From Boothiomyces macroporosus (lineage: Eukaryota; Chytridiomycota; Chytridiomycetes; Rhizophydiales; Terramycetaceae): 64,000 bases of DNA. The notes beneath the pieces are model-generated. The model had not been told where the DNA came from. It ran no database searches and was given only the letters and a program-made list of their open reading frames with translations. Where the stretch lies: NCBI GenBank assembly GCA_027604185.1, contig JADGKB010000037.1, positions 53,505 to 117,504 of the forward strand, given 5' to 3'. The position numbers and the translations under genes are program-made. Shown in pieces: positions 1 to 64,000 of the stretch (its first letter is position 1; every line of letters begins with the position of its first letter).

Positions 1-385
1 ATTCCTTGAAACAAAACCTGGTGCCAAATCACCTGCCAAACTAAAACAATTCTGTGAAGGACAGCCATGGCAAGTGGTAAAGAACAACGGAACACCAATT
101 GGCCACATGATTTTCTCTAATGAAATCAAGCTAGAATTATTCCCAATCATAAAATCGGACAATAGTATTTCTCTGTCTGGCGATTTCAAAGAGCAGAGAT
201 TCATGTGCATCAAGAAAGCTATCCAGTCTAGAGAGCAAAAAGTTGTAGGAGAGTGTAAAGGAAAGTACATGGCGAAAAAGAATCTTCGAGAGACCAGCTG
301 GCTCACTAATTTTGAAATTCAAGGTGAAGAAGCGTCTCAGTTAGTACTCAGCGGTGTTATTTTAATATGCTTAATGACACACTAA
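1..385 (+). CDS. 3' end of an unidentified gene (truncated by window start)
   Basis: The reading frame is open from base 2 to the TAA at 383-385, about 127 residues, with no start inside the window, so this is the C-terminal part of a gene beginning upstream. The protein is hydrophilic with scattered lysines and cysteines and shows no domain I recognise. No 20-nt intron is needed to keep it open. The next gene, on the opposite strand, ends about 70 bp away, so the two are convergent. Confidence is limited because there is no family match; it could also be a final exon. Confidence 0.45.
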   Translation, partial: FLETKPGAKSPAKLKQFCEGQPWQVVKNNGTPIGHMIFSNEIKLELFPIIKSDNSISLSGDFKEQRFMCIKKAIQSREQKVVGECKGKYMAKKNLRETSWLTNFEIQGEEASQLVLSGVILICLMTH

Positions 386-456
386 TTCTATACACAATAA
401 ATTCATTCCATAAAGCTCTTGAAAGGGACCGCTAGTCATCAATGGATTATATTCTA

Positions 457-1186
457 TTACTTTCTCTTTGTGAATTTGAATACAAAATGAGCAAGCGAAA
501 TACCAATCAGAGTGCCGGCAATAACATCAGTTGGAAAATGGATAAATTGCAGTGTTCTAAATTAACAATACTTACCTTGAAATAGCTGTATATACCGGAA
601 ACGAGTAAAACAGAACTACTATTAGCATAATAATGAATTCGGTTTTTTTTGAAACTAATAATCCACTTTCAAGAATAAGAAAGTGTGTGCTATAAAACGA
701 TATAGATGAATGTCCAGATGGAAAGGATTTCCTCCCATCATTGACCAGTTTGAACGGTCCAGTGCATACTCCATTAACTGGTTGACACCTATCTAAAAAA
801 TCTGGCCTTAGTCGCCCAACTACAATCTTTAGCCACTCTGTAACACACAAAGTTAGAACCAATCCAAACCCATATCTGTATAAAAAAGCAAGGAAATTCT
901 TTTTAAAGAAACACAGCGGAATTGGAGCAATAGTGATAAATATAAATACAACATAAATCGGGACTATATCTGGTAAGTGCGGATGATTTATATCCGCTAT
1001 TCCGTAGAAATCTCTTTTGAATGGTGGTGTAAAATAGGATATGGCTGTAATTATGAATGCAACTATGATAGCTATGGTATCTGTACTAAATAGGAGTGCG
1101 AAATAGTTGCTATTAGTTCGCTCTTGCTCCTGTGTTTCGGGGATTGTTATTCTAGTTTCCTGGAGAGGGTGGTATTCCTGATTCAT
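457..1186 (-). CDS. PAP2-family lipid phosphate phosphatase
   Basis: Integral membrane phosphatase that would dephosphorylate phosphatidate or related lipid phosphates. The protein is 236 aa from two exons. All three catalytic motifs are visible: K-x6-RP at residues 120-128, PSGH at 156-159, and SR-x5-H-x3-D starting at 203. The third motif is split by a 19-nt intron at 557-575 and is complete only after its removal, which is strong support for the splice. Several hydrophobic segments surround the motifs (about residues 28-50, 72-95, 100-118, 165-200). The start is the first ATG of the frame. It ends in a lysine/arginine-rich tail. Family assignment is firm; the substrate is inference. Confidence 0.93.
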
Positions 1187-1434
1187 AAAAAATAAACAAA
1201 ATAAGGAACTTGAGATTTTCGAATGCAGCTAAACACAAAGCCAATTGCCAAGCCAGAACACTTACTCATAATATCCAAACCGGATTATCCGGCACCACTG
1301 CAGAAGATAAATCAAACAGTGAGGGAGCTGCCCACCCCATTAAAACATCAATAAAAATCGAGACCAGTTAGGCTAACCAAGATAGCAGCCAAAATGCTCA
1401 AGTAATGTATCAGTGCACATCAAATCGCGCGAGC

Positions 1435-2653
1435 ATGTTTGCTTTTTTCAAATCTAAAATGTCTCTGAAATACCAGTCGCACACAGTTGGATTCCCCGTA
1501 TTCACAGTAACAAACGCTGGCAACAATTCAGAATTCTTAGTCGGAGGCGGTGGAGGAGGAACCAAAGGTTTACTTTACTAATATAGCTGGAATTAGAAAT
1601 ACTGTAGTACGTATTGATTAATAGATTTTATTTAAAGTTAATTCGAAACTGGAATTGGAAATCGTGTCGGAACATGTTTTCGACAAGACTGATGATGGAT
1701 GTATGACTGTAGCTGCACATCCTACCAAGCGAGCGTTTATTGCTGGAGTAAACAAATCTGCTGAAGAAATCAAAAAAGGAAATAATATCAATGCTAGATT
1801 CTTTTTATTACAAAATAACAGGTTTGTATTGCTAATTCAGTATGGTTCTTTATCCAGACAAATCGGTTGCTACTCTATCTTCCACTGATCCTTATCATTT
1901 CCAAAAATGCTCCAGATTTACTAGAGATGGAAAGATTTTCATTTCAGGAACTTCAGAAGGTTACTTGACAATGTGGAACTGGCCAGATATGACACCATAT
2001 TTGTCACCAATGAATTTTGATAACGAAATCACGGATATACATGTGGATTCCAATAATGCCAATATCGCCGTTGTTACTAGCGATAAACTACGTGTTTTAG
2101 ACTTGCAAAAAGGCAAGATTAGATGGGCTTACAGTGAAACCAAATTCAACAATATCCAATGTGAAATCAGATGTGCAAGGTACAATGTACTAACAAGATT
2201 TGGAAACGAGAATGAATTATACTTGGTATTAAATTCAAAATCAAAAAAGGACGGTTTTATTCTAAAGTTTGATACCAGCACTTGGCAGCTAAAGAAATCA
2301 AAAAGAGTATGTTCAAAACCAATTACTGCTTTCAATATTAGTGATAATGGCAAACTTTTATGTTTTGGATCTGCAGATATGTCTATCAATGTTATTGACA
2401 GCGAAAGATTCTCTGTAACTTTATACTAACATAGAAAATATTAAAAGTACCCGATGTTCATTCTTTTGCAGTGACAGCGGTGTCTTTTAACCCACAGGCT
2501 AATATCGTATTGAGTGGTAGTGCAGATGGCACTATTGCTGTCGTTGCCATTGAAGATATACCACAAGGCTACAGTATCGGATACTACATCCTAGGGCTGT
2601 TGCTATTATTGCTGTTTTTGGTGTCGCTTATACCAGATGTTGAAGAATTATAA
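1435..2653 (+). CDS. SEC12: Sec12/PREB-type WD-repeat guanine nucleotide exchange factor
   Basis: ER membrane exchange factor for the small GTPase Sar1, which starts COPII vesicle formation. After removing four introns (1568-1586, 1607-1624, 1822-1840, 2415-2434; 18-20 nt) the product is 380 aa. The N-terminus has the family's glycine-rich K-loop region (GGGGGG-T-K near residue 40) within a beta-propeller of WD-like repeats; a single hydrophobic anchor (about residues 352-374) lies near the C-terminus, giving the expected cytosolic propeller plus ER-lumen tail. The luminal tail is very short. The second intron could equally start at 1604 (21 nt) without changing frame. It ends 10 bp before the convergent neighbour. 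Confidence 0.85.
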
Positions 2654-2663
2654 ATAAGCAAAT

Positions 2664-3857
2664 TTATTTCAATTGATCAATTTCTCTACGCAACAGTTCA
2701 GTAAAAGTAATTTCGCCATCAAGTGTACTCTTTAGTTGCATATTAATGCTTCGTAATTGAAGCAATTTTTCATTTAATTCGTCGAAATCAAGTAGCGATA
2801 TTTCCATCTCTAATTCTTTCTGGGTAAGTGTAATTTCTTGGCTGTAAGCTTCAATGTCTTGGTGTAAAGACTCTTGGTAAATTGACACGCGATCTTCCAG
2901 TATAGATTCTTGGTAAATAGATAAACGTTCTTCTAGGTTACTAATCATTGATAATCTGTGATCCTCCATCATTGACAGTCTTCCGATTGGATCTTTTTCA
3001 TGCATGGATATTCTTTTGACAGGCTCGTCTGGCACAACAGACATTCTTTGCAGAACTGCCAATTCATTGATTTCCTGCGCTACTGCAAGTTTTTCTTTCT
3101 TTAATTCTTGGATATCTAACAGTAATTGGTTATATCTGATCCATCTGGATTCATTCTTTGACTGTGGAAATCGCATTGCTTTTTTGAAAGATTCAATCTT
3201 CAAGAGTGCAAGATTGTACAAGCAAACAACGGGAATGGAAACAAAACTCAAGCCCTGCAGTGTAGTGCTCCAGGTCATTGTAATGTACTTTTGCAAGGTA
3301 GCGTATTGTAATAGACTTAATTCCTTGATTGTCTCTTTGATTTCCACGTTGATATCCGCACTCTTCTTGCGCATCTTTTCTCCCTTTATCGACAATATCG
3401 TTTGCTTCTTTCTTCCTCTGATCTTTCGCAGCAACAGCAAGAGCGCTCTTTGCAGGAACCCAACAAAAGTCGGTACTTTGTAGTTGTACAATATCCCCAT
3501 AAATTTGAGTGAAGTATAAATGATTCCAAACGACAAAACATGAATCCCCAAATACAATTCTCCGACCGATTTCAAAGTCTTTTCTGTCAGAACCAAATCA
3601 AACACCATTACTATGAGCGAGTACGGATTTGTCTCCCATAGTAAGTGCCAGTACATGGCAATATTGGCATAAAAAATCATATTGATGGTTTGTAATTTAA
3701 AGTGTAAAAAGAATGATTGCAACATAAGTTCCCATAGTGTGAGAGCAATCAGATAGAATGACAGCATCACAAATGACTTTTTGGATATATCAATTGTCAG
3801 TAATATTGAGTGTAGGGCGAATAGAATCCATGGTATTCTATAGAGATATTCCAACAT
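2664..3857 (-). CDS. Multi-pass membrane protein with long C-terminal coiled coil
   Basis: Intact 397-residue frame with no introns. Residues 1-135 hold about four hydrophobic segments; a basic stretch follows (RKIRGRKK around residue 143), then one more hydrophobic segment near residues 195-215, then about 180 residues of heptad-like coiled coil containing short repeats of the type LSIYQES/VSIYQES around residues 305-335. I do not recognise the family. The topology suggests a membrane-anchored tether or scaffold, but that is inference from shape alone. The start is the first ATG of the open frame. Confidence 0.7.
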   Translation of the reverse strand: MLEYLYRIPWILFALHSILLTIDISKKSFVMLSFYLIALTLWELMLQSFFLHFKLQTINMIFYANIAMYWHLLWETNPYSLIVMVFDLVLTEKTLKSVGELYLGIHVLSFGIIYTSLKFMGILYNYKVPTFVGFLQRALLLLLRKIRGRKKQTILSIKGEKMRKKSADINVEIKETIKELSLLQYATLQKYITMTWSTTLQGLSFVSIPVVCLYNLALLKIESFKKAMRFPQSKNESRWIRYNQLLLDIQELKKEKLAVAQEINELAVLQRMSVVPDEPVKRISMHEKDPIGRLSMMEDHRLSMISNLEERLSIYQESILEDRVSIYQESLHQDIEAYSQEITLTQKELEMEISLLDFDELNEKLLQLRSINMQLKSTLDGEITFTELLRREIDQLK

Positions 3858-3903
3858 TGGTGAAAAATATTTTCAGCACATGACTTCAACAGGTTTCAAT
3901 TTA

Positions 3904-4139
3904 ATGGCCGAAAAAGGTAATTGAAGCTTCATTAGTCAGCAAACAGAGATTTGGAGGGTTCATCTCGCATTGTATTAGAAGGATATCAAGTATCATTATT
4001 TATAGGTTCATGCCAAATGATTTCCACAGCATCTAAAAGTCGTGGGCTCATCCGTGCTACCTTCTTTTCAACCAAAGAGCACAAAACATGTGCCAAGTCG
4101 ATTATGTTTGAAACTCTAATTGATTGGTACACTGACTAA
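3904..4139 (+). CDS. Possible small two-exon gene of unknown function
   Basis: An ATG at 3904 is followed after four codons by a plausible short intron (GT at 3917, ending at AG near 3935 or 3939), and a frame then runs to the TAA at 4137-4139, giving roughly 65 residues. The downstream part is not low complexity, but no domain is recognised and more than one splice choice is possible. The rest of the gap (3858-3903 and 4140-4334) shows nothing clear. This may be a chance ORF. Confidence 0.2.
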
Positions 4140-4334
4140 ACAGTTCAAACTGGTAAAGGGGATTGTTTGGCTGAATACGAAAAGTAACACAGACATACTG
4201 ATCACGAACTGATGGTCAAGAAATGTCCGCCTTTTAGATGCGATCCAAATTCTAGAGTCTCTTTAAATTTCTACTATTTTTGACTGATATGATCTTATTT
4301 ATCTTGAAAGTTTTTTTAACTTGAAAAAATAAAA

Positions 4335-5450
4335 ATGCTACGGATATTCAAACGACTCAATAGTTCGATTCCAAACTTGGCGTATTTCCCATTTCCCAAT
4401 CCAACTGAAATTCAACGATTAGCTATACCAAAGTTACTAGAGAAAAAGAATTTGATAATTACTGCTGAAACTGGGTCTGGAAAGACACTCACATATTTAT
4501 TACCAATGCTTCAAAATTTGAAAGAGCCAGAGGAAGTATTCTCTCCACAGATACTTGTTATAGTTCCAAACAACCACTTGCAGATGCAAACCAATCAAGT
4601 ATTGCTTGAATTACAGAAATATAAAGCATTCAATTTCTCTACAGTACCGCCGCCATTACTTCCTAAATCCCAAATCAAAACCCCTCAAGTGGGTGTTACT
4701 ACTCCAGATTTGCTCAAACACTACAAGAAACCCAAGGATATGCAAGAATTGCTGACAAACACTCGTGCAATAGTGCTAGATGAGGTTGATTTTCAATTGA
4801 CTCAAAAAAGCAACTTTAAAATGTTGAAGAGCATCATCGAAAATCTAAAAGCAATCAAGAAATTCAGTGAAACTCAGTTCTGCTTTGTCGCTGCAACATT
4901 ACTACCAGGTATTGGTAAATCACCGCGTAACCTGATACAAAAACTCTTTAAAGATATCGAAACTGTTGAAACTGCTCAGTTCCATTCCTTGAACCCACAC
5001 CTGACTCAAAAAGTTGTAAAAACGGAAAACAAGTTGCAAACCATTACTGAAGTATGCCCAAAACAAGATACAATCATATTTTGCAAGAACCCAGAGATTG
5101 CTCAACAAGTGTTCAAGCAACTAGAACCACACATGCAGGTAGTTTGTATTCACGGTGATTTGGAACGAACTGAAAGGACAAAACTAATCTTGAAACATTC
5201 AAAAGACTCTACAAATATTGTTACCACCGATCTTGTAGCTAGAGGCGTTGATTTTAAAAAAGAAGTGGTAATTCACTACGATTTTCCAAAAGAGGCATCA
5301 GTATACTTGCATCGTGTGGGAAGAGTTTGTAGAGGTGATAGTAAAGTAGGCACCTCTATATCAATCGTTGAAGATGACGAATTGGTTCATCAGATATTAG
5401 AACGAGGAACTGAAAAACTCACTTTATTGATGAATAAAAAACGAAGTTGA
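4335..5450 (+). CDS. DEAD-box RNA helicase, probably mitochondrial (Mrh4/DDX28-like)
   Basis: ATP-dependent RNA helicase of 371 aa, one exon. Visible motifs in order: Q motif (F..PTEIQ, residues 18-27), Walker A AETGSGKT (44-51), DEVD box (149-152, a D-E-A-D variant), AAT in place of SAT near residue 187, ARGVD near 300 and HRVGRVCRG near 325 (the usual HRIGRTGR, degenerate). The N-terminus is basic and hydroxylated (MLRIFKRLNSS) and starts almost directly with the Q motif, which fits a mitochondrial presequence and the Mrh4/DDX28 group that assembles the mitochondrial large ribosomal subunit. That subgroup call is inference; helicase identity is firm. It converges on the LRR gene with a 2-bp gap. 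Confidence 0.88.
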   Translation: MLRIFKRLNSSIPNLAYFPFPNPTEIQRLAIPKLLEKKNLIITAETGSGKTLTYLLPMLQNLKEPEEVFSPQILVIVPNNHLQMQTNQVLLELQKYKAFNFSTVPPPLLPKSQIKTPQVGVTTPDLLKHYKKPKDMQELLTNTRAIVLDEVDFQLTQKSNFKMLKSIIENLKAIKKFSETQFCFVAATLLPGIGKSPRNLIQKLFKDIETVETAQFHSLNPHLTQKVVKTENKLQTITEVCPKQDTIIFCKNPEIAQQVFKQLEPHMQVVCIHGDLERTERTKLILKHSKDSTNIVTTDLVARGVDFKKEVVIHYDFPKEASVYLHRVGRVCRGDSKVGTSISIVEDDELVHQILERGTEKLTLLMNKKRS

Positions 5451-5452
5451 TT

Positions 5453-6752
5453 TTACAGGCTGGTATAAGCTCGGTGAGATAATCTTACTAGTGAAGCTGC
5501 AGTGAACGGATGATCATCATGTATTTTCCCAATCAAGTTGATATTTAACAGTACTTTGGAAACAATTTTCCAATCTTTCTTTTCAAAATGATGAGCGTAG
5601 CTTTGTAAAATTAGATTCACTATTTCTGGAGGAAATTGATCCATCATAATCAAACTGCGGGAGAGTAGGATCAAGTCCTTCACAATTTCTGTTCTTTTTC
5701 TTTGGTTTTTGAGGTTATCTTCGCTCTTTCTAGTAATGTTTTGCAAAATGTGCGATTCGATTGCTTCTAGATCGTCGTACGTGTATTCTGGATTGCGTAT
5801 TTGTCCTATATGAATTGTTGCGTTGGATGTGAGTGCACTTGCCAGAGCAGCTGCCCCTTTTTGGCCAATATTGTTATCGCACAACACCAATTCTGAAAGT
5901 GTAGTATTCTGTTGGATAGCGTTAGCTAGTTCCAAGGCTCCATCATCACCAATAATATTTTCCTCCAGTACGATCGTTCTTAAGCTCTTATTTACAAGTA
6001 GACTCTGGGCTAGATACCCAGCACCTTCATCTTTGATATTATTGCCTTTGTTAGTAATAGTTACTATGTAGGTCTATTTGGAGCAAGCAGCTACTTTGCT
6101 TTATTGCCTCTGCAAAATGTCGGATGCCTTCACAGCAAATGCTATTCAAAGACAGATCCAGTGCTCTTAAATGGTTACTTTTTGACACAAATTTAGAAAT
6201 ATGGATCATTCCTGCAATAGTAATTCCAGTGGCATCTAATCCTAGGGTTTCAATGGCTTTATCCTGCAAAGCGTTCACCAATAAAAGCACTCCATCATCC
6301 GCAATATCATTCCTCGATAATACAAGCATCCTGAGACTGCAATTCGCCTTCAGCCCTTTCGCAAGGTAGACCATTCCGACGGTCGTTATTTGGTTGTTGA
6401 CTAAATCCAAATCCTCCAGCGTTTCAGTTTCATGAATATACTCTGACAAGTAAAGGAGACCATTGTCCTTGATATCGTTGAATGACAGGTCTAAAGCCTT
6501 CAAATTTGACTTTTTCAATAGTGATTTTGTGAGAATGCGGGTGTCTTCTGAATCGATCGGCCTGAGAGTGTTTACCAGTTCATGGCGGTCATTTCGTTGA
6601 AGATTATTGACATAGAGTTCGGTTACGTCAGAAATATAAATATCCAGCGTTTTCATCATGTGATCATTTTCTCTTGCGCTCTCGTATATTGTATCCAAGA
6701 GCTTATTTATTGTTGTCATGGACTTTTTTCTGGTGAAAAAAATACCAAGCAA
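5453..6752 (-). CDS. Leucine-rich repeat protein (ribonuclease-inhibitor type)
   Basis: Two exons joined across a 19-nt intron at 6046-6064 give 426 aa. Residues about 85-330 consist of at least seven repeats of the RNI/NLRC3 type (L-x-x-L-D-L-S-x-N-x-I-x-D-x-G); the intron falls within a repeat and its removal restores L-H-S-N-N-I-K-D-E-G. A non-repeat C-terminal region of about 100 residues includes a motif of the form D-F/Q-FPPEIVNLILQS, close to one in the second LRR gene at 52436-53705, so the two are probably paralogues. An in-frame second start exists 12 codons downstream. Function is unknown; such proteins are usually interaction scaffolds. Confidence 0.8.
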
Positions 6753-7322
6753 ATTGCGGTTAAAACTCCCTCATACAAACTGAAACTGTAGATAGCGGTT
6801 CGGATTGATATTCTTTAGCGCTTTGAGATCTGTTAGCTGGCTGATTTCTTATAGATTTATCCCTGGGAGTTTGACAAATTAGCTTGTTGGCAATAGTAAG
6901 ACAATTACTGTATAAGTGTAGCCCGGTAGATGTTGAGAAGATTAGCCTTTCAGCAACTCAAGTTATAGAGTATATGCGCTTAATACTTGCGCCAACATCA
7001 TTAGCCAGTCCTACCAACAGATCCCTCCATTGTAACAAGATACAAAAGACTGAGCGCGAAATGTCGGATGTATCTCATAGTGCCGAAATCCTAAAACAAC
7101 CCATGATCTGGCACTAATGGCTGTTGATGCTGAATGTCTGGATGAATATCTTCGAATATTTGAAGAGCAAGTATTTTATCATAGAAAAGGTAAAGGAAAA
7201 TTCAAAGCTATAGTAGGCGGGTGGAGCTATAGGATCTGTTCCTGGGCTGTCTATGTTATTAGTAATTTTGCATCACCTGAACCCTTTGTCCACCTAAAAA
7301 ATTCTTACTCTTTTTTGACAAT
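6753..7322 (+). other. Gap with possible short exons, unresolved
   Basis: No secure gene. A frame from 6884 to 7117 lacks an ATG near its start, and a second frame opens at an ATG at 7117. In the latter, 7171-7189 and 7190-7213 look like two abutting intron units (GT...AAAAG followed directly by GT...TATAG); removing the first would end the protein within about 25 codons. A faint resemblance of the encoded helices to the histone-fold protein CENP-X/Mhf2 was noted but could not be made to splice cleanly. Confidence 0.25.
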
Positions 7323-10300
7323 ATGCACCACCAGAAAGGAAAGGCACCACTGCTCGATTTACGGAGCGTGAGGACTTCATTCCAAGGAAAGTCGCCAAAG
7401 AGACTGTTTGACATCCCAGAAGCTCCTACGTTTCACCCCACGGCAAAGGAATTTATAGACCCTATGAAATACATTCAAAGTATAAAAGACATTGGAGAAA
7501 AGACAGGGATTGTCAAAATAGTACCTCCGGAAGGCTGGAATCCAACGTTTGCTATCGACACTGAAGTAAGTAGGCGATCTAACAAAGAACTTTTGGTTCA
7601 GGACCAGGATACAGCATTTGAATTCAATGGATGGAAGCAGTCGCAACTCGCTACACTACTACGAGAAGTTGCAGAAATTCCACTCCCAGAACGGAGAAGA
7701 GTTTACAGTGCCGTTTATCAACAAACAGCCTCTGGACCTGCTTCTGCTGAAAAAACAAGTAAGACGATTTAACAAAAAGATTGCATTGAGAGGTGGATTT
7801 GATAAAGCAAGTGTTTATTAACATAGGTAAACGAGGAAAAGCAGTGGAGTGATGTGTCTAAAGAGCTGGGTTTCATAAGCAGCTCTGGCGTCACAATGGC
7901 ACTCAAAAACAACTACCAGAAATGGATAGTGCCCTACGAAGAGTTCTTGGAATTAAATTCGGAAAGTTTAACAGCGGAAGAAAATCAGGCTGCTGAGAGT
8001 AAAGTCACAGAGGAAAAAGAGCCAGAACAAGGTCGACCGCGCAGATCAACGAGGAAAGCAAGTAAGTACTTTTTAAAGAAGGCGAAGTGACTACTCCAAA
8101 GAAGGAAATGTCTATGAAAAGAATGAAGCAATCGCCGTCTAAAGTTGAAGTTGTAAAGAAAACAGAGTTCCCAAAAGGAAATGAGGTACAAATCGTCTTA
8201 CAAAAGGTGTGTGTGAAATGCAGCAAAACAAAAACAAGTGGCACCATTATTATCTGTGACGAGTGCGAGTCTGCGTACCATCTGACCTGTCTGACACAAC
8301 CACTATTGGAAGTACCAGAAACTACTTGGCTATGTAAAAAATGTATTGTAGAGCATGGAAATGATTATGGATTTGTAGATAAACCGGAATTGCGAAGCCT
8401 TGCAGAGTTTCAAAAATATTCCGACAATTTTAAAGATCGATGGTTTAAACAGAAATACGAAATTCCAGGTCACAGAGTGTCAGAAGAACTGTGTGAAAAG
8501 GAGTTTTGGAGACTGATCAGCTCTCCTTATGAAGAAGTAAGTGTGGAATATGGGGCGGATATTCATTCTTCGGAACTTGGAAGCGGATTTCCAAACATTG
8601 AAAGACATCCTCTTGATAAATACTCAAAATGTGCTTGGAATTTGAATAATCTTGCTATTCTTCCTGGATCTCTCTTTGGAAATATTCCAAATGATATCTC
8701 TGGAATGATGATACCCTGGGTATATGTTGGAATGGTATTTTCCGCATTTTGTTGGCACTTTGAAGATCATTACACTTATTCCATCAACTATAACCACAGT
8801 AATTTAGCCTAACCCTAGTTGGTGAAACGAAAACTTGGTATGGAATCCCAGCTTCCAGCGCTGACAAATTTGAGGAAACCATGAAGGCAAAAGTTCCAGA
8901 ATTGTTTGAAAGCAATCCAGATCTACTTTTTCATCTAACGACTTTACTCTCTCCTGAAGTATTAGTTGAAAACAAAGTTAAAGTATTTACAATCAACCAG
9001 AGACCAGGCGATTTCGTTGTTACATTTCCTCGCGCATATCACGCCGGATTCAATCATGGGGTAAATATTCAATAATTCCAGTTTAATATATGCGAAGCAG
9101 TGAATTTTGCACCTCTGGACTGGCTTCCATTTGGAAGAGAGTGTGTGAAGCTGTACTCTCAATTTGGAAAGCAGCCAGTATTCTCACATGAAGAGCTTGT
9201 GTTGACCACTGCCCAGTCTAAATTAGACGACAAGATTGCCCTATCGTAATTGACAATTAAATTAGTATTTTACCGGAATTAGAAGTAATGATCAAAGAAG
9301 AAAAGGAAGTGAGGAACCATGTCCTGAATGAATTGAAGATTGAAAAAAAGTTAGTTCCTCCAATTGTTTTCGCCGAAGATAAAGATCAATGTCTCGAGTG
9401 CAAAGCGTTCTGTTTCCTGTCCGCTATTACATGTCCAAATCATCCTAATGTTGTACTTTGTTCCAAACATGCATTTGCAAAGGTGACAATTTCTAATTGC
9501 AGGTCTGTTCCTGTCGTGAAACTGAGAGAATATTTCAAATACGATACACTGAAGAGATGTTGGAAAATATTTACAAAGATGTTAGTCATCACTCTGAAAT
9601 TCCTCGGCAATGGAAGCAAAAAGTAATTGATCTGTATGACGAAAATCCCCGTCCACCTTTAAAAGATTTACTCAAATTGGCAAAAGAAGGAGAGAAGATC
9701 ACTTCTTCGTTTGAAGCTGTCCATGATTTTAATGTTTTTGTAAAAGCATGTCAGAAATTATGCGATGATGCTTCCAAGATACTGCAAAGATCAAAGAGAA
9801 ACTCGAAATTTGCAGATTCTGTTCATACGATGGAAGATTTGGAGATTATGATTGACAAGTTCAACACATTACCTTTTGATGCACCCGAATCAAAGTCAGT
9901 GGAACAGTTACTTGGTCAGGCAAAGAAAGTAGAAGAAGAGGCTCTCGAATTACTCGCAAAGGATGTAAAGAACGCCAAAGAATTGAAAGAATTTTATGAA
10001 GCTGGCTTACTGTTGAATATTGATATTCCAGCACTTAAGCAGATAGATATCGAAAACCGAAAGCAAGATTGGCTAAGAAACTATGCAAATTTGACAGATT
10101 TGCAACATGTGGAACTGGAAGATGTACAAAGAGTCTTGAGTGTCGCAAAAGAACTGAATATACAACATACAATTGTTCAGGATATGGAGAAATTAGTCGA
10201 TGAAGGAGAGGCTTGGTTGGCAGAAGCAAACAAACTTTTAAAGTCTTCCTCTGCCTCGATTCAGCAGATCAATGATATGATTGAAAAATCAACTTTATGC

Positions 10301-11929
10301 CCAGCAGTCACCAAGATTGTTCAAAAATTGACTTTTCAAATTACACAGGCGGATAAAATCATTGAACACGCGAAAACTTTTGCTCAAAGACCAAAGATTT
10401 TCACTCTTAGTCAATTGGCAGAGCTCGAGGCGGACGACTTGGACGAAATTGACGACTTGATTGAACAAGCTCAAGTTATCAATACTGTTATTCCTGGGGT
10501 TAATGATTTGAAATACGCGCTGAATTTAGCGGACACTTGGCTAATTAAAGTCCAAAAACTTCTTAAATTACCGGATGAAGAATCATTGGAAGATTGGCTA
10601 AAGGAATTCAACTATAGTTTAAAGAAGGTGGTAAATGACGAGTCAGCTAATTGTATTTGTGTGGCACACTCCGGAAAAGGATTCTTGGTAGCTATTGTTT
10701 AATTACAGGTGAAGTGCTCTGAATGTCAACAGTTCTACCATGGATCTTGCTTGGGTTTGACTAAAAAAGATGCTACAGATGATTTTGTTTGTCCTTGCTG
10801 TGACATTGAAGTAGGCTATAATCCGGAAAAGAAAGTGCATCTAGAAAAGCTTGTCAAGCTCGCAAATGAAGTAATCCACCATCATTTCCACAGCAAACAT
10901 TCGATAGAGCTGGCCAAAGGAGTTGTAGAGTTGCTGGAGTGGGAGTCTAGTATCCAACGCTACATCAATAATTCACCATCCGTTGAAAATTTAAGAAACT
11001 TGTTGCGGAGGATATATAGACTTAATGTCCAATTGCCAGTCACTCGTAAATTGGAAAATGCCATAATATCGTTCACAAAACCCGTATGTACCTGCCAAAC
11101 AGTTTATGACGAAAAGAAACCAATGATTGAATGCGAAAAATGCAACAAATGGTACCACAAAAGCTGTGTTTTGTATGATGGGCTGGATTTTATCTGTGAT
11201 TTGTGTGCACCTACTCCTCGCTCAAAACGATTGAAGCTTGAAGAAAAAGTAAGTGAAGTACATAAGGAAACTACTCAATCTATTAGAAAAGACATACCGA
11301 CAATAACAAAGGCTAATCTTTCTAATTCAACATTAGTGGATGAAATCAACCCCACAAAGTTCCTTGGGACACAGCCTTACAAACCAAACTATAGATCAGT
11401 AGCTTCTAATGATCAGGAAGCGGGCAATTTTAAAAATTTGGAAAAAGATGAGCCTGTGGAGTTGAAAACGTGGTATGTTAATTCGCGGCCAGAACAAAAT
11501 ATTCGAAAGAGAACCTTTGTGGAGCAAGAATCGCCTGAAAAATCTAGGAAATTGGTGAAACGAACAGATTACAGCGACTCATCAATTGACGAGCATGGTA
11601 GAGATGCTGATTATTATAGGAGACCGTATGAAAGAACTCAAGTTTCACATCATCAATTATCCCCGGCAGTGTATTATCATCGTTACCCCAGGAAAGATTC
11701 ACTGCCTGGATCTGAAAGAGAAAGACCAATTGAGATTTCTGACGTTGAGTCGAATTCAGAGCAAGTTTCTGCGTCACAATTATACCGAGGTGATTATCCT
11801 GCAATTATTCCTGTTCCAAACTATCCTCCGCCAAATGTGTACCCTGCGTACCCTCCGTATTATGTCCATAGCTACTATCCTTCTCCGTACTACAACTACG
11901 ATCCTCATGCTCATCATGGACACCCTTAA
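7323..11929 (+). CDS. KDM5: KDM5-type JmjC histone H3K4 demethylase (JmjN-ARID-PHD-JmjC-C5HC2-PLU1-PHD-PHD)
   Basis: Fe(II)/2-oxoglutarate-dependent demethylase of methylated H3 lysine 4 in the nucleus. Ten exons, 1473 aa, nine introns of 20-22 nt (7566, 7759, 7807, 8062, 8799, 9061, 9246, 9483, 10688). Domains in order: JmjN (residues about 40-80), ARID (100-195), PHD1 (C-x2-C...H), JmjC with the iron ligands H-x-E in CWHFED and the distal His in FPRAYHAGFNHG, the C5HC2 zinc finger split by the intron at 9483, the helical PLU-1 domain, PHD2 and PHD3, then a Pro/Tyr/His-rich disordered tail. The intron at 7807-7826 is GC-AG, forced because the alternative GT donor creates a stop. The residue after the YNH segment is Ile where family members have Trp. 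Confidence 0.95.
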
Positions 11930-12380
11930 TTGTAATGTTAATTAACTTCAAATAAATAGTAATTAAATAGTATTGATTTCGGACACCGAAAGCTTGAATC
12001 AACATTATTTTGATGCATCTCCAGTACATTCTGACTGTTGTATTAATCACGAAAGAAGTATTTAAGGCACATGGGATTTGGTGAATTTAACATGGTTTGT
12101 GTTAGTTACTTGTTTCGCGTAAGGGAAACACATAGCAAGCCCGTTATTTGGAACTTTTAAAGTTGACGGAAACAAGCCTCTGCATGAATATAATTGCGGA
12201 ATCATTCGATCAGGGAGGAAAGACCGAGGAGTAATGACAAGCGTAATCCACTGACCACAAGCACTCTTTTTGTGCTTTTTCTCTTTGAGTTTTCGGCTCG
12301 TCCTTCAAGCCACTTGTGGAAATAAAAGCCTGAAAATGATTTTGAAACTCTGTAAAACTAGAAACTCAAAGGCTGCCAAA
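11930..12380. other. Intergenic region upstream of the GH18 gene
   Basis: AT-rich tail of the demethylase gene followed by about 250 bp with no open frame longer than about 40 codons on either strand; presumably the GH18 promoter. No terminator, tRNA or recognisable site was found. An alternative GH18 start lies at 12336. Confidence 0.5.
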
Positions 12381-13745
12381 ATGCTTGGATTTCTGCTATA
12401 TTTATCGCAAGTTGAATGCACAAGAGTGGTGGGATACTGGTCGCTTACGGCCACAGGTTCTGGAACCTGTCAATTGTCCCCAATGTGGACTCCATCTAGT
12501 CCTGGATTTGCCCAATATTACACACACTTGAATTATGGATTCTCACCGTTAATCAATGCGAATTTAGTAATTGGAGACCCTACACCAGCAGAAATTGCAA
12601 AATACAACGATTTGCTTGCATTAAAGAAGACTTATCCATCATTGTCAGTTGGAATGACTTTTGGTGGAGATATTGTGGATATTAGTCCAATGTCCAAAGC
12701 ATGCGCTACTGATTCTGCCAGAACTACTTTTGCAACCTCAACTGTGCAATGGACAAGAAAATACGGATTTGACGGAATTGACATTGATTGGGAATTCCCT
12801 GGAGATACTAATCGTGGGGGAACTGCAAATGATCCTGCAAACTTTGTGTTGTGTATGAAAGCACTTCGCGACGCCATTGAAGCAGAGCAGATTCCTAGTG
12901 GAAAGTCTAAACTGTGGCTATCTGCTGCACTACCTGGAGGTGCAGGCTGGGGGAGTCACTATCAAGTAGATAAGAGTATACAGTATGTGGACTGGTTCAA
13001 TATCATGGCATACAATATTCAAGGAACTTGGTTCTCTGTTGCTCAGTGCTCTGCCCCATTATACGATCCTTTCAGAGGAAAAGGAAACACAGGGAATGAT
13101 ATCGATGCTGCAGTTAAATACTTTGTTGGCCAATCAGGTAATCAACCTGGCAAATTCAACCTTGGGATGTCTTTCTGGGGAATAGCTTATGTTCTCCAAA
13201 ATCCTAGCAATAATCAGCTTGGTTTGGCTGATACATTCACTGGCAATCAAAAGTTAGCAAATCCTGGTCCTTGTTCACAGCAACCGGGATACATGGCTTA
13301 CTTTGAGACTGTTCAGTTATTGCAGCAGAATCATCCACAGACTAGCTTAGATCCAAAGGGAGATTGCAAGTATTTCACCTACGACACCGATCAGTTGGTT
13401 GCTTATGAAGACCCAGACACCATCAAAGTCAAAGTGCAATATGCTTTGGATCAAAAATTAGGCGGTGTCTCTATTTGGGGAATGGATTCTGACACAAGAG
13501 TTTTGGACATGCACAAATCTGTCTCTGGTGTTACTGGAGTAAGCAATTCACCTCAAAGCTCTCCATCTACCCCTGGAAATACTTCAGGTGGAAGTAACTC
13601 TACAACCTCATCTGGTTCCAACACAAACAGTTCTGGTGGATCAGACAGCGGCAATTCCAGTCCTCAACCTACTAGAAGCGCCAACTCTGCAGTTACCAAC
13701 GGAATATCGCTTGTACTAATTGCTGCTTTGCTATCATTGCAATAA
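12381..13745 (+). CDS. Secreted GH18 chitinase with GPI-type tail
   Basis: Glycoside hydrolase family 18 enzyme cleaving chitin by substrate-assisted catalysis. The single exon encodes 454 aa from the ATG at 12381, whose first 13 residues form a short hydrophobic signal (MLGFLLYLSQVEC); an in-frame ATG at 12336 would add 15 mostly basic residues. The catalytic motif FDGIDIDWEFPG (D-x-x-D-x-D-x-E) is intact about 140 residues in. After the barrel comes a Ser/Thr/Gly linker of about 60 residues and a terminal hydrophobic stretch (GISLVLIAALLSLQ) typical of a GPI-anchor signal, so the enzyme probably sits at the cell surface. It opens the 22-kb stretch rich in wall-active enzymes. Confidence 0.92.
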   Translation: MLGFLLYLSQVECTRVVGYWSLTATGSGTCQLSPMWTPSSPGFAQYYTHLNYGFSPLINANLVIGDPTPAEIAKYNDLLALKKTYPSLSVGMTFGGDIVDISPMSKACATDSARTTFATSTVQWTRKYGFDGIDIDWEFPGDTNRGGTANDPANFVLCMKALRDAIEAEQIPSGKSKLWLSAALPGGAGWGSHYQVDKSIQYVDWFNIMAYNIQGTWFSVAQCSAPLYDPFRGKGNTGNDIDAAVKYFVGQSGNQPGKFNLGMSFWGIAYVLQNPSNNQLGLADTFTGNQKLANPGPCSQQPGYMAYFETVQLLQQNHPQTSLDPKGDCKYFTYDTDQLVAYEDPDTIKVKVQYALDQKLGGVSIWGMDSDTRVLDMHKSVSGVTGVSNSPQSSPSTPGNTSGGSNSTTSSGSNTNSSGGSDSGNSSPQPTRSANSAVTNGISLVLIAALLSLQ

Positions 13746-13776
13746 AATGCTATTTAAAATGATTTTATTTTCATAT

Positions 13777-14691
13777 TCAATACTTCAAGGTGAATTTTTC
13801 AGAGTAAATCGATTTGAGTGCCAACGAACAGAGCGAAAAGCTGCCATCTTTTGTAGAGTAACTCTGTAACCGTTTAGTTTCCATCTTTTTGGTCAGTGGG
13901 CTGAGGTAACTGAACGAGTAAGACCAGGTACAGTTAGCCAGTTCGGTAAGCTTTCGATAAAAGACATCAGTGAGTATCGTAGTATTCAAAATGGTAGTGG
14001 TATCGTTAATTAGTAGATGCTTTGAAAATACAGTGACATTAAAGGACAAGTTTGCAGTCAAGTTGAGCTTTAGAGGAGTTACACTCTTTGGAGTAACGTG
14101 GAACAGATCTGCTGGAATGGTCAACTTCTTGAAATCAATAGAGAATTTGGTAGCGTTGAAAAGGTCCTTGTAGCCTGTTGGCTGAGGAATTGAAGACTGG
14201 CTGGTTGTTTTTGACGGCGACTTGCTTTTAGGGATTAAAGGATCTTGGCCCCTTGGAGGGGAAACTGTAGGCGTAGAAGCAGTCACATTTCCTTCCAGAT
14301 TACCTTTGCCGACTGGGAAAAGATTGATTGGAACAGTGAAAAGAACGGCATCAGCAATGTAGTTGCCTTTCCCAACATCAGACCCGCTAACAAAAGCAAA
14401 TGACAATGAAAGTCCATTACCAGGTTTTCCGTGGACTTCCTTGATAGTCACTCCTTGAGCAGAAACTGTTATGTTTGGTTTAACGTCGCTTATAGTGGTC
14501 ACATAGCCAGTGAATTTCGAGGTAGATCCACCAGAAAAGTTGGAATATTGCTGAAACAGGAATGCAGAATTGTTTGCCACAAGGTTGAGCTGGAAGGAAT
14601 TGCTGGAAGCCGATCCAACCACCTTGTTCACAGCTCCGATATCAGCAAATGAACAAACTTGAAGCAGAGCAAGCAGTAAAATATTTTTCAT
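13777..14691 (-). CDS. Secreted N-glycosylated protein of unknown function
   Basis: One exon, 304 aa, beginning with a signal peptide (MKNILLLALLQVCSFA). At least ten N-x-S/T sequons are spread along it, and a Pro/Ser/Lys-rich linker around residues 140-170 separates two beta-rich halves. Only a few cysteines are present and no catalytic motif or known domain is recognised. Its position between GH18 and GH19 enzymes suggests an extracellular or wall role, which is inference from context. There is no GPI-like tail. Confidence 0.65.
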   Translation of the reverse strand: MKNILLLALLQVCSFADIGAVNKVVGSASSNSFQLNLVANNSAFLFQQYSNFSGGSTSKFTGYVTTISDVKPNITVSAQGVTIKEVHGKPGNGLSLSFAFVSGSDVGKGNYIADAVLFTVPINLFPVGKGNLEGNVTASTPTVSPPRGQDPLIPKSKSPSKTTSQSSIPQPTGYKDLFNATKFSIDFKKLTIPADLFHVTPKSVTPLKLNLTANLSFNVTVFSKHLLINDTTTILNTTILTDVFYRKLTELANCTWSYSFSYLSPLTKKMETKRLQSYSTKDGSFSLCSLALKSIYSEKFTLKY

Positions 14692-14983
14692 TGAAAGATT
14701 ACGGTTACTTTTCCTTATTTATTTGCTCAATGATCAATGGTTTCATTGATTAGATGCTATGACGCGTCAGTGTACACCAGCCTCAATAATCAAACTTGCT
14801 GAAATTTCTTGTAGCACTATTCGGGCTATTTCAGTATAGATCCTGTATGATCGCCAAGAACGTTCAAAACATCCTTGATGAAGCCACAGAATCGCTGGAT
14901 TCTGCACATTTAATTTTAATCGCGACCGATCCCCAAGCACCAGTCCAAGTCCAAATTTATATTAATTTTAATTACTTTATTTA

Positions 14984-17079
14984 CTAATTACTATTGTCAA
15001 GTGATCTACGCCCTCCTTTCCTGGAATGTTCTGCCAAATTCTCTACCTTCTTGGACTTTCTAAATTTGTTGAACATCTAATATTAAAGAACATTACTCTT
15101 GATACGGAAAACTGCACCGGCTTGAAGGCTCTTTCAATATCTTCATCTGTAACAGAGATATCCTCTCCCATGCAGTTTTCTTCAGTGGTTATCATTGGGT
15201 GTTTTCCATTCTCAGTTACCCAAGGATGCGTCTTTATCTTTTGGATTGAAATGCGGCGAGATTCATCCTTTTCAAGCATTCTTTCGAGCAAGTCCCGCAA
15301 AGATTTTGAAATGATTGGAGAGTAAACCACTGGATCGTTTACTATCTTTTCATAAACGCCAATAATAGTATCATCCACAAATGGGCAATAACCGTGGACA
15401 AAGCAGTACAAAGTAACTCCAAGTGCCCATATATCGACTCTTCTACCATCGTTTCCGGCATTATTTTTCAATGGGTTGATTACACATGGGGCAGTGAACA
15501 ACGGAGAAGTATTGGCCACCATCATTTTGTCGTTCTTTTCTTCCATCATTCTCGAAATTCCAAAATCGCCAATGAGCACGTTCCCTTTAGTAGTAACAAG
15601 TAAATTTTCAGGTTTAATATCCAAGTGGACAATCCTCTTATGATGCACTATTTTAGAAAATAATTACAAAATTCCAATCCAAGCACAATATCCCTAAAGT
15701 ATTGTCTAGCTTGTGCTTCGCTGAATGGCTGCACCTTCTGCCCAACAATCATTTCCATTACAGGTCCTCGTTCGCATAGCTCAAAGACTATATTAATCAC
15801 ACTTACATAGATACAGATTATCTTCGTTAGCGTCATCCAGTACTTCGTACAGACTAATGATTTTTGAGTGATTGGACACTTTTTTGAGAATAGCAACTTC
15901 GCGTTTAATGAGTTCCATTGCTGCAGCCTCACCGCCAGGAACAAATCTAAATTGCTTTAATAACCTTGATTTTGAAATAATTTTGCAAGCATAATTGTAA
16001 TTCGTAGTTTCGTCTCGAGCCAAAACAACACGACCATAAGCCCCAGCACCAAGGTTGTGAAGTAGCAAATATTGATTAACTTTACCTTGAGATTCTTCTT
16101 GACCATTTGCAGTTTGAATTGTATAAGAAATATCTTTTTTAGCATAAATCCTAGTGGTTTCAACAATTTGCCTAGTGTGGGATCTGGCGTGCATAGTTGG
16201 CAGTTCTATCCGTTTTTGTTCATATTTTTCAATTTCAAATTCCCTAGAAAGCGACCTTGACATTCCCCTTAGTAGAAGGGCTGGCTTTGGCGGTTCAGGA
16301 GTTTGAGCAGTTGGTGGTACTGGCAATTGCTTTAGGATTTCTTCAAAAGAGTACAGAGACTCCATTCTCATTTTTACTTCTTCCCTCTTTTCATTTGTTA
16401 ATGGTGGCACAGACCTGGCTTGTCTAGAGCGTGTTTCAATCCTTGGAACGAACCGTATTGGAGCACTAGGTGGCGGCGAAGGGTCTTCATGTATCATGTT
16501 CAATTGCTGCTCGGATGGAGCCAGTGTGATATCAGACTCTTCCCAACTTTCCTTTGACAGGGATTTTTCAGGTTTGTGAGGATGAGATTTCCAGAAATTG
16601 AAATTAAACACCCTGTCCATTCTAATCTTTTTGGTTTTCGATGTGGAAGGCGAAGCGGGAGAGTATCTAATATCTGGGTCAGAATTTGACTCGGAGCGGG
16701 AGCTGGCATATTTTGTAATGTTGGGCAGCGAAGACTTTTTTCCTTTTACGCTGTTCCTTGGAGAGACTGTAGAGTCTGCCTTCTGCTTGTCTTTGTTGTC
16801 TGATTCGAGAAACTCGAACCATCTTAGCAAATCAGTATCCTTTGCTGGCTCGATCTCTGTGCTGACTTCTTGTTTAAACAACACCCTGGATCCGCCTGTA
16901 ATCGTATTGCTCGAAGAAACCGGTCTAATCAAATTGCTCTGGATATTCTTTATGTCTGATGTAGAACCAAATTTTGTTCCGATATCGTGTTTCCATAGAT
17001 GACCGCTTGGTAAAGGCTTTTTTGAGAAATCGACTGAGGAATTCCTGCCCTTTTTGACTCCTATTTTGGGTGATTGCAT
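14984..17079 (-). CDS. Ser/Thr protein kinase of the Sak1/Tos3/CaMKK type
   Basis: Four exons (introns 15788-15806, 15648-15667, 15077-15096; 19-20 nt), 678 aa. About 300 residues of Ser/Arg-rich disordered N-terminus precede the kinase domain: glycine loop G-A-G-A-Y-G-R-V, VAIK lysine in YACKII, DIKPENLL catalytic loop and DFG. After the first lobe comes the insertion R-F-V-P-G-G-E typical of CaMKK-like kinases that activate Snf1/AMPK, and the ADIWALGVTLYC-like region also fits. Oddities: the catalytic HRD reads HLD, and the APE motif reads T-A-P-C with no Glu, so activation-loop anchoring may differ. A longer frame from a TTG at 17160 exists; the first ATG at 17079 is taken as the start. 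Confidence 0.85.
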
Positions 17080-17273
17080 TTCAAAAAGTTGTACCGTGGA
17101 AAAGGATGTTTGTGGAGCCTTTGTATGTTTGACAGTTCCAATATCCGCCCCCAGCCACAATGCTCCAGATTCGGTCTAATCTGCATAATAAAGGCATATC
17201 AAGAAGCTTCTCCCAATCGCGACCAGCAGAGTCACTTTGTAATTCCGAGTTAAATTTTTCCCATTTTCAAATC

Positions 17274-18612
17274 ATGTCGATCGTCTACTACAAAGTAAGC
17301 CAACCCTAACCAGTTCAAATCAGCAAAGAATTTCGATACGTGCACATTCGACGGATCAGGAATTTCAGTATTCGATTTAAAACGAGACATCATGATCAAA
17401 AAGAAACTGGGGAAAGGAACTGATTTCGATTTGGCAGTATTCAATGCGCAAACAAACGAAGGTATTAATAAAAATCAGTTATATATTCCGCATATATATT
17501 TATAATGTGTACTTAATATTAGAATACACTGATGATGGAGCTATAATACAGAGGAACACATCCGTGCTGGCTTCCAGGCTGCCAGCAGCGAAACCAGGAA
17601 AAGGAACTGCTCAAAGATATCTAGGTGTAGTTGCGCCTATAATACCCAAACAAGCGGTGAAGCCGGTGGCAATTCCCAAAATGCCCATTAGACCTATGGG
17701 TTCAGGCACGAATACAGCTACAAATGAGATGGATGGAATTCAGCAAATGTTTAAACAGCAAGCTCAGCAATGGGAAGACACTCAAGAGAAATTGGCAACG
17801 TAAGCGCTACTAATGTCAGGGCAAAAGCGGTTTATAGACCCCCTATGGGAGGAGGTACTGGTATTCATAATTAATTTAGGAGGTTTTTATTTCTCATATT
17901 AGGAGGTATCTTGCATGCTAATATAGGCGCTGGTAGAGGCAAAATGAATCCAATGATGTACATGGAGGTACAGAAACCTCCACCCCCTGGATATACATGT
18001 TATAGATGTGGTGAAAAAGGTGCCTGTAGTTAACCAAGGTCATTATATCAATGTCTGCCCAACGATTGGTGATGCGAATTATGACAACAAGCCAAAGATC
18101 AAAAGAGCTACAGGTATTCCAAACACCTTCCTGCAAACAGTTGATAACAAGGAAGCAGTAGAAAGAGGATTGATGTTAACAACTGATGGTAATTTTGTCG
18201 TTCCGGTTTTCAATGAAGACAAATGGAACAAGATTCAGCAAAAGAACAAGACTTTGAAATCCATTGGAGATGCTTATCATACTGCACCAGTCCCGCCTTC
18301 CCTGTCTTGCTTTATTTGTAAAAAGCTGTTGAAGGATTGTGTTACATCACCTTGCTGCAATACAAACTTTTGTGATGAATGTAACTCTTATTTGATTTAG
18401 GCGCACAGCAAGAGCTTTATGATCCGGTGGATGCTTCAATGAGGTATAGATGCCCTAGCTGCGAGCGAAAGTTGGCTCCAGATCAACTTAAAATCAACAG
18501 GGAAGTTCGAAAGAAAGTAGATGAGCATTTGAAGAGCCATATTCAATCAAAGGATGAAGATAGGAAGAGAAAGCATGAAGACGATGATGTAGGTGAACGA
18601 AAAAAGCGTTAA
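17274..18612 (+). CDS. MPE1: Mpe1/RBBP6-type cleavage and polyadenylation factor (DWNN-zinc knuckle-RING)
   Basis: Subunit of the pre-mRNA 3'-end processing complex. The spliced product is 379 aa: DWNN ubiquitin-like domain (residues 1-75, starting MSIVYYKFKSAKNFD), a Met/Gly/Pro-rich linker, a CCHC zinc knuckle (C-x2-C-x4-H-x4-C, reading CYRCGEKGHYINVC), and a RING-like finger (CFICKKLLKDC...CCNTNFCDEC...CPSC), then a charged Lys/Arg tail. Introns: 17295-17313, 17462-17522 (61 nt, an outlier), 17800-17819, the triple array at 17861-17926, 18020-18038 and 18381-18400. The intron-rich 5' half is unusual. If the triple array is removed as one piece the protein loses two glycines and stays in frame. 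Confidence 0.93.
17861..17926 (+). repeat. Triple tandem intron array in MPE1
   Basis: Three canonical intron-like units, 17861-17879 (19 nt), 17883-17902 (20 nt) and 17906-17926 (21 nt), are separated only by the trinucleotide GAG (17880-17882 and 17903-17905). Spliced one by one, the two GAG microexons add two glycines to a glycine-rich linker; removed as one 66-nt intron the frame is also kept. Each unit has GT, a TAAT/CATATT-like branch region and AG. Confidence 0.8.
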
Positions 18613-18687
18613 ATAAATCATAACTTCAATTCTACTAAATTACAAGCTTTACTGGATAACAATTCCGTCCTTTGTCCACACTACTTT

Positions 18688-19329
18688 TTAAAACATCGAA
18701 TAAAAGGTATTCTCTATTGAATCTTTCCCAATCTTTACTGACTTGAGCTCAATAATTTTTTGCGCAATTTCATTGATATCATTTACAGGGTCCAGTTGAT
18801 TCCTAACTTTCTTGCGCAATTCATGAGCCATATCGAGTATTTCAGCCCATTTCCTTTTCAGTGTTTCTTTATCTCTTGCTTCTGAGGCAAATAGTCGATT
18901 TCCTTTGGTTGATTGCAGCTCATTCTCTGCTAGATCTACCGGGATCTCTGAACTTTGGCTTTGATCTACGAGATTCTGATCCGGTTCATAATCCTTGGCC
19001 AGCGAGTAATAGTCCAAGAGCGTTTGTAGCTGGTATACTGGACTGGTATTTCTGGTAAAGAATTGCTTGTTTGGAAAAACTAACAGATTCACATTCTTGA
19101 AACAGAACATTGCAACATCGTTCTTCATCTTCATTATCCGACACTTTTTCATCATGTAAAAATCATCCAGTTCAAAGCAATTCGAGTAAATCTTGATGTT
19201 GAAAATCGAACCCTGTTGAAACCGAAATACTTCTGTCGGGTCGAGACAGAACGAACACTGGCCTTGAAATATTAGTTTTGATTTTGTAGTCTTTTGAAAA
19301 TTGCAATCCAGAAATAATTGGAGATCCAT
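18688..19329 (-). CDS. Uncharacterised 213-residue protein
   Basis: One exon, 213 aa, ending within 80 bp of the MPE1 stop (convergent). The N-terminal 100 residues are beta-like with several Cys and Phe, compatible with a PH/GLUE-like fold, and the C-terminal 80 residues are a charged helix with a K-R-K-W segment. No family recognised. The absence of introns or frame problems and its amino-acid composition support it as a real gene. Cellular role unknown. Confidence 0.6.
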   Translation of the reverse strand: MDLQLFLDCNFQKTTKSKLIFQGQCSFCLDPTEVFRFQQGSIFNIKIYSNCFELDDFYMMKKCRIMKMKNDVAMFCFKNVNLLVFPNKQFFTRNTSPVYQLQTLLDYYSLAKDYEPDQNLVDQSQSSEIPVDLAENELQSTKGNRLFASEARDKETLKRKWAEILDMAHELRKKVRNQLDPVNDINEIAQKIIELKSVKIGKDSIENTFYSMF

Positions 19330-19649
19330 GAAAACAAAAAATCACAGCGTCTTGAATGAATATTCACCATCGCCTAACGAATGCGGACGGTATTAATGAC
19401 CTTACCGGTAATTACAATGGCATCCGAATGGTTTGAACAACCTTGGCAATCATAGCTGAAAATAACTGTATGAACATTCAACCAGAGATGAATTCGTAAT
19501 TCATATTGTTCGGAGATGACCCTTGAGAAACCCTACAGTTCGGACTTTGAACCCTGAGGGTCCCGAAAAACTCCATTTAGAAAAACAATATGAAGTTGCG
19601 TGATTAAGGGTTTTCAAGTATAAAGGATCTCCTTTGATAGTCAACTTTA
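19330..19649. other. Divergent promoter region before first GH19 gene
   Basis: No open frame of note on either strand. It holds the shared upstream region of the uncharacterised gene at 18688 and the GH19 gene at 19650. No motif was recognised. Confidence 0.5.
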
Positions 19650-20678
19650 ATGCTTAAAAAACTTGTTGCTGCTATTACCATTGCCTCTGTTAGCGCCATT
19701 AATTGGAATCGCGACCAAAATGGCGACTGGGCTTCTGACTGTGACTTTCCAGGAAACGACATTGCAAACAAACAAACTGATGGGCCATCTTGTTCAGCTT
19801 TCTGTCGTTCAGTATCTGGTTGTACCCAGTATGCTTACTTTCAAGGGGTTTGTTATGCCAAATCTGGGGGATTAGGAAGAAATGATGCCGTCTACAAGCA
19901 AGGTGTAACTTGTGGAATCAACAATCCACCAGGTGGAAGCTGCTCATGTGGGCCAGGCGAATGTCTATCACAATGGGGATACTGTGGTACAACTGCTGAT
20001 TATTGTGGCACTGGTTGCAAATGTGGTTCTTGCTTTGGGAATACACCAAACCCGCCATCGGGAAACGGCTTGTATGGGTTTACTGTTGACAGTTACTGGA
20101 ATGCCATAAAGTCTTTGAACAGTGGTGTTGATCGCAGTGTAGCTCAAGCCTTGTATGATCAAGTCCAATCTCACTCAAACCTGTTCCCTAAACCACTCCA
20201 TATCGCCATGCTTCTCGCCCATATAATGCAAGAAACTTCTTTTACTAATCTCAGAGAAGAATGCGCACAGGATAACACCTGTAACCAAATCCCAGCATCA
20301 AGATATCAGCCTTACATTGGAAGGGGGTACATGCAAATCACTGGCCAAGAAAACTATGGTAAATTACAACAATTCTCGGGCATTGATGTCACTTCATCTT
20401 GCGGAATCACTTGGGGTGCTTGTGACAAAGTCGCTACTGATATCAACCTCAACTGGATCAGTTCAATGTTTGTATGGAGTTGGAGTATTTCTGACCCTCA
20501 AGTACAGCAAGGTTACTTTGGCAAATCAGTAGAAATCCAAAATGGTGATTATGAATGCAGTGATGGTCAATTCCATGATAACCTGCAAGCTGGACAAAAC
20601 AGATTACAATACTACCACACTGCTCTTTCTGCACTTGGTTTGCCTGGAGATCAATTTGGTTTACAAGGTTGCCAGTAA
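19650..20678 (+). CDS. Secreted GH19 chitinase, copy 1 (PAN-like, hevein-type CBM18, GH19)
   Basis: Endochitinase of family 19, one exon, 342 aa. Signal peptide MLKKLVAAITIASVSA, then a Cys-rich PAN/apple-like domain (residues 17-98), a hevein-type chitin-binding domain (about 99-130, eight Cys, ending CKCGSCFG), a short Pro linker and the GH19 catalytic domain (about 140-342). Catalytic Glu is in AHIMQETSF, a second conserved acid in LREECAQ, and the substrate-binding segment reads YIGRGYMQITGQENYG. Three homologues occur within 8 kb. This copy has no intron where copy 2 has one. No GPI tail, so it should be freely secreted. Confidence 0.94.
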   Translation: MLKKLVAAITIASVSAINWNRDQNGDWASDCDFPGNDIANKQTDGPSCSAFCRSVSGCTQYAYFQGVCYAKSGGLGRNDAVYKQGVTCGINNPPGGSCSCGPGECLSQWGYCGTTADYCGTGCKCGSCFGNTPNPPSGNGLYGFTVDSYWNAIKSLNSGVDRSVAQALYDQVQSHSNLFPKPLHIAMLLAHIMQETSFTNLREECAQDNTCNQIPASRYQPYIGRGYMQITGQENYGKLQQFSGIDVTSSCGITWGACDKVATDINLNWISSMFVWSWSISDPQVQQGYFGKSVEIQNGDYECSDGQFHDNLQAGQNRLQYYHTALSALGLPGDQFGLQGCQ

Positions 20679-20929
20679 TGGACTATTGAATAAAGAGTTA
20701 GAGTTCTAATCGTGTTACGTTAATTACCATCCTTGTACAAGACGGTCATTGGCTCAATCGGTCTCCCTTGCACTGCTTCTTATTAACACATGCTCCATCC
20801 CAATATAGCCAAAGTATCAACCAAAATCACTTACACCGCCTCTTTTAGTGGAATGACCACTGCTCAATTTGGAAAATCGATTGGTGAGCAGGAGATATAT
20901 TTTACCAACAAATCGAAAATGCAGGACCA

Positions 20930-22006
20930 ATGTTCAAGAAAATCATTTCTGCTACTTTGATGGGCTACGTGCTGGCAATTGAATGGACTAGAGACCAGAA
21001 TGGAGATTGGGCCCGCGACTGTGATTTTCCTGGAAGAGATATTGCTAACAAGCAAACATCTGGAGAGCTTTGTTCTGCATTCTGTCAATCAGTCAAAGGG
21101 TGCACTCAATACGCTTATTACAATGGTGTTTGTTGGGCAAAGAATGGGAATCTGGGAAGAAACGATGCTGTAACAAAGAGTGGTGTAATCTGTGGAATTA
21201 ATAATCCACCAAAAGCTGTAGATGGTTCTTGCGGATGTGCTGCTGGAGAGTGCATGTCGCAATGGGGATACTGCGGCACTACTGCAGACTATTGTGGTTC
21301 TGGTTGTAAATGTGGTAGCTGCTTTGGAACTGGCTCAAACACTCCTCCAGCGAATCCTCCACCTCCTCCAGCGAATGGAAACGGGCTTTATGGATATTCC
21401 GTAGATACCTATTGGAGTGCAATGAAATCGTTAAACGGTGCTGTTGATAAAAGTGTAGCCCAGGCTTTCTATAATCAAGTTCAAGTCATACAAACCTGTT
21501 TCCAAAGGCACTTCACATTGCTATGTTAATGGCACATATCATGCAAGAAACAGCATTCACCTATGTTCGTGAATGGTGTGCCCAAGACAACACTTGTTTT
21601 AATTATCCGGCATCCACTTATGAACCTTACATTGGCAGAGGTATATTTAATCTAATTATAAGGGTATATGCAGTTGACAGGCGTTGATAATTACAATCGC
21701 TTCCAACAATTTTCAGGAACAGATGTCACTTCTAGTTGTGGAATCACTTCTGGCGCTTGTGATAAACTTGCGACTGATATCAACTTAAACTGGATTAGTT
21801 CCATGTTCATTTGGTCTTGGAGTATTGCTGACCCACACGTTGCTGAAGGCTACTTTGGGTATTCGGTAAAGATCCAAAATGGTGGATTTGAATGCGGCGG
21901 TGGGTCTAATCTACAAGCTGGCCAGACTAGGTTGAAATATTACCACACCGTGCTATCCGTCCTTGGATTGCCTCCTGACCAATTTGGACTACAGGGCTGT
22001 CAATGA
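20930..22006 (+). pseudogene. GH19 chitinase, copy 2, with a one-base frame break and a private intron
   Basis: Same layout as copy 1: signal peptide, PAN-like domain, hevein-type domain, a longer Pro-rich linker, GH19 domain. At about 21485 the frame slips: copy 1 reads Q-V-Q-S-H-S-N, whereas here one base is missing before GTCAT, so the direct frame stops at 21527-21529, while the correct continuation (H-T-N-L-F-P-K) lies one frame over. No GT-AG intron can repair this. Downstream, an intron at 21641-21662 (22 nt) is needed to restore IGRGYMQLTG and is absent from copies 1 and 3. All catalytic residues are otherwise present, so the break is recent or an assembly error; I therefore call it a probable pseudogene with reserve. 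Confidence 0.7.
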
Positions 22007-22225
22007 AATTAGAATAAATTTAGATATGAGATTTGTCTGTCTAGGTAGTTTAAATAGTGGCAGCTTCGATCAAGATGTACAATTAGCAGTCGAAAGCGAA
22101 TTCTTCCAAGGCGAGGCCCATGCGCTCTGACTTGAATACAACCAAATGTCTCCCAAAATGATTCTCAAAGGCTCGTGGGCTCTGTCGTGTGCTCAACCGC
22201 AAAAGTCAAACAAATTCTTTTGCAA

Positions 22226-23575
22226 ATGCTTGGATTCGTTCAGTTTCTATTCTCACTAGCAAGCGCACTGGATTTGAATAATGAACAAGCAGTTAGACAG
22301 GCTAACGAACAAATTGCCGCAAATTTAATGACATACTACACTCCAAATCCCAATGGTGTTATCCCTGATTTGGGAGACTTTCCTTGGTATGAAGGCGGGG
22401 TAATGTGGGGAGCGATGATGGAGTATATCAAAACCAGCGGAAATGCAACCTTTAGCACCACTGTAGTCAATGCGCTCACACTTGCTTCAGAAGGGCCAGT
22501 TGGCTCTTTCCTCACTGCAGACGAAAATGAAGGTAGTGTATGGCTTGGAAGATGGAATGATGATATATTATGGTGGGCAATGGGTAGTTTAACTGGCACT
22601 GAAATGTTTGGCAACGTCAAAATGCCTGGCGGAGTAACTTTTTTGAATTTAACCACCACCACGTTCAACCAGGTGTATTCATTCTGGGACAACTCATGTT
22701 CAGGCGGGATTATGTGGGCTAGAGATAAATCATCATCAAAGTATGGCTACAAGTCAACTATTACCAATGCGCAGGAAATGATGTTTGGTGCCAGGCTTTA
22801 TCAAATTACAAAGGATGCTAAATATTTGAGCATCTCCAAACAATTACTGGCTTGGCTTAAAGTTCGTTTGATTCAATCAGATTACACAATTTACGATGGT
22901 ATCAACAAAAACTTGAATTGTGGAATGGTTGCTAAACAGCATTCATATCTAAACGGTATGGTTCTATCTGGTTTGGCTCATTTGGCTAGCGCAACAGGTG
23001 ATCAGAGTTACATGGGTGAAGCCGAAGCGGTATACCGAAAAGCAATATCATACTTTTCGCGAAATGGTGTCATCGCGGATGAATGTGAACCAAATTGCGA
23101 ATACGGACATGTGAGCTTCAAAGGAATTTTCATTCGAGGAATCGGTGATTTGTACACGTATTCCACCAATGCTCAAATTAGATCTGAAATCAAGAGTATG
23201 TTGGCAAATACCATTAAAGGCATGCTGAACACTTGTGATTCTCAATTAAACTGTGGCAATCTATGGTATACAAACAAGAAGGAAACAAACGTGCACTACC
23301 AATTGAATGCATTGGAATTGATTACTGCTTATGCGAAAACCTTTGGAATGAAGGGAGAAAAAATGGCTGCTCCCACTAAAGCAGCTACTTTCCCAACAAC
23401 TACAGTCAAGCCCGTCGTTGCTGCTACAACTATACCACCAATGCCATTCTTTGCCCAAACTACTACTACCACGACAACTGCTGCAACACACACCGCAACA
23501 GCCTCAGCAAGCGAGTTCCATGGCTTATCGCATGCAGCAGCCCTTGTTGCTATTTTGCTATACATTTTAGAATAA
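22226..23575 (+). CDS. GPI-type GH76 alpha-1,6-mannanase, copy 1
   Basis: Family 76 glycoside hydrolase or transglycosidase (Dfg5/Dcw1 type), acting on alpha-1,6-mannan. From the ATG at 22226 the protein is 449 aa with a signal peptide (MLGFVQFLFSLASA); the frame is open further upstream but only with a GTG start. The paired catalytic aspartates are in RWNDDILWWA (about residue 105-115). A Thr/Ala/Pro-rich stretch near the C-terminus is followed by a hydrophobic end (AAALVAILLYILE), consistent with GPI anchoring. No introns, unlike copy 2. The role may be building its own wall (Dfg5/Dcw1-like) or attacking another organism's mannan; sequence alone does not decide. Confidence 0.9.
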   Translation: MLGFVQFLFSLASALDLNNEQAVRQANEQIAANLMTYYTPNPNGVIPDLGDFPWYEGGVMWGAMMEYIKTSGNATFSTTVVNALTLASEGPVGSFLTADENEGSVWLGRWNDDILWWAMGSLTGTEMFGNVKMPGGVTFLNLTTTTFNQVYSFWDNSCSGGIMWARDKSSSKYGYKSTITNAQEMMFGARLYQITKDAKYLSISKQLLAWLKVRLIQSDYTIYDGINKNLNCGMVAKQHSYLNGMVLSGLAHLASATGDQSYMGEAEAVYRKAISYFSRNGVIADECEPNCEYGHVSFKGIFIRGIGDLYTYSTNAQIRSEIKSMLANTIKGMLNTCDSQLNCGNLWYTNKKETNVHYQLNALELITAYAKTFGMKGEKMAAPTKAATFPTTTVKPVVAATTIPPMPFFAQTTTTTTTAATHTATASASEFHGLSHAAALVAILLYILE

Positions 23576-23633
23576 AGAGTATCTTGATGATTCACCATCT
23601 CAGCCACATCTTGGACAGCAGGAAAAATTCTTT

Positions 23634-24875
23634 ATGAATCGATTCATTACTCAGTTACGGGTTTTCACTTCAAGAAGAGTAATCAAGAAACCGATAATTA
23701 AACGACCTGCGGTTGAATCTACTTTGCAAACTACTCTTGTGCAGCCAGCAGAACCACAACTACCAGCAGAATTGCCAAGCAATTACTTGAGACCAGTAGA
23801 ATTACCAGATGTAAAGACAATTATTCCTAGAGAATCTCCAGAGTCATTCATATTCAAACATAACTGCCTGGTGGTTGGAAGACAATTGGAGATCATGAAT
23901 GTGATTTTGGGATATGAACAGGCAAACAAGTACTCATTGAACACAATTGATGGCCAGAATGTGGGTATAATTTGCGAAGAAGAAAGCACTTTTAAATCAG
24001 CGATATTAAGACAATTGTTCCGCACTAGGAGAGAGTATAACGCAGATTTGCTGGACTTGAATGGAAATCTGTTATTCAGGTATTGACGCTTTAATATCAG
24101 GATAAAGCGGCCATTCAAGTGGTTTTTGAACTCTACAATAAAGATTTACTACAAGGATGAGGAGATTGGGTTTGTGAAATCTGATTGGCACTTGTGGAGA
24201 AGGAGATATGACTTGTTTGTACAAAACGAGCAGTTTGCAAGAATAGGTAAGCTTGTTATAACCAGATATGGGGCTATGGGCGTGGGATTTTGAAGCTAGA
24301 GATAATGAAGAGCACAAGATATCAGATATCAACAGAAACTTTATGGGTTTTATGAAAGAGGTAAGACACGATCTTATTTATAGATATTTACAGACATGGG
24401 AAAGTATATCGTCCACTATGATGCCACAGTGGACACTTTGGCCAAGATTTCACTCGATCAGAGAGCAGTATTATTGGCGTGCGCAATGTCGATTGATATT
24501 GATTACTTCAGCAGACATAGCAATACACATAGTCCTGGGATGATGCCAATCGTAGCTACTGGCGAAGCGGGCACACCTCCACCTCCAGTAGCTACTCCAG
24601 CACCAGTGCCAGACGTTGGCTCAGGTATCCCCAATGTAGCTCATATACCACTTGAAACTGGTGCAGGAATTCCTAATATTGGATCTACCCCTGATATGAC
24701 ATCCAATATCCCAAATATGGGTTCAACTCCCTTTGGAGATGGTAAAAATCAATGGGGAGATGATGCATTCTTGTCTGATGAGCAAGCAAACATTGCTAGC
24801 GAGGGCTTTGAATCTGCCTCTGAAGAAGGAACGAATCTACTTGGTAAACTTTGGGATTTCTTTAACAATGATTAA
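23634..24875 (+). CDS. Phospholipid scramblase family protein, probably mitochondrial
   Basis: Four exons (introns 24080-24100, 24247-24265, 24361-24383; 19-23 nt), 392 aa. The N-terminus is basic and lacks acids (MNRFITQLRVFTSRRVIKK), like a mitochondrial presequence and the yeast Aim25/human PLSCR3 type. The core scramblase beta-barrel region covers about residues 60-285, with the family segment D-I-N-R-N-F-M-G-F restored across introns 2 and 3. The last 110 residues are a Pro-rich tail with repeated I-P-N motifs (GIPNV, GIPNI, NIPNM), which is unusual for the family. Function in lipid movement between leaflets is by homology. Confidence 0.85.
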
Positions 24876-24886
24876 GTTATATTAAT

Positions 24887-25831
24887 TCAATAAACCGACA
24901 CTAATATTATTGAGACTACCATTAATATCGCACCAATAAATTGCGACAGTCTAATCTTCTTTTTCTGCAGTCCAAATAGGCCATAGTGGTCGCATATTAG
25001 TCCAGTTGGAATCTGAGCAACAACGCTAATACCAAAAAATGTAGATGCTCCAAATCTGGATACCAAAAATGCGACTATGATAGCATAGTAGGTATTGAAT
25101 ACGCACCCAGTGTATGCCCACCATGGAACGCTCTTTAAATCTTTGATATTTACCCGATTTCCGTTCCAGAAAAAATCAACCAGGAAAATCATAATTATTG
25201 GAATCAATCCAGTAGCGATACCCATCACAGTGCTAAATAAACCTGATGTATACATTGCATACTTTGTCAGCATACCACCTGATAGTGAAATCGCTACACC
25301 AGACATTAAAGCGCAAACAAACATTGCAAACCAATACATATCCACTTTTTTGCGATGCTTAGGCACTTGTTTTTCTATATCATTGTATTTCTTTTTGTCA
25401 AAATCAAATGACACCAGTATGATTGCAAGTATTGACAGGAACAACCCAACAATTCGCAACAAGGTAGCTTGCCTCTGCTCCACCATTATTCCATAATTAT
25501 CTAGCAATACAGAAGTTATCATTTGCATGGATACCAAGCAACAATTGACTATTTGCAGGCCCAGTTTGGAAACAGACATTGCAACTGTAATTATGAGCAG
25601 CATGTTGAGCGAACCGCCAAGCCAAGCGTACCATGGAATTTCATTCAAATTATAGCTTGCTGAGGGCGAATAACATAGCCAGACAATCAGGGCCAAAATC
25701 AAATCAAAGACGCTGATAAAAGTAGCGGCAGCTGGAAAAGTAGTTTTGCTCCCCAAAGTACTGTTTTGGGCGTTTTGAACAGCTATGAGAATTCCCCCTA
25801 GAATTACCAGTAAAATAGTGATATCCATCAT
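24887..25831 (-). CDS. DMT-superfamily transporter of the YdcZ (DUF606) type
   Basis: One exon, 314 aa, with about ten hydrophobic segments arranged as two homologous halves, each ending in a W-[WY]-A-[WY]-x-G-G/C signature (WYAWLGGS near residue 67 and WWAYTGCV near 230) and a later G-L-[QI] pair. This internal duplication is the hallmark of the fused YdcZ/DUF606 family, common in bacteria and scattered in fungi. Substrate unknown. It lies 12 bp from the convergent scramblase gene. No sign of recent transfer in base composition. Confidence 0.8.
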   Translation of the reverse strand: MMDITILLVILGGILIAVQNAQNSTLGSKTTFPAAATFISVFDLILALIVWLCYSPSASYNLNEIPWYAWLGGSLNMLLIITVAMSVSKLGLQIVNCCLVSMQMITSVLLDNYGIMVEQRQATLLRIVGLFLSILAIILVSFDFDKKKYNDIEKQVPKHRKKVDMYWFAMFVCALMSGVAISLSGGMLTKYAMYTSGLFSTVMGIATGLIPIIMIFLVDFFWNGNRVNIKDLKSVPWWAYTGCVFNTYYAIIVAFLVSRFGASTFFGISVVAQIPTGLICDHYGLFGLQKKKIRLSQFIGAILMVVSIILVSVY

Positions 25832-26188
25832 TTTTTATTTTTTTTTTAACTTTGCGGGTTTTATACTTCCGCCCCGCAATTTTTTGAAAATTAGTCAGCG
25901 GTCATGCGGAAGTCAGAAGACTCTCCGCAATTACTCACCATGAATGGTTAGTGTGTTGATTTACACATTCATTTGTGTTGGACAATTGTCTTGATGTTGC
26001 GTGCTGTGCTTCAACTCTTTTGATTGACTAAAGTAAGGTAATTGTATTGAGGCGAGGACTACAAACCAAACAAATTCAAATTGGCCAAAGTGGTATCGAA
26101 TAGTAATGGTGAAATAGAGAATCCGTGTTGGAGAACGATAATCTTCAATACACTAGAAATTCGAATCTCTAATTTATTTATTCTGTAA
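25832..26188. other. Intergenic region
   Basis: Contains a poly-T stretch just upstream of the transporter start and a small imperfect inverted repeat with 8-bp arms (ACTTCCGC at 25865-25872, GCGGAAGT at 25906-25913), possibly a transcription-factor site. No coding frame seen. Confidence 0.4.
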
Positions 26189-27307
26189 CTACTGACAACC
26201 TTGAAGGCCAAACTGATCAGCAGGCAAGCCCAATGTAGCCAATACGGTGTGGTAGTACTTTAATCTAGTTTGCCCAGCTTGTAAATTGGAAGCAAACTGC
26301 CCATTGCTGCATTCATAAGCTCCGTTCTGGATTTGTAGAGAGTATCCAAAGTATCCTTGTTGTACATGTGGATCAGTTATACTCCAACTCCAAACAAACA
26401 TGGAACTCGACCAATTGAGATTGATATCAGAAGCCAATTTGTCGCAAGCACCTGAAGTAATACCGCAACTGGAAGTAACATCAATTCCAGCAAATTGCTG
26501 GAATCTATTATAGTTTGCCTGCCCAGTCAATTGCATGTATCCTCTTCCAATGTATGGTTGGTAACGCGACGCTGGAATGTTCAAGCAAGTTCCATCTTGT
26601 GCACAATATTCTCTAACTGCTGAAAATGATGTTTCTTGCATAATGTGAGCCAGCAACATTGCAATGTGTAGCGGCTTTGGGAATAGATCTTTGTGTTTTT
26701 GAACTTGATCAAACAATGCCTGAGCTACGTCTCTACCAACTGATGGATTCAGGGATTTGATCGCATTCAAATAGGTATCGGCGGAAAAGCCAAACAATGA
26801 ACCACTGGATGGAGGCTGTGGTGGAGTAGGGGGATTGACGGTGTTTGGTTGCGGATTGGCAGGTGGGTTTGGTGTTACGGGAGTTGGTGGTATTGGGTTA
26901 GCAGGAGTAAGGCTGGTGAGGCAGTTACCGCATTTACAACCAACACCACAGTAATCTGCAGTGGTTCCACAGTAGCCCCATTGAGACATGCATTGACCAG
27001 CAGCACATCCACAAGACGGATTGCTTGGTGGATTGTTTATTCCACAAACTACCCCTTTTTTGACAACTGCATTTTCTCTTCCCAAGTTTCCATTCTTGGC
27101 CCAGCAAATTCCATTCAAGTAGGCATACTGGGTACACCCTTTGACTGATTGACAGAATGCAGAACAAAGTTCTCCTGTGGTGCGTCCGCTTGCGATATCT
27201 CTCCCAGGAAAATCACAATCGTGAGCCCAATCTCCATTTTTATCGCGAGTCCAGTTGATGGCTACCGCAGAGCTAAATAGAGCAGCAACTAATGTATTCT
27301 TGAACAT
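26189..27307 (-). CDS. Secreted GH19 chitinase, copy 3
   Basis: One intact exon, 372 aa, opposite in orientation to copies 1 and 2. Signal peptide (MFKNTLVAALFSSAVA), PAN-like domain, hevein-type chitin-binding domain, a 40-residue Pro/Thr/Asn-rich linker that is the longest of the three, and the GH19 domain. Catalytic segment AHIMQETSF, second acid in VREYCAQ and YIGRGYMQLTGQANYN are all present. It is closer to copy 2 than to copy 1 in the N-terminal domains but, like copy 1, has no intron after GRG. It lacks a GPI tail. Confidence 0.93.
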   Translation of the reverse strand: MFKNTLVAALFSSAVAINWTRDKNGDWAHDCDFPGRDIASGRTTGELCSAFCQSVKGCTQYAYLNGICWAKNGNLGRENAVVKKGVVCGINNPPSNPSCGCAAGQCMSQWGYCGTTADYCGVGCKCGNCLTSLTPANPIPPTPVTPNPPANPQPNTVNPPTPPQPPSSGSLFGFSADTYLNAIKSLNPSVGRDVAQALFDQVQKHKDLFPKPLHIAMLLAHIMQETSFSAVREYCAQDGTCLNIPASRYQPYIGRGYMQLTGQANYNRFQQFAGIDVTSSCGITSGACDKLASDINLNWSSSMFVWSWSITDPHVQQGYFGYSLQIQNGAYECSNGQFASNLQAGQTRLKYYHTVLATLGLPADQFGLQGCQ

Positions 27308-27761
27308 TAGCTCTTGTATTCTGGCAGCTGCTTAAATAGCAGCCCGCACTCATCAATCACTCCTAAAAAGGAACGGTCAGTAGTTACTAAAGAAGCGGTA
27401 ACCGGGCAAGTAGAGCCCATTTGATTTAGGTCACAAAAGATGCCAGATTAAAGGACATTGCGGTCAACTAGGCTGAGCTAGCTTTGGAATACAATGGCAA
27501 GAGGTGTTGTTAACGCCTGACAGAATTGCTCGCTAGTGAAAGCCAAAGCTGAATTCAAAACTTTGCGGATAAACAAAAGTTTACAAATCATGAAAATCTC
27601 GAAAAACGGATTCCAAAATAGCTGGACGGAACAGTTCAATTGGATAAGGTGGCGGTTGCTAATCCAGATATGATTCAGACAAAGATTTGATTTACTGCTC
27701 CAATTGTGAATCGGCATCGTTTAGGTCTGCTTTCACGAAAGGATACCCAATAAAGGGCAGA
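27308..27761. other. Divergent promoter region between GH19 copy 3 and PPCDC
   Basis: A 79-codon frame on the minus strand (27478-27717) has unremarkable composition and is probably chance. Nothing else recognised; no tRNA signature found. Confidence 0.4.
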
Positions 27762-28409
27762 ATGATGATACAAGATCTACAGACACATAGCAAGGATCCA
27801 CAGCATATATTAGCTACAGATAAAATTGAAAATCCAAAAAAGAGGATCTTAATTGGTCTAACTGGGTCGGTAGCAACAATCAAAATTTACAATTTAATCC
27901 GCGATCTAAAGCAAGTATACGAGGGAGGAGTGGATTTGAAAATAGTTACTACAAAAGCTGCATTAAACTTTTTTAATCCAAAGGAAATAAAAGAGGAAAT
28001 ATTGTATGATGAGGATGAATGGAAGGAATACAAGAGAGGGGATCCAGTTCTGCATATAGATGTAATTTTTGTTTGACTCAAGCTACGGAATTGGGCGGAT
28101 GTATTTTTAATTGCTCCAATGGATGCGAATACAATCGCTAAAGTAGCAAATGGATTGTGCGATAATTTGCTTACTTGCGTTCTTCGTGCATGGGATATCA
28201 AAAGCGGGAAAAAGGTAGTTTTTTGTCCCGCAATGAATACTGCAATGTGGGATCATCCCATCACCAATAGTCAATTAGAAATTATAAAGAAATGGGGATA
28301 TTTGGAAATCGTTGATCCCATCCCGAAGCTGCTCGCTTGTGGGGATATGGGGAATGGTGCTATGGCCGAAACCATTGATATTGCAAAATATGTTAAATCA
28401 ATACTGTGA
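27762..28409 (+). CDS. PPCDC: Phosphopantothenoylcysteine decarboxylase (Hal3/PPCDC family)
   Basis: FMN flavoprotein of coenzyme A biosynthesis. Two exons joined across a 21-nt intron at 28062-28082 give 208 aa. Visible: the flavin-binding start ILIGLTGSVATI (about residues 28-40), the catalytic His in HIDLRNWAD, restored exactly by the splice, the P-M-D-A-N-T substrate motif, PAMNTAMW, and the ACGDMGNGAM substrate-recognition clamp carrying the catalytic Cys. Retention of His and Cys argues for an active enzyme rather than a Hal3-type regulatory subunit. Start chosen at the first ATG of the pair at 27762; the open frame further upstream has no ATG. Confidence 0.93.
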
Positions 28410-28421
28410 AATAAATAGTTT

Positions 28422-31400
28422 TTAATTCGATACTTGTAATTCATCTTGAGATCCACCATTAGAGTCATCAAACGATACCAAACATTGTTGGCAGTAAGAT
28501 TGGAGATTATGTTCATAAAATACACAGCAATTCAAATCTTTTCCACAACCATAGCATATAAAGTGATTAGGATGATAAAATCTACCATTTGTCTGTTTTA
28601 AAATCAAAGTTACCTCCACTAACTGCCCTTCGATTCGCCTCTGGCAGCCATAGCAAGTGACATCCTTGTGGTCGCTGCAAAATACTGCATTGCCAAATAG
28701 GGCATACTCTTTCCCGTGAAGTGGTTTGTTGCATGCCTATTGTTATATCCAACTTACATTGCAAGTCTTGCAACTAGCGTGGAATTTTTTACCATCTATT
28801 ATAATGTATTCTTTCAAAATTGGTCTTGTGCATTCGTGGCAGATTAAATGAGCTTCAATAAAGTAACAGCCTTTACATACAATATCATCTTTTAAAGAAA
28901 AGATTGATTCGGAAATCACAGTTTTACAAAGTGAGCAAACTAGACAGCCTTGATGGTACGATCTGTTCTCTACAATTATTGGGCCATCGCCCTCTGAAAA
29001 TTCCTTGTTGCATTTGGCACAGATGTTAAGTACAGGCTGTGCTCCCAAATTGGTGCCCGATCGCATACGAACTTTGAATGACATTCTTTTGAGGAATTGA
29101 TTTGATTTTCCACCTTGAGGTTTACCACAGTTTGGACACGTCGCGTTTTCTTCCTTGGCGGTCTTACCCTTTTCTCTTTCAGTTTTCGAATCGCTTCTGC
29201 ATTGACATACATCCATATCTGGAGTAAGCAAAGTGCTTTGTCTTCGTAGTAAAATTGGACTTGAGGATTTTTCTGCTTTTTCTGAACTTGCTCCAATTCC
29301 GAAAAAGGTGCTCTGTCGTCTTCCGCCTATAGAGCCAGTCGATGGATTAGACTTTAATGTATCTTCTTTCTTTAGCTCTTCCTTCTTGTCCTCCTTTTTT
29401 ACTTCTTGATCTCTAGGACCATCTCTGAAACTTATTCCTCTATTTCTGGTTGTGGCTCTCTTTCGGATTGGCGGGCCTGCGAGCTCTTCGAGTGGTTGAG
29501 AATCTTCATCGGCATCAACACTGAATTAATCATAATTACGCTACGGTAAATGCAGGCCCTAATGTGGCAGGAGATGGTTCGTTTGATGGTGGTTGGTGGC
29601 TGATTGTTGGAATCTATATTAACAAAAACACACCAATGAATTGGAGCTTTCTGCAGATACAAAGGTAACAGGGAGTACAGGCTGAGAGTATAAAGGCGAC
29701 CTTATCATCGATTCTCTTACTTCAGAAGAGTTTTTATATCCCCCTATAGATACCCGCTCGCCTGGGCTTGAAGAATCAAGAGAATCTGTAGATGGACATC
29801 TGGTCAGCATCCTCATGATTTTCTTTTCATCCGTTGTTTCAATTTTACCCATTTCCATTGATGGGGCATCTTTGTCCACTTCATCTATACCCATATCCTG
29901 TGCAACATCGTATTTTATAGTCTTTTCTTTATCTTCGGCCAACTTCAATTTCGCATCTATTGCACTAATTTCTTCTTGCAACTGTCCAAGTAGAGTACAC
30001 TTTGGTTCAATTGATTGCATTTTCTCCATTGCTTGTGATAGAATTACGTGCAATTCAGCAGCCTCTTTTGCTAATACTTCGCTAGAGTAATCTTTGCTCT
30101 CTGGAGGTGTTTTATCTTCAACTGATATCTGATCAATGAATTTCTTCATGTCAGAGATCTTGCCAGTGATGAATGCATTCATTGGTTCCATGAAAGGCTC
30201 CTTTTGGCCAAATTCTACCAAATTCGACAGATTCTGCAGTGTTTTGGCTATTAATAGTAATTTTCTAGATGAGGGAGGGTCAAGTATTCCAACTTTCAAT
30301 CCAAATAATGAAGGTCCAAGAATTGCTGGAGCGAAAAACCTCAGAAATATGAACCCGCTAACGGATGTATATGGGACAATGTCATTCCCTGGGAACTTTT
30401 TGGCAACAGCTGATTGAATAAGGTAAAAGATATCCTTGAGTGTACTGCAAATTAGTTTCAATCAACCTTGGCATTTTAGATGCAGAGGAAAAGATCCTTT
30501 CTGTGATAATGGTATTCAATTTAATCAAGTTGGCAGCATTTACTTCTGGGTCGTTCTCTTTTTCTTTCTCTTTCTCTTGCACTCCCCTCTTTTTGCTGTC
30601 GACTCGATCTGCTTTATCTGATTTTTCTGTCTTTTCCACTACTTTTTCAAATCGTGTTGGATCAAGCTAAATTAAAGATGGGCTACTTCAACAGGCAATT
30701 TGGACATGATTATCGCTCTCAGTACATCTTCCAAAGTAGAACGTAGAAAGTCTAGGTTAATTGAAACCAACCTGTAGCTACAAACTTCATATACACATCG
30801 AGGGCTTTTGATGCCATAGAATTAGCTCTGAAGAGGGTCTTGGCATCGTCTATATTATCTTTTGACTACCTGACTGTTCAATTTCTTGCTTTATGATCGA
30901 TTTGACTAATTCATGAAAATCTTCATCATACAGTTTAATCTGATAAAAATAAACTTACCAGACATTTAGCTGCTTCCTCTCTGGATGGACTTACTTTTCC
31001 AAGATAAATTAGAATTTGGTAGTCGTTTTCGCTCAACAATGAAATCATGTTATCATAGTTTTCGTATGGTAATATAAGCGTTTTCTATCTTAATATACAC
31101 TTACCGTTATTTCAATTTTCAGTCTCAATGCCCCTAATCCCCCGCATGTTGGGGCAAGACTATCTTTGCATTTTTGATGGCACCCAGCTCCACATTCGGT
31201 ACAAGAAAGATGGGTTCCGATCATGGTATTGCTGCAATGCGAGCACGAATGCAGAGCAAATGTTTTTTCTACAAAATGATGAGGTTTTTGCGTTTGCGGA
31301 ATCGTCTCTTCCTTATCGTGCAAGCTCTTTACAAATTCTCTGGGCCGTGATCGTTTTTCACCTTCAGTAACCGACTTTTTTCTATTTTTTGAGCTTTTGG

Positions 31401-32380
31401 CTGGAAGTTCTTGTTAGCTACATCGTACCATTTTCCAGATCCAGAGGGTTGAGCGCATACCATCTGTTGGTTTGTTTCTTTGCTATTACCGGTGCTAGTG
31501 GAATAGTTACATGGCCAATAAAGTTTGGTGGGACTACTTCATTCAGTCCTTCCTGACTCCATACTGAACAGTGAATTTCCTTGCTCAAAACATCTTGGTT
31601 CGCGTTACATGTACTGAGTTAAAAAATGTTACAAAAAGAATGTTTCTGCGTATGAAGGATCTCTAGTGCGAGGTTGAAAATGTGTATGCTGAGTAGTTAT
31701 CGCATCAGGATCCGGAAACATGTGAATCACAACATATGGGTTTGGCAAATCTGCTGTTAGAACAAAATAACCAGAGATTCCTTTTTTCATCAAATCCTTT
31801 CCTTTTTTAATCATTACCGCAAATCCGTGAACCTTTCGCTTTGGTTTTGGGGGAAAATGTCTGTGTTAGTCAATTATACTTTATCCTGATCAATAACTGC
31901 CCCACATCTATGATTAATTCATATTACCAAGCCATTCTGTGTCTGCTTGTTTGACCATAAACCACTGCTCTTCAGCGGACTTTATAAAAGGACGGGGAAT
32001 AACCACCTGCTGTCAAAAATACCCAACCTTTCCAATGGGTGTAGTCTCGCACAATCCTCTACTCCTATCTTCCTCCCATATGATAAATTTGATTTCTTTA
32101 AACCCAATCAGATTTTCAAAACTGAAATCCTCTGCCTGGTATTAGTCTTTTGTACCCAAAACAACGACTCTGAAAACCCAATTGTCTGCGTAACTGTTTG
32201 ATTCGTCGATTGGTTGTCTAGCCTAACTGTGCAGTAGTATGATTTTGCAGGGTCTGTCATTACTTTTGAGATACCTGCTTTTACTTCTTCCAAATATTTC
32301 GCTTCGATGACTTTGCCATGCACTTTGTAATTCCTCCAATATACGATAGATTCTATCGCTGATAAAGGTGATTTGGACAT
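28422..32380 (-). CDS. RasGAP protein with two C2 domains, C1 finger and C-terminal LIM domains
   Basis: Seventeen exons with sixteen introns of 19-22 nt; the model sums exactly to 1212 aa. Domains in order: C2-like region 1 (residues about 1-120), C2-like region 2 (about 150-300), C1 phorbol-ester/DAG-type zinc finger (H-x12-C-x2-C...C-x2-C...H-x2-C-x7-C), RasGAP domain with the Arg-finger segment TLFRANS and the FLRFFAPAI core, an acidic/Ser-rich linker, and at least two LIM zinc-binding modules at the C-terminus. It should stimulate GTP hydrolysis on Ras or Rap at membranes, with C2 and C1 recruiting it to lipids and calcium. RASAL/RASA proteins have C2-C2-RasGAP but end in PH-Btk, so the LIM tail and C1 insertion are unusual. 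It converges on PPCDC with a 12-bp gap. Confidence 0.88.
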
Positions 32381-32696
32381 GGGACACTAATTCTAACCAA
32401 GTTATTTGTTGATTTACTAACAAAGAATGGTGATGTCACGTTATTGTTTTCAAGGCGCTTGACATGTAGGGATGTTTATGTAAATTAGCACTGGAAATAT
32501 TCGTCCGTGCTGAGAAACGCTGTTAGATGAGATCCTCCGGTTCTGCTTGATAACAGATCAGAGATATCAGTTATCATCTCCAGATAAGAAGGGCCTCTCA
32601 ACTAGAACATTGCCGCATCGCACTATTAAATTGTATCCAAGACTTTGCATTGAATGATCGCTTGGCTCAGCATTCTCTGTGTCAATTTTTCACCAA
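32381..32696. other. Divergent promoter region
   Basis: Shared upstream region of the RasGAP gene and the gene at 32697. A GT...TTAG stretch just upstream of the RasGAP ATG (about 32385-32420) could be a 5'-UTR intron; otherwise nothing seen. Confidence 0.4.
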
Positions 32697-33410
32697 ATGG
32701 CTGAAACCCAAAATTCAACCCAAATAAACGCCTTGATCGAACAACGAATAATTACACTCAAATACTTGTCTAGAATATTCGACGGTCACGGGAGATACTT
32801 GGGGACTGTGAAAATACCGCTGGGAAAGCTGTACGAAATGTATTCTGCACCAATCGGATACAAGCGGTAAAAGTGCTTAATATCAGAAGTGAGCAGTTGT
32901 TTCAGCTTGGATTATCGCTAGGTACACTAGCAAGGATTACAGAACCAATTGGATTTTCAAAAGCTGTAGATACCCTGATTAGGTTTGTTTGATTAATTCA
33001 GTGAATACGAAATGTTTATTTCCGAGCAAAGGTGGATTATACTAATACAGTCAGAGCGCAGTTTCACGAGTATTTTCTAGGTTATCTAGAGCTAGACCAG
33101 ATACGAATTTTATGGAGAGTTCGTTGCTGTTGGACGTGCGGGCACCAGTTACTATTGATTAATGTAGCCGTTTAATCTGGACTTTATTCATGTATTTAGG
33201 ACTGTTGCGGATATACTGGAAATCACCTATGAAAAGCTGAAACCGAATACAAACTCTGATGCGTACTTTGAATTGGTGAACAAGCTGGATGCAAAGTTGT
33301 GGAAGCTTGCTATAGCCCCAGTAATGAGAGATCTGGATGCGCTGGGTGGAGACTTGCTGTCGGCGGAACTTGCGAAACTGATAGAAACAAAAACCAATTC
33401 ATACTCTTAA
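32697..33410 (+). CDS. Uncharacterised helical protein, five exons
   Basis: Introns at 32867-32886, 32983-33001, 33032-33050 and 33148-33167 (19-20 nt) yield a clean 211-aa protein from the ATG at 32697. It is predicted mostly alpha-helical, with a conserved-looking central segment (L-D-V-R-A-P-F-N-L-D-F-I-H-V-F-R-T) joined precisely across the last intron, and no signal peptide or membrane segment. The regular splicing and frame restoration support a real gene, but I do not recognise the family. Confidence 0.65.
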
Positions 33411-33449
33411 TATATCAGACTATATATTTTTTATTTCAGATTATACAAC

Positions 33450-34826
33450 TCAAAAGATGATTGAAGCAAGGGCGACCAATAGTCCACCAAGAGCAAACTT
33501 TCCAGCAGCACTGCCAGTATCGGTAGTATCTGCAGCTGCAACTGGAGGCGGTTGGGTTGGAGGTACAGCTGGAGCATCAGTGACACCGTCCATAATGATT
33601 GATAAAGTGTTCAACAGCTCCAAATTGTTGATTGAAATGTGAATGTTTGGAGTAAGAATTTGAGGTGCTGACCAGCTGGCGCTGTTACATGCCATGGTGC
33701 TATCACAAGTATTCAACATTGCAGTTGCAGTCTTTTGGATTTGCGATTTAATAGTGTCTTTTAATTTTTGGTTTTGGGTGATTTGGTAGATAATTCCCAG
33801 GCCACGAATGTAGGCACCCTTTGGAGTGACTTCAGAGGTGTCACAGTTTGGATCACATCTATCAGCGATAATTCCATTTTGTTGGTCAAGGGAAAGAGCT
33901 TTAAGAGCGATTTGTTCAGCATAGTAAAGATGGGTTTGGTTCTTTGATACTGCATACAAAGAAGCCATCGCACCAGCAATTGTTCCAGAAATATAAGATT
34001 CTGAAGTATATACTCCATCAATTTCTCCTTTTGGACCCACTTTTGGGCAGGTAGTAGCAGTAAGGTTAACATTGACACCATCAACAGTCATGAAATCAGG
34101 CAGAACAATAGTCTTTGCTATCCAGTCAAACATGACTTTGGCGTTGGTCAAGTAAGTTTGGTTTCCAGTAATGTTGTACAAAACAGAGCCCATCAACAAA
34201 TGTTGAGCATTGGTGATGGCAGATTTATAAATTCTGAATTAGCAAATAGCGTACCTTTCATTTTCCTTTGGACTTTCTCTCCATCTGGACCAATAAATAC
34301 CGCCGCCGCATTCATCACTCCAGTCAGTCCATACATCATTATAAGAATTGATGGCGAGTTGCAAATAAGACGAACCGCCAGGCATAACTTGCTTTTGACC
34401 GTAAATTTGAGCACCAGTGAGCGGAACAAGAGCCCACCACATAATATCGTCATTCCACTTACCACCCATGGCAGCTGCATTTTTGTCTACACCCAAGAAT
34501 GATGCTACGGGACCATAAGAAGCCAAAGTAATTGCATTAACTACAGTAGTTGCGTATTGAGGGTCAGCTGTAATTTTGGTGTAGTCCATCAAAGTTCCCC
34601 AGTATAAACCGCATTCATACCACGTCATTGAGGTAGGGTCATTAGGAACAGTATGTTGAGGGAAACAGCCTTTTCCATCGGCAGTTTTGCCAGGTCCAGT
34701 AGGAACATAGTAAGAAGCAACTTTGGCGGCTGCGACACTGGTGATTTGTTTAACTGCTGCTTTGTTGTTTACGTCAACGGTAATGGCATAGGCGACTGCG
34801 GAGAGGATTGGAAGAGTAACCTTCAT
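33450..34826 (-). CDS. GPI-type GH76 alpha-1,6-mannanase, copy 2
   Basis: Two exons, intron 34234-34254 (21 nt), 451 aa. Signal peptide MKVTLPILSAVAYA from the ATG at 34826; the frame continues upstream to an ATG at 34931 that would bury the signal, so the later start is preferred. Catalytic aspartates in KWNDDIMWWA. The splice restores E-R-I-Y-K-S-A-I-T-N-A-Q, which aligns with T-I-T-N-A-Q-E in copy 1, where no intron exists. C-terminal Pro-rich linker and hydrophobic end (GGLLVALASIIF) suggest GPI anchoring. The two GH76 copies are divergent enough to be an old duplication. Confidence 0.9.
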
Positions 34827-35293
34827 TCTATTTGTGAAAAGTTTGGTGCGTCCCTGCTTTTGACTCTCTCTGAAACTGGATCGGGATCCAAAAGAGTGAA
34901 GCCAACGACATTCATGATTTGTGGAAACCATAGTTATTGATTAATAGAAGCAATCGATGAAAGGAAAAGGTTGTGTTTGCTCACTGCTGACCAAGTGCGC
35001 ATAGTCTGGTAAACTGTTTCCTCAAGAAAGCTATCGACTAATTGGTATACTCAAAGCGGACAGTCACAAAGCTTGTTTAGATTGTGCGTCTTACTATACG
35101 AGGAATTGTTTATCATTACCGTAGGATACTAGTTTAATGATGTCTATGGTAGTGAAAGGTGGTCTGCAGTAGAGTCTGTACAATGCAGGACACCTGTTCT
35201 CTATCCTGCAGATATTGCTATTTCATGCTCCCAATAGTCTATTCGATAGAGCGGTAAATTTTCCTTTTCAATGAGTCATAAATCCAGTAAAGG
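34827..35293. other. Divergent promoter region
   Basis: About 470 bp between the GH76 copy 2 start and MTFP1 with no convincing frame. An upstream in-frame extension of the GH76 ORF covers 34827-34931. Nothing else recognised. Confidence 0.45.
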
Positions 35294-35900
35294 ATGACTG
35301 GACTGAAAATCAATATTTTCCCAAATCATCAGAAAATGGCAGACAAGGATGAGGATTTTGAAACCACAGATTCAAACGCCCGTTATATCGGTTACGCAGG
35401 CAGAATAGCTCGAGCATTGAATTCATCCTCTCGCTATTTAGCCTACACCTCTGACGTAGGAGAAGGTTATAATTACTAACTCAGCGTTCAGACCAGTAGT
35501 TTCAAAAGGATTAGTTAATGCCGCATACGGAATTTCATTCGCATACGTAGGATTCGACGTTGGGTATGAAATGTACAAGTCTAGAAAGAGAGGGGATACT
35601 CTGACTGAAACAAGCAGAGTGTTTTTGCAAAGGTCAATTTTCCAAGGGCTGGCTTCGCTAGCACTGCCGGCATTCACCATTCATACAGCTGTAGACTTTA
35701 CTGCCAAGCACATTAAAAAAGTAACGAAATCGCCAATGCTTTTGCGATACGGACCCACTGGTGTTGGGTTAGCAGTTGTGCCACTGTTACCAGTCATGTT
35801 TGATGAACCAGTAGAGATTGGAATGGAAAAACTGTTTGATTATGTATGGCCTCTGAGCGAAGAGGGCTTCAAGAGGGCACACCACCATCACAAGAAATAA
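35294..35900 (+). CDS. MTFP1: Mitochondrial fission process protein 1 (MTP18) homologue
   Basis: Inner mitochondrial membrane protein linked to mitochondrial division. Two exons with a 19-nt intron at 35466-35484 give 195 aa. Diagnostic segments: ARYIGYAGRIARAL and Y-A-Y-T-S-D-V-G-E-A-F-R-P near the N-terminus (the latter reads Y-L-A-Y-T-S-D-V here, joined by the splice), S-Y-G/F-A-Y-V-G-x-D-V in the first membrane region, and R-Y-G-P-T-G-V-G-L-A-V-V-P-L-L-P in the last. Three hydrophobic segments are present. The protein ends in a histidine-rich tail (HHHH). A second ATG at 35336 is a possible start closer to the conserved region. Confidence 0.9.
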
Positions 35901-36038
35901 AATATTAATGTAATGTGATCACTTATTGTTTCTTTGCCTCATTTTGTACGAGGGGATAGGATCCACGAGGCTCTTGCGCCAACAAAGAAAGAGTCATCCT
36001 CCCCTGGTATAAACAAGGCACGTTTCTAACCAAGTTAA

Positions 36039-36398
36039 ATGTCTACCATCATATCATGGATTACCAATTCTTTTGGATCTAACCCAGTAGAACCCCAACA
36101 GAAACCAAAAGAGGATATCAGCGACTGGACCTTCCTAGAAGAAATCGCTAAAAAGGAAGAAGATGCCGCTAGTAGTATAGCAACCATAGAACCAGTTAGG
36201 GTGAAAGCACTAGAGAGTTCTATGATCAAGCAAGACGCAGCTCAAATCAATAGTGGTGATTTTAAAGGAAATATTGAACAAATTGCAGCTGCTTCGTTGT
36301 CAAATCTCTCCCAACCTAAAAGACCGCAGCCTTCACTTGCTCAAATCAAGGACAAGGAAATGAAGATTCGCAAAATGAAATATGCCAGAAAAAGATAA
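36039..36398 (+). CDS. Small acidic/basic protein of unknown function
   Basis: One exon, 119 aa. The N-terminus is a short amphipathic stretch (MSTIISWITNSFG), followed by an acidic block containing D-W-T-F-L, which resembles an Atg8-interacting LIR motif (W-x-x-L preceded by acids) and recalls TP53INP proteins, then a helical middle and a very basic C-terminus (KEMKIRKMKYARKR). No confident family match; the LIR idea is speculation from motif shape. Composition and spacing support a real gene. Confidence 0.55.
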   Translation: MSTIISWITNSFGSNPVEPQQKPKEDISDWTFLEEIAKKEEDAASSIATIEPVRVKALESSMIKQDAAQINSGDFKGNIEQIAAASLSNLSQPKRPQPSLAQIKDKEMKIRKMKYARKR

Positions 36399-36560
36399 GT
36401 TATAATAAAGCCAGATGTACTGTTATTAGTTTCATACTGATCCTCTCTATCATTCAAGGGATTCATATTCTAATAGCAGCTGTCCAGACAGTTTGCACAC
36501 AATAAGTATGAGCCCTAAATATAAACCCATTACAAGGTCAAAGTGTATATAAAAAGTATA

Positions 36561-37134
36561 TTAACGCAACAAATCATCATTATTTTCCCTCTTTCCATTA
36601 CTATTCAATGTATCCTGGGCTTCCATTTGATCCAATAGCTTATCAAACAGTCCAGTAGCGGTATTGAAAGAATCAACATTATCGGCTGTTACCCATCCAT
36701 CCCCATTCAAATCTACATCCGCAAGTGGATCTGGATGTAAAGCTGAGCATTCCGATAACGCAGAATAAATACCTTCCAGATCAGATTCATTTGCTGGTAC
36801 TAGTCTCATTTCAAAAGCTACCAGTTCTTCTTGGTTGCTTTCAATGAATAGAGAGTCATCCAATTGGCAATAAATTGATGGTTTCATTGTTACTGGGTCT
36901 TGTCTTGATATCGCATGCATCAGTATCGAAGGATAGTCTATAGACAAGCAAGTAGTATCGTTATTCCATGTCACATACCTACATTAACAATAGTTACTGT
37001 TCGCTGATTGTTAGTTTTCCCAAGCCAGTTGTAACATCTACAAGCACCGGATCAAATGATATTTCCACATTGTCCAGAGCTAGTCTAACAGTTGTAGGAT
37101 CGATATCTGCCTTTTCACTTTTGTGAATTGCCAT
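36561..37134 (-). CDS. CLNS1A: pICln-type methylosome subunit
   Basis: Sm-protein chaperone that presents spliceosomal Sm proteins to the PRMT5 methylosome, with a PH-like fold. Two exons across a 19-nt intron (36979-36997) encode 184 aa. The diagnostic run is intact: Y-V-T-W-N-N-D-T-T-C-L, then SIDYPSILMHAISR and I-Y-C-Q-L-D, and the intron falls just before V-T-W. An acidic C-terminal tail with D-V-D-L-N-G-D-G follows, shorter than in animals. Relevant here because this genome splices extremely small introns; snRNP assembly genes are clearly retained. Confidence 0.9.
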
Positions 37135-37257
37135 TTGAAAAAAAAGAAATTTCTACCCCAATATTTGGATAGTGTCTCTCATGCTAGATACTACGATCCA
37201 AACAACGCTGATCTCATGTGGGGCACAACCGGTATTGTGATAGCAAGATTTTAGGTT

Positions 37258-40200
37258 TTATTGAACGCCAAAGCATCGGAACTGAGTGAATGTAGTAGTT
37301 TTTGCAGTGTTTAAATACTGCTTTACGTTACCAACGAATTCGTTCATTTTTGAGGGTTCAATTTTATCCTCTGGATCAGTACCTCTCTCCAGCGTATCAT
37401 AAATCTGTGCGAAAATGTTTGCCGATGTTGTGGTTTCATAGGCTTTCAACATTGACTGCAAATATTCCATTTCTAATGTTGCCTTGGTTAATCAAAGGTA
37501 CTTGGAGCATACCGGCGATATTGAATCTGTCTACTTGTCTAAAAGCGAGTAGAAACTCTTGTGCAAGCAATAATACTAGTTCCTGCATCACTCTGTTCAC
37601 TAGCGATTTCGATATTTCACTAATTGACGCATGCACGTAGACCAAATGGTGTAATATGGTATAACAATAATGCCGAATTTCCAAGTTAAAGATATAGTAC
37701 CATGGGGGTTTTGCAAACACGACCAATCTAATCCGGAAAAGAAAATATTCCTCTTTACGACATGTTTCAACAATTCATTCTGTTTCTTTGTATAGTTTGC
37801 AATAATAATACTTTCCAGCAATTCAACAGTGACATTTAGATACAGTAGATCTGAAGTAATCGATACCTGATATTTAGTTGATAGCATTTTTGTTAATTTG
37901 GGTAACATTGATTGGCTCATATAGCGCAGGTTACTGAGCACCATAAACGAACGTGCATCCTTTAATTAAAAAAGGTTACCAAACTCGTATTTAGTTTTGG
38001 ACTCGCAACTTCAAAAACGGACTGTGTGACACCAGGAATGAACTGGCCAAACTTTTTACTGGGAAACGAGCTTTTTAGTATTTCATTCTTTTCAATTGCT
38101 ACGTATCCAGGCGTATTCGCTTCAGTTACACACTGTGGGTCTCTCCAAAACGAAATCTCCCATTCCATGCCATCCAGCTGTCTAAACATGCTTTCAAAGA
38201 AACTAGATTTGATCTTCTCAATCCTCACCTGACCATGCTGGTTATCTCCTTTACTTAGAAATAGAGCTAGACTCTGAAGAATGAATTTGGAGATTGAGTG
38301 TGATAGTTTCATTAGTGAAGTACAATCTGGTTTTACAGGAATGTTTGGGTTTGTGCTTTGTGCAAAGCTATTCTCAAACGTCCAATCTTCAAATTCATGT
38401 AACTTTGATGACGCTAAAGTTAATGCACAAGTACTCTCTATCCATCCATTACAAATCCTATCTATAAAATTATCCTTGATTGATTCTATGGAATTTGTAA
38501 AATGCTGAACAGACAGAAAACTGTCTTCTGAAATGAAATGTGGTTTGATTACACTATGGCATTTGTTTAAAACCTCCATTATTCTTACTGAATAGTGAAT
38601 TGTCATTAGTGGATGTGCAGTCAAGTAATCAAGGTCTGATATCGGATGTAAACTCTCTACAGCCGTCTTGAGCTTTTCCTTTACATAATTTTCTTCAAAC
38701 TTGTCATTTTCTAATGGCAGCAAGGATAGCATTGACCCAGTAATTTCTTTCATTGCCATGAAATCTTTAATACTTGCTGCTTCACTGTGATCATCAGAAT
38801 CCAAATTCTTTTCAATTGCAAAAATCAAACCAGCAATTTCTTGGAATAATCCAAAAATATTATTCACCATCAGCTGACTATCTTTTAATCTCTTGCTTCC
38901 AGTTTGTTTGCGAAGCTGCTCGATTTGCTTGTTCTTTTTTTGCTTGCTTTCTGTGTACAACTTGCATGTCTTGCAGAATAAAGGTAAATGCTTGGAAAAT
39001 ATTTCGCATAAGCTGGTAATAAATTTGAGTGTTTGTTTCCAATAGCACACTAGTAATTCTTTTCCAAACTGAGTGTCAAAAGTAGACATTTTTACACAAT
39101 TAAGGGCATTCTTGATGTCATTGAGTTTCCATGGTATTGATGGTGATACTTCAAGATTTGCAATTGAAGCAGTAGCGTTCACTGATGTAGACGACTCTGC
39201 GTCTTTTCTGGATTGCATTGCTAGCATATTCAGGGAATCTGTGCTAAAAACAACATCCAATGATTCAGCAGAAGACAGGCGTTTCAAAGGCCTATTCTTT
39301 GAGTGAACAAGAATAGCATTCATAGTTTCAAAGTGTTCTTCATACTCTGCTGCACAATTATCGATAATATAGTTGTACTGAGTCTCCAGGTAGCACCAAA
39401 TCGGATCTTTTTTCGAATCCAACTCCACCAAATACGCCATGATTTTTTCCTGCGTTTCTACCGGGTTTGACATTACGCCAAGTGATCTAAACATTTCTTC
39501 TCGCACTTCACCAACAACACGCTCGACTTCGCTCCACAATTTCTCAAACACAGATTTATAATTTTTTGGCAATAGTATTGACCCATCATTCATATTCTTG
39601 TCATTTTTATCCTTTAGTGGATCCAGGGTGTCATCAAATGACGATTGCATCAAGTATTTTCCCTTTTTGTAGTCCCTTACTGCTGCATCATACCGTCCCA
39701 GCTTTACCATTTCAGAAAGGTTACTAGCTAAGTTGAAAAAGAATTTCCATTGCTCCAGAATACTCAGCGTTATTCTAATCTTGTCTGCCTTTGCCCTTCG
39801 TTCCAAAACTGGTCCATACAATTGCAATGCACTGGATTCTAGCTCTTGGATAGACGCCATGAATGGCTGGACACCAAAATCCTGTCTAGATATCAAGTTT
39901 TTGTTTTTCATTTCCTTGTAGAAGGCTACTTTAGAATACAATTACAATCTATGGTGCTCTTCGCGTTGACGAATTTGGCAAAGTGTTTCTTTACTATTCC
40001 TTTGGCAGAATCACTTTTCTCGTTTATCGAAGACTTCAGTTTCGATAATCCTTGTTCCAACTGTTTGAAATCAGTCTTTTGGTGGACTCTGGTCAAAAAA
40101 GTTCTTGGATGGAAATTCTTGTCTGATATGTATACTGAAACATCTTGGCCTTTGTACTTTGGTATTCCTTTGACCCTGTTATTAAAATGAATCTACTTGA

Positions 40201-40611
40201 TCCCTGCATCTTTGATTTTTAGGGGGTCTGATTTATCTTGCTCTTGCCCAGTGACTTTCTTTATCAGCAAATCATTCTGTGGCATATTTGAATTGCCGTT
40301 TGCGTTTGTCAATGGCACTGAGCCATCTTCTGTCCATTTTCTGGGAAATAGTGCGTCTAAACCATAATACTTGAACACTGGGTCAATCTAGTCGTACCTG
40401 TGGCCTGCTCTTCTTGTGTCCAATCCATGGTATTTGCAGCTGCCAAATTCGTGTTTGATTGATGTGCTGAATCGTTATCATCAGAGTCGTCAGTGTCAGA
40501 CTCTTTTGTAATATTTTGAAGTCTTTCGGGCCCTCGCGATAGTGTCGAGCTAGTTGTTCCCGTACGCATTCGCCCTTGCATTTTAACTTGAAGTAGTTTT
40601 GGATCAGACAT
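37258..40611 (-). CDS. SEC5: Exocyst complex subunit Sec5 with a one-base frame discontinuity
   Basis: Subunit of the exocyst, tethering secretory vesicles to the plasma membrane. Six exons; introns of 19-21 nt include 39926-39945 and others near 40381-40400, 40179-40199, 37951-37970 and 37482-37500. About 1085 aa in all. Hallmarks: K-S-T-I-D-x-x-Y-K-E-M-K, R-A-K-x-x-K-I-R-I-T-L-S-I-L-E with F-F-F-N-L, and in the C-terminal part G-L-D-W and V-Y-V-H-A-S-I-S plus G-M-L-Q-A-T-L-E. Between G-L-D-W and the next conserved block the frame moves by minus one at an A4C5 homopolymer (37704-37712); no intron can account for it, and the exon total is one base short of a multiple of three. Either an assembly error, a mutation, or a programmed shift. 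Confidence 0.85.
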
Positions 40612-40700
40612 TAGATTAGTCAAACGCGACTAAATTATTTCGCGTGAATACACAATATTTTATTTCAGCATAGTCTAACATATCATTTAATATGCAAAAG

Positions 40701-43101
40701 TTAGTAATTTTCCTTTGCTTCCGCAGCTAATGCTTCATTTTCCTTTTTGATTATCCCCATGTGCAAAATACGGTCTCCTGCCATTGCTACTGGGTTTGAG
40801 CTTCGTCCAATAGTCTAGATTTAGTATGTATTACCACTCCGGTGTGAGTTGAATAAATTTCTTCAATAATGTTTCCAAAAATATTCTTGATTCTAGCGAT
40901 AAGATCTCCTTTCTTTACAATAGTGTTGACGGAAGGGTAGACCTCCAACACACCGCCAGTTTTAGTATACATCCAAAATCCTCGAGAGCAGACAATAGTT
41001 AAAGGTGAACCCCCAACAAGTAAGGACAAATCAGAAGTAAACATGTTCAAGTAGGATAAAATTCTCATCACTCCCTTGTATGACCACTGCACATATTGAT
41101 TTTGGAATAGTTGGGGATTACCGATTTCCACCGTGATTGCTCGAATTCCAATTGCGCTGGCGGCTGATCGCAACGTACCTAGCGTTAGCCGTTAGTTACC
41201 ATCCTGACCGCTATTATGCAAGATAACTTGTGGTTGCTGGAGCTTTGCCAATACGCTTGAGACTGCGTCATTCATATCAGCTCGCACGTAATATGAATTC
41301 ACCCTTCCGAAGGAAGCAGTATGTAGATCAATCAAATAATTGAATTTCTTGATGATCTTTGTAAACAAATGGTAGTTGTAAACTTGGGACGCAGTCCCGT
41401 TACTATGCCCAGGGAATGATCGGTTTAGATCTTTACCATCAGAGAATTCTCTGGTAAATCGAAGGTATCCAGGCACATTTACACAAGGGACTGCAACCAC
41501 AGTTCCAATCAATTTCGAAACATCAATGTCAGTAATAACTCTATGTATACATGGCACACCATTAAGCTCATTTCCATGAACCACCGCTGTAATACCCACA
41601 ACAGGTCTATATAAAATACAGGTTACCCTGACTCTGTGCCTCTTGCTACAATTACTGGAACCCTAATCCACTCAGACAACCCTTGCTTGACCATGTTTAT
41701 CCATGCGGTGCTGATTGTACCAGCAGGGAAATCCTCAATGTTCAAGTCATCCCGCACAATTGGCGGCGGAACATCACTTTCATTGCTATATCTATCAGAA
41801 AATACAGGTGGGATGTAATGATGAGCAGATTCCCAATACTTTGTAGTCAAATTTGCATTTTTCCCCGTGCTTCCAAGTTCTGCTGCAATCGACTCCCTAC
41901 GAATCAGTTCGCTAGGCACATTCCACATTGGTTGATCATCGAATACAATAATCGAACCTTTGCGAGTTTTGCTAGTTCTTGGGCCAGTTTGTCCTTGACT
42001 TAAGGATGCAGTAGATGGATAAGAATTGATAATTGGAGGGCTCATAATTGCACTTTCTGCAGGCAGCAATGGCGATGGTAATAGATAAATATGGATCAAG
42101 ATAACGACAGCATCGCCTACATTATATATAATAACCTGTTTCTTCTGATTCTTGAGCATTAGAGATGCCCAATCCACCTTTTACTACATATTCATACTCT
42201 CCAATTCCCGCTGGTTTCAATAATGGTGTCATGGTGACATCAGTTGGGAAAGATGAATCATCTCTTTCGCAAATCAGTGTAACACCTTTTTCCAGTACAA
42301 ATGATTTACTATTTCCCTCAACATTGACTTTGATTGATCCTTTAATGACATGCAAGATCGTAATGTTTCCCATTGACATTGTTGAAGTTGATGGTCCAAT
42401 CTTTGTTACTGGAGTCCCGGTGTCTGTGATCTCTTCCAACTCCAATTTAGACATTTCATTAGGGATTTCAGTAATATCTATTGGGTCTGAAGTGTAAGGA
42501 AGATTTTCAGCTGAGCTGTCATCGCTCAAGAGACTGTTTGAACAAATAGTTTCCACTGACACGGATATCTTTGTTAGGCAATCTTACCTTGGCTTTCTTT
42601 TTGTTTGTCATGATATTGAGCATTTTCAAAGGCTCCGTAGTTACCTTGCAAGAAGTATTCCACTCGCCGTTATAAGTATAAGGTTGGTTTACATGGAGAT
42701 CTACAGGGCTTTCAAAATCTAGATGCCTGATTTGAGCACGGGAAAAGGTTGATTTTTGATGAGCGTCTGGTAATAACACTAGAGTGATATCATGATTTGG
42801 GAATATTGAAAAATTACAAGAATCGTGAACTTCGTAAGTAGAGAATCTCCAAACAAAGTCATCAGTATGGAAATCAGCGTTTGCTGGACTAATTGCTATT
42901 TCAGTGGTTTGTCCTAACCCGTTCTTCCAAGGTCGTTTGTGGGTTTGAGATGGCTTGATGATCTGTATCAGCAAAGATTACCTGTACGTTGGTACCACAG
43001 CTTGACGCATCAGAGAATACACTTGGGCTTTTCAGTAATTCCTTCTCTGTTCCTTTTCGTTGGCCAGAGGTAACGTTCGCGGGGAGAGTAAGCTTTTCCA
43101 T
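40701..43101 (-). CDS. HutD-AstE/aspartoacylase fusion protein
   Basis: Seven exons, six introns of 19-21 nt, 760 aa in one continuous frame. Residues about 35-360 are a HutD/Ves-type double-cupin domain: W-K-N-G-L-G-Q-T-T-E-I-A, F-x-W-R-F-S-T-Y-E-V-H-D-S and E-P-L-K-M-L-N-I-M. A linker of about 90 residues leads to a succinylglutamate desuccinylase/aspartoacylase domain: zinc ligands H-x-x-E in VVHGNELNG and the later His in LIDLHTAS, the DLNRSFPG substrate motif, catalytic Glu in TVEIGNP, and a C-terminal lipoyl-like beta domain ending SSNPVAMAGDRILHMG, which appears only after the last intron is removed. HutD is tied to histidine catabolism in bacteria; the fused enzyme may deacylate an N-acyl or N-formyl amino acid. 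That substrate is inference. Confidence 0.85.
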
Positions 43102-43240
43102 TTTGTGGAAAAAAATGAGTCTAAACACCTTGTACCAGCCTCCACATAAATCTGCACTTCTCACAAGCATGAAGGCTTAGTAAATCTGCTGAAGGAATCT
43201 GTGGTAGGCTTCACAGCTGATCTTTCCCATGGGGATTAAA

Positions 43241-43269
43241 GATCTATGGAATAAACTATTCCATAGATC
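43241..43269. repeat. Perfect 13-bp-arm inverted repeat with 3-nt loop
   Basis: Arms GATCTATGGAATA (43241-43253) and TATTCCATAGATC (43257-43269) are exact reverse complements around the loop AAC. As RNA it would form a stable hairpin on either strand. It could be an operator, a transcription end signal for a small transcript, or the remnant of a mobile element end; no target-site duplication was seen. Confidence 0.7.
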
Positions 43270-43277
43270 AGTCAACT

Positions 43278-43517
43278 ATGGGACTCAATACGCTTGATTT
43301 GGCATCCACTAATTCACTTTGTATTCAGCCTCAGATTGGCGAGCGCGACCAGATAGTGCGGAGAATAGTCCTACTAATTTACGGACGAACCACTATAGAT
43401 GGATATAAGCGGGAAAATATCATTCGCGCTTCTACAATTACAAGACATTCTCAACCCCATATAACCGTTTCTGCTCGAAATGATTATTTTCATCTGCTAT
43501 TGGGATATAACCACTGA
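43278..43517 (+). CDS. Small ORF of unknown function
   Basis: ATG-initiated frame of 79 codons with no recognisable domain, starting 9 bp after the hairpin and ending 54 bp before MoaD. No intron needed. May be a chance frame or a leader peptide. Confidence 0.2.
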   Translation: MGLNTLDLASTNSLCIQPQIGERDQIVRRIVLLIYGRTTIDGYKRENIIRASTITRHSQPHITVSARNDYFHLLLGYNH

Positions 43518-43570
43518 TAGACGTAATTCATTCAGATAGAAATAAAGAGTAAACTTTTTTTCATTGAAAA

Positions 43571-43828
43571 ATGAAAGTCTTGTTCTTTGCAGGAGCAAAA
43601 GATGTTACAAATTCAACCTTTGCTGAAGTACCACAGGTCCAATCAGTCCCGGAGCTTTTAGAGCAGCTAGTAGCACTGTATCCACAGCTGTCACCAATAT
43701 TACCAACATGCATGCTAGCAGTAAACCTTGAATACGTAGAACTAAGCGGTAAAGATGCCGACGGTAACGAAATTCGCCTGAAAGAAACGGACGAAATTGC
43801 GCTGATTCCGCCTGTCTCTGGCGGTTGA
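43571..43828 (+). CDS. MOCS2A: Molybdopterin synthase small subunit (MoaD/MOCS2A)
   Basis: Ubiquitin-like sulfur carrier of molybdenum cofactor synthesis, 85 aa, one exon. The fold signature V-L-F-F-A-G-A-K at the N-terminus, the central hydrophobic core (LLEQLVALYPQL) and the C-terminal E-I-A-L-I-P-P-V-S-G-G are all present; the terminal Gly-Gly is the site of thiocarboxylation. Length matches the family. Its presence implies the organism makes Moco and should encode molybdoenzymes and the MoaE partner elsewhere. The neighbours are not Moco genes. Confidence 0.93.
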   Translation: MKVLFFAGAKDVTNSTFAEVPQVQSVPELLEQLVALYPQLSPILPTCMLAVNLEYVELSGKDADGNEIRLKETDEIALIPPVSGG

Positions 43829-43909
43829 TATTTTCATGCTTATTCTGTAAATACATGCTCGCCATAATTTTTCATTTGCTCATTTGGTTTTTTTCACAAA
43901 ACATCAGAA

Positions 43910-44317
43910 ATGAAATTCTTTTCAAACCTCCCAGATAACCAGCATGTTCCATTTCAAAAATTGGATGAGAATCCACATGTAAAGACAGTAGTTTCATTCT
44001 TCAGACCAAGGGATTACCTCAACATTGGTTTATTTGGAACTGGATTCCCAGCTGCATTCTATTTATGGGGTAAAAATGGCTAATACAAGAACGTTCGTCA
44101 CCATCCTGTCACCCTAGATTACTTCCTAGAATTATGATGGTTCAAGTGCCATTCTTTATGCTCGCAGGATTCATGTACTCTTACCAGAATGTGTTGCGTA
44201 ATATTTTTCTAAATTCTAGTTCGTTTCTGGGGATGGCAAGAAAACAGTAGAGAGGTTGAGATGTTTAGTAAATTGGAACCTGCAGAAACTAGAAAATGGA
44301 GTGATCAGCAATGGTAA
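43910..44317 (+). CDS. NUXM: Complex I 21-kDa-type accessory subunit (NUXM)
   Basis: Small membrane subunit of mitochondrial NADH:ubiquinone oxidoreductase. Three exons (introns 44070-44089, 20 nt; 44198-44219, 22 nt), 121 aa. Typical segments: F-R-P-R-D-Y, F-P-A-A-F-Y-L-W-E restored by the first splice, and F-R-F/L-R-F-W-G-W-Q-E-N-x-R-E-V-E restored by the second. Two hydrophobic stretches (about 35-55 and 70-88). The C-terminus is shorter than usual; an adjacent frame (44351-44496) could be a last exon if a roughly 51-nt intron from 44314 were used, which I cannot confirm. It indicates a working complex I. Confidence 0.85.
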
Positions 44318-44493
44318 ATAAAATGACTTACAATTGATATTGGAATTGTCATGAGAGCAGCAAGTATTTCCTTTTTCCATTTCTTGGGCAATGCAAGATG
44401 GGTTGATTTATCCCAAGTATTCCGTTTTCTCTATATCCATCCGGAGAGTCTATTAGATTACCAGGAATTCAATGAGAGTATAAATCAACCTAA

Positions 44494-45390
44494 ATGATAC
44501 TAGAGTCGCCTAAAATCTTTTTTTTTATATTTCCAAACGAAATGCCGTTTTACCTCTTCCCACCTCTGCGATTTGGTTGTGTAGAGGAAGATGTATACCG
44601 AGGTAAGCTTCTTTAAGATAGGCGGATATTTGAAGCAGAGAAACTTGGGCTTTCTTCGTCGTCTACAGCTGAAAACAATTCTATCACTCACACCACACCA
44701 ACCTAAATTGGAGGAATTTTGTACAAAGGAGAGTATAAATCATATACACATAAAGATTGATAAACCAAAGGAGAATGTTCCACTGAATTTTCAAAAAGTA
44801 TATCAGATACTGATGATCTTGATTGATCCATCCTACTATCCGATTTATGTGCATTGTCTCGATGGTGCGGTAGTTACCATGGTAACTATAATGTGCTTGC
44901 GAAAGTTACAGGGGTGGCCAGCAGACTCCTATCTCTCTGAAGCCCAGAGGTACACGCAACTAACATCAGGTTCTTGAAAGAAGACGAATTGTCGTCAGAG
45001 GAAGTAGAATTTGTAGCAAAATTCAACGGCGACTTTGAAATTCCTGCTAATCTGGTTCCCAAACTGCCTAAATGGGTCTTTGCTATTGTCAATCCAAAGA
45101 AGCATCCGACAATGAAGGTAAGATTGGGGACGATACAACCTGAACCGTCATTGCTGGATTTGAATGTGCTACGATCATCGTTCTCAAATACTAATCTGCT
45201 GCCACCTTCAAGATTGCCATCTACATCTGAGAGAGGTTCTATATTGGATGACAAGATTTATCATGATCCAGAGGAAGGAGGACAAACACCTAAACGGCAA
45301 AGCACATATGAAAGTAGATTAGAGTTTGAACAAGAAGCTCGCGTCAGTAGGACTATTATGGCTTTGGATTTAGAATTTGGAAGAAACTGA
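44494..45390 (+). CDS. Oca/Siw14-type dual-specificity phosphatase-like protein lacking the catalytic Arg
   Basis: Three exons (introns 44603-44621, 44950-44969), 285 aa. The N-terminal half matches the fungal/plant Y_phosphatase2 family: PPLRFGCVEEDVYRGGY, then LKTILSLTP, restored by the first splice. The active-site loop reads VHCLDGAVVT: the nucleophilic Cys is present, but the Arg of the HC-x5-R signature is replaced, as in the Oca6-like branch, so this may be a pseudophosphatase or an atypical phosphatase. The C-terminal third is disordered, Ser/Pro-rich. A second ATG at 44542 lies right before the conserved start and may be the real one; the first ATG overlaps the TGA of a small upstream frame. 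Confidence 0.8.
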
Positions 45391-45620
45391 ATATATTTTT
45401 CTTTGTAAAGGAAATTTCTTGGGCTATTTGGTACTGAATATAAGATCCCCATAAACTTGTAGTCTTCAATGGCATCTATGAGAATATTTGGTAAAATATC
45501 AGCCCAAAGGCAGACTTGAACGATATCAAGGAATTACATCTTTGCAGAAGCCCTTCTCAGACTTGCTGGATTAGTCTTTCAATAAAATTCATCTTTATTT
45601 CCAAATAATTGCATTTATAC

Positions 45621-46816
45621 TCATTCAAATTTTAATACATCTTGTTTACAGACAGGGCAGAGCCGATTATGCCCCAATAGCCATGGATCAACACTACATT
45701 AGAAAATATTACCATGTGTCATGGAATACGTGATGGCAAGGTAGTTCTCGCAGTACATCACCCACTTCAAATTCCTCAATGCAAATTGGGCAGCTTTCAT
45801 GCCCAGCGATACCGCCTTCTTTCCAACTGGCAGTCAAATCGCTCTCTGCAAGAATTTTAGTGGGAAATGTGATTTTATCTAGTTTGGGTGGATTTGAGTT
45901 TGGCGAAATTGCCAAGATTAATATTGATGCTTCGTATATGGTTTCCAAAGTTAGCAACTGTCCTCTAGTAGCCAGATTATGTCCGATATTTATTGCGAGT
46001 CCCAGCAGTAAGAATCCAGTTCCAGTCACTACGACAAGAACGAATAGTAAGAGCATATCAACCAAACCGCTGATTAAAATTTTCCTATTTATCCAAGCCT
46101 GATATGGCATGCTGATTGTTAATGAAACAGATTTCTTTCCGTCCATGATATCTAGTAATTCTGTTGCTTGATGAAGATTCATGAATCCAGTCATAATCTG
46201 GACTTTATCTCCCATAGAATGTGATGACATTCTGATATTTGCTAATGGCTGTTCGTTATCGTTATTATAAATTAGAGCTACAGTAAATCCGGCATTTTGC
46301 ATGTGGAATACTTTGCGGTCGAATTCACAACCACCTCGAATTACCAGTCCAATCAGAGTATCGTTATCTTTAATATTTTCAGAAAATGTAAATGGCAGGC
46401 ATGCGTTTTGTTCTAGGGCAACTACTGGCCCTGCCGATAAAAATGCAATTACCTGTGATTTCAGTGTCGAATGGAGTTCCAAATAATGCAGGGGTGATTT
46501 GCCAGTCGTTATGCTCTCCAGCTATATTTGCTTCTAGAATCTGTTCTCTGACCAGTTTTCCTGAATGGTGTACAATTGGCTGCAGTGGGACCCTCCTTAC
46601 AAAATACATCAGTACAGAAACAGTAAGTGTTGCTATCCATAGTCTAAATATCAATGACTGCAGTGCTTTAAGAAATAGAGACATTACCCTTGTATTCTCT
46701 AGTGGTTCTGTTCTCTCTCTTGGAGGTGTGAACGGAAGCAGATTTTCTAGCAATCCTTCATTCGATGTGAATGTAGTTTCCGAGTATGTTTCTGATTCTG
46801 CATCTGTATGGTCCAT
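45621..46816 (-). CDS. PA-TM-RING-H2 E3 ubiquitin ligase (RNF13/GRAIL type)
   Basis: Membrane ubiquitin ligase of endosomes or vacuole, 384 aa, three exons (introns 46431-46452, 45694-45712). Order: cytosolic acidic N-terminus, signal-anchor (about residues 53-75), protease-associated domain (about 115-220, including I-R-G-G-C-E-F, joined across the first intron), a second transmembrane segment (about 245-268), and a RING-H2 finger at the extreme C-terminus: CPICIEEF, H-H-V-F-H, C-V-D-P-W-L and CPVC, where the second intron splits the finger just before the sixth ligand. The extra N-terminal membrane anchor is unusual; most relatives have a cleavable signal peptide. Confidence 0.88.
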
Positions 46817-47238
46817 TCTAATTTGAATAATAAAAAATTCGACAATGTATTTGACATGGTCACGTCAGATTGTATTGACGTTTCACACCATTGTTAATAT
46901 GTCGATAACAACTAAAAATACTTGTCTCAATAATACACTGAATGGCAATTATTCTCAATTTTAATGATATTTTTTGCTTAAGCGAAATATTGGCTTGTGT
47001 ATAAGTTTGACAATTCAAAGTGGTGCTGTTGTCCTAAATGGTGGTTTGATAAACATCTCATAATAGCAGCACTACGATATCAATTGTAAACTGCAGAGCC
47101 AAGATCTGCCGTTAATGGAAAATGCCAGTTTCATTGTTTGGCGGCATTGTCATTAAAAATCTATTTTATTAAATGGAGCTGCAACTCGGCAGCCCTTTAT
47201 CAAAAAACGGTCTATTGTATTTCTATTCATTCTATATA
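46817..47238. other. Intergenic region
   Basis: AT-rich, about 420 bp, between the RING ligase start and the 3' end of the SWIRM gene. Every frame is broken by frequent stops. Nothing recognised. Confidence 0.5.
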
Positions 47239-47879
47239 CTACTTTTTCTTTTCCCATTCATCGTCAGATGGAATCCATCCAAGGGCTTTAAACCAATCAA
47301 ATAGGATGGCAGTCTGAATTAGCAATGCTTACCTTATTAACGTCTATTCTAAACCATGATTTGGCATCTCTTTTCTTAAAGGGGCCGCGTTTGTGTACCT
47401 GGGTAAGGATGGTTTCTTTAATGTGGAGATATTGTAATGGCAACACGCGTAATGTTGAACTAATACGGATTTCTTCAGGTGTAAGTTGATCATACATGTC
47501 CTCATCTGGCGAAATATCTAATACACCACCTATATTAAATCTAGTCACCTTTCTTCCAAACAACCTCTGGAGCTCCTCTAGTATTTTTGAAATTAGAAAG
47601 GTCAAAAGGCAGTTCTTTCTTTTCTTCTCGATTCAACAGCATTTTAGGATTGTCTTTGTACACTGAATACACATCTAGCGTCACTATGCCTTGCAGATAT
47701 TTTTCATCAGTGTTAATTACATTTGAAAGTGAACGTGAAGGGGTTGATTTCCTTTTTGACACTTTGTAATCTGTCAATCTTGGGGTTGGGGGACACGATT
47801 GTTTTGGAGATGGATATTCATACTGTTGTTTTGATGTTTGTTGTTGCTGTGCCGATTGAACATCAACGTCAGTGGTCAT
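47239..47879 (-). CDS. SWIRM-domain protein (Fun19/YOR338W-like)
   Basis: Three exons (two 19-nt introns, including one whose removal joins W-K-K to G-G-V-L-D-I-S), 200 aa. The first 90 residues are Gln/Pro/Ser-rich. The C-terminal SWIRM domain is complete only after splicing: L-T-P-E-E-I-R-I-S-S-T-L-R-V-L-P, then YLHIKETIL, F-K-K-R-D-A-K-S-W-F-R-I-D-V-N-K-T and W-F-K-A-L-G-W-I-P. A SWIRM alone at the C-terminus is the layout of yeast Fun19 and relatives, which are chromatin-associated; no SANT or oxidase domain is present. Confidence 0.85.
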
Positions 47880-48187
47880 ATTTTTACTCAAATTGTAAAC
47901 ACTTATCCAGTCGCGTTTGAAAAGACACGCGATTCAACCTCCTGATAACCAATCATACTAGCATGAATGTATACTATATGTGATGTATAAAGAGTGATAT
48001 CCATATTAATAGTTGATCCTTGAACTTTAGTATATTAGAGCTTCAAGCACACCAGTGGTTGCGATCATTTGGTGATCCTGCCATTTGATTCTTGACACAT
48101 TTTGTGATAACCGCCTTCCGCCATAGCGGATATATTCCAAGTGTTTAGCCAATTAATAATGCATTCTAATTTATCCATTCCATATCA
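47880..48187. other. Divergent promoter region
   Basis: Shared upstream region of the SWIRM gene and SPC24. No frame or motif of note. Confidence 0.45.
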
Positions 48188-48897
48188 ATGGAAGCACAAA
48201 TGTCCGAACATTTTCTCAATCTCAAAATGCTCTCACACACGGATCGTCGGTTCTCCATAGCACCAGAGGAAGAAAACGCAGAAACCATAGGAGAATTAGT
48301 TGTAAATTTTATAGAAGTGTTGGAATCACAAGGACAGAAAGGACAAGCCGCAATCCAGAGCATTTCCTCTTTGATTGACCAAACCAACGCAAAGCAATCT
48401 TTCCACATTGAAAAAGCAAAGCAATCGATCCGCCAACTGAATGATAAAATGGAAGAGCAAGTGATGGAAGTTGGGAATTTGGAAAAGCAACTCCAAGAAA
48501 TCACTGCGCAAGATACCATTGGCAGAATACAGCAAGAAATACAAGAAAAGAAAAAGATGATTGCAGAACATAAGCAATCAATTACAGAGTTGAGTTTGAA
48601 GCGGGAAAGATTGGATCTGCAGCTAAATGAAATATCAGCGACTGTGGAAGACAAAATTTCCATTGAAACGTAAGCAATGATTGATTCTAGTCTGCAATTG
48701 AATATTTACCAGAAACTAGGTTTGGATTTGATTGACCTTGATCCGGTAACTGGTAACTACAAGAAAGCCTTGGCAAGTAATTTATCTTTAAATTAGAATG
48801 TCCCGAAAGAAATAGATTTCAGCGTATTGAATTTGATAAACAATTATCAGACTTTTATTACACCAATGCTATCTGGGATTTGATTACTCCAAATTAA
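48188..48897 (+). CDS. SPC24: Kinetochore protein Spc24
   Basis: Ndc80-complex subunit whose globular head, with Spc25, docks the complex to the inner kinetochore. Three exons (introns 48670-48690, 48777-48796), 222 aa. Residues about 30-155 are a long heptad coiled coil; the C-terminal 60 residues form the small head, with Y-Q-K-L-G-L-D-L-I and D-F-Y-Y-T-N-A-I-W-D-L-I, the second restored by the last splice. A second in-frame Met at 48200 is an alternative start. Length fits the family. Confidence 0.85.
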
Positions 48898-48928
48898 TAT
48901 AGTTTTGACTTTTCCTTTTTTGAACTAA

Positions 48929-49303
48929 ATGAGCAGCTTTGAAATTACTCTGATTGCGCACCAAGAGTTACTCAACATTTACAAGTTTCCGCCAGACTCA
49001 CCTGTTCCAGACTTGGACGGCTTCTTGTCAGTAACAAGGACAAGAGACGAATTGTCAGTCGTGACTTGCCATCAGCTGCAATGCGAAAAAAAGGAACTCA
49101 ATTTCAACTACTTTCAAGTAAAGGGCGAGTTGGACTTTTCATTAATTGGAATTCTCGCCCGCATAGCCGAGATTCTGAAGAACGGCGGCATCTCGATATT
49201 CGTAATTTCTACTTTTGATACTGATTATGTTCTAGTCAGAGACAAGGACCGCCAAAGAGCTATTGACTTGTTTAGGAAGGCAGGAATAAAAATCCAAGTT
49301 TAA
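48929..49303 (+). CDS. ACT-domain protein (ACT_7/GATSL-like)
   Basis: One exon, 124 aa, no introns. The sequence matches small two-lobed ACT proteins: V-V-T-C-H-Q-L/E and F-S-L-I-G-I-L-A-R-I-A-E-I-L near the middle, and S-I-F-V-I-S-T-F-D-T-D-Y-V-L-V at the second lobe. ACT domains bind amino acids; the eukaryotic CASTOR/GATSL proteins of this group sense arginine, and bacterial members are of unknown role. A sensor function is inference. It starts 32 bp after the SPC24 stop, same strand. Confidence 0.8.
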   Translation: MSSFEITLIAHQELLNIYKFPPDSPVPDLDGFLSVTRTRDELSVVTCHQLQCEKKELNFNYFQVKGELDFSLIGILARIAEILKNGGISIFVISTFDTDYVLVRDKDRQRAIDLFRKAGIKIQV

Positions 49304-49331
49304 TTTTTGTCTTAATCTGAAAACGGCGTAA

Positions 49332-50885
49332 ATGGATTCGAGTGAAATTACTGACCCGCTAACTTCTACTGATCCGCTCAGTAACAGTATCGTTAGCCAT
49401 GCAGATGAAACACCAAAGCAGCAGCCAGAGGAAGAAATCCCTGTTGACCAATCCAATAACGAAGCAACGTCAGTAGCGTTTGCTTTGGACCCAAATGAAC
49501 CACCAGAGGAGCCTAAAGTATCTTTCTGTTGCGATTTGGATAGAACTCTAACAACAATGCCAAAGACATTATTCTTGCCTACTGTTAGCGTTGCAATTAC
49601 TGATTTGCGAGAGCAAATCAAGCCAGCAATCACCATCGAAGATGTAGATATTGTTAACCGTAGGCAAACAAAGTGCATGACATGGCTGGGAAATCATTTA
49701 TCGCGTATCTGATTAGAGTAGACATCGACAATCTCAGGTTTGAATCAAAGCACAGATATTCGGAATTCGAGTCATTGCGAAACCTTCTAGTACATAATTA
49801 TCCTTCTGTTGCAGTACCTCCGATTCCTGAAAAGCATTCAGTGGTGGCGTATGCAGCAAAACCAGGGAAAGCTCAACAGGATCCAAAAATAATCTTGAAG
49901 AGAAAGAGATTATTACAGTCATTCTTGAATCGCGTAGCATCTCATCCAAAATTACAAGGGTGCCATGAATTTCACCTGTTTTTAAAAGGAGAAACCCCAT
50001 GGAGTGATATTGTAAATATGTCTGGTCCAGTAATAAGAAGGAAACCTAGCATGGCTGCATTGGTTGAAACTAAAATATTAAAGAAACCAGGTATACAAAC
50101 ATTAACCATCAGATCCAACTTTTGTTGCTGCAGAAGATTACACTGTACGATTTTCAAACCAAATTACTTTTATACGTAAAATTCACAAAAAGATTGTTGG
50201 ATATTATGTGGAAACTGCCGTTAGTAGTATGGACTTGGGAGCTTTATACAACGGCTGGTCCTTGACGGAGCAATCGCTTTCTGAAGCTATTGAGCAAATG
50301 GGGCAGGCAGTTGATTCTACTCTCACTGCAACAAATACCCTTCATTCAGTGTTGGACGAAAGATTTGGTGACTGCTTGTCTGAATATATCAAATATTCAT
50401 CAGCAATTCAGTCACTGTTGCAAACTCGCCACAAAGCCCATTTGGAATTTGAGCAGATATCCGAGAGTTTAATCAACAAGCAACAGCAATTGCAAAAACT
50501 TGAATCTACAGAGCATGAATCACAAAGACTAGCAGCAGTCTTGGCAGTTGAAGGCCAGCCTCCAATTCCGCTTCCTAGACCTCAAGGGTTTATGGCACAA
50601 CTGAATGCGCTAATTGACAATGATCCGGAAGCGACAAGACGAGGATCCATTTCCAAAACCAAAGATCTAATTGTTTCACTTGAAGCTCAGCGAGAAACGA
50701 TCCGCTTACAATTATTAGATTTGAATAGCAAGATTCACCACGACCTGGACAGATTCCAAAGACAAAAAGTCAGCGATTTACGTGATATGTTTGTTTCTGT
50801 TTGTTTGGTACACAGAGATTATCATCGTAAGGCGCTTGAAGCCTGGAGGGCAACAAAGGAAGTTGTTGAAAAAATAAATACATGA
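49332..50885 (+). CDS. PX-BAR sorting nexin (Snx4/Atg20 type)
   Basis: Endosomal sorting and autophagy protein that binds phosphatidylinositol 3-phosphate, the product of the VPS34 kinase encoded at 53948. Three exons (introns 49644-49663, 50091-50112), 503 aa. An acidic, Pro-rich N-terminus leads into a PX domain (about residues 105-215: R-Y-S-E-F-x-x-L and VPPIPEKH, F-L-N-R-V-x-x-H), then a helical BAR domain in which coiled segments include LINKQQQLQKLE. The first splice restores the PX start. Whether it is Snx4, Snx41 or Atg20 cannot be told by eye. Confidence 0.88.
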
Positions 50886-51355
50886 TTCTTGATTTTTTCT
50901 ATTGTCATCCACTCTTTTTTTTTACTTTTTTTTTTCAGTGCCAAAAACCAGTTGGGATGTACTTTACTGGTGCGTCCACTAAAGTAATATCCTAACCGCA
51001 GGGTCATGTTACTCGATCGATTAGTACTCATCCACATTGATACAGAGTGTCAAGCCCTGCGAATAATAGCTACCACTAGCGCAAAGCGACCAATGGTCAC
51101 TCTTTTTTATCTAAAAAGGAGACTCACTTTAGCGCGGACATTTTAATATTCCATTTCCATGGTGTTAGCATCCATGAGAGTAAATTTCCATAAAGTCCAG
51201 TTTTTGAGACGGGCAAGCAAGACACTGTGCAATTGCATCCACTCCGAGAATATCTCTGACTTGAATTCCAATTTCTCTTTGAGATATGTGCTGTTTGTGT
51301 TCAAGCCACGTTAATATCTTAGCCGAAAATTGTGGTTGGCTTTTTTCAGTGAAAC
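50886..51355. other. Intergenic region
   Basis: Starts with T-rich tracts after the sorting nexin. A 98-codon frame on the minus strand (51165-51461) overlaps the next gene's start and has no ATG near its 5' end; no RNA gene recognised. Confidence 0.4.
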
Positions 51356-52329
51356 ATGAGTGATAACGAGCAATTGTTGAAGGAAATGTAATTATGGCTA
51401 ATGGCAGAGAATCGCTTAAAAAGCAAGTCGAGCAGCTTGAGCAATCGAACCAGCCAAGCACAGATGTAGCACAGCTCCAACAGTATCGAATTGTCTAATG
51501 TAGAATTATAAATGCACAGAACGGTGAGCTGTTATCATTACGAGAGCAATTAGCGGCAGAAATGCGCAAGTCAGGATCCAATGTCCAGTCGATCGATTTC
51601 AATGTTGCGACTGTTGAACAGGCTCTTCAAAATTGCAGCTTGTTCTTTTCAAGAGCAATCAAAGGATTCTTTGCGTATATTGATAAGACTGAAGAGCTAA
51701 AGTTCTTGTTTGGAGATTACGAAAGTACCATGCATGCAACCCTCAAGCAAGCTGATCCCAACCATGACGAAACTGTTCAAATTGAGCAATTCAGATTGGT
51801 GCGATTCATGGAATGCTATTTCGCCAGCATTATCTGGAGGAGGTGCAGGGAGCGGTTTGCATTACTGTTTGGTGTAATCGGTCGCAACTCTCAGAATATC
51901 CAAAACAAAGTAGGATTCTTTCATTACTTTAAGGAGAATTTAAAGAACTCTCTTGATTTCAAAATCATCCTTGCTATTTGTGCAGATGCGATGACATTGG
52001 GGTCGCTTAAAGATCATTTCAGGAAAAATGTCATGGATATCATATCGGATTCCGTCAAAGAGATTTTAATCTGTCAATATTCTGTCAATTTATTAGGACC
52101 TAATTATGCATTGCAATTTTCTCCCAATCAGGCTCCTGTTAATGAAGATATTCACAATGTTGCTGGCAAGATTGCAGGCTCAACGAATACCATAGTTATT
52201 GCCGCACATCCTGGATTTTTCCAGAAGCTATTATCTGGAGACAATCCAAATGACTATGCCCAAAAGATTATTGATGGAAATGTTTGCTGGAGGCCTGAGG
52301 TTGTATTTGCCCTTGAAGCTCAAAACTAG
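51356..52329 (+). CDS. Uncharacterised protein with N-terminal coiled coil
   Basis: Three exons (introns 51388-51407 and 51483-51503) give 310 aa from the ATG at 51356. Residues 1-75 form a heptad coiled coil; the rest is mixed helix with Cys and Phe-rich segments, ending in a region around I-A-A-H-P-G-F-F-Q-K-L-L-S-G. No signal peptide, no membrane segment, no recognised domain. Frame restoration by both introns argues for a genuine gene. Confidence 0.65.
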
Positions 52330-52435
52330 AATAAAGAACTAAACAGCACTCTTTTAGCCTGTGACTACAAAGAACTTGCGAAAGTTGATTTTAGAGATCA
52401 AACAAGTAAAAATCCATATTCAAATAGTTTATGTA

Positions 52436-53705
52436 CTATATTCGCTTACTTTTATTTAAAAGCACTTCAAGGGAAAATTCTTCCTGGTTATCAACTGGCT
52501 GTAACGTCAGCATATACTTTGACAAGCTGCTTGCATGTTTGGATGCCACCATACACTGGACACATAATTCATTAAACACCAATTTTTGCAGTTCATATGG
52601 AAAGTCTAGTAGCATTAGTGCCCTAGAACTAGCAAGCAGCTGTATAAGCAATTGCTTCTTACGCATCCTATTCCGATCCAAGTTGGGGAAATGTAAATGA
52701 TGATTTACTTTGGTGATATACATTGATGCTTCAATGTACTCTTTGTACGGCAGTAGGTTATCTGCTTTGGAAAACGTTAATGTATGTATTATAGTGTTAT
52801 TTTCTAGGATATATTTGAGCGCTGGTACTAGTGTTCGGTAATCTAACGCCTTTAATTTCAAATGCTCTATGCTACGGTGTTGAGCAATCGCGCTATATAT
52901 AGACCTAAATTTACCAAACTGGCAATGGCTAAATTCCAGTTCTACTAGGGAAGTATTCTTTTGGAATCCGCTAGATAGCTTGCGGCAAGTGCAAGAGCTA
53001 AAAGTAATATTTTTAAACACAAGTTCGGTTATAGTTTGAGTAGATTCCATCGCAACCTTCAAGGAATCGGCGATTTCTACTAGTTCAATATTTGCTAAAT
53101 GCAGCCGTTTCAAATACTTGATATTTGGATGGAAAGTGAGGTTCCTGGGCTGTTCTATCACCAAAGTCTCCAATGGCATTCTGTTAATTACACTAAAATC
53201 GAATTCTGATAATCTCAACACTTTCAGATTATCACAATTCGCAGAAGTTAAAAAGTTGCGGAATTGAACAACTTGCTGTCTTGTGAAATTGGTAGACACG
53301 ATTTCAAGTTCATGCAACTTGGTGTTTAACTTTACAAAGAAATCCGGTGGTGGGTATAGACCTACATTAGGGTAAAGTACTGTTAAAACATAGACTCTTG
53401 ATCTTGCGGTGCTTGACCAAGTATACAAAATATTCGATATTGTCCAAGTTTACCGCTTCCTGAAAAACTTCAATCTTTTCGATCGTAGTATTAAACAATA
53501 CACCGCAACAGAGAAATGCCAAATGTCCAGCATTAGAGTTGCAAAATTCTACGGTGGTGTACTTGCTGAGTATATCTGTGAGTGTATTCATATCCTGCTC
53601 ATAATCACAATCTTTCTTGCATTGGTTGTTGACATACTTGTAGAAATACTGTTTGATTGGCTGGTATTTTGATTCCATTCTGTTGAGGTGGGTGTACAAC
53701 TCCAT
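52436..53705 (-). CDS. Second LRR/F-box-like protein
   Basis: Two exons across a 19-nt intron (53362-53380), 416 aa. Weaker leucine-rich repeats than the gene at 5453-6752 (degenerate L-x-x-L-x-L spacing over about residues 150-330), with a Cys-rich N-terminal 60 residues. Its C-terminal region contains L-L-D-F-P-Y-E-L-Q-K-L-V-F-N-E-L, resembling both an F-box-like helix and the tail of the other LRR protein (F-P-P-E-I-V-N-L-I-L-Q-S), so the pair is probably paralogous. Function unknown. Confidence 0.7.
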
Positions 53706-53947
53706 TTCTTTTTTTGAAATTTGGAATTTCCAAGTTTTTCTATTCGCCGCACTCTTGAAGAGCCATCAAAAGAATCTACGGTAGCATCATTGCTATTGAA
53801 GCGAGGCGGATAGATCTATTGGGGATGAACCTGTGATTTGTCCGAATGCTTCAGGGTCTAGGTTTGCTTCAATGCCGAGGAGGACATTATAAATGTTTAG
53901 TCATAATTCCAATCAAATTCCATTTACAGTTTTATATTCACAATTTA

Positions 53948-56394
53948 TTAGCTTCTGAATAATTGTACAACCTTGTGCAGCTGCTCCATGACTTGAGGGA
54001 AATAAGCGCCAATACTTTCGTTAATCAATCCATTAAAGTACTGGATCCCTTCTTCATCACTTAGATCTAGCCTGAATCGCTCTTGAACTTTCGAGACTGT
54101 TTTGTCTGGTTCGATCGAAATATCTGGGATGTTTGCGTCTACCATCAAGGAAAACAGGTTGAGAATGAGGTTGGCATTCTTGCGCAAACTATTGAACGCT
54201 ATAAACGAAAACGATTTGAAGGTTTGGTAATTGTTTGAATTGGCACCACCCATCACGTCCACCATTTCTTTACATATTTTCATTGGAGGCGGGAATGGCT
54301 TTGGATCTCTTCCCAATATAAACCCAAAGTCTATATGGAATAAGTTGCCAGAATGAGTTAAAAGTAAATTATCTAAATGCCTATCGCCTATTCCGAGCAA
54401 ATACGTCATTACACAATACCCAGCTAAATTAGTAATAGATACCTGTACTGCGGAGGTAACAATCCATCGTAGGTTTTTCAATAACATTTGACAATGAATC
54501 ACTTAGGTATGGTATCAATGAGTTGTTATTCTCGGACAATATACTCGCAATAGCTTTCGATGGGACAAATTGTATCATTCCTAAATTAGGAATCGCTTAC
54601 CATTATCTATTCCCGTAGCTAGCACTTTATAGGGCATCAACTTCAAATCCAGGTTTTCTTTTCGTAATAAGCGGTCCATTAACGAAAATATCTGCACTAC
54701 CAATTGATCTTGACGTAGATCGTCCCCAGTCTTGAACATGATTGGATATTCTTGCCCGTCCAAACAAGTAAAGGTCAAATAAAACGGAAGTAATGCACTT
54801 TTGAACATGTTACTCTTTTCTGGAATCAACCCTGTAATTTGTATGCTTGGATCTAGAGGAAGAGATATAGGAGGAAAAGACAATAGTCCATTCCTAGGAT
54901 CGCTAATAAAAGATCGCAACTTTTCTACCTTTTTTGGTCTTGGTTCTTTGCTTGCCCTCAGTTCTTTGGACAATTGGGTTAATGAGGATATCAGCTCACC
55001 CTGTCTTCTTAGATTATCCCTTTTGTTTACTCCATCAGGTGTTTGAATCAGCTTTGATAGGAATTGATAAGCTACTTTGGCAAACATCCTACCATATACC
55101 TTGTCTTCACACTCAACCATCAAGTACCAATGAAAGTAATTACCCAAGACCGAATTTAATACACTTCTTTCAATTAGGAATGCGGTGAGTGGAGATTCAC
55201 TATGTTCAAACTTTAGTGCTTGCACCAGTTGTAATAGATACATTTGCAATTCATCATCGCTAGTTCGTTCCAGTTGACTAACAGCAAAAGACCTAACGTT
55301 TTTGTTTGTGAATGCCGGCGAGAGCAGCTCTAAAGCATCTTCAATATCGACTGAAACCCACGAAGATAGTATATCTACAGCTAGCTTTGTTTCTATTGCA
55401 TCAGACCATATGACACACTTTAAGAATTTAGTGAGTGCTTTCTTGTCCTTTGTTAGGTAATATCTAAATTTCCAAACTAGATCTTTTTCATCATCCATCA
55501 GTGTTTGAGTTGGTGGATATCTCAATATTTTCTGGATTAATGAAATAATACATTCAACTCGTCCCTTTGTTTCGCATTTGGCTTCAGCTCCTTGTCAAGA
55601 TTAGTGCGATGACTTCTGTTAAGCTTTCTATGTTTGCTTTCGATTGGATTATCAAATTCAAAATCAAAACAGACCAAGGGTGAATCCAGATCGCGCAAGG
55701 ACACATTTGTATACTCTTTTTCATTATACACAATTGGAAAGTCAAACACTGGGAGATAAATAAAAAGCGAGGGCTTGGTATACTGATTCTGGTATTCTTT
55801 TATCTTTGGGAGTGTGTAATTATCCAGCCACGCTCTCTGGATATCTCCTTGGTTATATTTTCTCATCAAATGATCAAAGCGCTTGACTTCCTTTTCATCC
55901 ACAGTAGTCTTTGGGATTTGGAAATCAGTTTGCAATACTAATCTGTGCAATTCTTTCTTTAATGTTTTGTTATCCCCAAACAAATTGAAGTCAATGAAAG
56001 CTACTTGTATTCCTTGTCTCGGTTTGTAAGCGTCATAGACTATTATGCGAATGAATGAATCTAACGACAACGCTTTAATCTCAATTGGAAACGTAATCCT
56101 AAGTAAGGAAGAGGTACCTATAGATCAAACAATAAAAACCCAGGTTAATAATAATTACCATTCATTCCAAGTCCTATTCTCAGATCCACCAGTAAAGCAA
56201 GGCAGACAAACTGGCTTACCTAATGAAAATGGCTGGCAACTAATGTAGTACTGCTGTTTCAAATTCTGGTAAAAAACATCGTTTAATAGCTGTAATTCTG
56301 GTATCCTAAAGTTACCTTTCAAGTCAATAATTTTAAATTTCAAATTCAAGGAAAGCTCCGAAGTGAGGCAATACGAGAAATCAGTTTCTTGCAT
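53948..56394 (-). CDS. VPS34: Class III phosphatidylinositol 3-kinase Vps34
   Basis: Makes phosphatidylinositol 3-phosphate on endosomes and autophagosomes. Five exons; introns 56099-56158 (60 nt, composite), 55524-55543, 54578-54597 and 54421-54439-like positions at 19-20 nt; 775 aa. Domains: C2 (about 1-190, with T-W-N-E-W-I-T-F restored across the 60-nt intron), PIK accessory helices (about 230-420; L-x-x-I-L-x-Y-P-P restored by the second splice), and the lipid kinase: [12 protein letters not shown] catalytic loop and HIDFGFILG activation loop. The C-terminal kinase tail ends QLFRS. All catalytic residues are present. It is divergent with the ITFG1-like gene, 69 bp apart. Confidence 0.95.
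56099..56158 (-). repeat. Composite 60-nt intron in VPS34 made of three intron-like units
   Basis: On the minus strand: an 18-nt unit (56141-56158, GTAATTATTATTAACCTG, ending CTG rather than CAG), one spacer base, a 22-nt unit (56118-56139, GT...AG), and directly abutting it a canonical 19-nt unit (56099-56117, GTACCTCTTCCTTACTTAG). Removing all 60 nt restores the C2 frame. Confidence 0.7.
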
Positions 56395-56463
56395 TTTATG
56401 ATTTTTTTGGTGAAATTTGTTTTGGCAAACATAAATTATGTAACTTCAGGGTTGCATCATTAT

Positions 56464-58340
56464 ATGGCAATCAACGATTTATTAGTTGGTAAGCGGCTCT
56501 TATTTAGGTTTTTATTGCGTTAATTTAAGGTTTGTCTGGATTGACTTAGGTGTTTATCCTCTAACTTAGGTATCTATAGCTTTATATAAAGGTGTGTACA
56601 GTTCTTAATCATAGGCACGATAAGGTTTAACTTTAGGTTGTTAGAGTTTAATCCAGGGTTCGGAGATTTCAATAATGATTTAAATATCGACTTGATTCTA
56701 CAAAACAATACTGGGATTTCCATTCACTTGTACGAGAACGAAAATTATGTTTTCCATTCATTTATAAACAAATTATCAGTGATTAACGTAATAGCTAGCG
56801 ATTTCAATCAGGATGGGAACTTGGATTTATTACTTGCAACTCAGGATACAGTCACAATTTACAGTTTTAAAAAAGATTGGGAAGAATTGTTTAGTTTCAA
56901 GTATTCTGGACATCAACCATTTATAGCCGATATGACTCGGTCGTTACAGCCAAGTATTCTCGTTTCGGAGAATGACAAGCTGGTAATGTGGAATTACAAT
57001 GGGACCTTTTACAAGGAAGTATTGAATGGATTCTGCAAAGTTAGTGATCCGCACTCTAATGGGTTTGTGGATATGGACGGCGACTGTATGGCAGGTATAT
57101 GATCTTAACAAGACCTGTTTTTGACGTGTATGAAGGATGATAAACTGGGGATTGAAGTTTACATTACGCCAGAGTTTGAATTAAAGTATCAGACAAATTT
57201 ACCTGAAAATGCTGGCCAGATACTCTTTGGAGATTTTGATGCAGATGGTACAATCGATATCCTATTTCCTATATGCAACACTGAATGTTTTATTAATGTG
57301 CTGTATAATATCCAGCTGCCTATATGCCAAGACGACTCTTTGAATTGTAGACAGCTAACAGATCTATGCACACCTTCACCATTCTCATTTGACCCGAAAT
57401 CAGGAGGGAATTATGTCACTTCACCCTTGAACAATATCATTCCAGATTACAGATTGCTCTCCATAAAACTAGGTGACTACAATAATGATGGATTTCCAGA
57501 CTTGTTGGTTGTTGTCAGTAGTAAATACGACAAGTATAGAAAATACATCAGGCTATTGGAGAGTGTAGAGTGTGACTTCACATGTGGAACTAGAGCGATG
57601 CAAAAACGGAGAAGAACTTTTAAACTAGTTACAACAGGTATTTGCTGTTAACAAGGCGTTGATCAGCTATACTCTATTGATTCAGTAATACATGGTGCTA
57701 TGATGGATATGAACAATGATGGTTCTTTGGATGTCTTTGTATCATACAAGCCAGACGGCCAAACTAAAACCAGTGTATTTATCAACAATATTTACAAAGA
57801 TGCGTTATTCTTTAAGCCGCTAGTCTTGAATTCTTTGTGTTTGACTTGTGATACTACCAAACCCTATGGTGTAAATTACGCCGGGGCTTCGTTTAAACAT
57901 ACAGTTATAGATACAAATGGTAAAGTACGAGTTACCCAATCATGTCAATTACCCCAACAGGCGTACATGTCTCTGCAAGTAGCCAATAACGTAATTGGAT
58001 TGGGGAGAACAAACAATTATATTGATAACTTGTTTGTTGGTGTCAGCAGAAATGAAAATGTTCATTACAGGTCGTATCAAGGACTAATTCCAAACAGTGG
58101 TATTGTGATTGGACCGTATGAAGAAAACCACGAAGGTCCTGAAGAGTGGAAGCTGGAGTTGTACATGAACCCATCATCTACTACAAACGCAATCATTATT
58201 GTATTGAGCAGCGTATGTATCATACTGGGCGCCATTATCTTTGGACTCGATTTAAGTGAAAGAGTACTTTTAACTAATTTTAGCGCCAGGATTACATTGA
58301 GAAAAGAGAACAGTTGGAAAATATTGATTTCGAATACTAA
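56464..58340 (+). CDS. ITFG1: FG-GAP (integrin-alpha-like beta-propeller) membrane protein, ITFG1/TIP/LINKIN type
   Basis: Type I membrane protein with an extracellular or luminal FG-GAP propeller, 550 aa. Five exons: first intron 56489-56656 (168 nt, eight units), then 57095-57112 and 57638-57655 (18 nt each) and 58264-58283 (20 nt). Repeats of the form G-D-F-N-x-D-x-x-x-D-L occur at G-D-F-N-N-D-L-N-I-D-L, S-D-F-N-Q-D-G-N-L-D-L, V-D-M-D-G-D-C-M-A-D-L, G-D-F-D-A-D-G-T-I-D-I, G-D-Y-N-N-D-G-F-P-D-L and M-D-M-N-N-D-G-S-L-D-V, several only complete after splicing. A membrane segment (about 495-520) precedes a short charged tail. No clear signal peptide at this ATG, so an upstream exon remains possible. 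It ends 20 bp from VMA6. Confidence 0.9.
56489..56656 (+). repeat. Eight-unit head-to-tail intron array
   Basis: Consecutive units with no bases between: 56489-56507 (19 nt), 56508-56529 (22), 56530-56549 (20), 56550-56569 (20), 56570-56591 (22), 56592-56614 (23), 56615-56636 (22, begins GC) and 56637-56656 (20). Seven begin GT, all end AG, and most carry a TAAY- or TTAA-like branch just before the 3' end. Lengths match ordinary single introns of this genome. Removing the 168 nt joins L-L-V-G to F-G-D-F-N-N-D in frame. Confidence 0.85.
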
Positions 58341-58360
58341 GATTTTCATTAAAAGGTTTA

Positions 58361-59502
58361 TTAAAAGATTGGAATGTAATTGCCAATTCTTTCTTTTTGA
58401 TGTTGAGCAATACATTCGGCAATCCAGACGATGTTACGAATTTCTTGTTCTTTGAGACGCAAGAAAGAGTAGAAAACGCCATAGTGGAATTGCTGGTTGA
58501 AGGCTTTCTTGTTTAGATGAACTTCGTATTCAAAGAATTTGTCTTCTAGGGATTTGTCTGATCCAACTGGGATATCAAAGAAAGATCGGTATTCCTATCA
58601 TTAAATGTGTTTACTGGATACTGGTCAATAATAGCCCTAACTTGATCTGGATCATCCGTGCGGGACAATCTGGCGATTCCATCTGGGTAAAGTTTACCAA
58701 TTGTTGGGTACAACTTGGCACGATCATCCTTTGAAAGTTCAGTGTTAAAAGAGTTGATTGTAATATTGATGACTCTTCTGTCTGCTTCAAACTTTTTTAG
58801 TTTGGTATTACCTTCAACAGTTCTCCCATTACCTCGGCAGTTGGGTCAGAAAGGCTGGTGCAGAATTCGTAGAAATCTTCCAAATAAGTTTTGTACAAGG
58901 TGTTGCGAATAATTTCAATATTCATTTCATCCAAATCGTGCGCATTCAAACATTTCTCAAAGTATGCGGCTAGAGTAAGTTTGGGTTACCAATAGGTGAA
59001 TCTACCAACACGGTGTTGTATAAATCAGCTACATTGTTGGCGACACACAAAGCTCCAATGGAATCAAACATTCCCAGAGGGTGACATCTTTCCAACAATT
59101 CATGAGTATCGCGTTCATGCAAAGTTCCGGTAATTAGCAATATAACGTTATCAATCATATAGGCATATCTAGTATAAAATTAAATGTACGTGAGATAATC
59201 CAGAAATCCAGCTAATGGTTGATTCGCGTTATTTCGCAAGTATTTGAAATCCGCTACGAGCTTATCTCGAGCCTTTTCGGCAATAGTAGTCGTAGCTAGT
59301 GGAGATGGTTCGTTTTGCAAGAAATTTCCGTAATCAGTTGCCGCCAATTGTAGTTTGAAATCTGTATTAACCGAGTGTTACCTTCCAAGGTCTCGCACTG
59401 AGTTAAATTAATATAGTTGGATGTGGAGAGGATTCCTGCCTTGAATCCTCTGACCATGGCTTCCAAGAAGCCTCCTTCCATGTTGAAGAAAATCGCTTCC
59501 AT
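58361..59502 (-). CDS. VMA6: V-type ATPase V0 subunit d
   Basis: Peripheral stalk-to-membrane connector of the vacuolar proton pump. Six exons, five introns of 20-21 nt (including 59362-59381), 346 aa, exactly the usual family length. Conserved blocks: [55 protein letters not shown], and at the C-terminus [27 protein letters not shown]. The last intron falls inside I-I-D-Q-Y-P-E-Y-R. All five introns sit at splice points needed to keep these blocks intact, which makes this one of the best tests of the intron rules used here. Confidence 0.96.
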
Positions 59503-59789
59503 GATTGCGAGATTAAATTTGCAAAGTTTTCGATATTGGATTGACGATGCGCTCCTTGTGAAGGCACCTGATTAATAGAAGCGCCATTATTGATAGATAA
59601 TCGCTGCCAATCAAGAGTAAATTCCGCATCGTTTGCGGTTGAGTTGGATCTCGAACACTGCACCTGGATGATTCCTCTCACTGATATCTCAAATAATAAA
59701 ATGGCCGCTTGTGAGCACTACTACCGACGTGTTGCACCCCTCAGATCCATTGCAAGCGAGTAACACCAGAGATAATACTGTAAAATCTA

Positions 59790-60690
59790 CTATTTATTTT
59801 CCTTGGGAGGTCTACACCAGTTTTGATGATACCTACTGGCTATAATTTGACAGGTTTTACTACATTAGTGCTATTTACCTACAATAGAATACGCATTTGC
59901 ATTTCCAACAGCTGATAGAACCATTAACCATTCGTTTCGCACAAGACGTGTACCCGCAAATCAATGGCGCGGTAGTCAAGTTGTTCCGCTTGTAAGCATT
60001 CCTAACACAAGTTACACTCCACTTTCTAATTTCCGGAACTACTTGCCCAACAGTCAATTGCTCTAATAATTTATATATAGGATATTGGTGCAAGATATTT
60101 CTGGTTTCATCGTACTTTGATATGTACGCTACAATCTTTGAAATCATCAATAGATCATGGGATTTAATATCTGAATTTAGATCTGATGGTTGGAATTGAA
60201 ACGAAAACTCGGAGGATACTGGTGATTCCGGTTCAAGCTCTTGAACAGTCCAATTTGATTGGTGGTTACAATTTTGGCTTTGATTGCGAGGGGTGTGGTT
60301 GATGGTAATTAGTAAGGAACAGGCTTTTTCTAGGGTTGGGATTAGAAGAGGAATGACACCTGCTCGGACCATTTGGAACCTAATCTTTGAATTCCCACAA
60401 GATGCCAGATTCCCCAGTGTTCCTAGTCCAAGTGAAAAACAAAGGGTCGATCTCTGATCGCCTTTAACTGATAATTTAGTAAGCCTATGTACAAGTAATT
60501 CCAACCCTCCGTTTTCTGATATCAAATTTGACAGCTTTGTTGGATGAGTTGCTGATAAATAGTATAGATTAGATAGAGATATTGTTAGGGTGACAGGATC
60601 TGTGACCATGAGCCCTCGCTTATCGTAGTTTGTCGAGGTTATAGTAATCAGCGCAGAACCATCTGGTCCTGGGGTGTGATTCGGCAACAT
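59790..60690 (-). CDS. MUB1: Armadillo-type protein with C-terminal MYND finger (Mub1-like)
   Basis: Two exons, intron 59860-59878 (19 nt), 293 aa. Helical armadillo-like repeats (about residues 30-130 and 165-235) precede a MYND zinc finger at the very end: C-G-Y-x-x-C, C-W-K-C, Y-C-S-K-x-C and H-x3-C, the second half supplied by the last exon. This arrangement matches fungal Mub1/SamB, the adaptor of the Ubr2 ubiquitin ligase that controls Rpn4, though this protein is shorter. The start is the first ATG at 60690; the frame is open a little further without an ATG. Confidence 0.75.
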
Positions 60691-60994
60691 ACAAAGATCT
60701 ACTCGCAAAGAAGTTTAATATCGATGCGCTTCTTTGAAGGAAACACGTGATATACACACCAATGATGCCCCAAGACACTGCTAATCATCAAGAGCAGCTA
60801 CTTGCACGTTTCTCAAGTAAAAAGCTATCTCGTTCATTGCTTGAATCATAAATCGCTGCTCGGTCCCAAGAAACTAATCACCAGGTGATTCCACTATTCC
60901 AATCCCTCTCTCTGGACCCTCTATACCCGCGTTATTCAATATGACTCCAAATACTCTATAAACAGTGGCGTTGAAACAATTCTTTTCCTCAAAA
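60691..60994. other. Divergent promoter region
   Basis: Short upstream region shared by the MYND gene and the desaturase-SDR gene. No frame or site recognised. Confidence 0.4.
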
Positions 60995-62175
60995 ATGGAT
61001 TTTTTAAAAAACATAGATCCGTATTTTGTCCTCCGCCAAACGTCCTGGGGACTTGCAACATACATTGCTGGCTCACTAGTATTCGACGGGATCCACTATT
61101 TCCTTCACGTATTCCAGAATTCAAAAAGTAAAATCCTCCGTGCTATAGCTTACCCCCACTCTGTCCATCATTACTTTTACAACCGCAAATTAAAGTTCAA
61201 TAATAGCTACCGGTTATTGAATGTATTTTGCGAGTTGCCGTTGGAATTAGTTTGCCAATCACTAGGATTCTATGGAATGTATTACTATTTTCAAAATGAA
61301 ATTCGGATTGAAACCATATGGATATTGTTTGCTATTTCGGCAATTAGAACTGGAGTTGTGATGTTATCTGGCGGAGAAGATACGAATCATGTACCGGTGG
61401 ATCAATTAGGGGTTGATCAAGTACCGCTGTTTGTCACCTTGAATTACCATGCATTGCACCATGTTTATCCTGAAGCTTACTATGGATCAATGGTAAAGCT
61501 ATTTGATTGGGTTATTGGAGCAAGCTACAGTCTGAAAGGCAAAAGGGTACTGGTTACTGGAGCATCTGGGGCATTCGGTGGCCCAATGATTAAAATACTA
61601 GAGAAAGAAGCAACTCAAGTCATAGGTGTGCATTATGGATCAGATTGGACATATGAAGATTACTCCAAACTGGGCGAGCTATTCAACGATGTTGATATTT
61701 TAGTATTAGCACATGGATCAAAAGTAAAAGACGCAATGAAAGCAAACTGTGATTCATTCGTTACAATGATTGAACTGTTTAAAAAGATCAAGCAAGGACA
61801 GAAACCACTAGTTCCACCTGAAGTATGGGCTGTAGGATCAGAAATTGGTACTTGATATTAACATAGAATTCCATCCCGCTTGGGGAATCAAAGATTTACA
61901 AATCTACAAAGATTCCAAGAGCGCTTTTATGAAGCATGCCCGAAAGTACTATGATGACCCTGATATTCTGTACAGACATATTGTACCTTCCGCTTTTGAC
62001 TCAAAGATGGGAGCTGCAATCATTTCAGGAACAGTAGCTGCTAATTGGGCAATGTTTTTCATTAGAAGAGGTTGTCAATACGTGCCTGTCACATATACAA
62101 GTAAGTATTATTAAAGTAGGTTTTGCCTATTTCCATTACTTTGTATTTAAATTCCTAGTTGAAAAACAAAAATAA
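60995..62175 (+). CDS. Fused fatty acid hydroxylase/sterol desaturase and short-chain dehydrogenase
   Basis: Three exons (introns 61848-61866 and 62101-62119, 19 nt each), 380 aa. The N-terminal 175 residues are a membrane di-iron hydroxylase with histidine boxes H-Y-F-L-H, PHSVHHYF and YHALHHVYP between four hydrophobic segments. From about residue 180 a Rossmann domain starts with GKRVLVTGASGAFGG (cofactor loop G-x3-G-x-G). The classic SDR Y-x3-K motif is not obvious; the second half is altered by the splices and ends in a short Phe-rich membrane-like tail. Bifunctional proteins of this make-up are known from cyanobacteria and some other microbes. Substrate, sterol or fatty acid, is unknown. 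Confidence 0.82.
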
Positions 62176-62191
62176 TATTGAAAAGATACAT

Positions 62192-62822
62192 TTATTTCCT
62201 TCTCAATTGGTCTCTTTCCCTCTTTGTCAAATTGGCAGGATGAGTATTTGGAAAAGTCTTTTTCAAGTTTTCTTCCTTCATCCAATCTGGCATTGGTTTC
62301 AATCCCATAAAATCTCTGATTTCTTTTGCGAGCATTTCCAGCTGATTCTTGTTGTACTCTCCAACCACAGCAGTCTCTGAGGTTTGCAGTCTGTAGTAAC
62401 CAAATTCTGACATGAATTCCAGTTCCAAAATGTACGTATCGATTCCTTTTTGTTTTAAATGTACAACTTCTGCCTGTATTAACAATAGTTACCTGGATCA
62501 ATTCGTCAGCTACTGAAGCCCTTTCCCACTTTTTCCTTCCTAATTTTGTTTTTGTTACTACAATCGAGTTCTTTTCCTTGTCAATTATGGTTTCAAACTT
62601 GTCATCTACTAAAGAGTAGGCAAGCAGAAAGTATACAGAGAGGACTACATAGTAATAGTGCATAGAGTAGGTAGTGTACCAGGACAATGGGATTCCAGCT
62701 AGGATAATAAAGGTGACCATAATCCAATCGCCCGTAGTAGGTTCAATAGTTACAAACTGCAGAGTGTTGTCTGTCTTTTTTAGTTTTGGATTGATTTTCT
62801 TTAGGTCTGCTAAAAAATTCAT
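62192..62822 (-). CDS. Small two-pass membrane protein, unknown function
   Basis: Two exons, 19-nt intron at 62474-62492, 203 aa. One hydrophobic hairpin (about residues 33-77) is followed by a soluble domain with D-D-K-F-E-T-I-I-D and K-L-G-R-K-K-W-E-R, reminiscent of PH-like bacterial-type domains, and a C-terminal charged helix. Without the splice the frame continues into a run of unrelated residues, so the intron is well supported. Family not recognised; an organelle location is possible. Confidence 0.65.
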
Positions 62823-63126
62823 TAGTGTTTTGTTTGTTGTTTGGTTTTATATGTATGGTGGCTGACGGGCTTGATTGACCCCCATAATAATTCTGACAAA
62901 TAATACCGCTTGCTGTATTTCTTATTGACGCATCCAATACGACTAGTTACTGCATGTCTTGTAGATATCTTTTTGGGCAATAGAGTCCAGTATCCGAATT
63001 CCTTTTAATAATATTGAAAGTTAAAGCTTCTGTAATTAATAATATTGAAAGTTAAAGCTTCTGTAATTAATAATATTCTAGAAAGTTACAAATTGAATTT
63101 CTTTCAAAACGTTTTTTGTAGAAAAA
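62823..63126. other. Divergent promoter region containing a 31-bp tandem repeat
   Basis: Upstream region of the membrane protein gene and VTC1. Apart from the tandem repeat at 63005-63077 nothing is seen. Confidence 0.5.
63005..63077. repeat. 31-bp direct tandem repeat, two full copies plus an 11-bp third
   Basis: Copies start at 63005 and 63036, identical over 31 bp, and a third starts at 63067 and diverges after TTAATAATATT. It lies 50 bp before the VTC1 start, so it may affect that promoter or be neutral replication slippage. Confidence 0.85.
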
Positions 63127-63538
63127 ATGTCGAGACTGCAAATTGGAGAGAAGAGAACAATATTTAATTTCTGGAAATCAGCAGCAAAGACACAAGAAAT
63201 TCCACCAAACCCAAAAGGATTCTTTGCCAATGAGCGTACATTCTTACATTGGCTTAATCTGATTTTGATTCTTGGGTCATTGGGAATCGGATTAGTAAAC
63301 TTTGGAGATGCATTTGGACAGATTTCCGGACTGGTATTTGTTCTTGTTGCTGTTGGGTTCATGGTACTATTTGCTAATGTAGTTTTACGCTCTTGTTCAG
63401 TATCATATCAGAGCAGATTTACTAGAAAACAAAGAAAAAGGAGTCTCTTATGAAGATATGATTGGAGCTCTCTTGATGGTATTTATTGTTTTTATTGCCG
63501 TAACTATTAATTTCGGACTTCACTTTTTATCGAAATAA
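63127..63538 (+). CDS. VTC1: Vacuolar transporter chaperone subunit Vtc1
   Basis: Small membrane subunit of the polyphosphate polymerase complex that makes polyphosphate and moves it into the vacuole. Two exons, 19-nt intron at 63364-63382, 130 aa. The N-terminal NERTFLHWLNL motif of the DUF202 fold, three transmembrane segments, and the post-splice continuation Y-A-L-V-Q-Y-H-I-R-A all match. Unspliced, the frame would end in an unrelated Arg/Ser-rich peptide. It implies acidocalcisome-like or vacuolar polyphosphate storage; the catalytic SPX-VTC subunit must be elsewhere. Confidence 0.94.
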
Positions 63539-64000
63539 AAGGACTTGCACTTTCTTGAATTTAACAACATATATTCACGTGATAATTGATATGTTAACAA
63601 ACAATTGTTAGTACACATAAATGAAAGCATATAATGGGGGTAGCTAGCACTTTCAGATTGACCAACTGAAATTGTGATGTCACGCACGTCCTATTGCCAT
63701 TTAAGCTGGATATTTTAAAAAGACATAAAGGCAAATGATTGAAAATACTGCAGTTATTGCCAACAACGGAGGCTGCTTCTCTTGCTGGTACTTTAATTCT
63801 TATCTAGTATTGTTGATGAAGATTTGTGTAATGCTCCAACAAAGTCGAATAATAGATGCAGAAAGCACCGAAATATGTGTAAAATCGAGCCGCATGTAGA
63901 ATGGCATAGGACACACAATGGTTTTAAAATATAATTCTGTTACAAAGGAGAGAGGTTGATAATAACTAAACAATTAAAAACCAAATTACAAATAAAAAGA
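63539..64000. other. Terminal region without recognisable genes
   Basis: AT-rich 462 bp to the window end. No frame over about 40 codons and no tRNA or snRNA signature found on either strand. May be intergenic or hold the start of a gene beyond the edge. Confidence 0.5.

Follow-up and report, generated by a model that had tools for sequence, protein, structure and literature searches.

Eight intron-like units end to end in an ITFG1-like gene of Boothiomyces macroporosus, and further multi-unit intron sites in its genome

At a single intron position of a predicted ITFG1/TIP-like gene, eight units, each with the appearance of an ordinary intron of this genome, lie end to end. We think it likely that these are complete minimal U2-type introns which are removed unit by unit, and that the array has grown by tandem duplication. 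We also lean, if only slightly, towards a broader reading, in which chytrids of the Terramycetaceae have an intron ladder throughout the genome: introns of about 20 nt would multiply in place, from two to at least eight units, each spliced separately and in any order. The window, that is, the whole 64,000-nt stretch of DNA that was analysed (G000:C37:53505-117504), belongs to the genome, 15.2 Mb in 216 contigs, of the chytrid Boothiomyces macroporosus (Rhizophydiales, Terramycetaceae).

The stretch 56489-56656, 168 nt in length, splits with zero remainder into units of 19, 22, 20, 20, 22, 23, 22 and 20 nt, as the earlier note had read them, each beginning with GT or GC and ending with AG. Their seven junctions comprise six AG/GT and one AG/GC (the stroke marks the junction). 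Only one tiling exists, for unit lengths of 18-23 nt and equally for 14-30 nt, and a spare AG/GT at 56625, within unit 7, is used by no tiling of 56489-56656. A YTNAY branch-site-like motif, its A placed 5-7 nt before the final G, occurs in all eight units. Every unit thus shows the U2-type features tested, namely a GT or GC donor, a branch site, an AG acceptor and a genome-typical length. The array and its surroundings in the ITFG1-like gene are as follows:

56398..56488, + strand, exon 1 (gene model, alignment), MIFLVKFVLANINYVTSGLHHYMAINDLLV plus 1 nt
56489..56507, + strand, intron unit 1, 19 nt, GTAAGC..CTTAT..TAG
56508..56529, + strand, intron unit 2, 22 nt, GTTTTT..TTAAT..AAG
56530..56549, + strand, intron unit 3, 20 nt, GTTTGT..TTGAC..TAG
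56550..56569, + strand, intron unit 4, 20 nt, GTGTTT..CTAAC..TAG
56570..56591, + strand, intron unit 5, 22 nt, GTATCT..TTTAT..AAG; the weakest, below all 412 introns compared
56592..56614, + strand, intron unit 6, 23 nt, GTGTGT..TTAAT..TAG
56615..56636, + strand, intron unit 7, 22 nt, GCACGA..TTAAC..TAG; GC donor
56637..56656, + strand, intron unit 8, 20 nt, GTTGTT..TTAAT..CAG
56657..57094, + strand, exon 2 (gene model, alignment), beginning GFGDFNNDLNIDL
57095..57112, + strand, ordinary single intron, 18 nt (gene model)
57638..57655, + strand, ordinary single intron, 18 nt (gene model)
58264..58283, + strand, ordinary single intron, 20 nt (gene model)

Seven consecutive AG/G junctions had been held unlikely in a random stretch, and shuffling bore this out. 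Among 5000 shuffles that preserved dinucleotides, GT/GC..AG segments of 18-23 nt formed chains of at most one unit in 2929 cases, two in 1935, three in 125 and four in 11, never exceeding four, against eight in the real sequence. Stops are present in all three forward frames of 56489-56656, and a single open coding repeat was rejected on that ground. Tandem Repeats Finder identified four repeats in the window, none of them at 56489-56656, and neither the window nor any of six loci yielded an Rfam family.

Ultra-short introns of about 20-25 nt are known from nucleomorphs. We used a gene finder that combines codon usage with donor, branch-site, acceptor and length models, trained on the window and twenty 10-kb stretches (264 kb). 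In agreement with the earlier note, the units have the size of the ordinary single introns predicted here. A strict run over the 264 kb yielded 418 predicted introns, all of 18-23 nt although 14-30 nt was permitted, and a relaxed run over the same 264 kb, with introns of up to 400 nt permitted, gave 400 predicted single-unit sites, again all of 18-23 nt, with a peak at 20. Searches for spliceosomal RNAs returned two U2 snRNA matches above the family cut-off and one U1-like match just below it (68.8 versus 69.5 bits). The ITFG1 units are intron-like yet weaker than average: ranked against 412 other predicted introns, units 1-8 stood at percentiles 44, 5, 12, 33, 0, 3, 4 and 23.

The predicted ITFG1-like product (572 residues) is matched at 100%, across 79% of its length, by Boothiomyces macroporosus HK103_004490. 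This public protein, of 450 residues, starts downstream and therefore omits exon 1 and the array; since the array region is missing from it, automatic annotation can overlook such sites. A later start of the gene, at 56463 (MAINDLLV), is possible, and the protein of a relative, P0001, begins at MAINDLLV. None of nine outgroup chytrid ITFG1-like proteins has an insert before the FGDFN region in the alignment. Stops, reading frame and homology together indirectly support the view that the whole 168 nt would be absent from the mRNA. Among eight array-bearing proteins tested with Pfam, no domain extends across the junction in the ITFG1 or the Sel1 protein, and for ITFG1 the continuity at that point accordingly rests on the outgroup alignment.

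We infer that the units are removed stepwise. Each, equipped with a donor, a branch site and an acceptor of its own, would be recognised by intron definition, and the units would be cut out singly, in any order. As every cut would leave either an AG/GT junction or the final exon join, the product should always be the same. Alternatively, the 168 nt might leave in one step, from the first GT to the last AG, with the inner sites as unused relics of duplication, a course of events that we consider unlikely. Over 22 multi-unit sites (described below), inner units do score below outer ones, with a median of 6.4 compared with 9.5 for first units, 8.3 for last units and 8.6 for single introns. However, if the whole stretch were removed at once, unused inner signals would be expected to decay, whereas the ITFG1 array, its units no longer similar in sequence, has kept 8/8 branch sites, every junction and a spacing of 19-23 nt. 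The signals of the inner units are also not random: the six inner ITFG1 units exceed 776 non-intron AG/G[TC]..AG segments of equal length (p = 3e-5), lying at their 94th-99th percentile. Over the 22 multi-unit sites, YTNAY was found in 61 of 68 array units and 318 of 400 single introns, compared with 260 of 769 AG/GT..AG segments, a set that itself includes introns. The weakness of inner units would fit a mode of use that tolerates some failure, since adjacent units might splice across one that fails.

It had been proposed that the spliceosome of this organism may be limited to about 20 nt, and two introns in the window do not support a strict limit of this kind:

17462..17522, + strand, 61-nt intron of a DWNN-domain (RBBP6/MPE1-like) gene, with no tiling into units
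56099..56158, - strand, 60-nt intron of a VPS34-like gene, 19 (ending GG) + 22 + 19 nt, with one junction GG/GT

Pfam matched the DWNN domain in full (residues 4-77), with the junction of the 61-nt intron at residue 56, and a PI3K_C2 domain (residues 47-173) spans the 60-nt intron, with its junction at residue 78. The stretch 56099-56158 resembles a three-unit array with one broken junction, and the gene model parses it as 41 + 19 nt; since the first unit ends in GG, splicing here would require either an intron of 41 nt or an acceptor of an unusual kind. Introns longer than 23 nt are therefore probably handled, and one-step removal is possible in principle, although both introns could be eroded three-unit arrays.

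The relaxed gene model gave two untiled introns in the window and 11, of 46-400 nt, in an unselected 200-kb sample. An untiled 48-nt intron in locus L013 is better accounted for by coding sequence with a GT..TG intron of 21 nt, a parse under which the EVE domain scores 163.8 rather than 127.3 bits, and those in L021 (71 nt), L008 (160 nt) and L019 (73 nt) are probably, as judged by eye and from known homologues, coding sequence with short introns. The following candidates come from the gene model:

200-kb sample, untiled: L002 (46 nt), L008 (119 nt), L014 (216 nt), L016 (400 nt), L017 (201 nt), L018 (326 nt), L021 (110 nt)
Pattern-selected loci, untiled: L031 (36 nt), L034 (52 nt), L039 (159 nt)

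Model support for the seven from the 200-kb sample ranges from 0.1 to 4.3 nats, whereas 60 sampled single introns had a median of 9.7.

Several other splicing features were noted in passing. The 21-nt intron at L013:7851-7898 (-) ends in TG rather than AG, and a similar 20-nt GT..TG intron is suspected by eye towards the end of the L019 Sec15 gene. At 17861-17926 (+) in the window, three introns are separated by GAG triplets; if a later AG were used, no exon would separate them and the protein would have two glycine residues fewer. The L017 gene at 5766-6791 (-) has exons of 3 and 6 nt between introns, possible micro-exons. Elsewhere in the window, the ORF translations of 19641-27331 include several genes with what are presumably chitin-binding and GH19-like chitinase sequences.

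A second alternative, to which we give little credence, is that the stretch is partly coding, with about six introns, exons of 2, 26 and 20 nt and 16 extra residues. Such a parse, with six introns and 48 nt of exon, is the top choice of the gene model (25.07 versus 21.0 nats). In its favour, too, the predicted protein of Boothiomyces sp. JEL0838 has the short peptide FILLLRLLKFNP at the place of the array; that of JEL0866, likewise a close relative, has MEGKYLKANE. The last residues of the JEL0838 peptide, LLKFNP, resemble the LLEFNP obtained by translating unit 8 in frame, a likeness that would fit a common intron unit as well as a common exon. Against a coding function, the nine outgroup proteins have no insert here, and the two peptides are dissimilar although the 17 residues that follow agree completely, for which reason we read them as intron translated by mistake. 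This comparison suggests that JEL0838 and JEL0866 have arrays at the same place, composed in part of other units.

The ITFG1 array is not one of a kind: we found 21 further multi-unit sites, and ratchet-like AG/GT junctions without an intervening exon are present in many predicted genes of this genome. The 22 distinct sites (eleven of two units, seven of three, one of four, one of five and two of eight) together hold 68 units of 19-23 nt. Eighteen of them stem from loci selected with a whole-genome pattern that requires an AG/GTA junction between two branch sites, and in 5 of these the site lies elsewhere than at the pattern match. This pattern gave at least 55 matches, compared with 7 for its reverse; one that demanded two strong branch sites was too strict and had no match in the whole genome. 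Of 30 loci taken from the AG/GTA matches, 20 contain a zero-exon multi-unit site in a predicted gene and 10 do not, L048 being counted among the 20 by a neighbouring site, that of L047.

Unselected sequence gave lower numbers. In the 200-kb sample, the gene finder predicted 305 single-unit sites, two two-unit sites and one three-unit site alongside the 11 longer untiled candidates, from which we estimate about 230 multi-unit sites per genome, a figure resting on three sites. A plain scan of the 264 kb found, with the score limit set laxly, 9 chains of at least two units where one shuffle had 3; under a stricter limit the counts were 6 and 0. For two-unit chains the excess over one shuffle was modest (7 versus 3 and 3 versus 0, respectively).

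The second eight-unit array lies in an unrelated gene:

L050:1407-1568 (on C42), array in a PWWP-domain gene, 162 nt; unique tiling, stops in all frames

Here the gene finder merged units 1-4 into an 82-nt intron and took the others singly. Terramyces and Globomyces proteins, two of five matches compared, have no insert at this place and read WWPAK^(I/V)E. With all units removed, a Pfam domain spans the zero-exon junction in 6 of the 8 array-bearing predicted proteins: PWWP across eight units, PH_TFIIH across four, and OGG_N, Hat1_N, Sec15_N and PRK across two each. The match is weak for two of these six, PH_TFIIH scoring 25.9 bits against a cut-off of 27.1 and PRK 22.4 bits against one of 22.

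Multi-unit sites tend to lie near the start of genes. In a within-gene rank test, confined to genes with at least two intron sites (two single-site genes were dropped), the multi-unit site came first among the introns of 11 genes out of 17, where 5.0 were expected (p = 0.0018). With a cap at 400 residues, the 5' bias reached p = 8e-5, the uncapped version being biased by the 3-kb loci. Within the window, the VPS34-like gene (-, start 56394) and the ITFG1-like gene (+, possible start 56398) are divergent, their start codons lying about 3 bases apart (56392-56400), and both have a multi-unit intron near the start.

The first-intron excess, and the presence of multi-unit introns on both sides of this common start region, would be expected if the arrays were regulated splicing elements selected in first introns, for example as a switch between productive and stop-containing mRNA or as promoter-near elements of expression. 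We nevertheless hold this to be decidedly improbable. A 5' bias can also arise when recombination with cDNA removes downstream introns.

The earlier note had asked for a genome-wide scan for AG/GT at a period of about 20 nt. The expected periodicity was found, in that junction spacing peaks at intron length, while the expectation that every longer intron would decompose did not hold for the 61-nt intron. Across the whole genome, TAGGTA pairs with a period between 10 and 40 nt matched 74 times, with 46 matches at 18-23 nt (6 of 31 periods) and 28 at the other 25; counted as distinct strings, the numbers were 43 and 28 (p = 3e-14). Intron-length periods likewise held 30 of 69 matches for CAGGTA..TAGGTA (p = 4e-6) and 17 of 44 for TAGGTT..TAGGTA (p = 0.002). 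These and the other pattern-search counts are lower bounds. Some junction matches occur twice (C1:393039-393151 and C173:12121-12233; C20:66653 and C20:111720), which suggests segmental duplicates or unmerged haplotypes.

Reversed-pattern controls exceeded the real counts, at 241 versus 74 for TAGGTA..TAGGTA, 115 versus 69 for CAGGTA..TAGGTA and 429 versus 44 for TAGGTT..TAGGTA, as well as 91 versus 78 in the search that gave C1:351620 and C92:40592. We judged this control to be unfair because reversed words such as ATGGAT are common in coding sequence, and used the spacing spectrum within each search in its place. The spectrum is the main genome-wide evidence, and it depends on that judgement.

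Tandem copying of introns, the other origin that had been proposed, is directly visible in some arrays as near-identical units. In L031, two 19-nt units are identical and a third resembles them at 80%. Two further cases come from pattern matches alone: C1:351620-351780, with five 20-nt units whose neighbours are 88-100% alike, followed by two diverged units, and C92:40592, in which three of four units are 79-82% alike. The units of the ITFG1 and PWWP arrays resemble one another no more than random intron pairs do. We propose that a 20-nt intron duplicates in tandem and in place to form an array, and that the copies would then drift until splice signals alone remain common. As splicing would hide the extra copy, the duplication should be nearly neutral.

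The exon base before the site is G in 19 of 22 multi-unit sites compared with 194 of 399 single sites (p = 0.0006). Of the six exon-context features tested, this one was clear, one other gave p = 0.04 and four were not significant. With G at this position, the two ends of the intron may carry a short direct repeat, which could aid exact duplication. A whole-genome DNA search with 56480-56660, by a method that skips common words, returned the ITFG1 array itself only; as no dispersed copy emerged, we rejected the idea that the locus holds an introner or a transposed element. Chance, a minisatellite or an assembly artefact can be dismissed as highly improbable, for although near-identical, minisatellite-like runs exist elsewhere (C1:351620), chance is rejected by the shuffle test and the genome-wide junction spacing, independent arrays occur in unrelated genes with domains continuous across them, and the ITFG1 stretch neither registers with Tandem Repeats Finder nor has neighbouring units more alike than random introns.

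Separately spliced units would resemble several known systems in part. As in the ratchet-point recursive splicing described for Drosophila and human (PMC8605326, PMC5126111), AG/GT junctions occur without an exon between them, and stepwise removal is conceivable. According to these papers, ratchet points sit in long introns and those of Drosophila need a cryptic RS-exon. Here, by contrast, the spacing is 19-23 nt and the total 168 nt, and each of up to eight units in a row is a complete intron. In the ITFG1 array, the next unit starts at once and no separate RS-exon fits between units.

Stwintrons of ascomycetes are, as summarised in PMC12403724 and PMC7138796, nested, the inner intron interrupting a splice signal of the outer. 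They share with the arrays the character of a complex fungal intron, consecutive standard reactions and an essential role for intron definition. In a [D1,2] stwintron, as outlined there, the inner intron splits the outer donor between G1 and U2, whereas the units here lie side by side, uninterrupted and uniquely tiled. The dual-specific splice sites of UBC (PMC10809524) likewise form an AG/GT series usable as donor and acceptor, with a repeat expansion hidden by splicing. The UBC units are coding and their copy number in the mRNA varies, unlike the non-coding intron units of the present arrays. In length, the units approach the ultra-short introns of ciliates, at about 20-25 nt (PMC5014332), a paper whose title and abstract opening make no mention of zero-exon arrays. 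An introner or introner-like element would differ in having dispersed similar copies, of which none was found in the genome for the ITFG1 array. Among the matches listed from open-access titles and abstract openings, there was no description of side-by-side arrays of complete spliceosomal introns, an absence that is not proof.

If the units are spliced separately, they would represent recursive splicing in its smallest form, with ratchet steps of about 20 nt and no room for an RS-exon. They would also show introns being born through tandem duplication in place, one genome offering a graded set of copies, some identical and others fully diverged. Two questions could be addressed in this one organism, namely what the minimal self-sufficient spliceosomal substrate is and whether intron number grows neutrally by adjacent copying. 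If the ladder mode holds true, the number of introns would increase without new insertion sites and without change to the protein.
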